In this document: positions 1 to 64,000 of the stretch, piece after piece | Position numbering within the stretch: the first letter of the stretch is position 1 | How the letters are laid out: the number at the start of each line of letters is the position of its first letter | The notes under the pieces: generated by a model | The model's database searches: none | What the model saw: only the letters and a program-made list of their open reading frames with translations | What the model was told of the DNA's origin: nothing | Position numbers and translations under genes: made by a program | DNA from: Nostoc sp. FACHB-280 | GTDB lineage: Bacteria; Cyanobacteriota; Cyanobacteriia; Cyanobacteriales; Nostocaceae | Direction: 5' to 3' | Length of the DNA: 64,000 nt | NCBI RefSeq assembly: GCF_014697615.1 | Contig: NZ_JACJSD010000013.1 | Coordinates: 62,001-126,000, forward strand

Positions 1-129
1 GCTGCTTATGGAGTGAACACTAATACACCCATGATTAATTTAGCCGCAGTCATTCAAACTCCGCTTCTGGTCGCCGAGCGAAGTCGAGGCGCTACTTGCA
101 TATCCGTATCATTTTTAAAGTGAAATGGT

Positions 130-390
130 ATGAGGGTAATGAATTGGTTGACTTCAGATTCTCAGGAAGAACAGCAATGTTTGCAAGTGATTGCTCCTAC
201 TGTTTCTTTCCGTACATCTTTACAGCAAAATCCTGATCCAGTTTCTTCCTTATCTTGGGCGACTTGGATTATTGCTCGACTTGCTGGTTGGTCTGGCTAT
301 CGTTCTCAAAAACCTCCCGGCATTTCTACTTTGATTTGTGGGCTACGTCAATTTGAATACTTCTTTCAGGGCTGGAAACTTGCTCTTTTT
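130..390 (+). pseudogene. IS4-type transposase, C-terminal fragment
   Basis: The last ~85 codons of a DDE transposase resembling the IS4 family. Visible are SLSWATWIIARLAGWSGY and a PPGISTLICGLRQ / FFQGWKLA ending, the usual tail of these proteins (helix, PPG, then an L-GL-x-x-GW block). There is an in-frame stop at 121-123, and codons just upstream read plausibly in another frame, so the gene is frameshifted and truncated. The reading frame runs directly into the right end of the TnpB element near 391 and stops there. It is a remnant, not a functional transposase. The IS4 assignment is from motif memory and is moderately secure. Confidence 0.6.
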
Positions 391-560
391 GACATACTCC
401 CCAGCCTAAAGGCGTGAGGATTCTAGGCTCAAACAGCGATAGCAGGTATGACCCGACTTACATCACTTAACCCAACAGTCGATGCCCCGACTGCACAAAT
501 ATTACGACTGGCGTTTTCATCCCTTCCATTTACTGATTGGCAAGATGGGCAGCGCCATTC
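391..560 (-). ncRNA. Putative omega RNA (reRNA) of TnpB
   Basis: TnpB proteins use an RNA that overlaps the 3' end of tnpB and the transposon right end, with the guide formed by the flanking DNA. Here the minus strand carries the tnpB 3' codons, then the GCCTTTAGGC hairpin and GGGGAGTATGTC, the expected scaffold layout. The 3' end near 391 is inferred from the right end. The 5' limit is arbitrary. The following ~16 nt (about 374-390, minus strand) would be the guide. Confidence 0.35.
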
Positions 561-1604
561 TCTAATAGATAAATCCAACTCTTCTAAAACATGACCACAG
601 CAAGAGCAGGTCTTAGTGCTGGGATACCATTGGTCGATGAAGACAACCAATTTATTCTTCTTTTTAGCAACCCATTCGAGGATTTGCAGAAACTCCCCAA
701 ACGCCAAATCGGAGATTTTCCTCCCCCAAAGTCTTTGCATTCCTTTGAGGTTTAGTGTTTCAAAACATAGCACATCAAACTTATCAGTTAGTTCATGTGC
801 CAATTTCCAAAACCAATCACGCCGACGATGAGAAATATCTTCATACTTGCGTACTAAATTCTTTCTGGCTCGTTCACGATTAGATGAGCCTTTAAGTTTT
901 TTAGAATGCTGTCTGCTGGCTATTTTGATGGCGTTTAGGGATTGCTTGAAAAATTCGGGTGATTCAATTTTGCGAAAAACGTGGTCTTGGGGTTCCCCCA
1001 AGAGGAGCGATTTTTCAAGACAAGTACCGTTTGAGCAAGTGAGAAATGTCTTGAGTCCGAAATCAAAACCAGCGATTTTACCCGTCTTGACTTCAATTTC
1101 TGGTTTGTTCCCCTCATCAACTACCACAACCATAAATAACTCACCCAACGGTGTGCGTTTAATGGTTAAAGTTTTGACTGTTCCTTCTATCTCTCTGGAT
1201 TTCCAGAATTTATAAACTCGACTACCAATTTTTACTTTGTTACCACCCAGAAACTTATAACCAGCTTGTTTAAGGGTGAATGATTTGTACTTTTTAACTT
1301 TCTTAAATCCTGGTGGTCTAACTCCTCTTTTATTGTGTTTAAAAAATAGTTGATAGGCTTTCTCGATGCGTTGACAGATATCTTGAACTGCTTGAGAACC
1401 GACTGATTGCCAGAATAGGTTACGCTTTCTTAACTTAGCAATATGAGCCTGAAGTTTTGCACAACTCAAATGCTTGCCCCACATTCTGTAGTAGCATTTG
1501 TGTAGAGCAATGCAATGATTGTAGATGACCCCAGCCGCATTTATCATGCGTTTGAGATGTCTATTTCTTTTGTGTTGATATAGCTTAAACTTCAGTGTTT
1601 TCAT
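429..1604 (-). CDS. tnpB: TnpB, RNA-guided endonuclease of an IS200/IS605-type element
   Basis: 391 residues, a normal TnpB length. The N-terminal helix-turn-helix-like region (MKTLKFKLYQHKRN) is typical. The RuvC-like catalytic triad is intact: Asp181 in GFDFGLK, Glu282 in CFETLNLKGM and Asp362 in GRDENASRNI. Between the last two sits a zinc ribbon, CSCCG followed by CPSC. Known members are programmable nucleases that use an omega RNA made from the element's right end to cut DNA matching the flanking sequence next to a short target-adjacent motif, which helps keep the transposon in place. The gene has no partner tnpA. The start ATG at 1604 matches the family N-terminus. Probably active, judging from intact motifs. 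Confidence 0.9.
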   Translation of the reverse strand: MKTLKFKLYQHKRNRHLKRMINAAGVIYNHCIALHKCYYRMWGKHLSCAKLQAHIAKLRKRNLFWQSVGSQAVQDICQRIEKAYQLFFKHNKRGVRPPGFKKVKKYKSFTLKQAGYKFLGGNKVKIGSRVYKFWKSREIEGTVKTLTIKRTPLGELFMVVVVDEGNKPEIEVKTGKIAGFDFGLKTFLTCSNGTCLEKSLLLGEPQDHVFRKIESPEFFKQSLNAIKIASRQHSKKLKGSSNRERARKNLVRKYEDISHRRRDWFWKLAHELTDKFDVLCFETLNLKGMQRLWGRKISDLAFGEFLQILEWVAKKKNKLVVFIDQWYPSTKTCSCCGHVLEELDLSIREWRCPSCQSVNGRDENASRNICAVGASTVGLSDVSRVIPAIAV

Positions 1605-1770
1605 ATTAGTATTTTACCAAAAATCTTAAGCTAAAAACTCGGATTCTTCCTAAATTAAGCAAAGTCGCCCTGGAAGGGCAAGGCTTTATACCCATATTTT
1701 TGGTAAGGAAGTATGTACACCGTAGCCTTCACAAGGCTGGTTAGGGGGGATCTGTATCAACATTCATCAT

Positions 1771-4700
1771 CTACAACCCATTACCAATCAAAATAAAAGC
1801 CGACCAATAATAAGGATGATTAAACTCACTATTCTTACCAGTCAATAAAGCAATTTGCGCCTTTTGCAACGCCTCAGCTTTTGTAACTTTCCCAGCTTTC
1901 AACGCTGCATAAAACTCATTCATTAAAGCTTGTGTTCCACCATCAGATACAGCCCATAATGAAGCCATTGTGGCTTTTGCACCAGCTAATTGGATCTGAT
2001 ATCCTAACCCTAAAATTTCTTGTCCATTGGCTGATTTTTCGCCTAAACCAGTTTGACAAGCACTCAATACTACTAAATCAACATTTGACAAAGACCAATT
2101 TTCTATATCACGCAAAGTCGCGTGTTCGCCATCACCAAACACAATAAATGAATCTTCGGGAGAACCATTCACCAACTTGCCATGCGTCGCCAAATGTACA
2201 ATTTTATAATCATTCATTTGGGGAATTGTTGCATTAGGATTGAAATCTTTATCTAAGATAACCTTACTACCAGGAAGAATTTTAGCTAAGTTTTCGACTT
2301 CGGCTTTAGCAAATTCTAAACCACTAAACATTTCTTGTCTCTGACCAACTGCTACTGTATATTCGCCTTTAGTAAAAGCCGCAGCTAAAGCATTACTTGG
2401 TGTTGGCGGTTGATTTACTAATTTGGTCAAACTAGCAGAGGTAATATTATTAATGACAAACTTCTGCACTAACCAATTCTGCCCATCATATAATGCGGCT
2501 AATGGCACATATCTCAGCTTCCCATCGGGTGCATAAATTATAGTTTTAGCTTCGGCTTGTTTTAAGTCATTTTCTATGGGTTTAATCAACCAGTTATATA
2601 ATTTGTTGGCTGGGGTTTTACTATTTTTATAAGGAACAAGAATTGCGTCTCGAAATTCATTAATTGTCTGGTTTAATTCTGCGGCTTTAACTGGTACAGT
2701 GCGGTGAATTGGTGGCGCATCCGCCGAGACAATAACTAATTCTAATCTGTCATCTAAAACTAAAGGATATAACAATACAGCCTTTTGATTTAACTGGCGT
2801 AAGTTATCTCTTAAAGAATTGAGTTGGCGTAAGTTTAAATTTTCCTGTCCTGATGTGGCTGATAATTGTTGTACCAACGCCACAACCGAGGGACTTTTGA
2901 TAAACTTGTTAAATTCGGCGTTAGTGGTTTGTTCTAGTTTCACCAATTCAGCAAGGCGTTTTTCTTGAGTTGCGGTACGAGTTTGGGGGGGAATTTTTCG
3001 CAGGGTGGTGAGTTCTTTCCCCAGGGCGATCGCTTGATCTTGAATCGCGCTATACTTCTGAGATATTTGCTCTTCCTGTGGTTTCAACGGTAATTTTTCC
3101 GGTGTCACTGCTACGGTTGCAGAACTACCCCGTTGAGTATTGCGATTTGTAACTTTTGGCGTAGTAGTACCACGATTGCCAATATAATCACTAACTTCCT
3201 GAATTTTCAGCAAATCTAAAACTTGTTGCGCTTCGGCTGGACGATTTTGCTGCAATAATAAATCAGCTAGACGGCGATATCTTTCCGAGACGGTTTCGGT
3301 GTAAGATTTCTGCACATCTGTTGGCACACTTCGCAAACTTTGGCGAATCGTTTCTGTTAAGTTAACTGATTGCTTGTAAAATGCGATCGCTAGTGGTGGT
3401 TGATTTTGGGCTGCTAAAACATCTCCTAAAAATTTCAGCGTCGCAGCTTCACTAATTTTATCTTCCACCTCTCGATGAATAGCGACAGCTTGCTGATATA
3501 GTCCCAAAGCTTTATCATATTGATTTTGTTTTTGATAAACTTGCCCTAAGTTACTAATTGTTACGCCTTCACCAGTGCGATCGCCAACTTCCCGATAATT
3601 AGCTAAAGCCTGCTGGTTAAATTCTAGAGCTTGGTTATACTTACCTAAATTTTGGTAAACCCGTCCTATATTATTGAATGCAACTGCAAGACCTAATTTA
3701 TAGTTATTTTGCTTGTATATATCCAAAGCTTGCTGATATAACTTGAGTGCTTCGTCATACTTACCCAAGCTAAAATAAATCTGCCCAATATTATTCAGAT
3801 TTAACGCTGCACCTTGAAATTGAAATGAATCTTTGCCAAACGCATCACCTACATTAGCACGATTGGTAACTTGTTGCAGAGCTTGAGCATTTTGACCAAG
3901 GGCATTGTACAATAACTTGATTGCTTGCTCATCTGTACTTTTATATTCTCCAGTGCCAAGTTTTTTATAAATATTTGTAGACTTTTCCGCAAACTCCAAG
4001 GACTTTTGATACTGACCTAAGCTAAAATATGCACCGGAAATATTATTAAAAATCGCTGCTTGCGTCCCATAAAAAGTAGAACAGCATTCTTGTAAATTTT
4101 TTAATCCTTGCTGATAAGAATCTAAGGCTTGAGCGTAGTTACCCAAATTAAGATAAACAACACCAATGTTGTTTAAAGTTTGAGCAGTACCACTTTTATC
4201 ACCCTTGGCTTTTTGAATTGTCAAACTTTGTTGATAAAATTCTAAAGCTTGAGAATATTTGCCAGTACGGAAGTAAACTGAGCCAATATCTGCTAATAAA
4301 ATAGTTTCGCTAGTTGTGTAATTATAACCTTGAGGATTTGCCGCTTTTAGTTCTTGGAGAACTTTTAAAGCTGGTTGATAAAAATCGAGGGACTTTTGAT
4401 AATCTCCGAGATTCAGATAGACTTCAGCGATATAAGATAATGGTATCCATTCGTTCTCTTTATCGTTGAGTTTGCGGCGAATATCTAAGGCTGACTGCAA
4501 AAAATCCAGTGCTTTAAGGTACTCCCCCTTCCGCAAATAAACGTAGCCAATATTTACCAAGCTATTGGCTTCTCCAGCCTTCGCGCCATACTGTTTAAAT
4601 ATTGCTAAGGACTGTTGAAAGAGTTCTAACCCGACTTGTAAACCATCTAAACCCACTAAATCCTGATATACTATTCCCTCACCTTGATTATTTAACATGA

Positions 4701-4836
4701 TGGCTTCGGTGATGCGTTCCTCCGCAGTGGGGGTTGGCGCTTGAGCAAGAATAGGTGATGAATAATACAATACTAAAGCTGGTGATGAGACAGTCAGCAG
4801 GATAGTAGCAACTATGGGAGAAAATTGCATAAGCAC
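1771..4836 (-). CDS. Secreted TPR-repeat protein with C-terminal CHAT protease domain
   Basis: 1021 residues. The N-terminus has a signal-like hydrophobic stretch followed by PILAQA. Roughly residues 50-500 consist of tandem tetratricopeptide repeats of the kinesin-light-chain type (repeated NNIGxVYxxLGxYxxAL units). A linker and a helical region follow, then a C-terminal CHAT domain (about 720-1020), a caspase-like peptidase fold. The likely catalytic pair is His885 in VHLATHGKL and Cys927 in LSACQTG. CHAT-TPR proteins are abundant in filamentous cyanobacteria (HetF is the best-known relative), and some act in defence or regulated proteolysis; the substrate here is unknown. It is monocistronic, with a 540-bp AT-rich upstream region. 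Confidence 0.88.
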   Translation of the reverse strand: MLMQFSPIVATILLTVSSPALVLYYSSPILAQAPTPTAEERITEAIMLNNQGEGIVYQDLVGLDGLQVGLELFQQSLAIFKQYGAKAGEANSLVNIGYVYLRKGEYLKALDFLQSALDIRRKLNDKENEWIPLSYIAEVYLNLGDYQKSLDFYQPALKVLQELKAANPQGYNYTTSETILLADIGSVYFRTGKYSQALEFYQQSLTIQKAKGDKSGTAQTLNNIGVVYLNLGNYAQALDSYQQGLKNLQECCSTFYGTQAAIFNNISGAYFSLGQYQKSLEFAEKSTNIYKKLGTGEYKSTDEQAIKLLYNALGQNAQALQQVTNRANVGDAFGKDSFQFQGAALNLNNIGQIYFSLGKYDEALKLYQQALDIYKQNNYKLGLAVAFNNIGRVYQNLGKYNQALEFNQQALANYREVGDRTGEGVTISNLGQVYQKQNQYDKALGLYQQAVAIHREVEDKISEAATLKFLGDVLAAQNQPPLAIAFYKQSVNLTETIRQSLRSVPTDVQKSYTETVSERYRRLADLLLQQNRPAEAQQVLDLLKIQEVSDYIGNRGTTTPKVTNRNTQRGSSATVAVTPEKLPLKPQEEQISQKYSAIQDQAIALGKELTTLRKIPPQTRTATQEKRLAELVKLEQTTNAEFNKFIKSPSVVALVQQLSATSGQENLNLRQLNSLRDNLRQLNQKAVLLYPLVLDDRLELVIVSADAPPIHRTVPVKAAELNQTINEFRDAILVPYKNSKTPANKLYNWLIKPIENDLKQAEAKTIIYAPDGKLRYVPLAALYDGQNWLVQKFVINNITSASLTKLVNQPPTPSNALAAAFTKGEYTVAVGQRQEMFSGLEFAKAEVENLAKILPGSKVILDKDFNPNATIPQMNDYKIVHLATHGKLVNGSPEDSFIVFGDGEHATLRDIENWSLSNVDLVVLSACQTGLGEKSANGQEILGLGYQIQLAGAKATMASLWAVSDGGTQALMNEFYAALKAGKVTKAEALQKAQIALLTGKNSEFNHPYYWSAFILIGNGL

Positions 4837-5379
4837 AGTTTTTTATGCAGTTAAATAGTTATAGTTTATTGTTCCCATAAATGAAACTAAAGTTATAATT
4901 GAAAACTTAATATTTGATAAAGCTATCTTTTCTTTAAAGCAGGCGATCGCTCTCAGAAACAATGGTATAATTGCCCTAATTTTCTCAGACTTCTTTGCAA
5001 TACTTAACTTGCTTCTAATGAATAAAAGTTAATATAGGTTAAAAATAATAAATAACATCATATTTTATAAAGTTGACTGAGCTAAATTAAGAGTAAGCTT
5101 AATTATTGAAGCCTAGTAAAAAGACTAGGTAAGAGGTAGCAATCAAACTCAAATCTTCTAGTTAATTTTATTTATTTCATCTTCAAAATGCTAGTGATTT
5201 GAACTTGATTTGCTTCTCAAATACTCAGTCAGATAGTTAGGCAGAAATAATTAACATTTCAAACAATCAGGTAATCTTGCGTAAACAGCTAGGTTATTGA
5301 GTCAAAAGTTGGTAAATCAACTGAGCCAATTCCTGAATAGCAAACACTAAAGCACTATTTACAAGTCAGACATTAAGCA
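4837..5379. other. Intergenic region between divergent CHAT and usp genes
   Basis: An AT-rich spacer of about 540 bp between divergently transcribed genes, so it must hold both promoters. One HIP1 octamer GCGATCGC lies near 4944. No convincing small gene, tRNA or strong terminator hairpin was seen on either strand. Confidence 0.5.
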
Positions 5380-6231
5380 ATGATAGAAAAAATTTTGTTA
5401 GCGGTTTCGGGCTTAGGTCATGCAGAAGAAATGCTCAAAACCTTGAAAGAAGTACCATCAATTCAACGTGCTAAAGTAACAGTTCTGCACGTTGTACCTC
5501 CCCAAAGTACTGCTTCTGCAATGACAAATAAATGGGAAGAAGGGGGTAAAATTCTTGCCAATGCCATTCAGTCTTTAAACTTAGATCCTAGCCAAGTTTC
5601 TTCAATTTTACGGCAAGGTGAACCCAAAGACGTAGTTTGTCAGGTAGCCGATGAAATTGATGCTGACTTAATCATTATGGGTTCACGCGGACTCAAGCGT
5701 TTGCAGTCAATTTTGGCAAACTCCGTCAGTCAGTATGTTTTTCAATTGTCTTCTCGCCCGATGTTGTTGGTTAAAGATGACATTTATGTCAAAAGAATCA
5801 AGCGCATCATGGTAGCGTTAGACAATTCTGATTCAGCCAAACATTGTTTAAGTTTAGCTTTATTCTTGCTGCAAGGTATTCCTGGTAGCCAGTTGATTTT
5901 GACTCATATTAATACTGATTTGCGCGGTAAAACCTCAGAAGTTGCTGAAGTTATCCCCGAAAAAAATCCCATTTTTGGCGCAGCTTACGCTGAAGCGCAA
6001 AGATATGGTGTCCAAACTCGCTGCTACACCAGTAGCGGTAAACCCGGTGAAGAAATTTGTCGTCTCGCCGAAGAATTGAGCGTAGACTTACTTCTACTCG
6101 GTTCTCCAGATCGTCGTCCATCAGTAGCTAAGAGCTTTGTCGATATAGACAGACTCATCGGTGCTTCTTTGTCTGATTATGTTCGAGTCAACGCTACTTG
6201 TCCAGTATTGTTGGCAAGAACCAGTGCATAA
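5380..6231 (+). CDS. Tandem universal stress protein (two UspA domains)
   Basis: 283 residues made of two UspA-like domains (about 1-135 and 140-283). The first carries the nucleotide-loop motif IIMGSRGLKRLQSILANSVS followed by RPMLLVKD. The second has LLLLGSPDRR and ends in ASLSDYVRVNATCPVLLAR, a looser version of the same loop. Usp proteins are cytoplasmic stress-response proteins that often bind ATP through G-2x-G-9x-G(S/T). Domain 1 looks competent for this and domain 2 degenerate. The ATG start and the MIEKILLAVSG N-terminus match the family. A bidirectional terminator follows at 6336-6368. Single-gene unit. Confidence 0.88.
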   Translation: MIEKILLAVSGLGHAEEMLKTLKEVPSIQRAKVTVLHVVPPQSTASAMTNKWEEGGKILANAIQSLNLDPSQVSSILRQGEPKDVVCQVADEIDADLIIMGSRGLKRLQSILANSVSQYVFQLSSRPMLLVKDDIYVKRIKRIMVALDNSDSAKHCLSLALFLLQGIPGSQLILTHINTDLRGKTSEVAEVIPEKNPIFGAAYAEAQRYGVQTRCYTSSGKPGEEICRLAEELSVDLLLLGSPDRRPSVAKSFVDIDRLIGASLSDYVRVNATCPVLLARTSA

Positions 6232-6282
6232 CACTTCAAGGAGCTAGAGGCTAGGGGTTAGAGATTAGAAAAAGTATTTTTA

Positions 6283-6315
6283 ACTCAGCACTCAGCACTC
6301 AGCACTCAGCACTCC
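6283..6315. repeat. STRR heptamer repeat ACTCAGC
   Basis: Four consecutive ACTCAGC units plus a partial one. This is the short tandemly repeated repetitive class common in Nostoc-type genomes. The same heptamer recurs at 46421-46450 and 59618-59650 in this window. Confidence 0.85.
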
Positions 6316-6335
6316 AAATTTGGCGGTTGATAAAT

Positions 6336-6368
6336 AAAAACCCCCGCACCAGTGGTGTAGGGGTTTTT
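6336..6368. terminator. Bidirectional rho-independent terminator between usp and psbM
   Basis: AAAAACCCC (6336-6344) pairs with GGGGTTTTT (6360-6368), with an inner CACC/GGTG stem. T-runs follow the stem on both strands, so it can end usp on the plus strand and psbM on the minus strand. Confidence 0.85.
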
Positions 6369-6386
6369 TATCTTATGCACAAACTA

Positions 6387-6503
6387 TTAACTATCTTTTT
6401 TACCTTCGCGGCTGGCTGTTTGGATGTACAGAATTAATAAAAACACAGAGGGAACTAGTACGAACAGAATGCTCGCTACGAACCCTAAGTCATTAACTTG
6501 CAT
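6387..6503 (-). CDS. psbM: Photosystem II reaction centre protein M
   Basis: A 38-residue single-span membrane protein too short for a normal ORF threshold. It begins [19 protein letters not shown] and ends [10 protein letters not shown], matching cyanobacterial PsbM in length, N-terminus and the LxxVPSxFLLILY transmembrane segment. PsbM lies at the PSII dimer interface in the thylakoid membrane. A GAGG sequence just upstream of the ATG can serve as ribosome site. The shared terminator at 6336-6368 lies 18 bp after the stop. The ferredoxin gene lies 123 bp upstream on the same strand. Confidence 0.93.
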
Positions 6504-6626
6504 GGCAAAGAAGCCTCTCTATATTTTCCAGTCAACAACTTTAGAATAGCATCATCGATGCCCGTGTTAGCCTTATTTTTTTTACTTCTTATGTCACCAA
6601 TGCTGCTGGCAGGTAAGCTTTAAAGG

Positions 6627-6923
6627 TTAAGGTTTTGTTACTACACTCACAGGGCCATGTACTAAAGCTTGACAGGCGAGGCGGTAATTATCGGGTTTTT
6701 TCTTAAATTTGCGCTTTTCTACATCGGTGCGCGGCGAAAGATTTTCTAAACCTTCTACGACCTCTACAACACAAGTACCACACTGACCGTAACCGCCGCA
6801 GTTGGTCATTTTGCCGAAAAGCGTGTACAAATCAATGCCGTTTTCTACAGCTTTTAGCCGCAAGTTAGCGCCATTTGCAGCTATTACTTCTTTGTCTTCC
6901 TTAACAAATTTAATGTTACCCAT
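6627..6923 (-). CDS. 2Fe-2S ferredoxin-like protein
   Basis: 98 residues with a single ferredoxin fold. The cluster ligands are visible as [10 protein letters not shown] (C-x5-C-x2-C) and a fourth cysteine in [11 protein letters not shown]. The C-x5-C spacing resembles adrenodoxin/bacterial-type 2Fe-2S ferredoxins more than plant-type PetF (C-x4-C-x2-C). It should carry electrons in the cytoplasm; the partner is unknown. It sits on the same strand as, and just upstream of, psbM, a plausible photosynthetic neighbourhood. Start ATG at 6923; [13 protein letters not shown] is a natural beta-strand start. Confidence 0.85.
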
Positions 6924-7148
6924 AAATATTTAATTCCTTGTTGACTGTAAAATGCTTGGCTAAAAAGGCTAATACCATTTTGGATGAAAAATTGCAGTCT
7001 ATGTCTAGGTTCTATCAATCCATGCGATCGCCATCTTTTTTCCACTTGGCATAAGTTTAAATTAGTCTGTATCAACTATATTACTTAACTTCTCGTTACT
7101 TGTTACAAATAATTAAGAAATATCAATTTTTAGCAAAAACATATTGTC

Positions 7149-7179
7149 AAAAAAAATAGGACAGGTACAACACCTGTCC
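7149..7179 (-). terminator. Rho-independent terminator of psbK
   Basis: GGACAGGT (7159-7166) and ACCTGTCC (7172-7179) form a perfect 8-bp stem with a 5-nt loop. Read on the minus strand it is followed by a run of about eight T residues (7149-7156 as A on the plus strand). It lies 24 bp downstream of the psbK stop. Confidence 0.9.
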
Positions 7180-7202
7180 CATTGATGAAAAATTTACTTA
7201 AC

Positions 7203-7340
7203 TTACCTAAATCCGACAGCTGCTTGCCATACGAAAGCAAGTAACAAGAAGAAAACAGGAATTACTGGAAGAACGTCTACCAGAGGATCGAAAATTTGGT
7301 AAGCTTCAGGCAGTTTAGCTAATAATAGTGCTGCTTCCAT
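7203..7340 (-). CDS. psbK: Photosystem II reaction centre protein K
   Basis: 45 codons, below the usual ORF cut-off. The N-terminal [20 protein letters not shown] is the cleavable presequence-like part, and KLPEAY marks the mature start of PsbK. The rest, [20 protein letters not shown] then AVGFR, is the single transmembrane span and the conserved C-terminus. PsbK is a peripheral small subunit of the PSII core near CP43. It ends just before a strong terminator at 7149-7179, so it forms a one-gene transcript. Confidence 0.95.
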
Positions 7341-7476
7341 GTTCGTTTTTATCCACTCTATCCAACACAGCTTTCATAATTGAGATGTATCTTAACATGG
7401 TTTAGCCACTGAGAATTAGTTATTCGCTGCTTTGAAACAAGGGGCTAGAAAAAGGGACTAGTTAAAAAATATTTGT

Positions 7477-7529
7477 CCTAACCTGTCACCTGTCACCTGT
7501 CACCTGTAACCTCTAACCTGTCACCTCTG
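7477..7529. repeat. STRR heptamer repeat (CCTGTCA)
   Basis: Runs of CCTGTCA with variants CCTGTAA and CCTCTAA fill this stretch, just 3' of the holin-like gene. A short copy of the same heptamer lies at 44752-44767. Non-coding. Confidence 0.85.
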
Positions 7530-7534
7530 AAATA

Positions 7535-7906
7535 TCAGACACCGAGTAATTTGTAGATTAAGCTGTTGATGAAGGTGAGGGCTAACGCGCCTAACACAGC
7601 ACTCCAGATACCGAAACGTAACCGGAAGCCCTCTACTAACCAAGCAGCAATACTAAAACAAACAACGGCAATCATAAAAGTGAAGATGCCGGATAATAAA
7701 TCAAACGTGAGGAAATTCGGTACTGCGAAGATTAGGCGTAAAATCGGTCTGATGATCGCCGTAACAATACCGAGAACTGCTGCTGAAATAAAGGCTTTTT
7801 TGGGTGAGTCAACTTCAACCCCCAGGGGGAGTTTACTAATGATCAGCAGGCTGATAGATGTTACTACCCACACAATAAAAAGCGTTACAATTGCATTCAT
7901 TGCCAC
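7535..7906 (-). CDS. Phage-holin-4_2 / YvlD-like four-TM membrane protein
   Basis: 123 residues, almost entirely hydrophobic, with four predicted membrane segments (about 5-24, 38-58, 64-90 and 98-118). The pattern, including PLGVEVDSPKKAFISAAVLG and IRPILRLI, resembles the family named phage holin family 4 (YvlD-like). Despite the name these are chromosomal membrane proteins of unknown role. Monocistronic, with STRR repeats immediately 3'. Confidence 0.75.
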   Translation of the reverse strand: MAMNAIVTLFIVWVVTSISLLIISKLPLGVEVDSPKKAFISAAVLGIVTAIIRPILRLIFAVPNFLTFDLLSGIFTFMIAVVCFSIAAWLVEGFRLRFGIWSAVLGALALTFINSLIYKLLGV

Positions 7907-8209
7907 AACCCTTGAAACGCGAATGGCGATTGGCGATCGCTTATTGAAGCAACCGATTTCATAATTTTTGAAGCTTTGCCAATTACTTGTAAATTACCAG
8001 ATATTTTTCTCTATTTAGAATTTATTTTTTATATCTTTAGGTTTGGGCAAGAAATTATCAGGAGGCAGGAGGTTCACTTCGACTACGCTCAGTGACCAAA
8101 AGTCAGAAGTCAGGAGTCATAATCTAAAATCCACAATGGAAGATGAAGAAGGATTTTTGCTGCATCTTCCATCACTACATTTTGAGTGGTAAAGTTCTGC
8201 TCAAATTTA
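7907..8209. other. Intergenic region with dispersed repeats
   Basis: About 300 bp without a gene. It holds a HIP1 site near 7935 (GCGATCGC), a dispersed-repeat fragment CACTTCGACTACGCTCAGTG (about 8075-8094) and repetitive AGTCAGAAGTCAGGAGTCA (about 8100-8118). The latter two are repeat types scattered through Nostoc-type intergenic DNA. Confidence 0.5.
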
Positions 8210-8881
8210 TCAGTTTGGAGCAGAATTATTTGTATTGCCTGGTGCTACTGGTACTTGTGTTGCTGGTGCATTTGGTACACCCGGAATTAGTCCTTCTCCA
8301 CTGGGTGGCTGTCCATAATTAGGAGGTATTTGGTTAGGGTTAATAGGGATATTGGGATTAAAATTTCCCTGGGGATTGGTTTCGGGGACTGGTGCATTAG
8401 GCACACTAGGATTATTGGGAAAATAGGATTCTGGCAATTGATTAGGTTGAGTGGTGGAAGTTTGACTAGGCCCTGGGATAATGCCTAAAGACACGCGATC
8501 GCCTCCGACTTGGCGTAATAAATCTAGCGTTTCCACCACATCATTATAAGTCGTAGTACGGGAAGCATTTAATACCAAAATCCCATCAGGATTTTGTGCG
8601 AGATATTGCTTGAGTTTCTCTGCTAATTCCTCGCGTTTTACAGGTTGTTTTTCAATGTAAATATTACCTACAGCATCAATAGTCACAATTTGACTACTAG
8701 TTTGTCCTGCGATCGCAGATGTCCCGGTAGAAGCTTTGGGCAAATCAACATTAATAGCTTGTTGGCGAGTAAATTGTAATGCTGCTAACAAAAAAAACGT
8801 CAAAATACAAAAAACAACATCAATTAAAGGAATGATTTGTATTTGTACTTCTTCAACTGGAGTATGCAGATTAACTTTCAT
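8210..8881 (-). CDS. exbD: ExbD/TolR-type energy-transducing protein with a long Pro/Asn-rich tail
   Basis: 223 residues from the ATG at 8881. I chose this start because MKVNLHTPVEEVQIQIIPLID is the family N-terminus, while the longer open frame to 8980 runs back through dispersed repeat DNA. One transmembrane helix (about 20-40) holds the conserved Asp in PLIDVVFCILTFFLL, the proton-path residue. The periplasmic ExbD fold follows (about 50-140). The last ~70 residues are Pro/Asn-rich low complexity, longer than usual. With ExbB it forms a proton-driven motor in the plasma membrane that energises TonB-type or Tol-type processes. It lies downstream of exbB on the same strand. Confidence 0.88.
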   Translation of the reverse strand: MKVNLHTPVEEVQIQIIPLIDVVFCILTFFLLAALQFTRQQAINVDLPKASTGTSAIAGQTSSQIVTIDAVGNIYIEKQPVKREELAEKLKQYLAQNPDGILVLNASRTTTYNDVVETLDLLRQVGGDRVSLGIIPGPSQTSTTQPNQLPESYFPNNPSVPNAPVPETNPQGNFNPNIPINPNQIPPNYGQPPSGEGLIPGVPNAPATQVPVAPGNTNNSAPN

Positions 8882-9033
8882 CGTTTGAGAAATTTTAGTT
8901 ATAGCAAAGTTGTTAAGTGCTGAGTTCTGAGTAATAAATTGTCTTCTGCCTCTGGTTGGTGAATCTCGACACTTCGGCAAGCTCAGTGCATCGCTTCGCT
9001 CGATTACCGCGCAGCCGAACCACTGCCCCCTGC

Positions 9034-9789
9034 CTACTGTTCAGGATCTAATGAATCAGTCACATTCGGTTCTTCTGGAGGTTGAGGAAATAGATTTTTG
9101 GCTTTTTTGCGGGGTGGAGTGACAGTTTCACGAGAAGCTTCATGCACAATTGCTGTACTCTGATTAAATTCTGGTGGAGATTGACGATAAAGTAATTCCA
9201 ACTCATTCCCCGCCTTACGAAAAATTTTGACTTGGTTAACTAAAAAACTTTGGAATAGCCGATAAAATACCAAACTAATAATTGCGACAATTAACCCTGT
9301 GGCAGTACTAATCAAAGATTCACCAATCCCAGTAGTTACGCCAGCAGTCGATTCTGTGCCTAAATCACCAATGCGAATTGAACGCAAAGAGTGAATTAAA
9401 CCCAACACTGTACCCAACAGTCCCAACAGTGGGGAAAGTGCAATCACCGCTTCTAAAAGTTTTTCACCACGACGCATCCCAGCTAATTCATCTTCGGCTG
9501 TAGCTTCTAATGCTAAACGAAAAGTTTCCAAATCCACCTTTAACAAGCGTAAAGGTGCGTAAAGAAATCGCCCAATTGGCTGGTCTGTAGATCGTTTGGC
9601 AATATCTGCGGCTATATCCCAGTCTTCTTGGGCTGCATCTAGTACACGGTTCACTACTTCCTTTTCTTGATTTAAAATCCGCAGCCAAAACCACAAACGC
9701 TCTAAAATCACACTCAGAGCCAGAATTGACAAAACTGCCAAAGGCCACATCGCTGGCCCACCCTTTTGAAACAGTTCTAAAATATCCAC
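9034..9789 (-). CDS. exbB: ExbB/TolQ/MotA-family proton channel protein
   Basis: 251 residues with three transmembrane segments (about 12-35, 112-135, 155-180). The MotA/TolQ/ExbB signature is clear: [20 protein letters not shown] and [18 protein letters not shown], which line the proton channel. The C-terminal 50 residues are a charged cytoplasmic tail. It precedes exbD by about 150 bp on the same strand, the usual order. The gap contains a dispersed repeat including TTCGGCAAGCTCAGTGCAT. Which TonB-like protein it serves cannot be seen here. Confidence 0.9.
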
Positions 9790-9991
9790 TGCTTAACTTT
9801 CCTCCCTCCGTACCTAGAGCAATTATCCCAAAGCATTTTAATTCTAAAGATTAATCTTTTTTCATCACCTCTGGCAGCATAACAACATCGTCGATTCTTT
9901 CACAGTTAGCAGCGTGTGACTAGGAACGTTATGCCTACTAAATTTTTGGGAATCATTGGTTTTAAGTAAAGTGTTCCCAGGGTATTAGGTC

Positions 9992-11050
9992 ATGAAAGTT
10001 GCTCAGATTATTGGCAAATTGGATATCTGGTGGCAGCAAAAGCTGAGGTTAGGTATCAAGCCTACCTTATTATGTTTGTTTGTCATCACTGTTTGCCTCA
10101 CCTTTGTGAGCAGTGGCTGTAATCTTGGAAAAAATCAATCTTTTAAACCGCTTCGGGTTGGAATTACAAGCTGGGCGGGGTTTGATATTGTACGCTATGC
10201 CCAACCCTTTGGAATCTTCAAACAGCGAGGCCTAGAAGTAGAGTTGGTACGATTTGATAATCAGCAAGATTCCAGTCGGGCTGTACTCCGCGGTGGATTA
10301 GATGCGGCATTTGTTTCTTTCTGGGATGTGATGCAAGTTGATCCCGGCAATGATAAACCTGTGGTATTAATGACAACCAATATCTCTGCGGGAGCAGACG
10401 GAATTGTTGCCCGTCCAGAAATTAAATCTGTCGAAGATTTGCGTGGTAAAAAAGTCGGAGCAAAACTAGGAACTGTCAACCATTTAATTTTGTTGGAAGC
10501 TTTAAAAGCCCATCAAATCAAGCCCTCTGAAGTTCAGATTCGAGATTTTTCCAATGATGTAGCAGCCGAGAAAATCAAAACAGGTGAAATTGATGCTGCT
10601 GTGCTGTGGGAACCAATGCTAGGAGAAACTGCCAAGAGTATCAAGGGTAATGTGATTCACACGACAAAGCAAGTGGACAGTCTGGTAATTGATATCTTGA
10701 TGTCTAGTGAAAGTACGGTCAAAACGAAAAAAGCAGAACTCAAGCAATTTATACTGGCTTGGTTTGATGTGATGCACGCCGTTGAAACGCAACCGACAAA
10801 AGTGTTTAACACTGTAGGAGAAAAATTAGGGCAAAGTGGTGAGTCTTTTGGCAGTGATTATGCTGGGTTAAAAAAAGGAGATATTACTTTAAACCGACGG
10901 ATGTTTGCAGCAGATGGTCGTCTCAATTCGGCAAAGGAAGAAATTGTGCAACTGCTGCAAGCAGATCCGCGTCATGGTCGAGTGATTCGGCAAGATGTAG
11001 ACATTAATGCGGCACTTGTCAATGAAGCCATAACAGGATGGAAGTTATGA
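9992..11050 (+). CDS. Lipoprotein solute-binding protein (NitT/TauT/SsuA type)
   Basis: 352 residues. An N-terminal hydrophobic segment ends in a lipobox-like VSSGC (Cys about 44), suggesting a membrane-anchored periplasmic lipoprotein. The rest is a type II periplasmic-binding fold of the NMT1/THI5-like class: RVGITSWAGFDIVRYAQPFGIF, then SVEDLRGKKVGAKLGTVNH and DAAVLWEPML. Members bind nitrate, sulfonates, taurine or thiamine precursors; the ligand is not readable here. No ABC permease or ATPase gene is adjacent. Instead it overlaps a histidine kinase gene by 4 nt (ATGA), suggesting it acts as the ligand sensor of that kinase rather than as a transporter subunit. Confidence 0.85.
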   Translation: MKVAQIIGKLDIWWQQKLRLGIKPTLLCLFVITVCLTFVSSGCNLGKNQSFKPLRVGITSWAGFDIVRYAQPFGIFKQRGLEVELVRFDNQQDSSRAVLRGGLDAAFVSFWDVMQVDPGNDKPVVLMTTNISAGADGIVARPEIKSVEDLRGKKVGAKLGTVNHLILLEALKAHQIKPSEVQIRDFSNDVAAEKIKTGEIDAAVLWEPMLGETAKSIKGNVIHTTKQVDSLVIDILMSSESTVKTKKAELKQFILAWFDVMHAVETQPTKVFNTVGEKLGQSGESFGSDYAGLKKGDITLNRRMFAADGRLNSAKEEIVQLLQADPRHGRVIRQDVDINAALVNEAITGWKL

Positions 11051-12774
11051 GCCAGCCATCTCAAAATCACTTATCTCACCAACTACTGATGGGTTTTGGC
11101 ATTTCTCTAGCAACGGTTGGCTTAACTACATTGGGATTAAACTACTTTTTGATTCAATCAAAGCTAGAACAGGAACTAGAACAACGTGGCCAATCGATTA
11201 CCCAGGGAGTCGGGTTTTCCACCGAAGGATTAATCGAACTGGGAAATACGAGTATTATTAAGCGAGTGGTGCAAAACTACGCCACACTACCATCAGTTAT
11301 CGAAGTTGCGATCGTCAGTCCAAATGGACAAACCCTAGCTAGGAGTGGAGCAGAACTACAAAACCCACCTTATGCTTCAATTCATCCAGAATTGGCTCAT
11401 ACCCTAAAGCATACTTCTCAAACAGGTTTAAAAGGGAGTTTCAGGATAAAGATCGACGGTAGGCCAGCATTAGTAGAAATTTTGCCCTTTAGCAGCACAC
11501 TATTTGGTCAAGCAAACCGACGCGGGTTAGCGATCGCTATTCTGGATGTTAAGGAACTACAACAGCAAGCTTGGCAAACTCTCTCTACTTCTACGATTAT
11601 CTTACTCATTGGGATGTCAGCAATTCTCATGCTGATGACAATCATGATTCAGCGATTTGTCTTACATCCACTCCAACGTTTGAATAAAGCTATTACCGAT
11701 AGTCATAGCATTGACCATTTTGTCATGCCCAGTGGATTGCCAAATAACGAAATCCAATTCCTTGCTCATACAATTCAACAGGCAGCTACACGAGTAGAAG
11801 CTTACCAGCAACTTGAACAAGAAGTAGCGCAGCGAAAGCAAGCTCAAACCGCTTTAGTGGAGTCAGAAGCACAACTACGGCAGCAAGCCCAAGATTTGGA
11901 GAAAGCCATCCAAGACTTGCAGCAAGCTCAAATGCTCATTATTCAAAGTGAGAAAATGTCTGCCTTAGGCAATTTAGTGGCGGGTGTGGCTCACGAAATT
12001 AACAATCCAATCTCCTTTATTCACGGCAATTTGACTCATGTTAACAGCTACACTCAGAATTTATTTCAATTAATCGACCTTTACCAACAACAATATCCTG
12101 ATTCCCCAGAAACAATCCAGACAGCAGCAGAAGCCATCGATTTAGAATTTCTGAAGCAAGACTTTCCCAAACTGCTGAGTTCTATGAAAGTAGGAACAGA
12201 ACGCATTCAGGGAATCGTACAATCTCTACGCAATTTCTCCCGTCTGGATGAAGCTGAGTTGAAAGTAGCAAATGTGCATGATGGCATTGAAAGTACGTTG
12301 CTGATCCTGCAAAATCGTCTCAAGGCACAAACAGAATCTGGCAACATTGAAGTAATTAAAGATTATGGTCATTTACCCTTAGTTGAGTGTTACCCTGGTC
12401 AACTGAATCAGGTTTTTATGAATCTTTTATCAAATGCGATCGATGCGTTAGAAGAGTTAACTGTTAACCAACAAAACCAATTACTACAAAAAAACAATCC
12501 TAAAATTTGTATTGTTACGCAAGTTTTGGCAGAAAAAACTATTTCAATTCACATTAGTGATAACGGTTCAGGGATGGATGAAACAGTACAAGGGAAGTTA
12601 TTTGACCCGTTTTTTACTACTAAACCTGTCGGGAAAGGCACAGGCTTGGGCTTATCCATTAGTTATCAAATTGTAGTAGGCAATCACAAGGGTAAGTTGT
12701 ACTGTCATTCTGCACAAGGGCAAGGAACTGAATTTGTTATAGAAATTCCCATTCATCAGTCTGGTCGTAATTAA
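11047..12774 (+). CDS. Membrane sensor histidine kinase coupled to the solute-binding protein
   Basis: 575 residues from the ATG at 11047, which overlaps the upstream stop as ATGA and has GGAAG just before it; an ATG at 11038 is also possible. Order: TM1 (about 10-30), an extracytoplasmic sensor region (30-180), TM2 (about 180-203), HAMP-like linker, a glutamine-rich coiled coil (260-300), then HisKA with the phospho-acceptor His in VAGVAHEINNPISF, and HATPase with NQVFMNLLSNAID (N box), DNGSGMD and GTGLGLS (G boxes). It should autophosphorylate in response to a periplasmic cue, probably liganded binding protein. The cognate response regulator is not next door. Confidence 0.9.
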   Translation: MSQPSQNHLSHQLLMGFGISLATVGLTTLGLNYFLIQSKLEQELEQRGQSITQGVGFSTEGLIELGNTSIIKRVVQNYATLPSVIEVAIVSPNGQTLARSGAELQNPPYASIHPELAHTLKHTSQTGLKGSFRIKIDGRPALVEILPFSSTLFGQANRRGLAIAILDVKELQQQAWQTLSTSTIILLIGMSAILMLMTIMIQRFVLHPLQRLNKAITDSHSIDHFVMPSGLPNNEIQFLAHTIQQAATRVEAYQQLEQEVAQRKQAQTALVESEAQLRQQAQDLEKAIQDLQQAQMLIIQSEKMSALGNLVAGVAHEINNPISFIHGNLTHVNSYTQNLFQLIDLYQQQYPDSPETIQTAAEAIDLEFLKQDFPKLLSSMKVGTERIQGIVQSLRNFSRLDEAELKVANVHDGIESTLLILQNRLKAQTESGNIEVIKDYGHLPLVECYPGQLNQVFMNLLSNAIDALEELTVNQQNQLLQKNNPKICIVTQVLAEKTISIHISDNGSGMDETVQGKLFDPFFTTKPVGKGTGLGLSISYQIVVGNHKGKLYCHSAQGQGTEFVIEIPIHQSGRN

Positions 12775-12851
12775 CGTAACTTAACTATTGCTAGACTGGC
12801 TTGCAGGAATTATGTCATAAGTAAAAAAGGCTGTTCAATGCAAATCAACTT

Positions 12852-13772
12852 ATGACTGCTGCTGCACAAAACTTTCCCAACTTGGCTGTTAACTTGGTAA
12901 ACGGCATTTTGGCAATTAAGCCTTTAGCGAATCTAGCCAAGCACCAAGCCCGGCAAATGATGATTAAACGCGCTGAAAAAATTGGTGTGCCTTGGACAAA
13001 GGAAGTAGAGAAACTCAAAGCGCGTGATTGGTCAACAGATTTAGCGCAAGTCCAAAATCCGCAGCTTTCCTATCCAGATTATTATGTCACTTCATTTCAT
13101 GCCTACGAAAATGGTAATCTGAGTTGGCAAGCGGCGTTTGAAGTAGAACCTGCGGCCCATGCTGTTCACGCGAAAATTTGGCCTGGTGCTGAAGTTGAAG
13201 GCGATCGCCAACTCCGGCGAAGTTATCATAATATTCTCAAACCTTTTTTGGCTGAGGAACCACGCGACATTCTAGATATGGGATGTAGTGTGGGATTAAG
13301 TACTTTTGCTTTGCAGCAGGTTTATCCTGAAGCGAAAGTGACAGGCTTAGATTTGTCTCCTTACTTCCTGGCTGTTGCTAACTACCGCGCCCAGCAACGT
13401 CAAGCTAAGATCAATTGGCTTCATGCCGCAGCCGAATCAACAGGGCTACCAGATGCGTCTTTTGATTTGGTTTCGCTGTTTCTGATTTGTCATGAATTAC
13501 CCCAAGCACCCACGCGCCAAATTTTTGCGGAAGCGCGGCGGTTGTTGCGTCCTGGTGGTCATTTGGCAATTATGGATATGAATCCCAAATCGGAAATCTA
13601 CAAAAAAATGCCTCCCTACATTTTGACTTTGCTCAAGAGTACTGAACCATATTTAGATGAGTACTTTTCGTTGGATATTGAGCAAGCGTTGATGGATGCA
13701 GGTTTTCAACGTCCTACAATTACCAGCAATAGCCCCCGCCACCGGACTGTAATTGCTAAGGTGCGTGACTAA
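12852..13772 (+). CDS. Class I SAM-dependent methyltransferase
   Basis: 306 residues. The SAM-binding motif I is LDMGCSVGLSTFAL (about 141-154), followed by VTGLDLSPYFLAVA (motif post-I) and a motif IV-like DLVSLFLICHEL. The C-terminal half has the usual LRPGGHLAIMDMNP strand. The N-terminal ~130 residues are an extra helical region with YYVTSFHAYENGNLSW, seen in cyanobacterial and plant relatives. The substrate is unknown; a small-molecule or lipid/quinone target is plausible. It overlaps the next gene by about 8-20 nt, suggesting co-translation. Confidence 0.85.
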   Translation: MTAAAQNFPNLAVNLVNGILAIKPLANLAKHQARQMMIKRAEKIGVPWTKEVEKLKARDWSTDLAQVQNPQLSYPDYYVTSFHAYENGNLSWQAAFEVEPAAHAVHAKIWPGAEVEGDRQLRRSYHNILKPFLAEEPRDILDMGCSVGLSTFALQQVYPEAKVTGLDLSPYFLAVANYRAQQRQAKINWLHAAAESTGLPDASFDLVSLFLICHELPQAPTRQIFAEARRLLRPGGHLAIMDMNPKSEIYKKMPPYILTLLKSTEPYLDEYFSLDIEQALMDAGFQRPTITSNSPRHRTVIAKVRD

Positions 13773-14697
13773 TTTAGCTGTAATACTTTGGGCGGCAATT
13801 CCCCCACTGTTACTTTTAGGTTATTACTATTACCGTGTCGCCTTTGCTCCGGCTTTACTGCGTTTGCTGTGTTTTTTTATAGCCGGGGCAATTTCTGGTG
13901 GTGCTGCCTTGGGTTTACAATGGTTGGCGGAACTGGGATTTAATTCGATTGTAAACTGGCAACAAATTCAGCGATCGCTTTTTGGCGCAGCCTTACGTCA
14001 ACTCATAGAAATCGGCCCCATTGAAGAAGGTTGCAAGTTTATCGCCGTTCTTCTCCCCATCATCTATCTGCAACGCAGATATCGATTCCGCAGCAGTAGC
14101 ATTTTGCTATTTACGATTGCCGTAGCTTTAGGTTTCACTGCCGAAGAAAACTGGATTTACCTTTACCACGGTACCGCCTCAATTCTTGACCGGAGTATTG
14201 GTACACCAGTTCATGCAATGTTTTCTGCACCTTGGGGTTATGCTTTAGGAATTTATTTTGCCTCGAATCTCAAATTACATCGCCACCAGAAGTTAATTTT
14301 GTCAGCTTTGATCAATTCTGTGATTTGTCATGCACTGGTGAATATTTTATCAATTGCTTGGCGTTACGCTGCACCAATTAACTTTCTCAGTTATGGTTTA
14401 TTTCCCTTTTTATTGTGGATGTTTTGGCGACTAGAACAATTATTACGAAGAGTACAAAGACAACCACTAATCATCTTAATTTCTCGCTCATGGCACAGAG
14501 GTTTAGTATTATTTGCACTGATGTTGGGAGGAAATGCTATTTTTGGATTGTTTTTGTTAGCTAGAGTTCTTGCACCTTTACGTTGGAAGCAGCTTTTTTA
14601 CCCAGAAATTTTGCGTTTTATTCTGAGTCGTTTTTCCTTGAATTTATTGTTTGCAATTTTGGCATTGTTGATTTATCTGTATTTACGTCATTCGTGA
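13753..14697 (+). CDS. PrsW-family glutamic intramembrane protease-like protein
   Basis: Up to 314 residues with eight or so hydrophobic segments. The PrsW signature is present: EEGCK (Glu91-Glu92), GFTAEENWIY (Glu131-Glu132) and a conserved His in PVHAMFSAPWGY (His154). PrsW cleaves anti-sigma factors in Bacillus; the cyanobacterial role is unknown. The longest frame starts at TTG 13753; GTG at 13765 (MTNLAVILW) is equally plausible. Either overlaps the end of the methyltransferase gene, implying an operon. Substrate and regulation not visible. Confidence 0.8.
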   Translation: MLRCVTNLAVILWAAIPPLLLLGYYYYRVAFAPALLRLLCFFIAGAISGGAALGLQWLAELGFNSIVNWQQIQRSLFGAALRQLIEIGPIEEGCKFIAVLLPIIYLQRRYRFRSSSILLFTIAVALGFTAEENWIYLYHGTASILDRSIGTPVHAMFSAPWGYALGIYFASNLKLHRHQKLILSALINSVICHALVNILSIAWRYAAPINFLSYGLFPFLLWMFWRLEQLLRRVQRQPLIILISRSWHRGLVLFALMLGGNAIFGLFLLARVLAPLRWKQLFYPEILRFILSRFSLNLLFAILALLIYLYLRHS

Positions 14698-14851
14698 TAG
14701 TTAATAGGTTACAGAGTTAGAAATATTTTGTTGTCGTTTACATTTGCACCGCAAACTAGACTAAACTCCAGTCATATAAACAAGGGTAACGGCTTAACCA
14801 ATACCCTAAGCATCACTTTGACATCAAGCAAACAATACCATAATTCTTCGG

Positions 14852-15811
14852 TCACACCTCACAAACAACACGAAAACCATCATTTTCGCTGTGGTCGTGG
14901 AGGTAGTTAAAGGTACGAGACGCAGAACGGCAAATTTCAGGGTGGGAGAACCAACATCCACCCCGCAGCACGGCTATTCGACGTTGCATAAATGCGGGAT
15001 GAATCTGCGGTTGAAACCTTTGATATTTTGTTCCAAATTGAGCTAAAACGTCCCATGATTCCGTAACGCCTTGATCACACTCATCATCATAAAACCAAGG
15101 GCTTCCATCTGTTGGCGCTCCTTCGTAATTATCATGCCAATCATCTAGACACCATTCCAAAACGTTCCCGTGCATATCATATAAACCAAAGGAATTCGGC
15201 GGGAAACTTCCTACTGGTGTTGTTTTTATTCGGTAAATTCCCTTGATGTTGTTGCCATAATTGTAGTAACCATTATAATTTGCTAATTCTGTTGTTATTG
15301 TCTCACCAAAATAGAATGGAGTTGCCGTACCGCCCCTACACGCATATTCCCACTCAGCTTCACTTGGTAAACGATACTTTCTTTTTGTCTGGGCAGTCAG
15401 ACGAGCGCAGAACTCCACCGCATCATACCAAGACACTCGCTCAACGGGTCGCTTATCTCCTTTAAACTTCGATAGGTCAGCTTCTAGCCTTCTATTAATT
15501 TGCGGTAATCCTGCTACTACTCTCCATTGTTCCTGAGTTACAGGATACTTCCCCAGAAAAAATTGCTGAATGTTCACTCTTCTCTGAGGGCTTTCTGAAT
15601 CATAACGCTCTAGTTCATCTTCTGGTGAACCCATTATAAAAATACCACTCTTGATCAGCACCATTTCTAGACTAATTCCATTGCCCAAGTCTTCTGTAAA
15701 GTATTCGGCTTGACTCTGTTCACGCTTGATTTCCTGTCCTTGGGCATTTACTGTCACTACATCAAACTGAAAAATTTGTAGTTCTTCTTTATTCATACCT
15801 GATGTGTTCAT
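14852..15811 (-). CDS. Formylglycine-generating-enzyme-fold (SUMF1/EgtB-like) protein
   Basis: 319 residues. After a short N-terminal piece (about 1-45) comes the FGE-sulfatase domain: MVLIKSGIFIMGSPEDE, QFFLGKYPVTQEQW, RPVERVSWYDAVEFCARL, YRLPSEAEWEYACRGG, FGLYDMHGNVLEWCLDDW and VLRGGCWFS, ending GFRVVCEV. This fold includes true formylglycine-generating enzymes, ergothioneine-type enzymes and many uncharacterised cyanobacterial proteins. No sulfatase is nearby, and the paired active-site cysteines of true FGE are not obvious, so the activity is uncertain. Convergent with the PrsW-like gene; the 150-bp gap between them shows nothing clear. Confidence 0.82.
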   Translation of the reverse strand: MNTSGMNKEELQIFQFDVVTVNAQGQEIKREQSQAEYFTEDLGNGISLEMVLIKSGIFIMGSPEDELERYDSESPQRRVNIQQFFLGKYPVTQEQWRVVAGLPQINRRLEADLSKFKGDKRPVERVSWYDAVEFCARLTAQTKRKYRLPSEAEWEYACRGGTATPFYFGETITTELANYNGYYNYGNNIKGIYRIKTTPVGSFPPNSFGLYDMHGNVLEWCLDDWHDNYEGAPTDGSPWFYDDECDQGVTESWDVLAQFGTKYQRFQPQIHPAFMQRRIAVLRGGCWFSHPEICRSASRTFNYLHDHSENDGFRVVCEV

Positions 15812-15826
15812 TTGCTTTTACAGAGT

Positions 15827-16118
15827 TAGGCTTACCTGCAATGGCTGAGAGTGGTTGGCTAACTCGCTCTTTTGAAAACCTTACCCTTACACATTAAGTT
15901 ATAACGGAAACATAAGCCCTAAATCTTTAAAAATAGCCTTTCTAAATATTATTGATTTTGTGCAGACGCATTCTGAAAAAACAGAAGATGTATTGAAATT
16001 GCTGCGGAAGCTGATCAAATCATCTAAGGATGATAACTTGGTTGAGATTATTAAATTAACAAATCCAGAAAAATTGTCAATACAAAATGTCATTAATGCT
16101 TTAGAGGAACATTTTAAC
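15827..16118 (+). pseudogene. Decayed duplicate of the middle of the restriction endonuclease gene
   Basis: About 292 bp match 18376-18669, inside the restriction gene at 18103-19215, with roughly 95% identity by eye. A 1-nt deletion (GAAAACC here against GAACAACC there) shifts the frame, so the copy cannot encode the protein. It starts inside the 5' region of the FGE-like gene (same stretch, opposite strand) and ends exactly where an inverted-repeat element begins. A partial duplication or remnant of an earlier copy of the restriction locus. Confidence 0.9.
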
Positions 16119-16256
16119 CCAATACAGTTCAGTTAAGGCAACAACTTAGACTGGTAGAGGTTGTGTGGAGGAACGTAACCCAACATTCACTCATACTTTT
16201 TTGAGTTACGCTATCGCTACACCCAACCTACTATTCTCTTAACTGAACTATCTGTA
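16119..16256. mobile_element. MITE-like element with CAATACAGTTCAGTTAAG ends
   Basis: The left end CAATACAGTTCAGTTAAG (16120-16137) is mirrored by CTTAACTGAACT (16238-16249) at the right, with a degenerate outer part. The same terminal sequence bounds a 112-bp element at 28770-28881. About 137 bp and non-coding. Probably a non-autonomous transposon or dispersed repeat; no clean target duplication was found for this copy. Confidence 0.65.
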
Positions 16257-16386
16257 GTATCTATTAATTTACTTAAGAAATGAATCGAATCTTCATATAG
16301 CCTTGATTTGGATATCAATAATTTTGCCATTGTAATTACAGCTAAATTTATAGATATTAGAAACACGGAATTTAATGTTGAATACA

Positions 16387-16830
16387 ATGAAAAAATTCTT
16401 ACCAATACCTATCGTTTTAGCTAGTTTAACAATTGCTTTATTGCCTGCTCGTGCTGAATTTACAGAATCAGCAATAAAAAATATGCGCTTTTTTATTACT
16501 AGTGATAATTTATTGATTGCTGCCAATATCAAAAGTGGTTCTGCTTGCTCTTTAAACAAAGGTACTTCTATTACTAAAATGGCTGCGTTTAAAGCAATCT
16601 ATCAAGATAAGACTAATGTCAGAGTTTCAGGGAGGGTTGAAAGTTTTTTGGCACTGAAAAATAATGAAATTTATCCAGTTGCAGGTCAATTTCAAAGTAA
16701 TGCTAAAGTTAGAACTGCTGACTGGTTAATTAGAAATACAGAATATTATCCTGAGTTTCTCAGTGAAATGGTAGATTGTACAACTGAAGGCGGATTAAAA
16801 AGAATCCAGTTAAATGCTTCTTCACCTTAA
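16387..16830 (+). CDS. Small secreted protein of unknown function
   Basis: 147 residues from the ATG at 16387 (an in-frame ATG four codons upstream is possible). A clear signal peptide, MKKFLPIPIVLASLTIALL then PARAEF, indicates export. The mature part is about 120 residues with two cysteines (SACSLN and MVDCTTE) that could form a disulphide. No family was recognised. It lies between a mobile-element remnant and the restriction-modification pair in AT-rich DNA, so it may be accessory. Confidence 0.6.
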   Translation: MKKFLPIPIVLASLTIALLPARAEFTESAIKNMRFFITSDNLLIAANIKSGSACSLNKGTSITKMAAFKAIYQDKTNVRVSGRVESFLALKNNEIYPVAGQFQSNAKVRTADWLIRNTEYYPEFLSEMVDCTTEGGLKRIQLNASSP

Positions 16831-17023
16831 AGCTTTTACGAAGTTTATGTTGACTGAGATTTTCACTATCTTATACAAGTTTGAACAATGATGATGACAA
16901 ACTGATTACTGAAAATCTCAGCAGTAAAATATTCTCTAACTTACAATCAAAAATTTCAAATCCAAAATATTATTATGTTATAATGCTTTACTCAGACGTT
17001 TAGTACAGTATTTGCATAATCTT

Positions 17024-18094
17024 ATGGAGGAAACAAAACTGAAATTTGTTGATTTATTTGCTGGCATTGGAGGTTTTAGATTATCTTTTGAAAAAGCTGG
17101 ATATGAATGTGTTTTTTCCTGTGAGATTAATGAGGCTTGTAGACAAGTTTACTTTAATAACTTTGGAGATATACCTGCAAATGATATTAGAAATATAGAT
17201 ATACAAAGTTTGCCTGAATTTGATGTTTTAACAGCAGGCTTTCCTTGTCAACCTTTTAGTATTTGTGGCAGACGAAAAGGTTTTCAGGATACTAGAGGTA
17301 CTCTATTTTTCCATATTTGCGAAATTATTGAACATATTAAGCCATCTGTTGTTGTACTTGAAAACGTTAAGCATATATTACATCATGATCAAGGAAGAAC
17401 ATTAGAGACTATATTATATTCTTTAGAAGATATAGGTTATGTGGTAAATTACGAAATACTCAACTCTAAAGATTTTGGTTTGCCACAAAATAGAGAAAGA
17501 GTAGTATTTGTTGCTACGAGAAATAGAAAATTTGATTTTAAGCTGCTCAAGAAAACTTATCCGTTTCCTACTCTCAAAGAATTTTTGTGTACTTCAGGAG
17601 ATTTTGAGTACTTAAATCCTCAAGATTACACAATGATAGAAAATCCAAAACAACAAGCTTCTGGGTTAATTTTTGTAGGTTATCGTAATAAAAATATTTG
17701 GAAAACAGGTGTGAGACCAAATACAGAACATTTATCTAGAGTGCATCATCAACCAAATAGAATATATTCTATTAAAGGTGTACATCCAACAATACCATCT
17801 CAAGAGACTTCTGGGAGGTTTTTTATTTATATACCTGAAGAAAAAGCTGTTCGTAAATTAACTATTCGAGAGTGTTATAGAATTATGGGGTTCCCTAATA
17901 GTTTTAAAATTCATAGTAATTTAGGAGAGTGTTATAAGCAAATAGGTAATTCCGTCGCTATACCAGTAATGTATGAATTGGCTAATCAAATTAAGAAACA
18001 GTTTTTTCATACTTCAGAAGCAGAGAATATAAATATTAGAGATAATCAAAATTTTTATATTGAGCGACCTATTCAACTAGAATTACCTCTTTAA
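17024..18094 (+). CDS. DNA (cytosine-5) methyltransferase of a type II RM system
   Basis: About 356 residues from the ATG at 17024 (TTG 17012 is the alternative). The C5-methylase motifs are in order: I FVDLFAGIGGF, IV GFPCQPFS with the catalytic Cys, VI LENVKHI, VIII QNRERVVFVA, a short target-recognition region (about 200-270), IX RKLTIRECYRIMGFP and X IGNSVAIPV. It methylates cytosine at C5 in a specific site, protecting host DNA from the adjacent nuclease. The small recognition region suggests a short palindromic target, not readable here. The nuclease gene starts 8 bp downstream. The DNA is more AT-rich than the neighbours and lacks HIP1 sites, suggesting horizontal acquisition. Confidence 0.95.
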   Translation: MEETKLKFVDLFAGIGGFRLSFEKAGYECVFSCEINEACRQVYFNNFGDIPANDIRNIDIQSLPEFDVLTAGFPCQPFSICGRRKGFQDTRGTLFFHICEIIEHIKPSVVVLENVKHILHHDQGRTLETILYSLEDIGYVVNYEILNSKDFGLPQNRERVVFVATRNRKFDFKLLKKTYPFPTLKEFLCTSGDFEYLNPQDYTMIENPKQQASGLIFVGYRNKNIWKTGVRPNTEHLSRVHHQPNRIYSIKGVHPTIPSQETSGRFFIYIPEEKAVRKLTIRECYRIMGFPNSFKIHSNLGECYKQIGNSVAIPVMYELANQIKKQFFHTSEAENINIRDNQNFYIERPIQLELPL

Positions 18095-18102
18095 TATTAA
18101 AA

Positions 18103-19215
18103 ATGAATCATCGAGAAAAACTTTTAACAGTTTATCAAGATATAGCCAAGATTGAAGTTAATCAAATTATCTTGCCTGAAAAATATCAAAATTATGTGGC
18201 AGAAGTTGCGAGAAATTGCTTTAAACGAAAAGCTGCTCACACAGTACTAATAACTCTTTTAGTACATAAAATTTTACATTCCTCTCAAGATATTCGCTAT
18301 CATCAAGCTGAAATGATGGATGGTTTTTCTGGAAGAAGTATAGATACAAAATACATTACTCCGACATTAACCGAATTAGGCTTACCTGCAATGGCTGAAA
18401 GTGGTTGGTTAACTCGTTCTTTTGAACAACCTTACCCTTACACATTAAGTTATAACGGAAATATAAGCCCTAAATCTTTAAAAATAGCCTTTCTAAATAT
18501 TATTGATTTTGTGCAGACGCATTCTGAAAAAACAGAAGATGTATTGAAATTGCTGTTGAAACTTATCAAATCAGCTAAGGATGATAACTTGGTTGAGATT
18601 GTTAAATTAACAAATCCAGAGAAGTTGTCAATACAAAATGTCATTAATGCTTTAGAGGAACATTTTAACCATAATTATGCAACTGTAGGTGGTTCCAAAC
18701 TACCAGTGATTGCTTTCTATGCTATTTATCAGCTTCTAATTAAGGAAATATCTAGATATAGCTTCTGTAAGCTGGGCAAATTGGGTAGTCATACAGCTTC
18801 CGATAGAACTTCTAGAACTGCGGGAGATATTGAAATATTTAATCAAAATAATCATCTGGTTGAAGCGATAGAAGTAAAACATGGTCAAGAAATAACTTTA
18901 CAAATTGTGTATCGTGCTAGGGAGAAGATAGTTAAATACAATCCTAGAAGATATTATATTTTTGCTGCAAAAGATGTTAAGCAATCAGAACAAGAAGAAA
19001 TTAATAAATTGATTACACAAATTTCATCTGAACATGGTTGTCAGGTAATTTTGAACGGAATTATCCCGACAATAAAATATTATTTAAGATTAATCGAGTC
19101 CATCAGTGATTTTATTGATGGATACTCTCAGTTGGTAGCGTCGGATAATGAACTACAAAAAATACACAAAGAAAAGTGGAATGAAATTTTAGGTAGATTA
19201 ATGAATGAAGAATAA
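18103..19215 (+). CDS. Type II restriction endonuclease
   Basis: 370 residues, partner of the C5-methylase 8 bp upstream. A PD-(D/E)XK-like core is visible in the C-terminal half: GDIEIFNQ, then EAIEVKHG (Asp ... Glu-x-Lys), followed by YYIFAAKD. The N-terminal ~200 residues are helical. Overall architecture recalls the SacI-type restriction family, but this is an impression, not an alignment. It should cut unmethylated sites recognised by the methylase. The frame is intact. A ~292-bp piece of this gene exists as a decayed copy at 15827-16118. Confidence 0.85.
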   Translation: MNHREKLLTVYQDIAKIEVNQIILPEKYQNYVAEVARNCFKRKAAHTVLITLLVHKILHSSQDIRYHQAEMMDGFSGRSIDTKYITPTLTELGLPAMAESGWLTRSFEQPYPYTLSYNGNISPKSLKIAFLNIIDFVQTHSEKTEDVLKLLLKLIKSAKDDNLVEIVKLTNPEKLSIQNVINALEEHFNHNYATVGGSKLPVIAFYAIYQLLIKEISRYSFCKLGKLGSHTASDRTSRTAGDIEIFNQNNHLVEAIEVKHGQEITLQIVYRAREKIVKYNPRRYYIFAAKDVKQSEQEEINKLITQISSEHGCQVILNGIIPTIKYYLRLIESISDFIDGYSQLVASDNELQKIHKEKWNEILGRLMNEE

Positions 19216-19231
19216 CAGAAATTCAGCTTGT

Positions 19232-21109
19232 TTACGCGGGATGAAAGTAATCGTAGATTTCCTGTGCTAGTCGTGGGCCGATTCCTGGGACTTCGGCGAG
19301 TTGGGCGGGTGTCACTTGGCGGATATAATCGACTGAGCGAAAATGCCCTAATAGTTGTTTTTGGCGATGATGTCCTAAGCCGGGGATTTCATCTAAACGC
19401 GATCGCTTTAGTTTATCACTGCGTTGTTGGCGATGGAAACTCACGGCAAACCGATGGGCTTCATCCCGTAACCGTCGTAATAACTGTACTCCTGGTTGTT
19501 CTGCGTCGGTGGGTAAGGGTTGTGACTCTCCTGGTAAAAAAATCTCTTCGCGCTGTTTTGCCAAACTCACAACCCGCAAGTCTTCTAGTAAGTTCATTTC
19601 TTGCAACACGGCAACAACTGAAGATAACTGACCTTTACCACCATCAATCATAATTAAATCAGGCCAGTCAGGATTGCCGGCGCGTTGCAGTTGGGAATCT
19701 TCACTATATTTCCGAAACCGTCGTTGAATGACTTCGGCTAAACTTGCAAAATCATCGGAATGTCCTATTGTGACGGTGGGATTTTTGATTTTGTAATGGC
19801 GATAATGTTGCTTGGCGGGTAAACCATCAATAAATACTACTTGAGAAGCAACAGCATTGGAACCTTGGATATGGGAAATGTCGTAACCTTCAATGCGGTG
19901 GGGTAATTCTGGTAAGTCGAGAATATCTGCTAAATCTTGCATGGCTTGATTATTGCGATCGCCCAATTTTTGCATTCTTTGTAATTCGTATTGGGCATTA
20001 CGCTCGACCATCTCTATTAATTCTGCCTTGGTTTGGCGTTGAGGCGCAACAATTGTTACTTTTCTACCCTTACGCTGAGTTAAAACATCCGCTAATATTT
20101 CTGTGTCGGGTAACTCATGCTGTACCAAAATCTCCGTCGGAATTTCCACCGCATCAGCAGTTTGGTAATGTTCTTCTAAAACTCGTTGTAAAATTGCGCC
20201 TGGTTCAGCTTGTGCATCTGCAACAAACGCCAAGCGTCCGACTAATTGTCCAGCGCGAATTTGAAATAATTGAATGCAGGCGTGTTGTGTATCTGCGGCT
20301 AAAGCGATCGCATCCCGCGAAACTGTATCATCTGGTAAGGATACTTTTTGATCTGCCGTCAGAGATTTTAACCCAGAAATTTGATCGCGTATCCGCGCCG
20401 CCGATTCAAAGTTTAAAGCTTCGGCGGCTTTGTGCATTTGTTCGCTCAAAATATCAATTAATTCCTGAGTTCTACCTTGGAATACCATCGCTACTTTCTG
20501 CACAGTTTTGCGATATTCGGTAGGGGAAATTAATTGTTGACAGACACCAGGACAACGCCCCATGTCATAATTCAAACAGGGACGGTCTTTAAATAATGGT
20601 TGGGGTCGTTGTCTGAGTGCAAAGATGCGCTTACTAATGCGGAGAATTTCTCTTAATAAACCTGTATCTGTATAAGGGCCGTAGAATTTATCTTTTTCTT
20701 TACCTAACTGGCGTTTGCGTGTGATAAAGATGCGGGGATAATCTTCTGACCAAGTGATGCAAACGTAAGGATATTTTTTATCATCTTTGAGCAGCACATT
20801 AAAGTATGGTTGATGCTGCTTGATTAAATTGGCTTCCAACGCCAAAGCTTCGGCTTCAGTGTCGGTGACAATAAACTCAATTTCTGTGACTTGTCTCGCC
20901 ATTGTGGCGATGCGTTCGCTTTTGGTGTAGCCTTCACGAAAGTAAGAACGCACACGCGATCGCAATTTCCGTGATTTACCTATATATATAATGCGATCGC
21001 TGCCATCCCGCATAAAATAAACACCGGGTTCCGGCGGGATTTCAGCTAATCGGTTTTCTAGACGCTCTGGATCTTTGACTAGTGGTAGGATTTGAGCAGA
21101 TGTTGTCAC
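19232..21109 (-). CDS. uvrC: Excinuclease ABC subunit C
   Basis: 625 residues, the normal UvrC length. It has the N-terminal GIY-YIG nuclease ([22 protein letters not shown], with the catalytic Arg/Glu region following), the UVR domain that contacts UvrB (about 210-245, [17 protein letters not shown]), the RNase-H-like C-terminal nuclease ([18 protein letters not shown] and [11 protein letters not shown]) and a terminal helix-hairpin-helix pair ([32 protein letters not shown]). It makes the dual incisions in nucleotide excision repair. HIP1 sites and codon use look native, unlike the restriction genes 16 bp away, with which it converges. Confidence 0.97.
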
Positions 21110-21311
21110 AATTAAATGTTTGGTAATCTGACGCTTTTACCTATCTCTATTTTAGAGAATAAACTCAGCGTTGCGGAATCAGAAGATAAAAGAGAACTGG
21201 GAAAGTATGAGGGTATAAAAGTGTATTTATCTAAAACCTTACACCCTATACCCTTACACCCTTTTACCCAGTTTCCATAGACAAACTGTGTACGTAAGCT
21301 TTATATATTAA

Positions 21312-21725
21312 TTAACTAGCGATCGCTACTGACTTTTTGCGAGAGGGACGCTTACGGTCTGATTTCTTCTTAAATCCTACGGCTTGAGCTTGATCACTAT
21401 CTGAACCATATTGTCCCCTAACAACTTCTTTCATGGCTAACACCGCATTGTGAAACTCCCACTCGGCTAATCTCGCCGCATCAGTAGCCGCACGGTATAA
21501 AGTGAGTTTTTCATTTTCCACTTGTTGCAGTGTTAACATTTTTTGATAAGCTGTCTGCAAAGCATCTTCTGTGGCATCAGCGCGGGTTGTTGTATAGTTG
21601 TTAATCGTTTGCAACCCGTGTAAGGAAGTGGTGTCTTGAATAATTGTCTGGCGGGATAAACGACGTGTCGTGTCTTGGGTAGGCATGGATGTTTCCGTAT
21701 AAGGATACATATTTAACGTACCCAT
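21312..21725 (-). CDS. Hypothetical cyanobacterial coiled-coil protein
   Basis: 137 residues, no family recognised. The N-terminal 45 residues are Thr/Gln-rich, the middle (about 50-110) is a probable helix or coiled coil (AYQKMLTLQQVENEKLTLYR), and the C-terminus is strongly basic (KKKSDRKRPSRKKS), which could bind nucleic acid. Starts MGTLNMYP or MPTQDTTRR (13 codons later) are both possible. A ~200-bp gap separates it from uvrC upstream. Confidence 0.55.
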   Translation of the reverse strand: MGTLNMYPYTETSMPTQDTTRRLSRQTIIQDTTSLHGLQTINNYTTTRADATEDALQTAYQKMLTLQQVENEKLTLYRAATDAARLAEWEFHNAVLAMKEVVRGQYGSDSDQAQAVGFKKKSDRKRPSRKKSVAIAS

Positions 21726-21809
21726 TGCAACTAAAAATCTATCAGTAATATAAATTTTTTAGCTAGGATAATATTTATCGTAAGCGTGCATTTTGATTGC
21801 AGACTGATA

Positions 21810-21935
21810 CATTGTGAATGTGAGTCGTTACATTCACAATGTGAGCGATCGCATTCATAATGTAAGTCATCACATTCATAATGTGAGCGATCGCATTTAC
21901 AATGTGACGACTCACATTGTGAATGTAAGTCATTT
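21810..21935. repeat. Six tandem 21-bp repeats (iteron-like)
   Basis: Six head-to-tail units of exactly 21 bp starting at 21810, 21831, 21852, 21873, 21894 and 21915. Each begins CATT, has a palindromic core such as CATTCACAATG or CATTGTGAATG, and continues TGTGAG or TGTAAG. Units 2 and 4 end in GCGATCG and overlap HIP1 sites. The 21-bp period equals two helical turns. A 66-codon open frame over this region is just the repeat read as seven-residue units and is probably not a gene. It lies just 3' of the VapC-like toxin gene. Confidence 0.85.
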
Positions 21936-21959
21936 TATTTACATAACAATGATATTTTT

Positions 21960-22409
21960 TTAACTTAAAAGCCAAGATTCTAAATTCAGCATTTCTACTT
22001 GCTGAATCCGGCGAAAATCATTGTCTGTTGAAACTAAAGTGAAATTATAGTAAATTACAGTAGCTGCAATCCAGAGGTCATTATCTCCAAAACCAAGAGA
22101 TTGTAAGTTAAAATTTCTTCGTTGGGCTTTTTCTTTAGGCCCAAAAGTATTTATCGACTTGCCTTTAAGATTGCCATAAACCTCAGAAATTGATAAGTTA
22201 ATTGGATAAATATCAATTGTATTTAAAAACATTCTGACCTGCTGAACATTAGCAACACTTTGATCAGATTTAGCTGCCATGTAAAGAAGTTCTCCACATA
22301 CTACAACGCTGGTAGCAATTCCCGCTTCGCTATGAGCTTGTAGTTGTTGAATTAAGTTAGAATCACCAAAGATAATACGACTACAATGATTAGTATCGAG
22401 TAAGTACAT
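21960..22409 (-). CDS. vapC: PIN-domain VapC-like toxin
   Basis: 149 residues with a PIN ribonuclease fold. Acidic metal-binding residues are visible: Asp5 in MYLLDTNHCS, Glu in VVCGELLYMA, and Asp residues in GFGDNDLWIAAT and LVSTDNDF. VapC toxins cleave RNA, often tRNA, and are held inactive by the VapB partner. The ATG overlaps the stop of the upstream antitoxin gene by 1 nt (TAATG), the classic arrangement. A 21-bp tandem repeat array follows 25 bp downstream. Confidence 0.88.
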   Translation of the reverse strand: MYLLDTNHCSRIIFGDSNLIQQLQAHSEAGIATSVVVCGELLYMAAKSDQSVANVQQVRMFLNTIDIYPINLSISEVYGNLKGKSINTFGPKEKAQRRNFNLQSLGFGDNDLWIAATVIYYNFTLVSTDNDFRRIQQVEMLNLESWLLS

Positions 22410-22678
22410 TAAAATTCTGTCTGAGAACGAGTATCATAAACAAATTGAAGGCATTCTTCAAAGTCGTCTCCCTGCCATGTTTGAGCAAACTTTAGCAAAT
22501 CTTTAGCTTTAGAACCGCGCAAAATTGGCTCTCCCTCTTTTTGTAAAACTTCTAAAGACTGGTTTTGAGATTTCTGTTCTTTAGTTTTGAGATATTCAAG
22601 ATAATTAAGAGTTTGCTCTAGAATTGATTCAGGAGCTGTTTCAATTGCCGCTAAGAGTTGTGCTTTGATAGAAGTCAT
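22409..22678 (-). CDS. VapB-like antitoxin partner
   Basis: 89 residues, acidic, directly upstream of and overlapping the PIN toxin gene by 1 nt. The N-terminal part (MTSIKAQLLAAIETAPES then ILEQTLNYLEYLK) resembles DUF2281-like cyanobacterial antitoxins. The C-terminal part (GDDFEECLQFVYDTRSQ) is likely the toxin-wrapping tail. It should neutralise the PIN toxin and probably autoregulate the operon. The family call rests mainly on context. Confidence 0.75.
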   Translation of the reverse strand: MTSIKAQLLAAIETAPESILEQTLNYLEYLKTKEQKSQNQSLEVLQKEGEPILRGSKAKDLLKFAQTWQGDDFEECLQFVYDTRSQTEF

Positions 22679-22745
22679 AGCTTTTTAAACTATCAGATAG
22701 TATAACTATTATTTTAATTTTACCACACTTTATAAAAACAAATTT

Positions 22746-25700
22746 TTATAACTTAATTTCTTCTGTAAAAATAGTTGATAATTTCAACTCTGACTGACAA
22801 AGATTAAGATAAATTTGCGCGACTTGATCTAAGGGGTTTTGTTGTAAGCAATCTTGAAAATGTTGGGCGGCTAAGTTAAATTGTTGGGCTTGGTAAAATT
22901 TGAGGGCGGTGTTAAATAATTCTGTGGTTGCTAATTTACCTTGGCGAATTTTGGGAACATCGGCGGTAAATACTTCATGAACGGTGACGGCTGTAATTTT
23001 ACCTTTGACTTTTACTTGTCCAACTATGCGAATATGAGAGCGATCGCAATTTTTTAAACGTTGAAATGTTTGGTCTGTAATTAATAGTGGTGTGTTAAAT
23101 GTTTTAGTTAAGCCTTCTATTCTGGAGGCTAAATTTACCGCATCACTAATTACTGTCCCATCCATGCGATTAAAACCGCCGACTGTGCCTAAAATCAGTG
23201 AACCAGTGTTAATGCCAATGCCAATTTGAATCGGGGTTTGACCTTGAGTTTGCCGTTCTTGATTGTAAGTGACTAAAGCTTGTAACATCGCAATGCCGGC
23301 TTGTACTGCATCATCAGCATTGCCAGCAAATAAAGCCATAATGGCATCGCCAATATATTTATCGATGAAACCGTTATGTTGAATAATTATTGGTTCCATA
23401 CAACTCAAATATGAGTTGATGAATTGAAAGTTTTCGGCGGGTGTTAACGTTTCTGATAAAGTGGTGAAAGAGCGAATATCAGTAAATAAAACCGACATTT
23501 CTCTTTGGACTTGATCACCCAACTGCACATCAACAATGCTTTGTTTGTTGAGAAATTGAAGAAATTGGCGGGGAACAAAGCGTTCGTAGGCTTGGTTTAA
23601 AGCGGCTAAATCGGTGTATAAACGAGCGTTTTCAAGCGAAATTGCTGCTTGCGTCGAAAGTAAGTTGAGTAACTCTAAACGATCAGGGGTGAATGCGCCT
23701 GTGGTCAAGTTATTTTCTAAATAGATGATACCAGTGAGTTTACCTTGATTAATTAAAGGCGCACATAAAAGCGATCGCGGTTGAAATTGGCGAATATAAG
23801 GATCACGGATAAACTCACCTTTGCGCGTGGCATCATTCAACACTACACTTGTTTTAGTGCGGATGACATAATTGACAATTGCCACAGACAGCATTGAGCT
23901 ATTTTCTATCGGCAATGATTTTAAGACTTGAATGTTATTTTGTTCAACTGTACCTTGGGCTTCAATTAAAAACTTGCCTTTAGTTTCTAATAGTAAACAC
24001 CCTTGTTGCGCTCCCGCATTTTCCATTAAGATTTGCATTAAATTAGTCAACAGTTTATCTAGCTGAATTTCTCCTGATAAAGCTTGAGACGCTTTCATCA
24101 CTGTGACTAAATCCAGGGAAGCAGAACCACTGGTACTTGTAACACTACTAGCGTTAGTACTTTTAGTAGAAAGATGAGGACTAGTAATTCTTTCTAACTT
24201 GCGGCTTAATAATTGAGGATATTGATTTTCCAGATGTTTAACTTTTGCAGTTGCGCCCCATTGTAAATAAAGATAAGCAGCATCCTGCATATACCCTTGG
24301 GCAACTTTCTGTTTATTTTGGGCAAGATAAAACTTGGCTGCGAGTTCATTGGCTAACGCAGCTTCGTTAGGATAGTTGTTTTCTTGGGCTAAATTAATGG
24401 CACGATCATAACAAGCGATCGCTTCTGCTGTTTCATGATGAATTCGATGCCATTCTGCTTCAACTAAGGCTAATTTATGGCTGTAATTACTCGGTGCAGA
24501 CTGCGCCCAAGTTTTTAGTTTTTTGATATTGGCTGTAACTTGTTTGAGTAATGTTTGCCGTTCTGTTAAATTGCTAGTTCCTACTAAGGCTAACCGCAAT
24601 AAAGAATCATAAAAACAAAACCAACCAATGATAAATAACGCCACTACAGCATCTATATAAGGAATTGCTAATTCTGCATTTTGCCAAGCAGTCTGGTAAT
24701 CTTCAAACCAATAATTGAGTGTCAATAAATGAGTGTAGACAGTAAAAGTTGCTGTGCGATAATTTGTCTCGATGTGTAGAGGTAAACTGGCTGTGATATT
24801 GTAAAATTCCCCTACCAACTCACAAGGATTGGCATTTTTACCCTGCAAATTGGCAACTGCCTGCCGATAAATTTGAATTAAATCTAAAACTGGCTTTTTC
24901 TTAAACTTCTGAATTACTTCTAGATAATTAGCGAAACTTTGATCTAATTCCTTTAAATCTTGTCCACAAAAATAACTATGACTGGTACCAACATTTGCTG
25001 CAAAAGCCGCATACTCAGTATCACCAGTATCTCGTCCTACTTGAAAAGCAATTTGCAATGCAGGTAAAGTATTAGCAATTGGTTCTCGCCAGTGACGCAC
25101 AAAGCTATTCACCACAAACAATACTCTGGCTTGCATATTTTTGGCATTTAAGCGTTCTATTAGTTTTAATGCCAACTCACCAAACTCATATCCTCCGGTT
25201 AAATCTCCGACAACACCACACAAAATCAAGCCGTAAGTAGCATAAGCAAAAGCTGATTCTGGCGCATTTCCATGTATGGCGGAAAGTTCCACCTGTTTAA
25301 ACACAGTTAAAGGAAATAAGTTTGGTGCTGCTAAATAAGTTGAAGAAGCAATACTAGATAAAATATGAATTGCGGCTAACTTTGTGGGATTAGTTAGTTG
25401 AGGTAAATCAGCTAAATTTTGTACTTGTCTACCAGCTAAAGCAAGTTTCGTTTTTAATAGTCCCAACAGAATTTGCAATTGTCCAGGGTTAGCTGCTAAA
25501 GGAATTCCTAAAAGTTTGAGAACTTGCAAACCTAATTTTACGGCTGTTAATAATTCATCTCTGGCGACAAGAGATTGAATTTTAATGGCATAAACTTGGA
25601 CTTGATCAATTGTGGTTTGAGTGTGACGTAACACCACCTCAATTAATTCATCCATATATTCAAACGCCCCAGCCAAATAAGCAGCTTCGACAGTCGCTTC

Positions 25701-28112
25701 GTGTAAAGATAAAGTCAAAGAATATTGCTGTTGCCAACTTGTTGCTGTTAAACAATTAATTCCTGTTTTGAGGTATTGCAAAGCAGGTTCGTAAGCGGCG
25801 GAAGCTTTTGCTTTGTTACCTGCTGTTAAATTTAACTGTGCTAATTGCTGTCGCTGTTGTGCATCGGTAATTAATTCCAAACCGAAATTTAATTGGTTAA
25901 CAATGTCAAAAATCTTTTCTTCTTGTTCTACGATAGTGATATTCTGCAATAACAATTGCCCAATTTGCCAGTGAACTGCTTGTTTTTCTTTGGTAGGAAT
26001 GAGTGAATAGGCTGCTTGTTGGACGCGATCGTGTAAGAATTTGTAGACAACATCTAAATTTGTTAAGTTGGCGGCAATTTCTTGATCATTCACTTGTAAT
26101 AATTGATAGTCGTTACCTTGAGGAAAAATCAGCCCCATTTCTACGGCTTCCCATAACTCGGCGGCTGTTTCTGGCAAAGATTTTTCTTGGACAATGGCTA
26201 AAGTTTTTAAATCAAATTGATTGCCAATGCAAGATGCTAACTGTAAAACTTGCTGAGAAGCAATTGGCAGTTTTTGAATTTTACCCGCCATTAATTCCAC
26301 AACGTTATCGGTAATTTGCGCCGCTTGAATTTGGCTGAGTTGCCAATCCCATTCCCGGCGCAGCACATCAAATTGCAGCAATCCTTCTGTATACAGCGAC
26401 TTGAGAAACTCATTCATAAAGAAAGGATTGCCGTTAGTTTTCTGCTGTAATAATTGTGCCAGGGGAGTTAATTTGTCCCAATCATGACTATTAAAGGTAT
26501 CACTCAGCAGTGCATGAATTTGCGGCAGTTCTAACGGTGTTAAGGCAATTTCATTAATTGTGACTCCGGCTGTTGTTAAAGTAGCGATCGCACTCCGCAA
26601 CGGATGAGTTGCATCTACTTCATGATCTCGATACGCCCCAATCAGCAATAAGTAGCGACTATCTAACTGACTTGTCAATAATTCAATCAACTGTAAAGAT
26701 GCACTATCCGCCCACTGCAAATCATCCAAAAAAATTACCAATGGATGTTCTTTTTGGGTAAAAACAGTAATAAAGTTTTGAAATACTAAATTAAAGCGAT
26801 TTTCTGCTTCTTGGGGCAGCAACTCCACCACAGGCGGCTGCTTACCAATAATGAGTTCAACTTCCGAAATCACATCAATAATAACTTGACCATTGTCACC
26901 CAACGCATTTAATAATTTTTCTCGCCAAATATTGATTTCTGTTTCTGTCGCTGTTAATAGTTGGCGAATTAAAGCTGTGAAGGCTTGAATTAAAGAACTG
27001 TAAGGAATATTGCGTTGAAATTGGTCAAACTTTCCTGAAATAAAATATCCCCGTTTTTGCGTAATTGGTTTATAAATTTCCTGCACTAAAGCTGATTTGC
27101 CAATTCCAGAGTAACCTGCAATCAACATCACTTCGCTTTGTCCACGACTAGCCCGATCAAAAGCCATCAATAAGTCGGTAACTTCTTGTTCTCTACCGTA
27201 AAGTTTTTGAGAAATTTGCAATCGATCAGAACTATCTTTCTGTCCTAGTGCAAATTGCGAAATTTCCCCGGTTGTTGTCAACAAATCACGGCATTTTTGT
27301 AAATCTGCCTGTAAACCAAAGGCGCTTTGATATCTTTCTTCCGCAGTCTTTTCCAGTAACTTCATCACTAATTGCGAAATGACTATAGGAATTGTCGGAT
27401 TAATTTTATGTGGCGGAATTACTTGTTTTGCAATATGACTGTGGACAAGTTCTACTGGATCTTCGCTAATAAATGGTAATTGTTTTGTGAGAAGTTCGTA
27501 AAAAGTCACCCCCAAAGAATAAAAGTCACTGCGATAATCAATCGCGCGATTCATTCTTCCTGTTTGTTCTGGCGAGATATAAGCCAGAGTTCCTTCTAAA
27601 ATATTGAGGTTTAGTACAGTCGGATTTTCTTTTGACAATAGCGTTGCAATCCCAAAATCAATAATTTTGGTTTGGTGCGTTTCGGGATTGAGCAGAATAT
27701 TTCCGGGATTAATATCTTTATGAATAATTTGTTGCTGGTGAATTGCACCTAAAGCTGCTGCTACTTGAATTGCAATGTGCAGAAAATTGTCCAGCGAGAG
27801 CAAATTCTGACTTAGCCAACTCCGTAAAGGTTGTCCGCCAAAATCTTCTAAAACTAAGACTAAAGTATTTTGATATTTTTCGACACTGTAAGCTTGGATA
27901 ATTCCCGGAACTTGAAAGCGGCGTGTCAGTTCGTATTCGAGTTTAAACCTTGCGATCGCTTCTGGGGTAGGATATTCCTCCCGCAATAATTTCAGCACGA
28001 CTGGTTGGCGATCGGACTCTCGGTATCCCTGATAAACCTGAGAACGAGGGCTGTCATACAGTTCTCTTAAAATTTTGTACCCTTCCAGTGCGATCATAGA
28101 TTGCTCAAGCAT
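22746..28112 (-). CDS. Giant sensor protein: Ser/Thr kinase, AAA ATPase, GAF and adenylate/guanylate cyclase
   Basis: About 1788 residues from ATG 28112 (ATG 28097, MIALEGYKIL, and GTG 28136 are alternatives). Order: a Ser/Thr kinase domain (about 10-280) with IIHKDINPGNILL and DFGIATLL; a STAND-type ATPase (about 305-600) with Walker A GYSGIGKS and LVIFLDDLQWAD; a long helical region (600-1280); a GAF domain (about 1320-1480); and a class III nucleotide cyclase (about 1510-1700) with SVLFTDIRSFT, KYIGDAIMALF and GIGINTGSL. The two metal-binding Asp residues are present. Close relatives usually end in a histidine kinase, so this one should output cAMP or cGMP. A C-terminal TPR-like tail follows. 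Ligand unknown. Confidence 0.92.
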   Translation of the reverse strand: MLEQSMIALEGYKILRELYDSPRSQVYQGYRESDRQPVVLKLLREEYPTPEAIARFKLEYELTRRFQVPGIIQAYSVEKYQNTLVLVLEDFGGQPLRSWLSQNLLSLDNFLHIAIQVAAALGAIHQQQIIHKDINPGNILLNPETHQTKIIDFGIATLLSKENPTVLNLNILEGTLAYISPEQTGRMNRAIDYRSDFYSLGVTFYELLTKQLPFISEDPVELVHSHIAKQVIPPHKINPTIPIVISQLVMKLLEKTAEERYQSAFGLQADLQKCRDLLTTTGEISQFALGQKDSSDRLQISQKLYGREQEVTDLLMAFDRASRGQSEVMLIAGYSGIGKSALVQEIYKPITQKRGYFISGKFDQFQRNIPYSSLIQAFTALIRQLLTATETEINIWREKLLNALGDNGQVIIDVISEVELIIGKQPPVVELLPQEAENRFNLVFQNFITVFTQKEHPLVIFLDDLQWADSASLQLIELLTSQLDSRYLLLIGAYRDHEVDATHPLRSAIATLTTAGVTINEIALTPLELPQIHALLSDTFNSHDWDKLTPLAQLLQQKTNGNPFFMNEFLKSLYTEGLLQFDVLRREWDWQLSQIQAAQITDNVVELMAGKIQKLPIASQQVLQLASCIGNQFDLKTLAIVQEKSLPETAAELWEAVEMGLIFPQGNDYQLLQVNDQEIAANLTNLDVVYKFLHDRVQQAAYSLIPTKEKQAVHWQIGQLLLQNITIVEQEEKIFDIVNQLNFGLELITDAQQRQQLAQLNLTAGNKAKASAAYEPALQYLKTGINCLTATSWQQQYSLTLSLHEATVEAAYLAGAFEYMDELIEVVLRHTQTTIDQVQVYAIKIQSLVARDELLTAVKLGLQVLKLLGIPLAANPGQLQILLGLLKTKLALAGRQVQNLADLPQLTNPTKLAAIHILSSIASSTYLAAPNLFPLTVFKQVELSAIHGNAPESAFAYATYGLILCGVVGDLTGGYEFGELALKLIERLNAKNMQARVLFVVNSFVRHWREPIANTLPALQIAFQVGRDTGDTEYAAFAANVGTSHSYFCGQDLKELDQSFANYLEVIQKFKKKPVLDLIQIYRQAVANLQGKNANPCELVGEFYNITASLPLHIETNYRTATFTVYTHLLTLNYWFEDYQTAWQNAELAIPYIDAVVALFIIGWFCFYDSLLRLALVGTSNLTERQTLLKQVTANIKKLKTWAQSAPSNYSHKLALVEAEWHRIHHETAEAIACYDRAINLAQENNYPNEAALANELAAKFYLAQNKQKVAQGYMQDAAYLYLQWGATAKVKHLENQYPQLLSRKLERITSPHLSTKSTNASSVTSTSGSASLDLVTVMKASQALSGEIQLDKLLTNLMQILMENAGAQQGCLLLETKGKFLIEAQGTVEQNNIQVLKSLPIENSSMLSVAIVNYVIRTKTSVVLNDATRKGEFIRDPYIRQFQPRSLLCAPLINQGKLTGIIYLENNLTTGAFTPDRLELLNLLSTQAAISLENARLYTDLAALNQAYERFVPRQFLQFLNKQSIVDVQLGDQVQREMSVLFTDIRSFTTLSETLTPAENFQFINSYLSCMEPIIIQHNGFIDKYIGDAIMALFAGNADDAVQAGIAMLQALVTYNQERQTQGQTPIQIGIGINTGSLILGTVGGFNRMDGTVISDAVNLASRIEGLTKTFNTPLLITDQTFQRLKNCDRSHIRIVGQVKVKGKITAVTVHEVFTADVPKIRQGKLATTELFNTALKFYQAQQFNLAAQHFQDCLQQNPLDQVAQIYLNLCQSELKLSTIFTEEIKL

Positions 28113-28311
28113 TAGAGCTATGTTTACCAGCCTCACCAGTATAGTTTGGACGCTTTTAAAAGTGGTAAGATTACGTAATAGTTTTTCGTTAGCAATGCAA
28201 AAAGCTCAGTGTAGCGATCGCACTGAGCTAGATAACAGAATTCAGGAGTCAGGAAACCTAAATTCAGGATGAATTCTGTACGGCTGACTGCTAAAATTCT
28301 TCTTCAACTAT

Positions 28312-28557
28312 TTATTGTTCACCACCAGAGCTACCGCCATCATCACCGTAAACCGGACGACAAATGTAGGTGGGATAACGACGGGAATAATCTTCATTAG
28401 ATGGGAATAAAGGTTGTTCGCCAGATGGGAGTTGTCCACCGTATGGGGATTGACCACCAAATGGTTTTTTTCCAGTATTTTGTCCACCAGATAACAGCTG
28501 CTGTTCTGCTGTTGATAAGTCAACAATTAAATTAGATGTGATGTATTTATTTGACAT
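28312..28557 (-). CDS. Bacteriocin-like precursor 5, Gly-rich core
   Basis: 81 residues from the ATG at 28557, which has GTGAGG placed 9 nt upstream; the longer frame to 28572 merely reads through that ribosome site. A 25-residue leader (MSNKYITSNLIVDLSTAEQQ then LLSGG) ends in the double-glycine cleavage motif. The core of ~56 residues is rich in Gly, Pro and Gln (repeated FGGQSPYGGQ) and has a single Cys (ICRPVYG). The leader matches precursors at 33850, 34359 and 35045. It should be cleaved and exported by the C39-ABC transporter at 29230-31404. It resembles cyanobacterial CTB-type bacteriocin precursors; bioactivity is unknown. Confidence 0.8.
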   Translation of the reverse strand: MSNKYITSNLIVDLSTAEQQLLSGGQNTGKKPFGGQSPYGGQLPSGEQPLFPSNEDYSRRYPTYICRPVYGDDGGSSGGEQ

Positions 28558-28769
28558 GATTCTTGACCTCACTTAATTGATAGGTTTATAAGACCTATGC
28601 TTTTATTATTCGTTGTTTTGTCTTTTAATGAATTATTCTTTGGTTGGAGTTTTTTGTTTAAAAACTCATTCTTTAGGATTAAATATATTAAATAATTAAC
28701 AATTACGAATAGTTTCAATGCCAAGTTTCCCCAACTTCTTTAAAAAGTCAGGGAGTTGAGATTATAAAT

Positions 28770-28881
28770 CAATACAGTTCAGTTAAGACTAAAACTCTTT
28801 GTTAAAGTCATTTTTTTTAACGAACCACAAAGGGCGCAAAGAGCGCGAAGAGAAGAAAAAAGTACTAACTGAACCGTATTG
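28770..28881. mobile_element. MITE-like element with 10-bp target duplication
   Basis: 112 bp bounded by CAATACAGTTCAGTTA (28770-28785) and TAACTGAACCGTATTG (to 28881), inverted repeats with one mismatch in 16. It is flanked on both sides by the direct repeat GATTATAAAT (28760-28769 and 28882-28891). The interior is A-rich and non-coding, including ACGAACCACAAAGGGCGCAA. The ends match the element at 16119-16256. It sits 3 bp past the stop codon of the precursor gene at 28894-29199. Confidence 0.85.
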
Positions 28882-28893
28882 GATTATAAATGT

Positions 28894-29199
28894 TTAAAAT
28901 CTCAATAAATCTTTTAAAACATTATTCATCCAACTATTCCATTTATCAACGCTGAAGGTCACTTGTGGCCAACGAAAGGTTACAGAAGTGCCGATAGTAA
29001 TTTGTGATAAATTATATCTACTACTTTGTGTATTCGATTCACCTCCTGAGCTTAATTGATTTTCGGCATCAGTTTGAATATCTGTTTTTTGCAGAAAAAA
29101 ATCACTTTTAGCAAAAAAATCTGAATTTTGTCCAGCCGCTAGAGATTCTTGCTCTTGTGGAGATAATTCTCTGAGATTAGCTGTGCTATTTTCAAACAT
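28894..29199 (-). CDS. Bacteriocin-like precursor 4, divergent leader
   Basis: 101 residues, directly downstream of the ABC exporter gene (31 bp). The N-terminus MFENSTANLRELSPQEQESL then AAGQ is a leader-like helix with the LSxxEQE signature but ends in Ala-Gly, and a second candidate site LSSGG lies near residue 53. The C-terminal ~45 residues are amphipathic with several Trp and Phe (VTFRWPQVTFSVDKWNSW). No cysteines. Unlike the other four precursors it lacks the 25-residue MS-type leader and the GTGAGG-N9-ATG context. It may be a precursor of another class or an accessory peptide. Confidence 0.6.
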   Translation of the reverse strand: MFENSTANLRELSPQEQESLAAGQNSDFFAKSDFFLQKTDIQTDAENQLSSGGESNTQSSRYNLSQITIGTSVTFRWPQVTFSVDKWNSWMNNVLKDLLRF

Positions 29200-29229
29200 A
29201 GACTTAACGCTTCACATAAATAAGCAATT

Positions 29230-31404
29230 TTAAAAAGATAAAAACTTTAAATGTTCTCCTTGTTGCGAGAGAAATGTTTCCAGTGTTCCTTGTAATTGCA
29301 CTTGACCTTTTTCTAACATCACAATCCAGTCAGCGCGATGTACAACACTAGGACGATGAGTAATCAAAATTGTGGTTTTACCTTTGCGGGATGCTAACAA
29401 CTGATCTAATACTTGTGCTTCGCTTACAGGGTCAAGTCCGGCTGTAGCTTCGTCTAAGATTAGTATAGGTGGATTGGTGAGAATCCCTCTAGCGATCGCT
29501 AATCTTTGTCGTTGTCCCCCAGAGAGATTCGCGCCAAATTCTCCTAACACAGTTTGATAATTATTCGGTAATTGACTAATAAAACTATCTGCATCCGCAA
29601 TCTCGCAAGCTTTGACAATCTCCTCAAAGGAAATATGGGGAGTCCCTAAACGAAAATTATCAACAATTGAGCGACTCCAAAAATGTGGTTCTTGGGGTAC
29701 ATACACTACTTGTTGACGTAAACAATCCAGGGCGATATCTTGAATGTTATAAAAGCCGATGCGGATATTTCCTGAATTTAACTCATACAACCCAGCAATG
29801 AGTTTTGCTAAAGAACTTTTTCCACAACCTGATTTGCCAATTAAAGCAATCACATTTCCACCAGGCAGTTTTAAAGAAAATTCTTCTAACAAGTCCACTC
29901 TCCCAGCATGATGAAAAGTGACTTGGGAAAACCGAATATCTGCATCAGCAGGGATTTGCACCGTGGGTTTTTGACTCCCACCAATTACTTCTGGTGTCGC
30001 TTCAATTACTTCTAAAAGCCGCGAAACAGCAGTCTGCGATCGAAAATATTCATCGCCAAACCCAACTAAAGAGTTAATTAAATTCAAAACATTGACTTGT
30101 AAAACATTAAAAGCCAATATTTGACCAATGCTTAACTGTCCTTGAATAACTAATATACTACCGAATCCTAATAAAACTACTCCACCAATGGTAGAAATTA
30201 ATCTTGCAACAGTACCGTTAATAATCCCAATTTGAATCGTGCTGAAAGTTAAATGTGCTAACCGACCAAATCGGCTTTGAAATTCATCCCAAAATTGAGG
30301 AGCAGCATTCGTCGTTTTAATTACCTGTGCGCCTTTAAATGTTTCTACTAACACACCTTGATTTTCTGCACCCAAAACCAATAAACTGCGAGTTTTTTGC
30401 TGAAGAATTGGCAAAAAAGGTAAAGTAGATGCAGTCATTAATAACGCAACCAAAATCACTGCAATGGTTAACTGCCAACTATAAAACAGCATAATGCTGA
30501 AAGAAATTATCGCAATGAAAAACTGACTGGGTAATAAAATCACGATTTGCGATACTAATTGATTAATTTCATCAATATCTCTTAATCGGCTCGAAATTTC
30601 CCCACTCCGGCGCGATTCATAATAACTCAAAGGTAACTGAAGAATTTTGCGGGCAAACTCCATCACCAGTCCTAATTGCAAGCGTTGACCAAAGTGAGCA
30701 ATCATCATTGACTGTACGACTTGCAAACTACTACTAAATAAGCTACTAATCACAACGGCTGAGATTACAACAACTAGTAATTGAGTATCTCCCCGCACTA
30801 AAACATCATCTGTTAACAGTTGCAGCAAAACTGGACTACCAAGCGCCAGCACACCTAAAACAATATTGATGAGTAATACCTGACTCAGCAAACTCCGATA
30901 AGGTAATACACGCTGAAAAAACCTACCTAAACCCTGCTTTTGTTCTTCTTGAAACTGCACAAAAAATCGCGTCGGATCAGGTTCTAGTAAGAGCATCACC
31001 CCGTTCCAAGCGGTGGTTAATTCTTCGCGGCTAATGTAGCGTAAGCCTGTCGCCGGATCAGCAATTACATACTTTTTCCCCCGCTTACCGTACAGCACAA
31101 CCCAGTGATAGCCGCGCCAATGAATAATTGCAGGTAAATGGATTTCTGTAATTCTATCCATGATTGCTGGTGCGGCTTTGACGGCTCTAGCATTAAATCC
31201 CAATGTCTCAGAACCACGTTTTAAGCCGAGTAAAGTTGTACCTAACTGTCCAGTTCCTACAGCTTCTCGGCTTTTACTCATACTCAAGAAGCGTCCGTAA
31301 TGTTTGCAAATTGAAACTAGACAAGCGGCTCCACAATCTTCTTCACTGGATTGTAAAACACACTGGTATTTTTTTTGGTGTTTAAATTTGAATAGACCAA
31401 ACAT
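29230..31404 (-). CDS. Peptidase-containing ABC exporter (C39 peptidase, TM and ATPase domains)
   Basis: 724 residues. The N-terminal C39 protease domain (about 10-150) has the catalytic Cys24 in EEDCGAACL, His100 in GYHWVVLYG and Asp116 in IADPATG, so it should be active. Six transmembrane helices follow (about 165-450), then the ATPase with Walker A GKSGCGKSS, signature LSGGQRQRLAIARG and Walker B ILILDEATAGLD. It cleaves double-glycine leaders and exports the cores. It lies between the HlyD-type adaptor gene (48 bp upstream) and precursor 4 (31 bp downstream), on the same strand as all five precursor genes. Confidence 0.95.
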   Translation of the reverse strand: MFGLFKFKHQKKYQCVLQSSEEDCGAACLVSICKHYGRFLSMSKSREAVGTGQLGTTLLGLKRGSETLGFNARAVKAAPAIMDRITEIHLPAIIHWRGYHWVVLYGKRGKKYVIADPATGLRYISREELTTAWNGVMLLLEPDPTRFFVQFQEEQKQGLGRFFQRVLPYRSLLSQVLLINIVLGVLALGSPVLLQLLTDDVLVRGDTQLLVVVISAVVISSLFSSSLQVVQSMMIAHFGQRLQLGLVMEFARKILQLPLSYYESRRSGEISSRLRDIDEINQLVSQIVILLPSQFFIAIISFSIMLFYSWQLTIAVILVALLMTASTLPFLPILQQKTRSLLVLGAENQGVLVETFKGAQVIKTTNAAPQFWDEFQSRFGRLAHLTFSTIQIGIINGTVARLISTIGGVVLLGFGSILVIQGQLSIGQILAFNVLQVNVLNLINSLVGFGDEYFRSQTAVSRLLEVIEATPEVIGGSQKPTVQIPADADIRFSQVTFHHAGRVDLLEEFSLKLPGGNVIALIGKSGCGKSSLAKLIAGLYELNSGNIRIGFYNIQDIALDCLRQQVVYVPQEPHFWSRSIVDNFRLGTPHISFEEIVKACEIADADSFISQLPNNYQTVLGEFGANLSGGQRQRLAIARGILTNPPILILDEATAGLDPVSEAQVLDQLLASRKGKTTILITHRPSVVHRADWIVMLEKGQVQLQGTLETFLSQQGEHLKFLSF

Positions 31405-31451
31405 GATAATTTGTAATGCAGAAAGATGAATTTTTTTGATTCTGAATTCTT

Positions 31452-33272
31452 TTAAATATCTGCAATTAATCTGGCTTTTCGCAGAATGAACTGCATCACT
31501 GTTTCTTGGCGAGAAATAATATCAGCGCGTCCTTCCATTCCGGGTTTGAGATGACACTGGCGATCGCCTCTACCAACAGATAAAGTTTGCGGTACAATTG
31601 TCACTTCATAAGCTGGTGGTGTTTGCACAGTCGGTAATGTAGCGTTTTTCTCCACAGCTAAAGCGTCGGGTGCAACTGTGGTGACAGTACCCTTGAGTGT
31701 GCCGTAATCTGGATAAGGACAAGCAGAAACCTGCATCTGTACTTGTTGATTTGCTTTTACCTTATCGATATCTTGCGCGGGAACTCTGGCTTTAATTTGT
31801 AATGTTGCATCTAAAGGTGCAATCTGCGCGATCGCTTCACTGGGTTGGACAACTTGTCCAGGGTTGCGTAAATTAAATTGCAACAAAATTCCATCACTCG
31901 GTGCGCGAATTACCGTTTTACTCAAGTCATTTTCGGTTTGTTGGAGTTCTTTTTGCGTCGTGTCTAGTTGCTTTTGCAATTCTAGGCGCTGCTGAAGTAA
32001 AGTTTCTCTTTCTTTTTTCAAAGCCGCCAAATCTGCTTGTTTCTTCGCCTGTTCTTGCTGAATGCGTGCAATTGCCACAGCTACAGGTGAATCACTTGGA
32101 TTAATGGCAGTTTTCGCCTTAATTAAATTTGTTTCCGCAATTGTTAAGGCTTGGTCTTTTTCTTCTAAACTATTTTTCGCGTTGGCTTTGGCTTGTTCTA
32201 ATTTAGTTTCGGCCGCTTTGACTGCCAATAGCTTTTCTTCTAAGCTATTTTTGGCATTTTCTTGAGCTTGTGCCAGTTTAGCTTTTGCCGAAATCACCGC
32301 TTGTTCTTTTTCTTCCAAAATATTTTTCGTGTTGGCTTTGGCTTGTGCTAACCTCGCTTCCGCCGATTTAACTGCTTGAACTTTTTCTTCAAATAAATTA
32401 AGTGGCACGGCTCCCAATGCTACTATCGGCTGTAGGCGATCGCGTTGTAACTTCGCCATTTGCAAAGCGGCTTCAGCTTCTTGGACAGTAATTGTTAACA
32501 GTTGCTCTCGTAATAATCTATCTTTTTGTTTTTGCGCGATGCTTAAGACAGTTTCCGCCTCTTGCACAGTTGATTGTAATAGTTTTTCGCGCTGCAAGCG
32601 ATCGCGTTGTATTCTTGCTAAAGTTAATGCAGCCTCGCTTTCCTGCACAGTTGTAGTTAGGAGTTTTTCGCGCCGTAATCGGTCTTTTTGTAACTTTGCA
32701 ATAGTTAAGGTTGATTCTGCTTGCGTCATTTCCGCTAAAGCTTTCATTCGCTGATCTTGATAGTTGCGTTCAGTCCCACTTAAATCTGCTTGCGCCGCTA
32801 AAATTGTCTGGTTCATTAATTCAGTTTGTGCCGCCAACTGCATATTAATTTGACTCAGTTGAGCATCAATTTGACTTAGTTGTAATTTACTTTTTTGAAT
32901 TGTATTTTGTAGCTGACTTTTTTGATTTTGCAGTCGCCCATCATCCAGGTAAGCGATCGCTTGGCCTTGTTTGATGATTTGATTATCTTTCGCCGCAATT
33001 TTCTCCACAGTTCCAGTAATCGCCGACTCCACAACTTTGAGTTCTCCCAAAGGTCGAATTGTTGCCGGAACTTTCACCGTGACATTGTACTTAAAAATAG
33101 CAGCCAACCCGACTGCCAGCACAAAAATACTAATCATGACACTCCCAGCCACACCAATCCATTTGCCAATGCTGGGAAGAAATTCATTGACATCAAATAC
33201 AGGAAGTTGTTCTGGTTTCAGGTCATTAAAACTACTATCAGCATAGTTTTCCTGAGCGCGTAAAGAATTCAC
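31452..33272 (-). CDS. HlyD-family membrane-fusion adaptor with internally repeated coiled coil
   Basis: About 606 residues from the GTG at 33272, which has AAGGT placed 9 nt upstream; the longer frame to 33443 adds an unconvincing N-terminus. One transmembrane helix (about 40-65), a lipoyl-like half (VVESAITGTVEKIAAKDNQ), a very long coiled coil, then the second lipoyl half and beta-barrel (VIRAPSDGILLQFNLRNPGQVV). The coiled coil has about 3.5 copies of a 27-residue unit (LxxAKxQxDRLxREKLL) followed by 3.5 copies of a 25-residue unit (LAQAKANAKNSLEEK). It links the C39-ABC exporter to an outer-membrane channel, which is not encoded here. Confidence 0.9.
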   Translation of the reverse strand: MNSLRAQENYADSSFNDLKPEQLPVFDVNEFLPSIGKWIGVAGSVMISIFVLAVGLAAIFKYNVTVKVPATIRPLGELKVVESAITGTVEKIAAKDNQIIKQGQAIAYLDDGRLQNQKSQLQNTIQKSKLQLSQIDAQLSQINMQLAAQTELMNQTILAAQADLSGTERNYQDQRMKALAEMTQAESTLTIAKLQKDRLRREKLLTTTVQESEAALTLARIQRDRLQREKLLQSTVQEAETVLSIAQKQKDRLLREQLLTITVQEAEAALQMAKLQRDRLQPIVALGAVPLNLFEEKVQAVKSAEARLAQAKANTKNILEEKEQAVISAKAKLAQAQENAKNSLEEKLLAVKAAETKLEQAKANAKNSLEEKDQALTIAETNLIKAKTAINPSDSPVAVAIARIQQEQAKKQADLAALKKERETLLQQRLELQKQLDTTQKELQQTENDLSKTVIRAPSDGILLQFNLRNPGQVVQPSEAIAQIAPLDATLQIKARVPAQDIDKVKANQQVQMQVSACPYPDYGTLKGTVTTVAPDALAVEKNATLPTVQTPPAYEVTIVPQTLSVGRGDRQCHLKPGMEGRADIISRQETVMQFILRKARLIADI

Positions 33273-33849
33273 TGTACTGCACCTTATGTGAGAAATTGAA
33301 ATACTTGCTTTAATGATGTTTACTATCAACGAATCGACATAACTTGATAGCAAATTAAAATTAACTATCTTTGGGAATAAGCCAAAAGGAATAGACGAAA
33401 AACTTGGGATTTTGGCAGACAAACATAGCGAAATACCAAGCAAATTTTAGGTTTTGCTTCTGGGGCGATCGCTTTGAGTCATTATTTCATAAATTACCTT
33501 TATAAAAGGCAGATAACATCATTACCAATAATCCTTTATAATTACTTATGGGGGACGAGAAAAGTGTGTGACAAGCAAGCACAGCCATAACTTTTCTCAT
33601 ATCTCTAACGTGGGCAACGCAGAGAGAAAATAGAGGAGAATGCTCAAACTCCCTCAAAGACCTCACTTACGTTGAGCGAGTAATCACTATCTCCTCTCCC
33701 CTCTTCTTAATGCAGACAAAAGAATTATGCAATCGATTTTTAAATTTTAAAAATCGATTTATATTTCTGTCTGCCGCAAGTAGAAAGGCTTAGAAAAATT
33801 GCACTGTATTAGGAAAAATCTCAAATTTCTGTACTCCTACCTCCTGAAT
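33273..33849. other. Intergenic leader between precursor 3 and the adaptor gene, with a large inverted repeat
   Basis: A ~575-bp spacer on the cluster's coding strand. Its main feature is at 33712-33774: perfect 14-bp arms AATCGATTTTTAAA (33731-33744) and TTTAAAAATCGATT (33746-33759), with outer arms GCAGAC (33712-33717) and GTCTGC (33769-33774). It could end the precursor transcript or stabilise its 3' end. The stretch 33273-33443 lies in an open frame continuous with hlyD but is probably untranslated. Confidence 0.55.
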
Positions 33850-34131
33850 TTAAGGCAGCACCACAGAACTACTAACTGGTGTGGCAACATCCGCATTATC
33901 TAAAGGATTAATAGATAATGAAGACGCGGCATTATTTTGGCAATAGTTACGCTGAGTGTAACTATTGGTAACATTAGTTTGATTTTGATTCGTTTTACCC
34001 ATTGTATTTTTCGTAAAACTTTGATCAAAATTACTGTCGTTGGTTTGCAAGTCGACTCCACCCATAACTAACTCTTGCTGCTGGAGAATTAACTCAAACC
34101 ACAAATCTGACACAATCATTTGACGTGACAT
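33850..34131 (-). CDS. Bacteriocin-like precursor 3
   Basis: 93 residues. A leader of exactly 25 residues (MSRQMIVSDLWFELILQQQ then ELVMGG) ends in Gly-Gly. The core (~68 residues) is Asn/Thr/Ser-rich with one Cys (RNYCQNN) and shares the start VDLQTNDSNFDQ with the DFELANSNY start of precursors 1 and 2. A purine-rich ribosome site (GTGGGG) lies upstream of the ATG. Nearest the adaptor gene of the three upstream precursors. Function inferred from the leader and the exporter next door. Confidence 0.8.
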   Translation of the reverse strand: MSRQMIVSDLWFELILQQQELVMGGVDLQTNDSNFDQSFTKNTMGKTNQNQTNVTNSYTQRNYCQNNAASSLSINPLDNADVATPVSSSVVLP

Positions 34132-34159
34132 ATTTTTAACCCCACTTACCTAGTATCTA

Positions 34160-34208
34160 GATAAAGAATTCCAGAAAAATCTCAGACAATTCTGGAATTC
34201 TCTTTATC
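34160..34208. terminator. Long hairpin between precursors 2 and 3
   Basis: GATAAAGAATTCCAGAA (34160-34176) pairs with TTCTGGAATTCTCTTTATC (34190-34208), broken only by a 2-nt bulge; the loop is 13 nt. It lies 28 bp upstream of the precursor 3 start on the transcribed strand. There is no strong T-run, so it may be an attenuator or RNA-processing hairpin rather than a simple terminator. Confidence 0.55.
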
Positions 34209-34358
34209 AAGCGCGTCCCAAGATAAGCTTGAACACCCAAACCTTTGATTGAGCGATCGCTACAATATGCCAATATTTAAATAGGTAAATTGCAGACTTC
34301 ACTCAAAAGTCAGAGTTAAACTTTTCTAGTGATTTTAGAAAAGCAAAGTTTGGGTAAT

Positions 34359-34679
34359 TTAGCTTCCACTGAGTGAGCCTGTTTCTGGTGAGGTAGTGGT
34401 ATCATTCCCGCTGGGAGAAGCACCTAAAGCCCCAACTGTTGGTAAAGATGGTGTACCCAATCCCAAGAAATCTTGTGCAGAGGTGTTGACTGAGGAAGAT
34501 ATACCAACAGAATTAGCAAAGCTACCATTGGGGCCAGAATTAGTTAATCCCCGTAAAAAGGAGATTCTTTTATCATAATTGCTATTAGCCAACTCAAAGT
34601 CAGTACCACCAGTAGCAATCTCTTGCTGTTCTACCGATAAAGCAAGATACAATTCGGACGTAATTATTTGATGTGACAT
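34359..34679 (-). CDS. Bacteriocin-like precursor 2
   Basis: 106 residues from the ATG at 34679 (the frame to 34694 reads through the GTGAGG ribosome site, which sits 9 nt before the ATG). The 25-residue leader MSHQIITSELYLALSVEQQE then IATGG ends in Gly-Gly. The core (~81 residues) is Ser/Gly/Asn/Pro-rich with no cysteines and is a clear paralogue of precursor 1 (shared SGPNGS, AQDFLxLG and PTVGALG). Part of a run of three precursor genes upstream of the export genes. Confidence 0.82.
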   Translation of the reverse strand: MSHQIITSELYLALSVEQQEIATGGTDFELANSNYDKRISFLRGLTNSGPNGSFANSVGISSSVNTSAQDFLGLGTPSLPTVGALGASPSGNDTTTSPETGSLSGS

Positions 34680-35044
34680 GATTGTTAGCCTCACTTACAT
34701 TATCAATCAGCAAAGAATGTCATGTATAGCGGTAGTCAGAGATGTTAGGACAATTTGAAAGCTTGAATGCCAGGAATAGTAAGACTTTTACTCCTGCCTT
34801 CTGCTATATATGTGCAATCATTTCTCAAGCAAACCGAAAAAATCGCACAAGAGTTTTTAGCATTCATCAATGCTGACTTTTCCAGAGAAAACCAAAAGTT
34901 ATGAAATGATTCAAGACAACAGCGATCGCTCCACGTAGCTGTGTCATACTCAAAATGAATACTATGTAAATTGCAATTTGCTAGTCTTGAATCAGTAGCT
35001 AGTCTGAATTCTTCTTCTAGGGAATGTTGTAGACTAGCTGAATT
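34680..35044. other. Intergenic region between precursors 1 and 2
   Basis: About 365 bp with the conserved precursor ribosome site (TAAGTGAGG on the minus strand, near 34689-34697). A HIP1 site (GCGATCGC) lies near 34922. No further gene was seen. It may hold a separate promoter for precursor 2. Confidence 0.45.
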
Positions 35045-35413
35045 TTAATGCAACTTTGGTAGGCGATTTCCACCAATACCAGCAGGGCTACTTCCACTAG
35101 TAGCATTTTGTATACCTACCGGAGATTCTGCCGCACCATTTGAACCTGGTGCAGAACCTAAAGCACCAACTGTGGGGATAGATGGTGCGCCCAATGCCAA
35201 GAAATCTTGTGCAGCAGTATTAATTGTTGCAGATGTGCCAATAGAATTGGCAGTGCTACCATTAGGGCCAGAGAATGCTAGTCCTTGCAAATTCACAAGT
35301 CTTTTAGCAAAATTACTGCCAGCCAACTCAAAATCCGCACCACCAGCCACTAATTCTTGTTGTTGATTTGATAACTCAATCAACAACTTTGATAAAAATA
35401 TTGGATGTGACAT
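35045..35413 (-). CDS. Bacteriocin-like precursor 1
   Basis: 122 residues from the ATG at 35413, with GTGAGG 9 nt upstream. The 25-residue leader MSHPIFLSKLLIELSNQQQE then LVAGG ends in Gly-Gly. The core of ~97 residues starts ADFELAGSNFAKR and is Ala/Gly/Ser/Pro-rich without cysteines; it is paralogous to precursor 2 but extended at the C-terminus (PAGIGGNRLPKLH). First gene of the same-strand cluster 35413 to 28312. Processing by the C39 domain of the exporter at 29230 is the natural inference. Confidence 0.82.
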   Translation of the reverse strand: MSHPIFLSKLLIELSNQQQELVAGGADFELAGSNFAKRLVNLQGLAFSGPNGSTANSIGTSATINTAAQDFLALGAPSIPTVGALGSAPGSNGAAESPVGIQNATSGSSPAGIGGNRLPKLH

Positions 35414-35635
35414 GATTGTTAGCCTCACTTACGTTTGGTGGGTTGACCACCTAAGTACCCAACTATAAGCACTGTTTGTCAGGAAATCATAAATCTATAG
35501 ATAGAAATCAAAACTCTAACTTTACTACTCACAGTAGATATAAAAAAATCTTTTATGTGTTCAAGATATCCTAGTATCCTACGAGTAAAAATAGTAAATC
35601 TTGCTGAATAATGATATTTTTTTAGCTAATATCGG

Positions 35636-36340
35636 TTAGTTAGACAATAGTTGCATTAATACAAAAGCTAGACCGGCACTACCTAAAGGAACAGTTAAAT
35701 TATCAACACCCAAAAAGGAAATAGCTTCTAAACCAGTAGCTGCGATCGCCACAGCCAATGATATCACCCAAATTTGCCAGATATTTCCTTGCACACCCAG
35801 CAAAATCAAACTACTCACGATGTAGCTGGCTAAGGTCATCGTTAAAGAGCCTTCCCAACTTTTACCAGACCCAAAAACTTTATACTGATGTTTACCAAAG
35901 CGTTGACCAACCAACGCTGCTAAACCATCACCCCAAGTCATCACCATAATTCCAATTGCAGCGTATTGGGGTTGTTGCAAATACCAGAAACATCCAACTA
36001 AAATGCCAAAACTCACAGCATAAAAAAACGTTCCTAAACTTTGACGACCTACACTGTTAATCCCCGGCAGAATTGGCAATCGATAAGATAACAAGGTCAC
36101 AATACTCGCTACAATCGAAGCTGTAACGCCTACACTCGCCGGAATATCTAGCCACCAAGCCAGCAAAATCACATTGCCAGTGCCAATATGCACGATTTTT
36201 CTGATTATTTCTGAATCATCAGTTGCAAAGCGACTGACCAACCATGACACCAGGAGGATAAGCAACACCCAAACTGCAACTATAGTAATTTGCAGCCACA
36301 AAGGTGGAATTGAAGTTAAACCAGGAATCAGAGTTAACAA
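35636..36340 (-). CDS. Phytol/dolichol-kinase-like integral membrane protein
   Basis: 234 residues with six or seven transmembrane helices. It belongs to the CTP-dependent diacylglycerol/polyprenol kinase group: IIRKIVHIGTGNVILLAWWL near the N-terminus, then VMTWGDGLAALVGQRFGKH and GSGKSWEGSLTM, and the LGVDNLTVPLG ending. Cyanobacterial members (VTE5-type) phosphorylate phytol released from chlorophyll for tocopherol synthesis. Substrate not certain. Monocistronic, divergent from yidD. Confidence 0.82.
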   Translation of the reverse strand: MLTLIPGLTSIPPLWLQITIVAVWVLLILLVSWLVSRFATDDSEIIRKIVHIGTGNVILLAWWLDIPASVGVTASIVASIVTLLSYRLPILPGINSVGRQSLGTFFYAVSFGILVGCFWYLQQPQYAAIGIMVMTWGDGLAALVGQRFGKHQYKVFGSGKSWEGSLTMTLASYIVSSLILLGVQGNIWQIWVISLAVAIAATGLEAISFLGVDNLTVPLGSAGLAFVLMQLLSN

Positions 36341-36402
36341 GGATTTTACACGCTAGACAGTTTTGAGCCTTGTTTCTAATTTATAAGATTTGGGCATCAA
36401 CA

Positions 36403-36702
36403 ATGAAACTATTATTTATTTGGTTAATTCGGGGTTACAGAATGTTTATCTCACCGTTGTTTCCCCCTACTTGCCGCTTTCAGCCAACTTGTTCTATGTA
36501 CGCTATCCAAGCAATTGAGAGGTTTGGAGTAGTGCGCGGTGGCTGGATGGCTACTCGTCGCATCTTGCGTTGTCATCCATTTCACCCCGGTGGTTATGAC
36601 CCAGTACCAGAAATAGCACCATCAGCCACACAGCAAAATTGTTGTGGTCACACTCAATTAAATTCTGAAAATGAAACTCAACCAGAACCGCGAAATCACT
36701 AA
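36403..36702 (+). CDS. yidD: Membrane protein insertion efficiency factor YidD
   Basis: 99 residues from the ATG at 36403 (a TTG at 36370 would add an unlikely 11 residues). The conserved core is obvious: [20 protein letters not shown], then [35 protein letters not shown] and DPVP. The three cysteines and [12 protein letters not shown] are diagnostic. YidD helps YidC-dependent insertion at the inner face of the plasma or thylakoid membrane. The C-terminal ~20 residues are variable. Confidence 0.93.
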
Positions 36703-37048
36703 AAAACCTTTTGCAGTCATCCGCAATCTCTACAGCATTCCCATGTGAGTAGTGAATTGCTTGATGATGTAAAAAGTGGATAATAGCTTGATTTTTTAAT
36801 GCCTGAAGATGAGTAAATATTGCTCTTTGCGTAATTTTACTTTCGTATTTATTCAGTAATTATTAGTTCAAAAATCACTTGAAATAATTAATGCTGATAA
36901 TTGGTTTTACCGTGTATATACATAACTTTTGTAATTGGTTTTTATTAAATGCTTTCAATATAAAAAAGTGAACAAGTTCATAAAATAAACTAGACGCATT
37001 CATAGCTAATCTCTTACAAATGGATTCATGATTTCAAGAAGGAAAGCT
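36703..37048. other. Intergenic region upstream of the PEP-CTERM gene
   Basis: About 345 bp, very AT-rich, no gene seen. It must contain the promoter of the PEP-CTERM protein, whose ribosome site AAGGA lies just before ATG 37049. Confidence 0.4.
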
Positions 37049-37903
37049 ATGAAAAACTCATTGTTCACTAATTTACTTGCTGCAACAACTTTAGTAACTG
37101 GTTTGTGGGTAGCTGCTACACCAGCACATGCGGTTAACATCCAAAGCAGAGATGAAGCCCCAGCTGATTTTAAAGATAATATCCAAAACTTTAAAGATTT
37201 CGTTGGCAAAGAATCTCGTTACTTATCTCCTGAGACAATTGGAGCGCATAAAGTTGATTTGTCTCAACTAACACTGAAATATGCTCACGATACAAAAGTC
37301 TTCTTTATTGGTGAAACTGCTGGTGGTTATCGCAACCGTTTAGATTTTCAAGCAACTTCTGGTGATACTGTCACCACAGGCAAAATCTTTGGCGATACAT
37401 CTTGTAGTACCAAAGATAGTGCTTTTCAAAATTTTAAAGAGTTTTGTGCAAATCCTAACAATGCCTTAGATAATAAAACCCAACAAGACAGCCCCTTAAA
37501 TGTTGGTGACTGGGTTAGCTTAGGCAAATTCCAAGCTGGTACTACCCTCGATTTCCTATTGCATTCTAATGATATCAATGGTGGTATCTACGGCAAAAAC
37601 AAACAAGGACAAACTGTTAAAGGTGTATTTGGTTTAAATGAAGCTAATAACCCAGATGGTTTGCAACACGTAATGACTTATGTGTACAAAAACTTCTTAG
37701 TTTTGGGTTATGAAGATTTATGGGGAGGCGGCGATAAAGATTATAATGATGTCGTTTTTGCCGTAGATATTGGTTCTAAAAATGCTGCTGCATTAACAGG
37801 TGCTAGTGTTCCAGAACCTTCTGCAACCTTAGCCTTGGTTGGTATCGGTGCAATTGGTGTACTCAAAACTCGTCGCCGTTCTTTGAAAAAAGCTAACAGC
37901 TAG
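37049..37903 (+). CDS. Exported DUF4114-like protein with PEP-CTERM sorting signal
   Basis: 284 residues from ATG 37049, which has AAGGA upstream. A signal peptide (about 1-30, ending ATPAHA) starts the protein. The middle holds a DUF4114-like domain recognisable by FLVLGYEDLWGGGDKDYNDVVF, a possible calcium site. The C-terminus has the PEP-CTERM motif VPEPSATLALVGIGAIGVL followed by a basic tail (KTRRRS), which directs sorting by an exosortase, usually to an extracellular polymer or surface. The two cysteines CSTKDSAFQNFKEFC may form a disulphide. No exosortase is in view. Confidence 0.88.
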   Translation: MKNSLFTNLLAATTLVTGLWVAATPAHAVNIQSRDEAPADFKDNIQNFKDFVGKESRYLSPETIGAHKVDLSQLTLKYAHDTKVFFIGETAGGYRNRLDFQATSGDTVTTGKIFGDTSCSTKDSAFQNFKEFCANPNNALDNKTQQDSPLNVGDWVSLGKFQAGTTLDFLLHSNDINGGIYGKNKQGQTVKGVFGLNEANNPDGLQHVMTYVYKNFLVLGYEDLWGGGDKDYNDVVFAVDIGSKNAAALTGASVPEPSATLALVGIGAIGVLKTRRRSLKKANS

Positions 37904-38155
37904 TAACATTTTCAATGCTTGAAGGCTTGATGATTCAGCTTTTATTTGCCGCAACCATTTTTCCCATCGGTAGAAGTCAATAGCTTGATGCCTGTATCAA
38001 GGGCGCATCTATCAATATCGATTTACAAGTTTACAATTTCACTATTCACTACTGTTTCAGGGTCACTCAACAACCTTTCTGTTCTGAGTTATCAAAAGAT
38101 ACTGAATTTTTTGTGTGCTTTTTCAAATATTTTCGTATCTGCCAGTATACCATCC

Positions 38156-38196
38156 AAGCGATCGCTTCACCAAGTCAGAAAAAGCGATCGCTTTTT
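38156..38196 (+). terminator. HIP1-based hairpin with T-run
   Basis: AAGCGATCGCTT (38156-38167) and AAGCGATCGCTT (38182-38193) are each self-complementary and can pair with each other. A T-run (38192-38196) follows. It lies 3 bp past the stop of the minus-strand metallopeptidase remnant and about 250 bp past the PEP-CTERM gene. The 37904-38155 stretch shows no gene; an open frame there looks spurious. Confidence 0.55.
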
Positions 38197-38198
38197 AA

Positions 38199-38904
38199 TC
38201 AAAATATATTGGTTTGCCCACTCGGTATAGCTTTACCAGGATAGATTTGTTTAGAATCTTTGGGGATGTAAATCCATCCGAGGTCTTGTAGGCGATAGAC
38301 AAGATTAGATATTGTTACGCCAAGTTCCTTTTGTATTGCATAAAGATGTTTCCAATTAGTTAAATCACGTCCTTTAAGTTTAGCCTCTAGAATGTGTACA
38401 GGCATTAACAGACAACCAGCAAAATACTGAGCTTGCCATATACTGAGCTTGCCATTCAATATTTTTTAGCTGCCTATTCACATTTATTTGGATAGTTTGA
38501 GCGTCTATAGTGCGGCATAAAAAATATCTAGTGGCATCTTCTAGCCCCAAATTTAATTCTAACTGTTCTGTCAAACCGTCAGCTTCATTTTGATTGACAT
38601 GAAGTATCCAGTGTCCAATTTCATGAGCTATTGTAGATTGTTCAAATCCTCCATTTAGCTGAGGAATTAATTCATTGAGTACAATCTTTCTCTCTAATGG
38701 GAGAATCTTTGCCACTATCGGCCCTTGAGTATCAGGGGGTATACTTTGCCAGTCAACCATTATTCCTAAAGCATCAGCAGCACGACTAGCTTCAAAAGGC
38801 CACTTTGGAGGAAACCTTTCCATCTCCATAATTCTTAAAACTTCATTCGCTTTAGATTCAATTTCTTCTTTACGATAAAATCGATACTCTCGGAAGATGT
38901 TCAC
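38199..38904 (-). pseudogene. ImmA/IrrE-type metallopeptidase gene broken by a 16-bp tandem duplication
   Basis: The 5' part (38904 to about 38456, GTG start with GAGGAG ribosome site) encodes an ImmA/IrrE domain with the zinc motif HEIGH (His94, His98). The 3' part continues in another frame as AQYFAGCLLMPVHILEAKLKG and on to 38199. The break is a perfect tandem duplication of ATACTGAGCTTGCCAT (38424-38439 and 38440-38455), which adds 16 nt. Removing one copy restores a protein collinear with the neighbour at 38928-40019 (EWQAQYFA-CLLMP). Unlike that neighbour it has no N-terminal helix-turn-helix. Probably inactive as written, but able to revert by loss of one repeat. Confidence 0.9.
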
Positions 38905-38927
38905 TTTTTACTCCTCACCTTCTTAAC

Positions 38928-40019
38928 TTATAACCAATACTTAATTTGCTGAGATTCTGATTCTCTATCTCCAAGAAATATTTTTTTAGAACCTTTAGGA
39001 ATATAAATCCAACCAAGATTTTGTAAACGATGTATGAGACTAGATATTGTGACTCCTAGCTCATCCTTAATTACGTAAAGGTGACTCCACTTAGTTAAAT
39101 CACGCCCGTTGCATAATTTTTGTAGAACATAACGAGGCATTAATAGACAATTTGCAAAATATTGAGCTTGCCACTCCACTGCTTCAGATTTATTGATTGG
39201 AATATTAACACTACGACAGAAGAATGAAATATCTTTCTTTTGCTCGTTACTATTTACATTAATATCTTCTGATAAAATTGCAACATCTTCTTTATTAATG
39301 TGAAGTACCCAGTGGCCTATTTCATGAGCAATTGTAGAATCTGTAAAAGCTCCTAACATTTCAGGCATACCTGAATTAATTAAAATTTTCCTTTCTAAAG
39401 GGAGAATCTTAGCTGCTATCAGCCCATACTCATCAGGTAATATGTCTACAATATCAATACTTAAATCTAGATAATCACATATTCTCTCAACATTTATTGG
39501 TACATTTATATGGTTATTATGCAAATATTTTATATTTTGCAGAATTTCATCAGCCCTACTTTCTATTTCCTCTTTGGAGTAGATAATATAAGGATTAAAT
39601 AAGGTAAGTTGTTTTTGAAGTTTTTCTAGTTTAGCTTTCAATTCAGCATTTTCTTTTTGCAATTTTGTAATTTGCTCATCTCGTGCTTTGACTAGTGAAT
39701 CAATACCTGGGCTTTCCCTCACTCGGCGAAATAACGCAGGCATTTCTTTATAGTTAGCTTTAACTAATTCCTCAAGAGCTTCTGAGTCATGTTGAGTCAT
39801 ACGTCCAGCCAGATAAATCAACTCTTCTGCATTTAAACTTAAGTGTTCTGCTAAGGAGCGGATCACCTTTTCGCTTGGCTCAACATGATCGTTTTCTAAC
39901 TTAGATAAGTAGGTAGAGTCTACCCCTACTTTTGTGGCTAGTTCACGCTGACTTAAACCTTTCTTTCTACGAGCTTGCCAAATAAACTTGCCAAAACTCT
40001 GCTTCTCTTGTTGATCCAT
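38928..40019 (-). CDS. XRE-family regulator fused to an ImmA/IrrE metallopeptidase
   Basis: 363 residues from the ATG at 40019 (GAAGGTG just upstream; a TTG at 40031 is less likely). An N-terminal XRE helix-turn-helix (about 10-65: KKGLSQRELATKVGVDSTYLSKLE), a coiled coil (about 105-140, KLQKENAELKAKLEKLQKQ), then an ImmA/IrrE zinc peptidase domain (about 150-340) with HEIGH (His232, Glu233, His236). This fusion recalls ImmA-ImmR of ICEBs1 and IrrE/DdrO, where cleavage of the repressor switches on a response. Here regulator and protease are in one chain, so it may switch itself. It diverges from the argonaute operon across a 348-bp spacer and is a good candidate regulator of it. Confidence 0.9.
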   Translation of the reverse strand: MDQQEKQSFGKFIWQARRKKGLSQRELATKVGVDSTYLSKLENDHVEPSEKVIRSLAEHLSLNAEELIYLAGRMTQHDSEALEELVKANYKEMPALFRRVRESPGIDSLVKARDEQITKLQKENAELKAKLEKLQKQLTLFNPYIIYSKEEIESRADEILQNIKYLHNNHINVPINVERICDYLDLSIDIVDILPDEYGLIAAKILPLERKILINSGMPEMLGAFTDSTIAHEIGHWVLHINKEDVAILSEDINVNSNEQKKDISFFCRSVNIPINKSEAVEWQAQYFANCLLMPRYVLQKLCNGRDLTKWSHLYVIKDELGVTISSLIHRLQNLGWIYIPKGSKKIFLGDRESESQQIKYWL

Positions 40020-40192
40020 AATCACCTTCAAACAGTTGATATAATTCTTGAACCATACATGATAAGCCTTCTGTAGTATGAGGTCATACAGGAATGAAAG
40101 CTTTGTAAAGCAAGAGTTTTTATAATTTACTGGGTTCTAAGTTGCTCAGATTTATCAAGCTGTACATAACTCAATGTATAGATGATATCAAT

Positions 40193-40302
40193 GTTGAAAA
40201 ATTAATTCAACCCTATTTGTTTATTTTTTAGATACTTGACATATTATTTCAACTTGCATAATATAGTTCAACTATAAGTAGCTAACAGCTAGGTAAGTTG
40301 AA
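40193..40302. promoter_or_regulatory. Cluster of five TTCAAC/GTTGAA boxes in the divergent spacer
   Basis: TTCAAC occurs at 40206-40211, 40248-40253 and 40267-40272; its complement GTTGAA at 40193-40198 and 40297-40302. Five hexamers in 110 bp, two inside or at the edge of a sigma-70-like promoter, suggest an operator. The likely binder is the XRE domain of the divergent gene. This is inference from repetition and position. Confidence 0.5.
40236..40264 (+). promoter_or_regulatory. Sigma-70-like promoter of the argonaute operon
   Basis: A perfect -35 box TTGACA (40236-40241), a 17-nt spacer and a -10-like TAATAT (40259-40264), facing the argonaute operon about 100 bp before the first gene. 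A TTCAAC box lies inside the spacer (40248-40253). Confidence 0.55.
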
Positions 40303-40367
40303 GTAGTATAGCAACTCAGGCTGTTACATGATGACAAAAATACACAATGTTACACGGGAGCAAAGCT

Positions 40368-40589
40368 GTGAAAACACAATCCTCAAATTTTGAACAACTG
40401 TGCTTTTCCATAGGTAGACCCCTAGCAATTCTCTTAGAGGAAGTTCAACAATCAAGTCACAATCCACAACTTATAGAAGCTGCTGCACAGATGCTAGAAG
40501 GTTTACAGGCTTTTCAACAAGCAAACGAGACTGGACTATCAAAATCGAATAAAACCAGCACGGCAATCTATGAGATTCTTACCAAATAA
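40368..40589 (+). CDS. Small protein of unknown function, first gene of the argonaute operon
   Basis: 73 residues from the GTG at 40368, chosen because GGGAG lies 7 nt upstream; ATG 40347 would give 80 residues. No family recognised. It is predicted all-helical (FEQLCFSIGRPLAILLEEVQ, LIEAAAQMLEGLQAFQQAN), without a signal peptide. It ends 36 bp before the Cas4-like nuclease gene and is on the same strand downstream of a good promoter, so it is probably co-transcribed with the nuclease and argonaute. Its role is open: accessory subunit, regulator or inhibitor. Confidence 0.6.
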   Translation: MKTQSSNFEQLCFSIGRPLAILLEEVQQSSHNPQLIEAAAQMLEGLQAFQQANETGLSKSNKTSTAIYEILTK

Positions 40590-40625
40590 GACTTTTGTTC
40601 CACTCAACTCATAAACTTGAAAGCC

Positions 40626-41447
40626 ATGAACAAAACTTGGCTACCATCTGCCAGTTACAACCTTTGGTTACAGTACGCACCACCAATAGGTCAAGAACAC
40701 TTACACTGCGACATGAAACGAGGTTTTACAAAAGCGCGAGCAAGAGAACCCTTGGTTGCAGCAATATTGGACAGTGATAATACTCATCAAAGAATTGGAT
40801 TACTTGCACAAAAGGGGGTTTATGAGTTTCATCAAGATCCATTTTTACTACACCGAACAGATGCAATAAAGCAGTTAACAGAGATTCTGAAATTGGAAAA
40901 AGAGTCAGATGTAGTTCAGCAGCGAGTAATTCCAATCCTGACACACTATCAAAAAAATCCCGTTCTCGCCAATAAGAAAATAGTTAAACTCTGTCGAGGT
41001 GATGAAGGTTTTCCCGAATCTATTCTGATTCAGCAAGGTAATTACTCATTCAACCTCTATGCTGCAATTGACTGTATTTTTGGTGAAGAAGATGCAACTT
41101 TGCATATTTTAGATTTCAAGACAGGTAAAACTGACTTTGATAAGCGACAGGCATATATTTACCTTCTAGCGGCTAAATATATATACCCACAACAAAAAGC
41201 CATAGCATCGTTTTATAACTTGGAAAATGGTAAGTGGTCTGAACCTATCACAGCGACATCCAACACACTTGAAGCTTTTCAAATAGAGTTAGCATTGATA
41301 GCTCAAAAACATCAAAAAGACATGAAGCTTTACCGTAATAATCCGGCTGAGTTTAACCAAATTTTTCTTCCTAATCCTGGTATAAGCTGTCGCTACTGTC
41401 AATTCAATTCAATTTGTAGTTTTGCTATTTCAGAGACAGGTTCATGA
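40626..41447 (+). CDS. Cas4-like PD-(D/E)XK nuclease of the argonaute operon
   Basis: 273 residues from ATG 40626 (TTG 40617 is less likely). The RecB/Cas4-type nuclease core is visible: an acidic strand AAIDCIF (Asp149), then HILDFKTGK with Asp163 and Lys165, followed by the [14 protein letters not shown] helix that usually carries the QxxxY motif. The C-terminal [10 protein letters not shown] motif (C-x2-C-x5-C) is like the iron-sulphur ligands of Cas4, with a fourth Cys possibly in the N-terminal part (HLHCDMKRG). Cas4-like nucleases are known neighbours of some long prokaryotic Argonautes and could generate or trim guides or degrade targets. It overlaps the argonaute start as ATGA. Confidence 0.85.
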
Positions 41448-43696
41448 CTACCAATCGTCAAGCTTCTACATCTCCAATTTTTTTAAGTGAGATTTTCTTA
41501 CTAAGCATTAATCAACCGAATTTAATATGCTTTCGTCTTTCTCCTGGAGTTGACAAACAGATAGGGAACCGAATTGGCTGGCGTTTTAACCAGAAATTTC
41601 CAGATATTATTGTAATTTGGCATAATGGATTTTTCTGGGTTTTAGCCAAGCCAAATCAAGCGATGCCAAGTCAAAATCAATGGCGAGAGGCATTGAGAAA
41701 AATTGAAGAGGAATTAAAAAAAGATATTGGTGATCGCTCCTATTCAATACAATGGGTTAGTCAACCACAAATAACAGCTTCTATTTTGGCTCAATTAGCT
41801 GTAAGAATATTACAAGTTAGACGACCTTTCTCATCTGATACTGTTTGGTATGAAAATAAGGTTGAAGTTAAACGAGAAGTTGATTTCTGGGCAGAAACAA
41901 TAGAAATACAAGATATTTTACATCCTGCGATCGCTTTTACAATTCACAGTTCTTTTGTTTTCAAAGGTGACTTAGCTGAGTTTTACGAAAATCATCCTTA
42001 TCGACAAGATCCAAATAAGCTTTTAATTGGTTTAAAAGTCCGAGATATTGAAAAAAATAGCTCTGCTAAAATTGTGGCTCTCGCAGGAACTTTTGGAGAG
42101 CGTAGAGAAGAGCTTCTTGAACAAGCAACTGGAGCTATTAGTAAACAAAAACTTGAACCTGAAGCAGCACCAGATGAACAACCTGTGGTAAGTATTCAAT
42201 TTGGTAAAGATAAACAACAATATCCTTATCCAATGGCTGCTTTAAAGCCCTGTGTCACAGAAGAAACTGCTGACTTATTTGAAGTAAAGTATAGTGATTT
42301 ACGGAAACAGACTAAAATTCCTTATAAAGAAAGACAGAATCGTTTAGCTTTATGTAAGCAAGAAGCTACAAATAGTTTAGCTGTATATGGTTTTCAGTTA
42401 GCCACTAAATGTATTAACAGTGGCAAGTATCCCAAATTATTCTTAGTACCTAACTTCAGACTGGAAGACACATTGCTTCAATTTGGCAACAATGTGATTC
42501 GCAAGCGCAATGAGGTATTAAAGGGATTATCAACAGGTAAAGTTTATCGCCGTCATCAAGATTATCAAGATATCTCAAGAAAAATTCGCATCGCAGCACT
42601 TAAAATAGGCGATTTTCAAGTTAATCTATCTTTTCTTCAGCAACTCCGTCAACGCTTAAAAGACTATGGCTTTGAAAGCCTTGAGATTGATGAGGATAAA
42701 AGAAAAGCTGTTTCTATTAATGGTTTAAGCAGTGCTGAAGCTAGAGCTAAAGTGGAGAAAGCCCTTGATGATTTAATAGCTATTCCTACTGATATTGTTT
42801 TGACTTTTCTACCCCAGGATGATCGCCATACGGATAATAGTGATGATGGTAGTTTATATACTTTCATTTCTTCAAGGCTACTGCGACGTAGTAATCCTGA
42901 AATAGTCAGCCAAGTAATTTATGAGGAGACTTTAAAAAATCCTAGCAATTATAAAAATATCATCAATCAAGTAATAATAGGAATTTTGGCAAAGTTAGGA
43001 AATTTGCCCTTTATTCTAGCTCAACCTTTAGGGGTTGCTGATTATTTTATCGGCTTTGATATTTCCAGAAAAGCCAAAAAGAAAACCTTTGGTAGCATAA
43101 ATGTTTGTGCAAGTGTGCGTCTGTATGGGAAACAAGGTGAGTTTATTCGTTATAAATTAGAAGATGCGTTAACAGAAGGTGAAGAAATTGATAAACAAAC
43201 ACTAGAAAGATTTCTCCCATCTGCTGATCTCAGCGAAAAAACTGTACTAATTTACCGTGACGGACACTTTTGTGGTAATGAAGTTGAACATTTACAGGAA
43301 AGAGCTAAAGCAATTAATTCTAAATTTATCCTCGTAGAGTGCATTAAGTCTGGAATTCCCAGACTTTATAACTATTATCAGTCAGTTGTGAAAGCCCCTA
43401 CACAAGGTCTAGCACTTCGCTTGTCTTCTCGCGAAGTACTGTTAGTAACAACTAAATTACCATCTGAAAATATGGGCTTACCTTATCCTCTACGTTTGAG
43501 AGTACATGAAAGAGGACACCAAGTACCTATTGAAGATGTAATAGAAGCAACATTAAAACTCACTTTGCTACATCATGGAGCATTGAAAGAGCCACGCTTA
43601 CCTGTTCCACTCTATGGATCTGACCGTATAGCTTATAGGCGGTTACAAGGTATTGTACCAAATTCCCTGAATGGCGATCGCCAGTTTTGGCTATAG
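41444..43696 (+). CDS. Prokaryotic Argonaute (long type) with complete catalytic tetrad
   Basis: 750 residues, the length of long pAgos with N, PAZ-like, MID and PIWI regions. The MID region has the 5'-phosphate pocket signature Tyr503-Lys504 in SNYKNIINQ, with Gln509 and Lys517 (AKLGN). PIWI shows Asp539 (YFIGFDISR), Glu573 (YKLEDA), Asp606 (IYRDGHF) and Asp727 ([11 protein letters not shown]). The spacings of 34 and 67 between the first three fit known catalytic pAgos, so it should cut nucleic acid. Such proteins use short DNA or RNA guides against plasmids and phages. Start ATG overlaps the upstream nuclease stop (ATGA). Guide and target types cannot be read from sequence. Confidence 0.93.
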
Positions 43697-43806
43697 TCTC
43701 AGTTTATAGTTGCGGTATGAATGGATTTTTTAACTAGGGTAAATGCAAGAGCTTATTGCCTTTGCATATTTGTATGAGACAAAAATCATTTCATCAATTA
43801 GCAACA

Positions 43807-44385
43807 TCAAACAAAAAGTTCATCCAAATCAACTTTTTTCAAGTTAACTTGTGACAAGTCAACATCACTGAGATCAGCTTTGTACAAGATGGTTTTATGG
43901 AGATCCGCATAACTCAAGTCTGCTTGGCTCAAGTTAGCTCCCGTGAGGTTTGCACCGTTAAGATTGGCTCCTGCTAAGTTAGCACCACGGAGGTTGGCGT
44001 AACTCAAATCTGCACCACTTAAATTTGCACCACTGAGGTCAGCATTGTGTAAATTAGCTAAACGTAGGTCTGATTTTTGTAGAGATGCTTTGTGTAAGTC
44101 TACGCTGCTTAGGTTGGCGCGAATTAAGTTAGCAGCTTTGAGGTTTGTCCAAATTAGTTTCGCACCACTGAAGTTAGTTCGCCAAAGGCAAGATAATGCC
44201 AAATTTGCTTCTATGAGGTTGGCTCCACTCAAATTGGAATGAGATAAAGTGACGTTTACTAAGCTGGCGCTATCTAAGTTAATCCCAGCTAGACATACTT
44301 CACTCAGATTAACTGAATGCAGGCAAACCTGTGTGAATTTTCTCTCTCCTACCTGATAGCGCCTGAGAAGTTCATCAGCGTCCAT
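43807..44385 (-). CDS. Pentapeptide-repeat protein
   Basis: About 192 residues from ATG 44385, which has GGAAGGCAGG upstream (ATG 44409 is possible). From about residue 30 to the end there are around 30 consecutive A(D/N)LxX pentapeptides (ANLSGADLSYANLRGANLAG), which fold as a right-handed quadrilateral beta helix. No signal peptide, so probably cytoplasmic. Functions of cyanobacterial members are mostly unknown; a few elsewhere protect DNA gyrase. Convergent with the argonaute gene, probably unrelated. Confidence 0.88.
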   Translation of the reverse strand: MDADELLRRYQVGERKFTQVCLHSVNLSEVCLAGINLDSASLVNVTLSHSNLSGANLIEANLALSCLWRTNFSGAKLIWTNLKAANLIRANLSSVDLHKASLQKSDLRLANLHNADLSGANLSGADLSYANLRGANLAGANLNGANLTGANLSQADLSYADLHKTILYKADLSDVDLSQVNLKKVDLDELFV

Positions 44386-44831
44386 ACAGCCTGCCTTCCA
44401 AATGATCATTTACTTAACTCGATTTAGTTGAATTAATTGGTTAACAAATGTACGCATGAACTGACTTTGCAATGAAAGTCTGAGGGCAAATGCTTGACTG
44501 GATGTGAATTGCTTTGTACAACCATCTGTAAAGAAATATAACAAAATCGTTACAAAAGTACAACAAATTCTCAGTTATGCGTTTATAGTTCCTGTTTATA
44601 GGAGGGATATGGCAGTCCGATTTGATTTTTGAACAAATATATGTAAGGACGAACTTATGTCCGTCCCTACTTGAAATTTTTTATATAGCAGTAGCCAAAT
44701 TGGTTAGGACATCGATAAATAATAAAACTTGGACACCACAAAGCTTTTAACCCTGTCACCTGTCACCGTTCGGCTGACGCTCACGGCGGAAGCCTATTAC
44801 CTGTTCCCTGCTATATTTCTGGCAAATTTCT
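44386..44831. other. Intergenic region with STRR and dispersed repeats
   Basis: About 445 bp, no gene seen. It holds GGACGAACTTATGTCCGTCC (about 44647-44666, an imperfect inverted repeat), a short CCTGTCA heptamer run (44752-44767), and a dispersed-repeat fragment CGTTCGGCTGACGCTCACGG (about 44767-44786). Confidence 0.5.
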
Positions 44832-46349
44832 TTAACGTAAACAGCGAATCGCCACTAATAGTCCTCTGGCTTTATTTAGCGTCTCTTCATATTCTTTTTC
44901 TGGTTCAGAGTCAGCTACCAAACCTGCACCAGCTTGCACACTGACGATGTTATCTTTGACTACCATTGTGCGAATTGCGATCGCACTATTTAATTGTCCT
45001 TCAAAATCGTAATAGCCATACACACCCGAATAAACACCCCGGCGACTTGGTTCTAGTTCGTTAATAATTTCCATCGCCCGAATTTTGGGTGCGCCGCTAA
45101 CTGTCCCCGCCGGGAAGCAAGCTTTCATTAAATCCCAAGCATTTTTATGGCTGGCTAATTTACCTACCACATTACTTACAATGTGCATCACATGAGAGTA
45201 ACGCTCAACAACCATCAATTCATCGACTTTCACGCTACCACTTTGGCAAACTCGCCCCAAGTCGTTTCGCCCCAAGTCAACCAGCATAACGTGTTCAGCA
45301 ATTTCCTTGGGGTCTTGTAGCAAGTCTTCTGCTAAAGCTAAATCTTCTTTGGTAGTTTTACCCCGTGGCCTTGTACCTGCAATGGGGCGGACTGTGGCGA
45401 TAATTCCCTCATCTGGGTCACGTTCGGCTTTTACCATGACTTCGGGACTAGAACCAATAATTTGCCAGTCCTGAAAGTGAAAATAAGCCATGTAAGGCGA
45501 AGGATTAATTTGGCGCAGCGAACGGTAAAGGGCAAAGGGGTCGCCTGTGTATTCTGTGGCGAGTCGCTGGGAAATGACAACTTGGAATATATCACCAGCT
45601 TTGATGTAGTCTTTTGCCTTTTGGACGCTGGCGCAGAATTCGGTTTTGGTGAAGTTGCTGGTGTATGCTAATTCTTTGTTCTCTACTGGCTGATGACCTG
45701 GTGGTGTCCATTCCAGGATAGTTTTTTGTGGTGACAGTGGTAGAGATAACTTGCTGACCAAATTAGTCACGCGATCGCAAGCTTTTTGATAAGCTGCTTG
45801 TAAATCTACATTGGGGTCGCGTAAATCAGAATAGGCGATCGCCCAAATTTTCCGCTTTACCTGGTCAAAAATTAATAGTTGGTCTACCTGCATCCATAAC
45901 CCATCAGGAATGTTGCGTTCATCTTGGGGATGGACGGGAACACGCGGTTCAATCCAACGAATCAATTCATAACCCCAAAACCCAAATAATCCCCCAATTC
46001 CTGGTGGTAATTGGGGTAATTTTACTGGCTGATAAGGCTCAAGACATTGGGCTAAAGCTGTAAAAGGATCACCTGTAAACACAGCTTGCGAACCATCACG
46101 GTGTGTTTGGGTGGTTGTCTCTCCTCTCGCTTCTAGTACCCACAGAGGATCGCAACCGACAAAACTATAGCGTCCGATTTTTTCACCGCCTTCCACTGAT
46201 TCCAACAAAAAGCTGTAAGGTTGTCCAGCACAAACTTTGTACCATGCAGAGACAGGTGTATCTAAATCAGCCACCCATTCTTGATACACCGGGACAAAGT
46301 TACCTTGTGAAGCTAATTGGGAAAAATCAGAGAAATTGGGAAAAATCAT
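44832..46349 (-). CDS. trpE: Anthranilate synthase component I
   Basis: 505 residues, typical TrpE length. The N-terminal regulatory domain holds PYSFLLESVEGGEKIGRYSF (the LLES motif that binds feedback tryptophan). The chorismate-binding domain has QVVISQRL, ARPIAGTRPRG-like TVRPIAGTRPRGKT, DLGRNDLGRV and GTVSGAPKIRAMEIINELE. It makes anthranilate from chorismate with the TrpG glutaminase, the first step of tryptophan synthesis; trpG is not here. It follows psaD on the same strand with about 107 bp between, containing STRR repeats. Confidence 0.96.
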   Translation of the reverse strand: MIFPNFSDFSQLASQGNFVPVYQEWVADLDTPVSAWYKVCAGQPYSFLLESVEGGEKIGRYSFVGCDPLWVLEARGETTTQTHRDGSQAVFTGDPFTALAQCLEPYQPVKLPQLPPGIGGLFGFWGYELIRWIEPRVPVHPQDERNIPDGLWMQVDQLLIFDQVKRKIWAIAYSDLRDPNVDLQAAYQKACDRVTNLVSKLSLPLSPQKTILEWTPPGHQPVENKELAYTSNFTKTEFCASVQKAKDYIKAGDIFQVVISQRLATEYTGDPFALYRSLRQINPSPYMAYFHFQDWQIIGSSPEVMVKAERDPDEGIIATVRPIAGTRPRGKTTKEDLALAEDLLQDPKEIAEHVMLVDLGRNDLGRVCQSGSVKVDELMVVERYSHVMHIVSNVVGKLASHKNAWDLMKACFPAGTVSGAPKIRAMEIINELEPSRRGVYSGVYGYYDFEGQLNSAIAIRTMVVKDNIVSVQAGAGLVADSEPEKEYEETLNKARGLLVAIRCLR

Positions 46350-46420
46350 AAACAGTTATCAGTCAATTTGACTTATGCTGAGTGCCAAGTAATCAGCATT
46401 GAGTTTAAAACTTTTTCGTT

Positions 46421-46450
46421 ACTCAGCACTCATAACTCAGCACTCAGCAT
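46421..46450. repeat. STRR heptamer repeat between psaD and trpE
   Basis: ACTCAGCACTCATAACTCAG and further CACTCAGC units, the same family as at 6283-6315 and 59618-59650. It lies immediately 3' of psaD. Confidence 0.75.
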
Positions 46451-46456
46451 TTTTAA

Positions 46457-46876
46457 TTAAGCATCGTAGGGTTGCTTACCACTGAACTTAAGTTCTGAGG
46501 CGTTGGGGTTTTGACCAATGCGACGAGGTACGTGACGTACTTTTTCGCGGCCTTGGTTAACTTTTTCAGGGAAGACACCATCTGCTGGGTGAATGAAGGT
46601 GGTTTCTCCGCTAGGCAAAATCCGATAAATTTTGTAGTCGGTGATTTTGAATTTACGGAGTTGACCGCCCAAAGCAATGCCGTATTCTTTACGAGCTAAG
46701 TAAAGCAAGTTTTCGCCTTGGTGCATGGTAGCTGCGCCACCTGTAGGTAATTCAAACACCTGAGCCTTGGGGCTTGTCCAAGTGATAGCGTACTTTTCTT
46801 CCTCTTTTGCTTTGGTGAGCAAACCGCCAGTACTACCGGCGAACAGTGGGGTTTTTCCAGAAAGTGTTTCTGCCAT
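46457..46876 (-). CDS. psaD: Photosystem I subunit II (PsaD)
   Basis: 139 residues from ATG 46876 ([20 protein letters not shown], the family N-terminus). The conserved basic, ferredoxin-docking region [17 protein letters not shown] and the C-terminal [20 protein letters not shown] are present. PsaD is a stromal/cytoplasmic extrinsic subunit of PSI that binds ferredoxin and helps anchor PsaC. Upstream, 46877-47156 shows a HIP1-like site near 46933 and no gene. Confidence 0.97.
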
Positions 46877-47156
46877 AAAGCATTCTCTCAAGGTTTTTAG
46901 GGCATCGTAACACCGCCATCACGATCATATTGCGATCGCGTCATAGTCTGTAACAGTTTTTAGTTTAAAGTCAAAAGTCCATAATCTATAGTCCCGCAAT
47001 TTGTCAAATTCACTTTTTACCAAAACACCGTGAATGATCATCAAAAAAAATGAACTTCACCCAAAAACTGAAATTTGGACTATACAAAACTTTACATGAT
47101 GGGTTGGATTTTGCTGTCAGGATTTCCTTCGCTAATTTTAGGGCTGCGATCGCCTA

Positions 47157-47441
47157 TTAACGCTGAGTAACTTCGTTGAGTGCATCTTGAAGCACTTCAT
47201 CACTTACACCGTGGCGCTTTAAACTGGCAATCAACGCAGATACTGTATCGCCTTCTAATCGTTCTAAGTCTGTCCTTAGTCCTTGTCCAATATAAGCACG
47301 CACCAGAGGTTGATATCCAGAAAAACCAAGCAACGGTGCAACGCGCTTTAAATCCTCAATCACATCTTCGGGAATACGAATTGTCATTGTCGTTATAGGA
47401 CGGTTTTTGCCCAATCGCTTTTTTAAAGCTTCAACCTTCAT
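47157..47441 (-). CDS. Ribbon-helix-helix-type antitoxin or regulator
   Basis: 94 residues. The middle TTMTIRIPEDVIEDLKRVAP reads as a ribbon-helix-helix DNA-binding unit (beta strand TMTIRIP, then helices), as in CopG-type and BrnA-like antitoxins; GFSGYQPLVRAYIGQGL is the second helix. The C-terminal ~35 residues are acidic-helical. No toxin gene is adjacent, so it may be an orphan antitoxin or a transcription factor. Confidence 0.65.
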   Translation of the reverse strand: MKVEALKKRLGKNRPITTMTIRIPEDVIEDLKRVAPLLGFSGYQPLVRAYIGQGLRTDLERLEGDTVSALIASLKRHGVSDEVLQDALNEVTQR

Positions 47442-47537
47442 AATATTCTCGCTCCTTGCGTGTCGCTTTCCGAGTATTTATGCAAGAAGTCCATTGCATC
47501 TGTGAGATTGTGAGTAGCTATCTACTACTAAAATTCG

Positions 47538-47828
47538 TCAAGGCTTACTCTTCAAGCTTTTTCCTCTTCTTAATACAAATTTCTTAAACTGTGCAGCCCC
47601 CCAAAAAATACTGAAGCAGACTACCATACCTAAGATTAGAAGTAAAAAGGCTTTATCCCAAGGCAACTGACGTTTTCGACTTGTAATTTGGCAACCAATC
47701 ACCGCTAACGGCCAAATAATGCTGCCAATTAGGCCGAAATAATAGCCCGCATCACTAAGTCGCCAGAGCCATCCTAAAAATTTGCTTCTCTTTCGTAGTT
47801 CCTCGTAGTCGGGGTAATCCAGCGACAT
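47538..47828 (-). CDS. Small two-TM hypothetical membrane protein
   Basis: 96 residues with two hydrophobic helices (about 30-50 and 62-82) and a basic C-terminus (KKFVLRRGKSLKSKP). The N-terminus is charged (DYPDYEELRKRSKFLGWLW). No family recognised. It lies 59 bp upstream of the DICT histidine kinase gene on the same strand, so may share its transcript. Confidence 0.5.
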   Translation of the reverse strand: MSLDYPDYEELRKRSKFLGWLWRLSDAGYYFGLIGSIIWPLAVIGCQITSRKRQLPWDKAFLLLILGMVVCFSIFWGAAQFKKFVLRRGKSLKSKP

Positions 47829-47887
47829 AGTAAAAAGTAATTGTACTTTGAAAAACTCAAGCTTAAATCTAAACTATTGACAATTAA

Positions 47888-49894
47888 CTATTTACTCCTC
47901 ACCCTTGCCCGCTTTTCTTCCTGGCTACCCAGAACAATGGGAATGGTGAAATGAAACTGACTACCTTGGTCTTTGCCTTGAGACTCTGCCCAAATTTCTC
48001 CACCCCAACCATTGACAATTTGCCGACAAATTGCTAACCCCAAACCTGTGCCGCCTGCGGTACGCCTTAGCGCCCCTTCTTCCTGATAAAAGCGGTCAAA
48101 TACAACCTCCAAGCGATTAGGCTCAATACCCCTTCCTGTGTCAGCCACTGTGACTTCTACCATCTGATTGCCGTTTTGAATGGCTTGAATGGAAATTTCC
48201 CCGTCAGAGGGCGTAAATTTGCAGGCGTTGTCGATCAGTTTTGCCAAGACTTCCACTAACCAATCACCATCGGCTTTCACTAAAGGTAAATTTTCGGTGA
48301 GTTGGGTTGTGATTTGGGGCGGATTTTCCATTGAGGGGCGGGTGCGAGTGCGGCTGAGGGCTAAATCCACACACTCGCGCAAAGTAAGCGATTCGGGATG
48401 CCATTCTACGCGGCCGCTTTCTAAGTTAGACAGGGTGAGAAAATCCTGTACAAGTTTCCGCATCCGTTCGGAATCAGCCAAGGCTGTATTTAACATTACC
48501 TGCTGTAATTCCACAGGCATATCTGGTTCACTGGCGAGACTTTCTAAGCAAACTTGAATGGTAGATAAAGGGGTACGCAGTTCATGTCCGGTAATGGCTA
48601 TTAAGTTGCTGCGGGTGCGATCGAGGGCTTCTAGTTGTTGGTTGAGTTCTTCGAGGTTGGCGTAGGCTTCGGCTTGAATTAAAGCGGCTCCAATTTGGGT
48701 GGCGATCGCTTTTACCAAATCAAATTCTCCTGGTTGCCACTGGTGCGGCGGTACACTGCAATAGTGTAGTTCCACAATCCCCAGCAGTCTTCCCTGAGAC
48801 AATACTGGTTCCATTAACCACGAACGAATACTGTATTTTTTGGCAATTAAGGACAGATTTCTAGAACTGCTGATTCGCAAATCATTATGTGTATCAGCCA
48901 CACAAACGCCTTCCCCCAGCTGCACAACTTCCTGAAACAAAGCATTATTATCTAAATCCCAGGTTTGCCCACATACAGGTAAAACACCAGTAGTCAAAAA
49001 TTCATGTTCAATTGTGGCTTGGGCTTGTGTAGCTTGAGCGCGGTAAATTAAACAACGACTTGTCCCTAAGTGTTGTCCTAATTCTTGGGCGGCGATTTGC
49101 AAAACTTCATGGGGATCAAGCGATCGCCTAATTGCCGTACTAATAGAATTAATTAAACGTTCTTTACGGGCTTGGGCAATAATTGAGCGATAAGCTTTAT
49201 GTAATTTATACTGACTGGCTTGCAAATAAGTTACCAATCGCTGCACAAACGGGTCTGTATCGATATCACAAGCAAATTCGGGTTGTCCGATTTGAGAGTA
49301 AATTCTTGGTTCCCCAATACCATACCTTTGGCGGGCTTCCTTGACTTTATTCGCCAAATCTGGGCGATAAATCACAATTCTGTCTAATAGCAATTGTGCC
49401 GCTTTCAGGCTAACTCCCCGCTCTGATGTCCATACACCCTCAAACCTACGGGCTGTGTCTATATCCAAACCAGTACTAAACTCTGGAACTTGCTGATTTT
49501 TGGTAATAGAACCCAAGCTTTCTCGACACACTAAGCAAGTAGCATAATTATCAGCAACTACTACCAAGTGCCACTCTTGCGTTAAACCATCATCTGGTTC
49601 AAAGGCGACTTTTTCATAGTATTCCGAGCTATTGGCAAAGTCCGTTTCTGGAGCAGCTAAAACGTATATTTGATTACTGCGCTGCGCCAACCTTTGATAG
49701 CGATGGGCTTCTTGGCGATAAAATCGCTCGCGTTGAAAGCTGGCAATTACCAAAGGTCTGTCTAAAGTCGCCGCCAAAACCTGATCTTCCATTGCATGGG
49801 AGAGGGCGGTTAGTGAAGCTTTGAAATATAGCTGGGGCCGCAGGTAAGGGATGGACTGTAGCAGATCACTCAGTACGGAAGTCGAAATGCTCAT
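47888..49894 (-). CDS. DICT-GAF sensor histidine kinase
   Basis: 668 residues, no transmembrane helix. An N-terminal DICT domain (about 1-150; YFKASLTALSHAMEDQVLAA and LVIASFQRERFYRQEA), typical of cyanobacterial light or redox signalling proteins. A GAF domain (about 255-410) follows. HisKA has the phospho-His in AITGHELRTPLS. The HATPase has DNACKFTPSDGE (N box), DTGRGIEP and GGTGLGLAICRQI. It should autophosphorylate in the cytoplasm; the signal and response regulator are unknown. Confidence 0.92.
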   Translation of the reverse strand: MSISTSVLSDLLQSIPYLRPQLYFKASLTALSHAMEDQVLAATLDRPLVIASFQRERFYRQEAHRYQRLAQRSNQIYVLAAPETDFANSSEYYEKVAFEPDDGLTQEWHLVVVADNYATCLVCRESLGSITKNQQVPEFSTGLDIDTARRFEGVWTSERGVSLKAAQLLLDRIVIYRPDLANKVKEARQRYGIGEPRIYSQIGQPEFACDIDTDPFVQRLVTYLQASQYKLHKAYRSIIAQARKERLINSISTAIRRSLDPHEVLQIAAQELGQHLGTSRCLIYRAQATQAQATIEHEFLTTGVLPVCGQTWDLDNNALFQEVVQLGEGVCVADTHNDLRISSSRNLSLIAKKYSIRSWLMEPVLSQGRLLGIVELHYCSVPPHQWQPGEFDLVKAIATQIGAALIQAEAYANLEELNQQLEALDRTRSNLIAITGHELRTPLSTIQVCLESLASEPDMPVELQQVMLNTALADSERMRKLVQDFLTLSNLESGRVEWHPESLTLRECVDLALSRTRTRPSMENPPQITTQLTENLPLVKADGDWLVEVLAKLIDNACKFTPSDGEISIQAIQNGNQMVEVTVADTGRGIEPNRLEVVFDRFYQEEGALRRTAGGTGLGLAICRQIVNGWGGEIWAESQGKDQGSQFHFTIPIVLGSQEEKRARVRSK

Positions 49895-50893
49895 GAATAT
49901 TGTTTAAGGAGCCACTTTCACAGAAAAAATCCACGTCACAGCTGCATTGTACAAATTACAATCAACTCTCAAACTAGACAGACAGTTGCATTATGTAAAG
50001 AATCCTAAACAGCACTTTAAAAAGGCAGTAGCAGCAATAAACTTCCAATCTATGTGGCTAAAAGTCAAAACACGCTTTTGGTGTATTGTTCAGCTTTTAG
50101 TCATCAGATGGCAAGTTACTTTGTCTGACTGCACAAGGAGGAGTGCCTAGAGGTTTCTTGACAAATATCCCAGTCTCAAGTCAAGTTCACAGTTAGCATC
50201 TTTGCTGAGTCAGGCATAGACGTGGAATAGCCATTCTCTCAAGATGCTATGGTCTGGATAAAAATTGTGTTTGTTGATTTAGATGTTGCCCATTGGGATG
50301 ATTTAAGTCCTAAGCTACTACGCTCAATATACATTTTCGGTCAGAACTGCCCTTTCGTTAACCAAAAGTTGATCAAAACGAAAATCTGAAGTCTGAATTG
50401 ACTTCTGTGTTAACTGCCCTTCGGTACTGCCTCAACCGCGTAGCGGTAAGTCAAAAGGCAAAAATGAAGAATACTTTTGACTTCTCCAGCTTTGCCGAAG
50501 TGCCGCCTGCCTTCTTCAATAAGCCTCATAAATCTCCAATTTACTGGTTTTTCAGCAGTGTTGCATCTTTTTGCCTACTGATTAATGCTGAATTCTGGAT
50601 TCTGCTACCATTGCGGAGCTTTAGTCCCAAAATAAAAGAGTAAGCGAGTCAGGTGGGAGTATATACCAGGGTTGATTTAATATCCGTGAAAATCCTGTAA
50701 TATCAGCCTTGACTTTCACCCCAGACAATATAAATTTATAAAGATTTGTTATGGAAATTTTCTCTAATAAGTTTTTCAGAACGTCTTTTTCACAGTTCTG
50801 AACAGAATTTTTTTGCTTGGATTTGACTGCTGTTGAACTTATCAAAGTTAATACGACGACGAAAACATAGACCTGTACACGGAACTTTGGCTG
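49895..50893. other. One-kilobase intergenic region
   Basis: No convincing gene. Two plus-strand open frames (about 49947-50150 and 50398-50643) lack family features and ribosome sites. It contains dispersed-repeat pieces such as CTTCGGTACTGCCTCAACCG and GCGTAGCGGTAAG (about 50419-50451) and a GCCGAAGTGCCGCCTGCC piece near 50494-50511. The last 200 bp must carry the promoter of the glycoside hydrolase gene at 50894. Confidence 0.45.
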
Positions 50894-53185
50894 ATGACAC
50901 CGGATTTGCTAATCACCCAAGATAAAATTTCATTGGACGGCAAGACTTTTATCCCCGCAGAACAATTACCTCTACCAGAGTGGCCTTGTGTGGTGAGTGA
51001 ACGACCACAACCCACGCTGACGGTCAAAGATGATGATTTATTTCTAGTGACAGATACAATAGGGAACATTTCAGGCTGTTCCCTGAATGATGGCAATCCT
51101 AGTATGGGATTGTTTTGTTGTGATACGCGATTTCTCAACCGTCTGGAATTGCAAATTGAAGGGCGATCGCCTATACTCCTGAGCAGCACAGCAGAAAAGG
51201 GATTTTCGCTTTCGATTTTGTGTACTAACCCCAGAATTGACGATCGCCTCAAAGCTGATAATATAGGCATTCGCCGCGAAATCGTCCTCAATGGCGCATT
51301 ATTTGAAGAAATCGAAATATCTAACTACAGCACTACAACTGTCAGCTTTGAACTCAGCATTAGTTTTGATGCCGATTTTGTCGATTTGTTTGAAGTACGG
51401 GGTTATGGCCGACCCCAACGCGGTAAACTTTTACGTCTAGTCGAACCAACACAAGAAGATGCCGCTGTATTCAATGGTGATAGTGCTGCACCTGTATCAC
51501 CTCACACTGACACCCAAAAAGCCGAATTTTTAACATTGGCATATCACGGTCTGGATGGCTTAATCATGGAGTCGCGTATCCAATTCCAGCATCGCCTACC
51601 AGATTACTTTAAAGGTTATACAGCCGTGTGGCGCTTAGAGTTAGCATCTCATCAAACTCAAAAAATCGGCTATCGCATCAATTTATTAACTAACAATACC
51701 TCTAGTTCTACCGTCAGTGCCGCTTTTACTCTCGGACAAGCCAAAGCCGCAGAAATGATGGAAGAACAAAATTGGGTGCAACAAATTACCCGTATTAGTT
51801 CCGACAAAATTATACTTAATCGCATTATTGACCGTGCTGAACAAGATATGTACTTGTTACGCCAGTCCTTTGGCAAGTACAAGACGGTTTCTGCTGGTGT
51901 ACCTTGGTTTTCGGCGTTGTTTGGGCGAGATTCGATTATTACAGCTTCCCAGACTTTAATTTTAAACTCGCAAATCGCTAAAGAAACCTTGCAGCTATTG
52001 GCAGCCTACCAAGGTAAAACCGAGGATGAATGGCGCGAAGAAGAACCAGGCAAAATTCTGCACGAATTACGCTTGGGTGAAATGGCGCGGTGTCAAGAAA
52101 TTCCCCACACACCTTATTACGGTACTGTTGACGCTACGCCTTTGTGGTTGATGCTGTATGGCGAATACTACACTTGGACAAATGACCACGAAACCTTAGA
52201 ACAACTTTGGCCAAATGCTTTAGCCGCAATGGAGTGGATTGACCGCAACTTGCAAGCAACTGGCTATTTGAGTTACTATCGCAAATCAAAACGCGGTTTA
52301 GCTAACCAAGGTTGGAAGGACTCTGGCGACTGTATTGTTGATCGTAAAGGAGATTTGGCTAACGGGTCAATTGCTTTATGTGAAGTCCAAGCTTATGTTT
52401 ATTCTGCTAAAATCCGGTTGGCTGAAATTGCCAGAATGAAGAAGCGGTTAGATTTAGCAGACCGTTGGCAAGAAGAAGCCAAAAATTTGAAGTTGCGGTT
52501 TAATCAAGACTTTTGGATGGAAGACCAAGATTTTTGTGCCTTGGCTTTAGATGGTGATGGCAAACAGGTAGATAGTATTACATCTAACCCTGGTCATTGT
52601 TTGCAGTTGGGCATCTTTACCCCAGAAAAAGCTTACAGTGTGGCGGAAAGGTTACGCGCACCTGATATGTTTAATGGTTGGGGCATTCGGACTTTAAGCA
52701 GTTTATCGCCAGCATACAATCCTATGGGTTATCACATTGGTTCGGTGTGGCCTCATGATAACTCGTTAATTGCGATGGGTTTGCGATCGCTCGGTTTAAT
52801 CGATCAAGCCTTGGAACTTTTTCAAGGTATACTCGACATGACTAATCAGCAGCCCTATCAACGTCCTCCAGAACTGTTTTGTGGCTACGAACGCAATGGT
52901 GACAATGCCCCTGTACAATATCCCGTGGCTTGTACACCGCAAGCTTGGGCTACAGGTAGCGTGTTTCAACTGCTACAAATGATTGTCAATTTAGTTCCAG
53001 ACGCGCAAAATAACTGCCTCCGAATAATCGACCCCGCTTTACCAGAGTCAATTAATCATCTGTCTTTTCACAATTTACGAGTCGGTACAACAATTCTCGA
53101 TTTGGAATTTGAGCGTTCTGGTAATACTACTGCCTGTCGCGTAGCTAAAAAACGCGGTAATCTCCGCGTAGTTATCGAAGCTTAA
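50894..53185 (+). CDS. Amylo-alpha-1,6-glucosidase / glycogen-debranching-type glycoside hydrolase
   Basis: 763 residues. The N-terminal third (about 40-230) is the beta-sandwich seen before many bacterial debranching enzymes (PSMGLFCCDTRFLNRLELQI; then IEISNYSTTTVSFELSISF). The C-terminal two-thirds is an (alpha/alpha)6 barrel of the GH15/GH63-like clan: VPWFSALFGRDSIITASQTL, YYGTVDATPLWLMLYGEYY, WKDSGDCIVD and GSVWPHDNSLIAMGL. Likely acts on alpha-glucans such as glycogen, or on a related oligosaccharide. Cytoplasmic. The Asp/Glu positions fit an acid hydrolase, but the exact substrate is not provable by eye. Confidence 0.87.
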   Translation: MTPDLLITQDKISLDGKTFIPAEQLPLPEWPCVVSERPQPTLTVKDDDLFLVTDTIGNISGCSLNDGNPSMGLFCCDTRFLNRLELQIEGRSPILLSSTAEKGFSLSILCTNPRIDDRLKADNIGIRREIVLNGALFEEIEISNYSTTTVSFELSISFDADFVDLFEVRGYGRPQRGKLLRLVEPTQEDAAVFNGDSAAPVSPHTDTQKAEFLTLAYHGLDGLIMESRIQFQHRLPDYFKGYTAVWRLELASHQTQKIGYRINLLTNNTSSSTVSAAFTLGQAKAAEMMEEQNWVQQITRISSDKIILNRIIDRAEQDMYLLRQSFGKYKTVSAGVPWFSALFGRDSIITASQTLILNSQIAKETLQLLAAYQGKTEDEWREEEPGKILHELRLGEMARCQEIPHTPYYGTVDATPLWLMLYGEYYTWTNDHETLEQLWPNALAAMEWIDRNLQATGYLSYYRKSKRGLANQGWKDSGDCIVDRKGDLANGSIALCEVQAYVYSAKIRLAEIARMKKRLDLADRWQEEAKNLKLRFNQDFWMEDQDFCALALDGDGKQVDSITSNPGHCLQLGIFTPEKAYSVAERLRAPDMFNGWGIRTLSSLSPAYNPMGYHIGSVWPHDNSLIAMGLRSLGLIDQALELFQGILDMTNQQPYQRPPELFCGYERNGDNAPVQYPVACTPQAWATGSVFQLLQMIVNLVPDAQNNCLRIIDPALPESINHLSFHNLRVGTTILDLEFERSGNTTACRVAKKRGNLRVVIEA

Positions 53186-53308
53186 TCAAACAATATGAAG
53201 TATCAATGAGGCTAGAGGTTAGAGGCTAGAAGTTCAAATTTTATACTTTTGTGTAGCTTTAGCTATAAATATCTAGTCCCTAGCCTCTAGTCCCTTAGCC
53301 CCTACTCC

Positions 53309-53620
53309 CTACTTTTCATGATTTTCACTCTTTTGTCCTGGAGAAGCTTCATAAATTGCATCTAGTTGTTGCCTGGCATCTTCAACATTAATAGAACGCA
53401 TAACTAATAATGGTTCTTTAATGATGTTGCCATCGCTATCTAATAATTCTGGATGGGGTACTGATTTTCTCCCTGAACGATAATTTCGATTTGCGGAAGG
53501 TGTGGCTGGATAATTTCGTTCTCTGTCCATAAAACTAAACATAACTAAGTTGCGAATTAAGTTTGCCACTGCAATACAAGCCAAAATCGTAAAAGCAAGA
53601 ATATAAAGTAGGTGCAACAT
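53309..53620 (-). CDS. DUF2973 family membrane protein
   Basis: 103 residues. One N-terminal transmembrane helix (MLHLLYILAFTILACIAVAN) followed by a cytoplasmic tail rich in charged and Pro residues. The pattern and the downstream PHPELLDSDGNIIKEPLLVM are the cyanobacterial DUF2973 family, which typically sits beside DUF2605, as here. Function unknown; conserved across cyanobacteria. The ~125 bp before it contain a repeat CTAGTCCCTAGCCTCTAG. Confidence 0.8.
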   Translation of the reverse strand: MLHLLYILAFTILACIAVANLIRNLVMFSFMDRERNYPATPSANRNYRSGRKSVPHPELLDSDGNIIKEPLLVMRSINVEDARQQLDAIYEASPGQKSENHEK

Positions 53621-53868
53621 AATGCGGGTTTCCTCCAGGGCAGCAAGTTTAAAAACCTTATACTGAAAAGCTTCGCTGAGGTTAGGACTCGCAGCGATTG
53701 TAAGTTTTTAACGCACTTTTGATGCGCTTATATGATTAATATGAAAAATTTGTCAAGGCTATTCAATTAACGGTAGCATAGGATACATTATTTGTTAATA
53801 AAAATTTTATTAAGTATTTTATAGTATCTATGCGAAGTGTGTGATGTTTCATCAACACCAACCAGTCG

Positions 53869-54189
53869 CTACGACTTTTCTTTTTCTTGATGAAAGCGCA
53901 TCCCTACATTCCAGCATTCCGTAACCAATTGATGCCAAGGCGCTAAGGTTGTCATATCAAGTCCGACTTGTTTATCAGTGGCTGCAAATAGCATTTTTGC
54001 CGTGTTTAGCTCTGTTTGTGCTTGCTTGACTCGCAACAGTAAGTCTGATTGTTCTTGATGACTCATAAATGAGAGTTGCTCAGTTTCTAAAAGGTGGCGC
54101 GATCGCCCAAACCAATAGTCAAAGTCTTCTAACAAAGGCTCTAAGACCGTTTTCAGCAACTCAGTCCCTGGTAAATTTGAGTCTTGCAT
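53869..54189 (-). CDS. DUF2605 family protein
   Basis: 106 residues, all-helical and soluble. ELLKTVLEPLLEDFDYWFGR then LLETEQLSFMSHQEQSDLL match the cyanobacterial DUF2605 family. It lies upstream of the DUF2973 gene on the same strand with a 248-bp gap, the usual pairing. The function is not known; conservation in photosynthetic bacteria suggests a housekeeping role. Confidence 0.8.
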   Translation of the reverse strand: MQDSNLPGTELLKTVLEPLLEDFDYWFGRSRHLLETEQLSFMSHQEQSDLLLRVKQAQTELNTAKMLFAATDKQVGLDMTTLAPWHQLVTECWNVGMRFHQEKEKS

Positions 54190-54541
54190 AGATATGAAGG
54201 ATACTTCTATTTTTCTTATTAATATTAACGTTTTTTACAAAACTTAACGTTATTATATGCTATGTCCTCAGAAAGATTGTTAAATAAATCTGTCATAATA
54301 GTTACGAAAAGCAAATCTTCATCAAGAACACAGTAATTTAACCTAAAAAAATTCAGGCTAAAGACTGTAGACAAGAGAAAACACAGTCGGCAAGCTAAGA
54401 TTAAGTTTCACACTTCATACAGTGCTAGAGTGCATCCAGGACAGCTAAAAATCTGTCAAGCTGAAATATAACCAGATGTTATATTTGGGTAATGATTTCA
54501 GCATTTTAACTAATAAATTACTTTTTGCAATTACTTCGCCA

Positions 54542-56383
54542 ATGGTTCAGCAGCCAATGTCGCCAAATCAAAATCTGCATCAAGCAGAACAACCAGAAAA
54601 AATTTCTTTACCCCGTACCAGCGAATCAGAGACTTTAAAAAAGATTCGCCACACAACTTCTCATGTGATGGCAATGGCAGTGCAGAAGCTGTTTCCCAAG
54701 GCGCAAGTGACAATCGGCCCCTGGATTGAAAATGGATTTTATTACGATTTCGACAGTCCAGAGCCATTTACTGACAAAGACCTCAAAGCCATCCAAAAAG
54801 AGATGGCGAAGATTATTAATCGCAAATTGCCAGTAATTAGAGAAGAAGTCAGCCGGGAAGAAGCCGAACGCCGCATTAAAGAAATCAACGAACCTTATAA
54901 ATTAGAAATCCTGGCAGATTTAAAAGAACCCATTACTATTTATCACTTGGGTGATCAATGGTGGGATTTGTGCGCTGGGCCTCATGTGGAAAATACTCAA
55001 GAATTAAACCCCAAAGCCATTGATTTAGAAAGCGTTGCGGGTGCATATTGGCGTGGGGATGAAACCAAAGCACAACTACAGCGCATTTACGGTACTGCTT
55101 GGGAAACTCCGGAACAACTAGCAGAGTACAAGCGCCGCAAAGAAGAAGCACAGCGACGAGACCATCGCAAACTCGGCAAAGAATTGGGATTATTTATCTT
55201 CTCCGACTTAGTGGGGCCGGGTTTACCATTGTGGACTCCCAAAGGTACTTTATTGCGGAGTATCTTAGAAGACTTCCTCAAGCAAGAACAACTCAAGCGT
55301 GGCTATTTACCTGTGGTGACTCCCCACATTGCGAGGGTGGATTTATTTAAAACCTCCGGCCACTGGCAAAAATATAAAGAAGATATGTTTCCCTTAATGG
55401 CAGAGGATGAAGCCGCCGCCACACTTGAGCAAGGCTTTGTCATGAAGCCAATGAACTGTCCCTTCCACATCCAAATATATAAGAGTGAATTACGCTCTTA
55501 TCGGGAACTACCAATGCGCTTGGCAGAATTTGGTACTGTTTACCGCTACGAACAGTCAGGGGAATTAGGCGGTTTAACTAGAGTGCGCGGTTTTACTGTG
55601 GATGACTCACACTTGTTTGTCACCCCAGAACAACTCGATAGCGAATTCCTCAACGTGGTGGATTTGATTTTGTCGGTGTTCAATAAGCTGCAACTCAAGA
55701 ACTTCAAAGCTAGACTGAGTTTCCGTGACCCTGCTAGTGATAAATATATTGGTGGCGATGAGGTTTGGGATAAAGCTGAAGGTGCAATTCGCCGCGCTGT
55801 TCAACAGCTAGGAATGGAACATTTTGAAGGTATTGGGGAAGCCGCATTTTACGGGCCGAAGCTTGACTTTATCTTTAAAGATGCGTTGGAAAGAGAATGG
55901 CAATTGGGGACTGTGCAAGTTGACTACAACTTACCAGAACGCTTTGATTTAGAGTACGTTGCTGAAGATGGTTCACGCAAACGTCCGGTGATGATTCACC
56001 GCGCACCTTTCGGTTCCTTAGAACGGCTGATTGGGATATTAATTGAAGAGTATGCAGGTGATTTCCCCTTGTGGTTAGCACCTGTGCAGATTCGCTTGCT
56101 ATCTGTGAGTGATGCACAGCTAGATTTTGCGAAATCTGTAGTAGCGAAAATGCAGGCTTTGGGTATCCGTGCAGAAGTTGACACCAGTGGCGATCGCTTG
56201 GGTAAATTAATCCGCAACGCTGAGAAAGATAAAATACCAGTAATGGCGGTGGTAGGTGCAAAAGAAGTTGAAACCAACTCTTTAAGTATTCGTACCCGCG
56301 CTTCTGGGGAATTAGGCGCAATTTCTGTAGATGAAGTTGTGCAGAAATTAAAAGATGCGATCGCTAATTTCGATAACTTCTAG
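54542..56383 (+). CDS. thrS: Threonyl-tRNA synthetase
   Basis: About 613 residues from ATG 54542 (MVQQPMSPNQNLHQAEQP); the frame to 54476 adds an unlikely extension. Order: a short N-terminus without a TGS domain, the editing-type SAD domain (about 50-200; RHTTSHVMAMAVQKLFP and the HxxxH pair, with QWWDLCAGPHV), the class II catalytic core (motif 2 TVYRYEQSGELGGLTRVRGF; zinc Cys in MKPMNCPFHIQ; motif 3 IHRAPFGSLERL) and the anticodon-binding domain (about 510-613). Charges tRNA-Thr. The missing TGS domain is usual in many cyanobacterial copies. A 350-bp upstream region is open. Confidence 0.97.
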   Translation: MVQQPMSPNQNLHQAEQPEKISLPRTSESETLKKIRHTTSHVMAMAVQKLFPKAQVTIGPWIENGFYYDFDSPEPFTDKDLKAIQKEMAKIINRKLPVIREEVSREEAERRIKEINEPYKLEILADLKEPITIYHLGDQWWDLCAGPHVENTQELNPKAIDLESVAGAYWRGDETKAQLQRIYGTAWETPEQLAEYKRRKEEAQRRDHRKLGKELGLFIFSDLVGPGLPLWTPKGTLLRSILEDFLKQEQLKRGYLPVVTPHIARVDLFKTSGHWQKYKEDMFPLMAEDEAAATLEQGFVMKPMNCPFHIQIYKSELRSYRELPMRLAEFGTVYRYEQSGELGGLTRVRGFTVDDSHLFVTPEQLDSEFLNVVDLILSVFNKLQLKNFKARLSFRDPASDKYIGGDEVWDKAEGAIRRAVQQLGMEHFEGIGEAAFYGPKLDFIFKDALEREWQLGTVQVDYNLPERFDLEYVAEDGSRKRPVMIHRAPFGSLERLIGILIEEYAGDFPLWLAPVQIRLLSVSDAQLDFAKSVVAKMQALGIRAEVDTSGDRLGKLIRNAEKDKIPVMAVVGAKEVETNSLSIRTRASGELGAISVDEVVQKLKDAIANFDNF

Positions 56384-56391
56384 TAAAAACT

Positions 56392-56412
56392 AGGCTGGGT
56401 CACACCCAGCCT
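56392..56412. terminator. Hairpin downstream of thrS
   Basis: AGGCTGGGT (56392-56400) and ACCCAGCCT (56404-56412) form a perfect 9-bp stem with a 3-nt loop, 9 bp after the thrS stop. The plus-strand 3' side is A-rich rather than T-rich, so it may act as an RNA 3'-stabilising hairpin or a minus-strand terminator. Confidence 0.65.
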
Positions 56413-56464
56413 AAAAAATACCGTAATTACTGTATGTTATGGATAAATAATTTCAGATATTCCT

Positions 56465-56953
56465 GTGAGCGAAACTGTTTATATTGAAACTAGTATTTTG
56501 GGATATTTAACTGCCAGATCAACAGATAACTTGATTCTGGCAGCAAACATGAAAATTACGCAAGATTGGTGGACTATTCGTCGTAGTTCTTTTGTTCTGT
56601 ATGCTTCTGAGATTGTCGAGGATGAAGCAGCCAGAGGAGATGCCGCGATCGCTGCTCAAAGGTTAAACTTGCTACAATCGCTCATGTTCCTCGATCTCAC
56701 ATAAGAAACTAGAGAACTTGCACAGGAGTTTTTACAACAGAGTAACTTACCACTCAAAGCCTCTAATGATGCTTTACATATAGCATTGGCAACAGTTTAT
56801 GGTTTGGACTACTTGTTAACATGGAACTGTAAGCACATGGCAAACGCCCAAATCCAGAAAAAATTATCACAAATTAGCTCTGAACTTGGATATGAGTTAC
56901 CCGTCATTTGTACACCTTATGAATTGATGGGATATGACATTGTAGGAGAATAA
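56465..56953 (+). pseudogene. PIN-domain toxin gene with an in-frame stop
   Basis: Begins MSETVYIETSILGYLTARST, typical of one PIN-type toxin group, with the acidic residues of the fold. A TAA at 56702-56704 interrupts it in frame; reading on gives ETRELAQEFLQQSNLPLKAS, then NDALHIALATVYGLDYLLTW and stop at 56953. Both halves are in one frame and match the ~160-residue family length, so a single nonsense change is the simplest explanation. The upstream start is GTG. The N-terminal 79 residues alone would lack the second half of the active site. Antitoxin gene follows 3 bp downstream. Confidence 0.85.
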
Positions 56954-56956
56954 AAT

Positions 56957-57163
56957 ATGTATAAAGATGAAATTATAGAAGAAATTCACCAGTACAGAGA
57001 AGAATACGCTAAATCATTGAACTATAATTTGAACGCAATCTTTAATGATCTACGTCAAAAACAGATCGCTCACGAACATAAAGTTATAAAACTTCCAATT
57101 AAGCGACGGTTGGAAACATCATTGCAATCGACACAAACTGAAAACTTGTCTACTAAAGCTTAA
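56957..57163 (+). CDS. Small protein paired with the PIN gene, probable antitoxin
   Basis: 68 residues starting MYKDEIIEEIHQYREEYAKS. This type of short acidic-N-terminus protein is commonly found just downstream of PIN-domain genes of this group in cyanobacteria and is assumed to be the antitoxin (reverse gene order). 3 bp separate it from the broken toxin gene. The C-terminus is basic (IKLPIKRRLETS). Assignment rests on context. Confidence 0.65.
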   Translation: MYKDEIIEEIHQYREEYAKSLNYNLNAIFNDLRQKQIAHEHKVIKLPIKRRLETSLQSTQTENLSTKA

Positions 57164-57283
57164 AGTATTTTGTGCAGGTTAGAGGAGTCTTTGGCTTTAT
57201 GCGATCGCTTGGGTAGGTCATAGCGAGACACAATGATAACAGGGCGTGTTTTAGCTGACAGCCCTAGATCAACCAGCCAAACA

Positions 57284-57469
57284 TCACCTTGTTTCGGGTT
57301 CATCAATCAAATCCAATACTTCTTGCTCAACTAGTCTAGAACGAAGAATATCGAGAGCATCTTGGTCTGCTAGTTCAATAATCTCGGTAATACACTGCCG
57401 TACCTGTGTAACGATGTCAGGCTGCCACTGGCGCAGCTTGGTATCGAGTTCTTGAATTAAAGCATCCAT
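57284..57469 (-). CDS. Small conserved-looking cyanobacterial protein
   Basis: 61 residues, helical and acidic (MDALIQELDTKLRQWQPDIV, IIELADQDALDILRSRLVEQ). Similar short proteins are frequent near toxin-antitoxin and XisHI-type genes in cyanobacteria, but I cannot assign a function. It lies between the PIN/antitoxin pair and xisI, on the opposite strand. Confidence 0.5.
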   Translation of the reverse strand: MDALIQELDTKLRQWQPDIVTQVRQCITEIIELADQDALDILRSRLVEQEVLDLIDEPETR

Positions 57470-57544
57470 GTCAAGTTTTTACAAAACAATGACTACTGTG
57501 GTTTCTTTATAAAAAGTTATTTTGAAGAGCTATTATGTAATCTA

Positions 57545-57607
57545 ATGCCAGCCAAAGACATTTATCATGAATGTGTAAAAAATGAACTTGATAAAGATGG
57601 ATGGTAG
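57545..57607 (+). pseudogene. xisH: N-terminal remnant of xisH fused up to xisI
   Basis: ATG at 57545 opens MPAKDIYHECVKNELDKDGW and then TAG (57605-57607). MPAKDI-x-H-x2-V-K-x-L-x-K-DGW is the start of XisH, the normal upstream partner of XisI. Everything after codon 20 is missing and the sequence passes directly into xisI. An internal deletion joining the two genes is the simplest explanation. Confidence 0.8.
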
Positions 57608-57935
57608 ACTAGATAACTACCGAAATATAATCCGTAATATACTCAAATCATATCTGAACATTTCCTACGCTAATGCTGATATCCGTAATCGAGCAGCATT
57701 TGATTTAGAAAATGATGAGTATTTGATTATCTCTGAAGGTTGGCAAGATAAAGAACACTTGCACAGTTGTCTAATTCATATTGAAATCATGAATGGTAAA
57801 GCTTGGATTCAGTGCGACAATACCGAAGATGGTATTGCTAATGAATTGGTGCAAGCTGGTATTCCTAAAGAAGATATTGTTTTAGGATTTCATGAGCCTG
57901 ATGTTAGGCAATATACGGGATTTGCTGTTGCTTGA
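57597..57935 (+). CDS. xisI: XisI-like protein (fdxN element excision controlling factor family)
   Basis: 112 residues from ATG 57597 (MDGRLDNYRNIIRNILKSYL); ATG 57582 is possible. The family signature is clear: DEYLIISEGWQDKEHLHSCL, then IHIEIMNGKAWIQCDNTEDG and FHEPDVRQYTGFAVA. XisI works with XisH and XisF in excising the fdxN element during heterocyst differentiation in Anabaena; most genomic copies are of unknown role and may act as toxin-antitoxin-like pairs. Its partner xisH is reduced to a 20-codon remnant, so this is an orphan. Confidence 0.9.
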   Translation: MDGRLDNYRNIIRNILKSYLNISYANADIRNRAAFDLENDEYLIISEGWQDKEHLHSCLIHIEIMNGKAWIQCDNTEDGIANELVQAGIPKEDIVLGFHEPDVRQYTGFAVA

Positions 57936-57946
57936 AAATACAAGCA

Positions 57947-58324
57947 CTACCAATTAATAACTGTTAAAGTTGATACTTTCGCAAATTCCTGATCCGCAGT
58001 TACTAGTTTTGCATTTGACTGAAATGCCATTGCTGCGATGATCGCATCTGGTAGTTTTAGACGATATTGCTGTCGAAGTTGGATAATTTGTTGAATCAAT
58101 ACTGTATCACTAGCTATTAAACTAACAACTTCAACTCGTTGTAGAAATTGTTGAAAAACTTGGATATCGGCTTGACTCAACCCAGAAAAAGCTAGAAATT
58201 CAATTTGACTAATAATCGAAATTCCTATCCAATCAGCATTTTGCAAAAGTTGCAGCAGTTTTGAATTACCCTGTAGGAGCGCGACGATCGCATTGGTATC
58301 CAACAAATAACGACTACCACTCAT
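57947..58324 (-). CDS. vapC: PIN-domain VapC-like toxin
   Basis: 125 residues with intact PIN motifs: Asp9 in RYLLDTNAIVALL, Glu in ISQIEFLAFSGL, Asp in RLKLPDAIIAAMA and Asp in LVTADQEFA. A probable RNase toxin. The start overlaps the end of the upstream antitoxin gene by 11 nt. The pair is convergent with xisI, whose stop lies about 11 bp away. Confidence 0.9.
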   Translation of the reverse strand: MSGSRYLLDTNAIVALLQGNSKLLQLLQNADWIGISIISQIEFLAFSGLSQADIQVFQQFLQRVEVVSLIASDTVLIQQIIQLRQQYRLKLPDAIIAAMAFQSNAKLVTADQEFAKVSTLTVINW

Positions 58325-58538
58325 CTCTCAACACTTTTTGCATTGCTAGTGCATCTCCCTGCCAAACTAATTTACCAGCAATATCAGAAAAATCATAATT
58401 AGATTTCTTCGTGCTGTCTGATGTCACCGGACTCAGTACAACCACGATATTTACTTCACCTGGCGATAGCTGTGTTGAAATGTCAAGATGCAAATGCCCA
58501 GAAGCATCAACAGTTTTCGTTAGTTGTAGAACTTCCAT
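58314..58538 (-). CDS. Antitoxin partner of VapC
   Basis: 74 residues from ATG 58538 (MEVLQLTKTVDASGHLHLDI); the longer frame to 58619 translates an upstream 11-bp repeat array and is rejected. The N-terminal part looks like a short beta-rich DNA-binding or VapB-type domain. The C-terminal part (SDIAGKLVWQGDALAMQKVL) is the toxin-binding tail, common in cyanobacterial antitoxins. Five 11-bp repeats abut the start codon and are a candidate operator. Confidence 0.78.
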   Translation of the reverse strand: MEVLQLTKTVDASGHLHLDISTQLSPGEVNIVVVLSPVTSDSTKKSNYDFSDIAGKLVWQGDALAMQKVLRDEW

Positions 58539-58593
58539 ATAGTCCCCATTTGTACCCCACATATATCCCATATATATCCCATTTGTATCCCAA
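58539..58593 (-). repeat. Five 11-bp tandem repeats abutting the antitoxin start codon
   Basis: On the minus strand five 11-bp units run to the ATG: TTGGGATACAA, ATGGGATATAT, ATGGGATATAT, GTGGGGTACAA, ATGGGGACTAT. The consensus is close to ATGGGATATAT. One unit is one helical turn. The last unit ends immediately before the ATG and supplies GGGG as ribosome site. Likely an operator for toxin-antitoxin autoregulation. Confidence 0.8.
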
Positions 58594-58666
58594 ATGAGGT
58601 GGGTAAATGAACAAATCAACCAGTTACATGGGATGCTGGTTGATTGGTTAGGTGAGTTATTTGCAG

Positions 58667-59596
58667 ATGTCTGTTATTTCTTCTGTTACGGTTAATGTCC
58701 CCGCTACGACTGCGAATTTGGGGCCTGGTTTTGATTGCATCGGTGCAGCTTTGACACTGTGTAACCAGTTTAAGTTTACACGCCTCGATGAAGGTGGTTT
58801 AACGATTCATGTCACAGGTGCAGAAGCCGAACGAGTACAAACTGATGAGAGTAATTTACTTTATCAGGCGTTTTTGAAGTTTTATCAATATATAGATCAG
58901 ACTCCACCGCCTGTGAAAATTGAGATTGGTTTAGGTGTACCTCTAGCGCGGGGTTTGGGGAGTTCTGCGACGGCAATTGTTGGTGGTTTGGTGGCGGCGA
59001 ATCAACTTGCAGGTCAACCTCTATCTCAGGTGCAGGTGATGGAGTTAGCGATCGCAATGGAAGGACATCCTGATAATGTAGTTCCAGCATTAATCGGTGG
59101 GTGTCGTCTAGCGGCTACTAGTGATGCTGGTTGGGAAATTTGTGATGTTCCTTGGGATGAAAATATTGTCCCAGTCGTAGCGATTCCCAATTTTGAACTC
59201 TCCACCTCAGAAGCGCGGCGGGTTTTACCCACTGAATTTAGTCGCGCAGATGCAATTTTTAATACTGCCCATTTAGGTTTATTGTTACGCGGTTTAGAAA
59301 CGGGTAAGGGAGAATGGTTAAGGGCAGCTTTACAAGACAAGTTGCATCAGCCTTATCGTAAGGCTTTGATTCCTGGTTACGATGCGGTGAATGCGGCGGC
59401 GGTGGCGGCTGGTGCATTCGGTATGGTGATTAGTGGTGCAGGGCCGACATTGTTGGCTTTGGCGGATGCGGCACATTCCCAAGCTGTAGAATTGGCAATG
59501 GCTTCAGCTTGGAAAGACACAGGTATTGATGCCGAAGTGCGATCGCTTGCTTTAGACACCAAAGGCGCAACGTATGAAAGAGAGGTGAGAGGCTAG
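58667..59596 (+). CDS. thrB: Homoserine kinase
   Basis: 309 residues from ATG 58667 (MSVISSVTVNVPATTANLGP, the family N-terminus); a GTG at 58652 would add five residues. A GHMP kinase: VPATTANLGPGFDCIGAA at the N-terminus, the ATP loop GLGVPLARGLGSSATAIVGG (PxxxGLGSSAA-type), and GMVISGAGPTLLAL near the C-terminus. Phosphorylates homoserine, the step before threonine synthase. Cytoplasmic. Standalone, with thrC not in view. Confidence 0.96.
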   Translation: MSVISSVTVNVPATTANLGPGFDCIGAALTLCNQFKFTRLDEGGLTIHVTGAEAERVQTDESNLLYQAFLKFYQYIDQTPPPVKIEIGLGVPLARGLGSSATAIVGGLVAANQLAGQPLSQVQVMELAIAMEGHPDNVVPALIGGCRLAATSDAGWEICDVPWDENIVPVVAIPNFELSTSEARRVLPTEFSRADAIFNTAHLGLLLRGLETGKGEWLRAALQDKLHQPYRKALIPGYDAVNAAAVAAGAFGMVISGAGPTLLALADAAHSQAVELAMASAWKDTGIDAEVRSLALDTKGATYEREVRG

Positions 59597-59617
59597 AGAC
59601 TAGGGACTAGAATTTTT

Positions 59618-59650
59618 ACTCAGCACTCAGCACTTTACACTCAGCACTTT
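59618..59650. repeat. STRR heptamer repeat upstream of a coiled-coil gene
   Basis: ACTCAGC and ACTTTAC/ACTTTAA heptamers, ending 4 bp before the ATG at 59655. The leader of the next gene is made of this repeat. Confidence 0.8.
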
Positions 59651-59654
59651 AACT

Positions 59655-60164
59655 ATGGAGCAGATTCAAGTCGAGATAGCAGCACTCAAGTCTCAAATTC
59701 AAGTTCTTCAGCAAGAACGGGCTGCACTTAGTCAAAATAATGCAATATCTGGCGATGATCATTCACCTTCGGCAATTGTTGAGGCTTACCGTCGCCAAGC
59801 TAGAGAGAATCCCCGGTTATCAGTGGAACTCAAGGGTATCGATGATGCGATCGCAGCTTTAACAACCCAACTACAACAAAAACAAGCCCAATTGGCACGT
59901 TGGCAAGTTGAATCCAAACAACTTACCATTCAGCAACAACTAGAAGAAGCGAAAAAAGTAGCGCAGGTTCACGCCGATCGCGTTAACGAACTAGCAGCAG
60001 AATTAGCCGACGAAATCCGCCAGTTAAAAGCAACTGCTGATTATCTCAGTCCTTTATATTGGCAGGTTTATTACAAACCTTTCATCACCGGCTTCAAGAC
60101 TATCTCCGTTCCCTATGTTCGTTCTGATGGGGAAGTTTGGACGATTGTCAACCGTATTGTTTAG
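59655..60164 (+). CDS. Cyanobacterial coiled-coil protein of unknown function
   Basis: 169 residues. Nearly all of the first 135 residues form helical coiled-coil (AALKSQIQVLQQERAAL; LTTQLQQKQAQLARWQ; AELADEIRQLKATADYL). The C-terminal 35 residues (YWQVYYKPFITGFKTISVPY) are non-coiled and aromatic. No signal peptide or transmembrane helix. Family not recognised. A terminator follows at 60227-60250. Confidence 0.7.
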   Translation: MEQIQVEIAALKSQIQVLQQERAALSQNNAISGDDHSPSAIVEAYRRQARENPRLSVELKGIDDAIAALTTQLQQKQAQLARWQVESKQLTIQQQLEEAKKVAQVHADRVNELAAELADEIRQLKATADYLSPLYWQVYYKPFITGFKTISVPYVRSDGEVWTIVNRIV

Positions 60165-60226
60165 CGTACAACCCAATATCTTTAGGGTAAGTTTTTCCTT
60201 GAGACAGATAATTTATGAAGAAATGT

Positions 60227-60250
60227 AACGGTGGTATAAGCCACCGTTTT
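60227..60250 (+). terminator. Rho-independent terminator after the coiled-coil gene
   Basis: AACGGTGG (60227-60234) and CCACCGTT (60241-60248) pair around a 6-nt loop and are followed by TTT. It lies about 60 bp past the stop. Confidence 0.85.
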
Positions 60251-60466
60251 TGTTGACGTTACAAAACTTTATATCTAGAATGGACTAGCCATCTAATTGG
60301 ATGAGTATTTATTCCTGATTCTGGGCAGAATAGGAGAAGTGATGAGTATATATTCTCAGCGAAAACCAAAATTTAATATTCATAGAGATAAATAACGTTT
60401 ACAAAAGTAACGATTCCTTAATATAATGTAATTAAAAGCGAAAACAAAAAACGATTGTCAGAAGTG

Positions 60467-62080
60467 ATGAATGCTATGGATTTTCCCTGGCTAACTGCCA
60501 TAATTGCCTTGCCCTTGGTGGCTGCCCTAGCCATCCCCATAATTCCAGACAAAGAAGGAAAAACAGTCCGTTGGTATGGTTTAGGAGTTGCGATCGCGGA
60601 CTTTGCCTTAATGATTTATGCCTTTTGGAGCAGCTACGACTTCCAAAGTTCAACTTACCAATTCGTCGAAAAATACTCCTGGGTTCCCCAAATCGGTTTA
60701 AATTGGTCTGTAGCAGTTGATGGCTTATCGATGCCCCTCATCTTGTTAACAGGCTTAATCAATACCCTCGCAATCTTCGCGGCTTGGAAAGTAACCAACA
60801 AGCCGCGATTGTTTTATGGGTTGATGTTGGTGATGTACAGCGCCCAGTTGGGTGTGTTTCTTGCCCAAGACTTGCTCTTGTTCTTCCTGATGTGGGAAAT
60901 CGAGCTAGTTCCTGTATACCTGCTGATTTCCATTTGGGGTGGTGCTAAACGCCGTTACGCTGCTACCAAATTTATTCTCTATACTGCTGCTGCTTCCATA
61001 TTTATTCTTGTAGCCGGTTTTGCGATGGCGTTCTCTGGTGACACCTTCACCTTCGACATCGCATCTCTGGGAATGAAACAATATCCTAAAGCTTTTGAAT
61101 TATTAGTTTACGCTGGTTTCTTGATTGCCTTTGGTGTGAAGTTGCCAATCTTCCCCTTACACACCTGGCTCCCCGATGCTCATGGTGAAGCATCTGCACC
61201 TGGTTCCATGATTTTGGCTGGTGTGTTGTTGAAGATGGGTGGTTATGCCTTAATCCGCTTCAACATCGAAATGTTACCTAACGCTCATGTTTACTTTGCT
61301 CCAGTTTTAGCAATCTTAGGTGTAGTCAATATTGTTTACGGTGCTTGTTGCGCCTTCGCTCAAACCAACCTCAAACGCCGCTTGGCTTACTCTTCTATTG
61401 CCCACATGGGTTTTGTGCTGATTGGTTTAGCTTCCTACACAGAAGTGGGTATCAGTGGAGCCGTGTTACAAATGGTTTCCCACGGTTTGATTGCTGCTAG
61501 TTTATTCTTCTTATCTGGTGTAACTTACGAACGCACCCACACATTAATGATGGATAAAATGGGTGGCATTGGTAAGGTAATGCCTAGAACCTTCGCTTTG
61601 TATACTGCTGGTGCAATGGCTTCTCTGGCTTTGCCCGGAATGAGTGGTTTCGTCGGCGAATTGATGGTGTTCCTCGGTATTGCTACCAGTGATGTTTACA
61701 GTTCCAGCTTCAAGATTGTAGTTGTACTACTTTCCGCCGTCGGTGTGATTTTGACACCAATCTACTTGCTGTCTATGCTGCGCCAAGTCTTCTACGGCAA
61801 ACAAAGCGAAGAGTTACATCTAGATGCTGTAGTTCCTGATGTTAAACCTCGTGAGTTGTTTATCACTGCTTCTCTGCTACTTCCCATCATCGGTATTGGT
61901 TTGTATCCCAAACTAGCAACGCAGACTTATGATGTGAAAACAGTAGAAATTGCGACTCACGCTCGTCAAGTTCTACCAGTTGTAGCTCGTCAACAACCAG
62001 CAAGCCTTTACTCTCAAATTTTTACTGCGCCAACTTTAGCTAATGCTCAAGTGGAAAGTTTAGTTAATATTTCAAAGTAA
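60467..62080 (+). CDS. ndhD: NAD(P)H-quinone oxidoreductase subunit 4 (NdhD)
   Basis: About 537 residues from ATG 60467 ([23 protein letters not shown] 60455 and ATG 60476 are alternatives). It has about 14 transmembrane helices and the proton-pumping antiporter signature: Glu in [15 protein letters not shown], Lys in FILYTAAAS / [20 protein letters not shown] and Lys in [16 protein letters not shown]. It is the D subunit of the cyanobacterial NDH-1 complex in the thylakoid membrane, for cyclic electron flow and respiration. Its closeness to NdhD1 (NDH-1L) rather than NdhD3/D4 is likely but not proven. The 300-bp upstream region holds the promoter. Confidence 0.95.
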
Positions 62081-62470
62081 AAATAGATTCTAAGTAAGGG
62101 TGCTGAAAGTAAATTCTAATATGAGGGGAATATGGGGGTGATTACCAAATCACCCCTTAAATTTTTCTACTAAGCTGATGTGCATTCAAGTTTGATATTC
62201 TAAAAGTGTCATTTGTCCTTTGTCTTGTGTCAATACAAATGACTGATGGCAACTGACTAAAGACGATCTTCACAAGTGGTTAAGCAATTTGGATGTGTTT
62301 TAGCTTATGAAGAATGAAGTTTAAGTTTTGAGAATTAACTTAGCAGTTGATAGCTTGATATTTGCTTTAATAGTCTGAAGTCTAAAATATACTTTGAATT
62401 TGAACTATATCAAGTTCGGGTAATTAGTGATAATTCCGGGAATCTGTGCAGCACCTTAAAACCCTCTCCT

Positions 62471-62503
62471 CTGCTTCCGGTCGCCGAGCGAAGTCGAGGT
62501 GCT
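62471..62503. repeat. Dispersed 33-bp repeat, copy 2
   Basis: GGTCGCCGAGCGAAGTCGAG and flanks match 61-93 at the other end of the window with three differences in 33 bp. Related pieces (CACTTCGACTACGCTCAGTG, CACTTCGGCAAGCTCAGTGC) occur near 8080 and 8968. A typical small dispersed repeat of Nostoc-type genomes. Confidence 0.75.
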
Positions 62504-62963
62504 GCTCCCTCTGCGGTTTTAATGATAATTCTTTTACCGAACACGATATTATCCGTCTTTCTACTCAAATAGTGATTAGCTTTCGTTAAAGATATTAGCG
62601 TAGCCAACGCCTATTGCTTTACCGCATTATTTATTTAATTTGTCAATACGTAATTTTTATAAGGTTGATTTGAAGCTTCCCTCAAAATATGTGTAGTTTT
62701 GGTTAATTTAAAAATTACATACTAGTTCTACATAGATGAGGTATGAGATAATTCTAACTCAATAAACCATAAATCCTTCTGCACAACAACTTTAAATAGT
62801 CTCGCTGTGACCATACAAACGTTTCTCTTGTTTTGGTTAATTTATCCATGACCAGAGAATATTTAAGTTTTGATTAATAGCTATTAAATCAGTAAATTGT
62901 ATGAATCAGTTTATCTCCAGAAACTAAATTCTGGGGCTATATAAACGTATTCTGCATAAGTCT

Positions 62964-63002
62964 GTAAAGGTATCATTTTGATTTTTAAAATGATACCTTT
63001 AC
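62964..63002. terminator. Perfect 16-bp inverted repeat
   Basis: GTAAAGGTATCATTTT (62964-62979) and AAAATGATACCTTTAC (62987-63002) with a 7-nt loop. No matching T-run beyond the stem, and it is 880 bp past ndhD and 210 bp before the next gene, so its role as a terminator, operator or repeat end is open. Confidence 0.6.
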
Positions 63003-63215
63003 AATCATGATTTTAATTGTTTGAATATTTCATTTTGATTATGAAGTCTAATACTTGTCTTAGGTTGATAATTTGATCACAAATACAGTATTTTATCTTA
63101 TGTTATTAAATAATTTCATTGACTACTTATTTAACTTAAAAATTTGCAAGATAAGTTAATTTGCAAAATTCATTTAAAAGAATACTCAATTTAACTAAAT
63201 TTGTTTTTCAACAAT

Positions 63216-63992
63216 ATGCTTTCTGTACTTAATTCAAATGTCTGCGATCAAGTTGAAAATTTGGCATCTTTATATCAAAGAGCAACACCATTCTCTCATA
63301 TTATTATTGATAACTTTCTGGATGAATATTTAGCAGAAAAACTGTTAGAAGATTTTCCAGATAAGTCAGTGACAGTTCGCTCTGGACATCGTTTGTTTGT
63401 ACATAAATATGAGTTAGCATTTAATCGCCAACTTTCCTATCCGTTTCAAAAACTTCACCAAGAGCTAACATCTACTAGTTTTAATCTATTTCTAAGTCAA
63501 ATTGTTGGTGAAAACGTATTTGTTGATCCTGAACGTTTTGCAGATATTCATTTGAGTATTAATGGTAGTTTTCTGGATATACACACAGACTTCAACATAC
63601 ATTGCTCAAAACTTAATTGGTTACATTGTTTAAATGTAATTATCTATTTAAATAAAGAATGGCAAGAAGAGTTTGGTGGACAACTTATTCTTACATCGAA
63701 ACGAGAAGAGTTAACCACCAAAATCGAACCTCTTTTTAATCGCTGTGTGATTATGAAATCTGATGATACTACTTATCATGGTTGCCAACGTTTAGTAGTA
63801 CCAGAAAACATAACGCGTAAATCAATTATTATTCCTGTCTACAAAGAAGAATCTATTCAGAATTTACCACCAAGGCATTTAACCCAATTTTTTCCTCAAC
63901 AGGGTTTTGGGAAAAAGTTATTTTTATCTAAAATCTACAACTCTTTTACATCTTTAAAACTGAGATGGAAAAAGTATCTTACTAAAGTTTAA
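63216..63992 (+). CDS. 2-oxoglutarate/Fe(II)-dependent oxygenase-like protein
   Basis: 258 residues from ATG 63216 (TTG 63201 is less likely). A prolyl-4-hydroxylase-like double-stranded beta-helix: the iron ligands are His and Asp in SFLDIHTDFNIH, then a distal His in TTYHGCQRLVVP, and the oxoglutarate Arg is in TRKSIIIPVY. LNVIIYLNKEWQEEFGGQL is the family's core strand pair. Substrate unknown; such genes often sit with glycosyltransferase or peptide-modification loci. The stop lies 8 bp before the window end, so its downstream neighbours are not visible. Upstream DNA is AT-rich without a clear promoter. Confidence 0.85.
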   Translation: MLSVLNSNVCDQVENLASLYQRATPFSHIIIDNFLDEYLAEKLLEDFPDKSVTVRSGHRLFVHKYELAFNRQLSYPFQKLHQELTSTSFNLFLSQIVGENVFVDPERFADIHLSINGSFLDIHTDFNIHCSKLNWLHCLNVIIYLNKEWQEEFGGQLILTSKREELTTKIEPLFNRCVIMKSDDTTYHGCQRLVVPENITRKSIIIPVYKEESIQNLPPRHLTQFFPQQGFGKKLFLSKIYNSFTSLKLRWKKYLTKV

Positions 63993-64000
63993 ATTCCGTC

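Follow-up and report, generated by a model that had tools for sequence, protein, structure and literature searches.

The locus studied here raises the question of how a prokaryotic Argonaute operon might be controlled. On the plus strand of the window, by which we mean the whole 64,000-nucleotide stretch of Nostoc sp. FACHB-280 DNA that was analysed, three co-directional genes span 40368–43696, and on the opposite strand lies a gene for a repressor joined to a metallopeptidase. A sequence-only reading had taken this arrangement for a regulated anti-plasmid or anti-phage system. Homology, catalytic residues, gene order and the operator/promoter layout support that view insofar as they predict an active and regulated pair, but the pair itself was already known. 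Our preferred reading, which we regard as probable, is that of a regulated DNA-interference operon that would stay repressed until the peptidase removes the repressor.

Genes of the operon

The reading frames of all three genes were confirmed, and their order is the one first described: a small gene, a Cas4-like nuclease gene and a long Argonaute gene on one strand, the last two joined by an ATGA overlap at 41444–41447. The genes are real beyond chance, given their full-length family matches and a gene order conserved across 17 numbered families.

The Cas4-family gene (40617–41447, plus strand, with a further ATG at 40626) encodes a protein that matched the PADLOC model Aga_Cas4-like_Nuc end to end (E = 1.6e-140). 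Its close solved relatives are PDB 9iab and 9iac, and Pfam called PDDEXK_1. Residues D152, D166, K168, C31, C258, C261 and C267 were invariant in 97/97 tabulated relatives (69 with an Argonaute and 28 orphans; two further rows lay outside the table). The DFK catalytic residues and C-x2-C-x5-C cluster reported earlier were therefore borne out, as D166, K168 and C258-x2-C261-x5-C267. A PD-(D/E)XK core, four cysteines, a full-length match to solved and modelled members and an adjacent pAgo together mark the protein as an Argonaute-associated nuclease of the ACE1 type. Canonical CRISPR Cas4 was ruled out by a score of 18.9 bits against the cut-off of 65 for the equivalog TIGR00372 and by the non-CRISPR setting; no other cas genes were seen among the scanned neighbours of the gene, which adjoins the Argonaute gene.

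The Argonaute (750 aa; 41444–43696, plus strand) aligned over residues 2–750 with positions 2–737 of the 737 in PADLOC pAgo_II, and over residues 8–750 with the solved protein PDB 9iad (1043 bits). These alignments give it a full-length N-PAZ-MID-PIWI architecture; Piwi was the sole domain called by Pfam. Residues were compared across 63 of the 69 loci in which a Cas4-like gene and an Argonaute gene are adjacent, the six others having been dropped for want of a single reading frame with model coverage of 85% or more. Conservation was complete at D539, E580 and D606 (63/63 each), and the position of D727 held Asp in 55, His in six and a gap in two. Aligned with AaAgo, CpAgo and KmAgo, these four residues make up a DEDX catalytic tetrad in the PIWI domain. 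The earlier catalytic set kept its three aspartates, but Glu573, there named as the fourth member, was rejected as the glutamate finger: it is Glu in 58/63 relatives and stands opposite non-Glu residues in all three reference proteins, whereas E580 pairs with the glutamate in the ‘GE’ motif of each. By position along the chain, the KmAgo glutamate is residue 562, which we take to be the glutamate finger of that protein. MID domains carry a characteristic pattern of guide-pocket residues. The Tyr503-Lys504 pocket proposed at first did not hold up, as neither residue is conserved (Tyr in 29/63, Lys in 27/63); within the MID region, Y472, Q490 and K517 show no variation (63/63 each). The residues as aligned support a long-A Argonaute that is catalytically active.

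Because both proteins have end-to-end PADLOC matches and solved relatives (9iad, 9iab and 9iac), the core pair is, by homology, a system of an already known type, namely a long-A pAgo with a Cas4-family nuclease (pAgo_II plus Aga_Cas4-like_Nuc). The window resembles that type in that both proteins match over their full length and share its catalytic residues; it differs in that a small gene precedes the pair and a divergent, fused switch with operator-like sites accompanies it. Bobadilla Ugarte et al., in Mol Cell in 2025, reportedly studied the pair as ‘ACE1’ with cyanobacterial pAgos, and 9iab–9iad presumably come from that study.

The small gene (40368–40589, plus strand) encodes 73 aa with four predicted helices, and its GTG start at 40368 agrees with its homologs, which align from there. 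Its AlphaFold model (mean pLDDT 75.7) had zero PDB matches at E ≤ 0.001, the protein had nothing above cut-off in Pfam or NCBIfam, and PHROGs gave weak matches of unknown function only (best E = 7.2e-4). Model hits were found at 14 of the 104 loci read, all 14 falling among 70 loci (the 69 adjacent ones and L099), and in 18/388 genomes, 13 of which carried the gene at a Cas4-Argonaute locus. These counts rule it out as a core component. The 73-aa protein is an optional accessory of the operon; that it modulates the nuclease pair or its induction is a low-confidence guess. The slot ahead of the Cas4-like gene is itself variable, being occupied by the 73-aa protein (14 loci), by an MMADHC-domain protein (nine loci; Pfam E = 2.2e-16 for the one protein scanned) or by nothing recognised.

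The divergent XRE-M78 protein

The divergent XRE-metallopeptidase gene named in the sequence-only reading is real. It lies at 38928–40031 on the minus strand and encodes a 367-aa fusion of an XRE repressor and an M78 metallopeptidase with the motif HEIGH, as shown by the census and by Pfam (HTH_3, 1.7e-13; Peptidase_M78, 3.7e-8). A second M78 gene follows at 38199–38904 (minus strand), split in the window into two overlapping frames. Across the loci the M78 proteins carried HExxH in 49/50 cases. Where frames were listed, XRE and M78 were usually separate genes, overlapping or adjacent; they are fused in the window and in L034, L087 and L090, each time with a second M78 gene. That second gene is uninterrupted in L002, L034, L087 and L090.

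The protein can be compared with several repressor-peptidase systems. It matched PADLOC capH (E = 7e-8), capP (E = 1.8e-15) and RmrA, a model of HTH+M78-like proteins to which its layout and length are similar (E = 6.1e-15, residues 14–342). Its modelled HTH resembles the DNA-binding domains of DdrO (6jq1), CapH and ImmR (7t8i), along with those of many other HTH proteins (Foldseek E = 2.5e-3 to 6.3e-3); the predicted structure is poor in the M78 part (pTM 0.40). ImmR/ImmA of ICEBs1 and DdrO/PprI of Deinococcus likewise combine an XRE-type repressor with an M78 peptidase, but the switch in the window faces an Argonaute operon. CapH and CapP, which regulate CBASS, BREX, Pycsar, DISARM and Bub operons (PMC13373217, text available in part), come closest in setting: an HTH repressor and an HExxH M78 peptidase beside a defence operon are found here too, often as two genes in Argonaute-linked loci. 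The window differs in its XRE-M78 fusion and in a capP match confined to positions 12–152 of 242, which leaves out the C-terminal part of the model. We therefore call the protein ‘CapP-like’ and not CapP. PprI and CapP are activated by single-stranded DNA (accessible parts of PMC10904395 and PMC13373217), and in PprI this activation requires a C-terminal GAF-like domain (PMC10904395, same extent). Pfam annotated no such domain in the XRE-M78 protein. Because the capP match is partial, single-stranded DNA sensing of the CapP or PprI kind is unsupported, and the inducing signal may differ from that of CapP.

Census of Argonaute and Cas4-like loci

Of 292 genomes searched in the phylum, 24 had an Argonaute match, and of 388 searched in the order, 140 had a Cas4-like match; the 99 Cas4-like places examined are a subset of those matched. 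With six further loci added from genome contigs, 104 loci were read in all, duplicates being merged (L003 with L083, L004 with L114, L006 with L119). The census models and the operator consensus were built from the linked loci themselves, many of which are related; standalone loci stayed outside the consensus.

Among the 69 adjacent Cas4-Argonaute loci, a full divergent XRE+M78 switch was present at 53, remnants at seven and none at eight, and one lay at a contig edge. L099, which has the switch and an interrupted Argonaute gene, was counted apart. L160 has the Cas4-like and Argonaute genes in reversed order, without a switch. Because eight adjacent loci lack it, the switch is not essential. 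No XRE+M78 genes were found beside orphan Cas4-like genes (0/28) or beside Argonautes without a Cas4-like gene (0/5). The full sets of switch, Cas4-like gene and Argonaute gene account for the 17 families mentioned above, whose numbers were assigned by hand from the two genome searches. Linkage across relatives thus holds for Argonaute, Cas4-like nuclease and switch but not for the small gene, so that what had been called an unusual three-gene set consists of an optional first gene and a known pair, with a divergent switch that is common.

At the 50 loci with all four genes, distances correlated between XRE and Argonaute (r = 0.63), between M78 and Argonaute (r = 0.68) and between Cas4 and Argonaute (0.82); in permutation tests of co-divergence, 0/999 permutations reached the observed value for either XRE or M78 with Argonaute. 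The M78 family is not Argonaute-specific, as it gave matches at E ≤ 1e-30 in 178/388 genomes. Together with 21 standalone XRE+M78 loci read away from Argonaute, these matches rule out a switch exclusive to Argonaute. A single clade of Argonaute-linked regulators was also unsupported: six linked regulators fell inside the smallest group holding all 21 standalone ones (support 0.74).

We think it unlikely that the operon mainly serves the cell's own DNA, in replication termination, decatenation or repair, and not defence. In the available text of PMC10269773, SeAgo and LrAgo aid division of E. coli when gyrase is inhibited and bind small DNAs derived from sites of replication termination, and a switch of the DNA-damage type would fit such a role as well. 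Against it stand the patchy distribution of both genes in the genomes searched and the carriage of one cassette by a plasmid: when plasmids were searched with the Argonaute, a single close match emerged, in Nostoc sp. CENA543, where a 44-kb plasmid has switch, Cas4-like gene and Argonaute together. Further, in Synechococcus elongatus, where SeAgo is likewise a cyanobacterial long-A pAgo with a Cas4-like nuclease, both SeAgo and the nuclease limit RSF1010 plasmids (PMC10653904, portions available), and for this reason DNA interference would be the likely outcome in the window too.

Candidate operators and recognition helix

Four predicted operator sites of 9–10/10 matches lie within a 378-bp stretch, at 40035–40315, whereas two or more sites occurred in 0/2000 shuffles that preserved dinucleotides. 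The perfect one, GTTGA-N9-TCAAC at 40193–40211 (10/10), outscored every other match in the window (23.2 bits, compared with 14.2 for the runner-up). The three others, each 9/10, lie at the start of the XRE-M78 gene (40035–40053), 42 bp from the perfect site and over a -35 box (40235–40253), and downstream of the corresponding -10 box (40297–40315). These boxes belong to the predicted operon promoter TTGACA-N17-TAATAT (40236–40264, plus strand; 10/12 matches). The stretch scanned held six promoter-like sites compared with 2.2 ± 1.7 in shuffles, which makes the scan, taken by itself, weak evidence for a promoter. With four sites, one of them over the -35 box, the layout is that expected of a repressor blocking the promoter of the operon and, probably, that of its own gene.

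The same dyad recurred between repressor and operon elsewhere. TTGA-N9-TCAA was the commonest dyad, present in 31/41 non-redundant switch-operon regions compared with at most five in 20 base-shuffled sets, and we consider it by sequence a conserved candidate operator; the longer GTTGA-N9-TCAAC was present in 25/41 (shuffled sets, at most two). Site pairs about 37–45 bp apart were common, and a region could hold up to six copies. When the 500 bp preceding the Cas4-like gene were scanned, a weight-matrix site of at least 16 bits was found at 39/54 full-switch loci, 1/7 loci with remnants, 0/9 loci without a switch and 0/28 orphans.

Seven of the 41 regions had no N9 site at 9 bits, and all seven were F-type. 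Regions whose regulator has the recognition helix FTYLSK mostly lacked the N9 dyad and carried GTTG-N10-CAAC-type sites, one base shorter (6/8 exact; shuffled maximum 3); among linked F-type regions N10 sites were found in 7/9. Here and below, N10 and N11 denote the spacing between the half-sites GTTG and CAAC. We tabulated 59 non-redundant regulators by helix residue and spacing. Those with Y, S or H (n = 32) had N11 in 29 cases, ties in two and no site in one, and those with F (n = 27) had N10 in 24, N11 in one (L140) and none in two. All 21 standalone loci had F, and their non-redundant set had N10 sites at 17/18 and N11 at zero. Overall there were 58 N10 and 57 N11 sites (about 0.5 each in shuffles) and, for each of the remaining spacings between 6 and 16, zero to eight sites. 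Both L087 and L090 carry a single N10 and a single N11 site. The shuffles for the dyad, FTYLSK and spacing counts preserved base composition only. L036, a Y within the F group, has N11 and supports covariation of helix and spacing, whereas L140, an F within the Y group, also has N11 and contradicts it. Half-site spacing thus appears mostly to follow the recognition-helix residue, and few independent changes underlie the pattern.

These data bear on two further alternatives. In one, which we think quite unlikely, the XRE-M78 pair would be an addiction module, or one resembling a toxin-antitoxin system, that is carried along next to the defence operon without controlling it. A toxin-antitoxin system made up of an XRE protein and a zinc metalloproteinase has been described (PMC10538038, available in part), and the XRE-M78 family occurs elsewhere in genomes; but the divergent orientation, with sites lying across the promoter of the operon, the co-divergence of XRE and M78 with Argonaute, and the 0/28 count beside orphan Cas4-like genes all speak against this. 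Also quite unlikely, we think, is the idea that the palindrome GTTGAC...GTCAAC is no operator but the overlapping, opposed -35 boxes of two divergent promoters: the half-site GTTGAC does resemble a -35 box, containing most of TTGACA, and one window site coincides with the predicted box, but the copies are repeated, often at intervals of 37–45 bp, their spacing is confined to N10 and N11 and tracks the helix residue, and they are absent from switch-less loci and orphan genes.

Discussion

Returning to a regulated DNA-interference operon, its working can be outlined from relatives. The Cas4-family nuclease would make or trim short single-stranded DNA guides, as solved and studied relatives suggest, and the Argonaute would load these guides and cut matching DNA of plasmids, phages or transforming DNA. 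The XRE part would repress the operon and probably itself. On a stress signal, the M78 peptidase would cleave or inactivate the repressor and free the promoter, in the manner of ImmR/ImmA, DdrO/PprI and CapH/CapP. Because repressor and peptidase are fused in the window, the peptidase would work either in cis or from one subunit on another.

Ryazansky et al. (2018) listed Cas4 proteins and lambda-repressor-like proteins among the genes of pAgo operons (PMC6299218, as far as available); the words ‘peptidase’, ‘IrrE’ and ‘XRE’ do not appear in the available main text of that paper, nor does ‘Argonaute’ in the available part of PMC13373217. In the literature searched, which most subscription papers lay beyond, we recognised no paper on a repressor-protease pair controlling an Argonaute. 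For this reason we call the combination of Argonaute-Cas4 pair and XRE-M78 switch new, with caution. The searchable literature yielded no account of how defence by Argonaute is induced.

More tentatively, and with some doubt, we suggest that Cas4-Argonaute immunity in cyanobacteria is inducible, kept off until DNA stress by an ImmA/IrrE-type switch and a co-evolved operator code (between GTTG and CAAC, N11 for Y, S or H in the helix and N10 for F); the single-stranded DNA from which guides would be made may also be the inducer.

If the reading of a repressed, peptidase-released operon is true, Argonaute would join CBASS, BREX, Pycsar, DISARM and Bub (PMC13373217, part available) among the defence systems run by protease-released repressors. 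The conserved unit of repressor, protease and operator would then make Argonaute induction directly testable, and the inducing signal could be searched for.

Interrupted reading frames

We found that the Argonaute reading frame was split in seven related loci (L043, L097, L098, L105, L111, L136 and L158), while the Cas4-like gene remained open in each of them. Either Argonaute has been lost repeatedly, or the splits are errors of sequencing. Broken frames were also seen among the regulator genes. In the window, the second M78 peptidase gene (38199-38904, minus strand), which lies beside the fused XRE-M78 regulator, was broken into two overlapping reading frames; the same gene was uninterrupted in loci L002, L034, L087 and L090. 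The fused regulator itself was split into two frames in L002 (about 2010-3031, minus strand), with the break falling within the HTH. This locus belongs to Nostoc sp. WHI, and its Argonaute is 87% identical to that of the window.

Neighboring genes and related loci

Directly downstream of Argonaute, the window encodes a pentapeptide-repeat protein (43807-44409, minus strand). Among the loci compared, this protein was represented by the window's own copy and otherwise only by weak repeat-like matches in L023.

Twenty-eight orphan Cas4-like places were examined, drawn from the relatives and from the window's own genome. The latter carries a second, orphan Cas4-like gene (L143; G000:C33:87111-87917) that is 55% identical, and neither Argonaute nor the switch was found within the stretch read around it.

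The XRE-M78 switch family also occurs away from Argonaute, in a set of 21 standalone loci (L173-L190, L192, L198 and L200), where the XRE gene is preceded by arrays of predicted operators of the GTTG-N10-CAAC type. These pairs usually have a conserved gene cluster nearby that encodes as many as four proteins: at least one of the four cluster proteins of L178 was present in 19 of the 21 loci. A Pfam search with these four proteins returned no match at E<=0.01.

Nine loci (L086, L089, L092-L095, L110, L112 and L115) carry a gene for an MMADHC-domain (PF10229) protein directly upstream of the Cas4-like gene, the slot that is filled in other loci by the small gene. Remote homologs of the small protein, 73 aa long, are encoded in L193-L196. 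These loci also contain a relative of a NACHT-domain NTPase gene, which hints that the small protein is used in a second defence setting.
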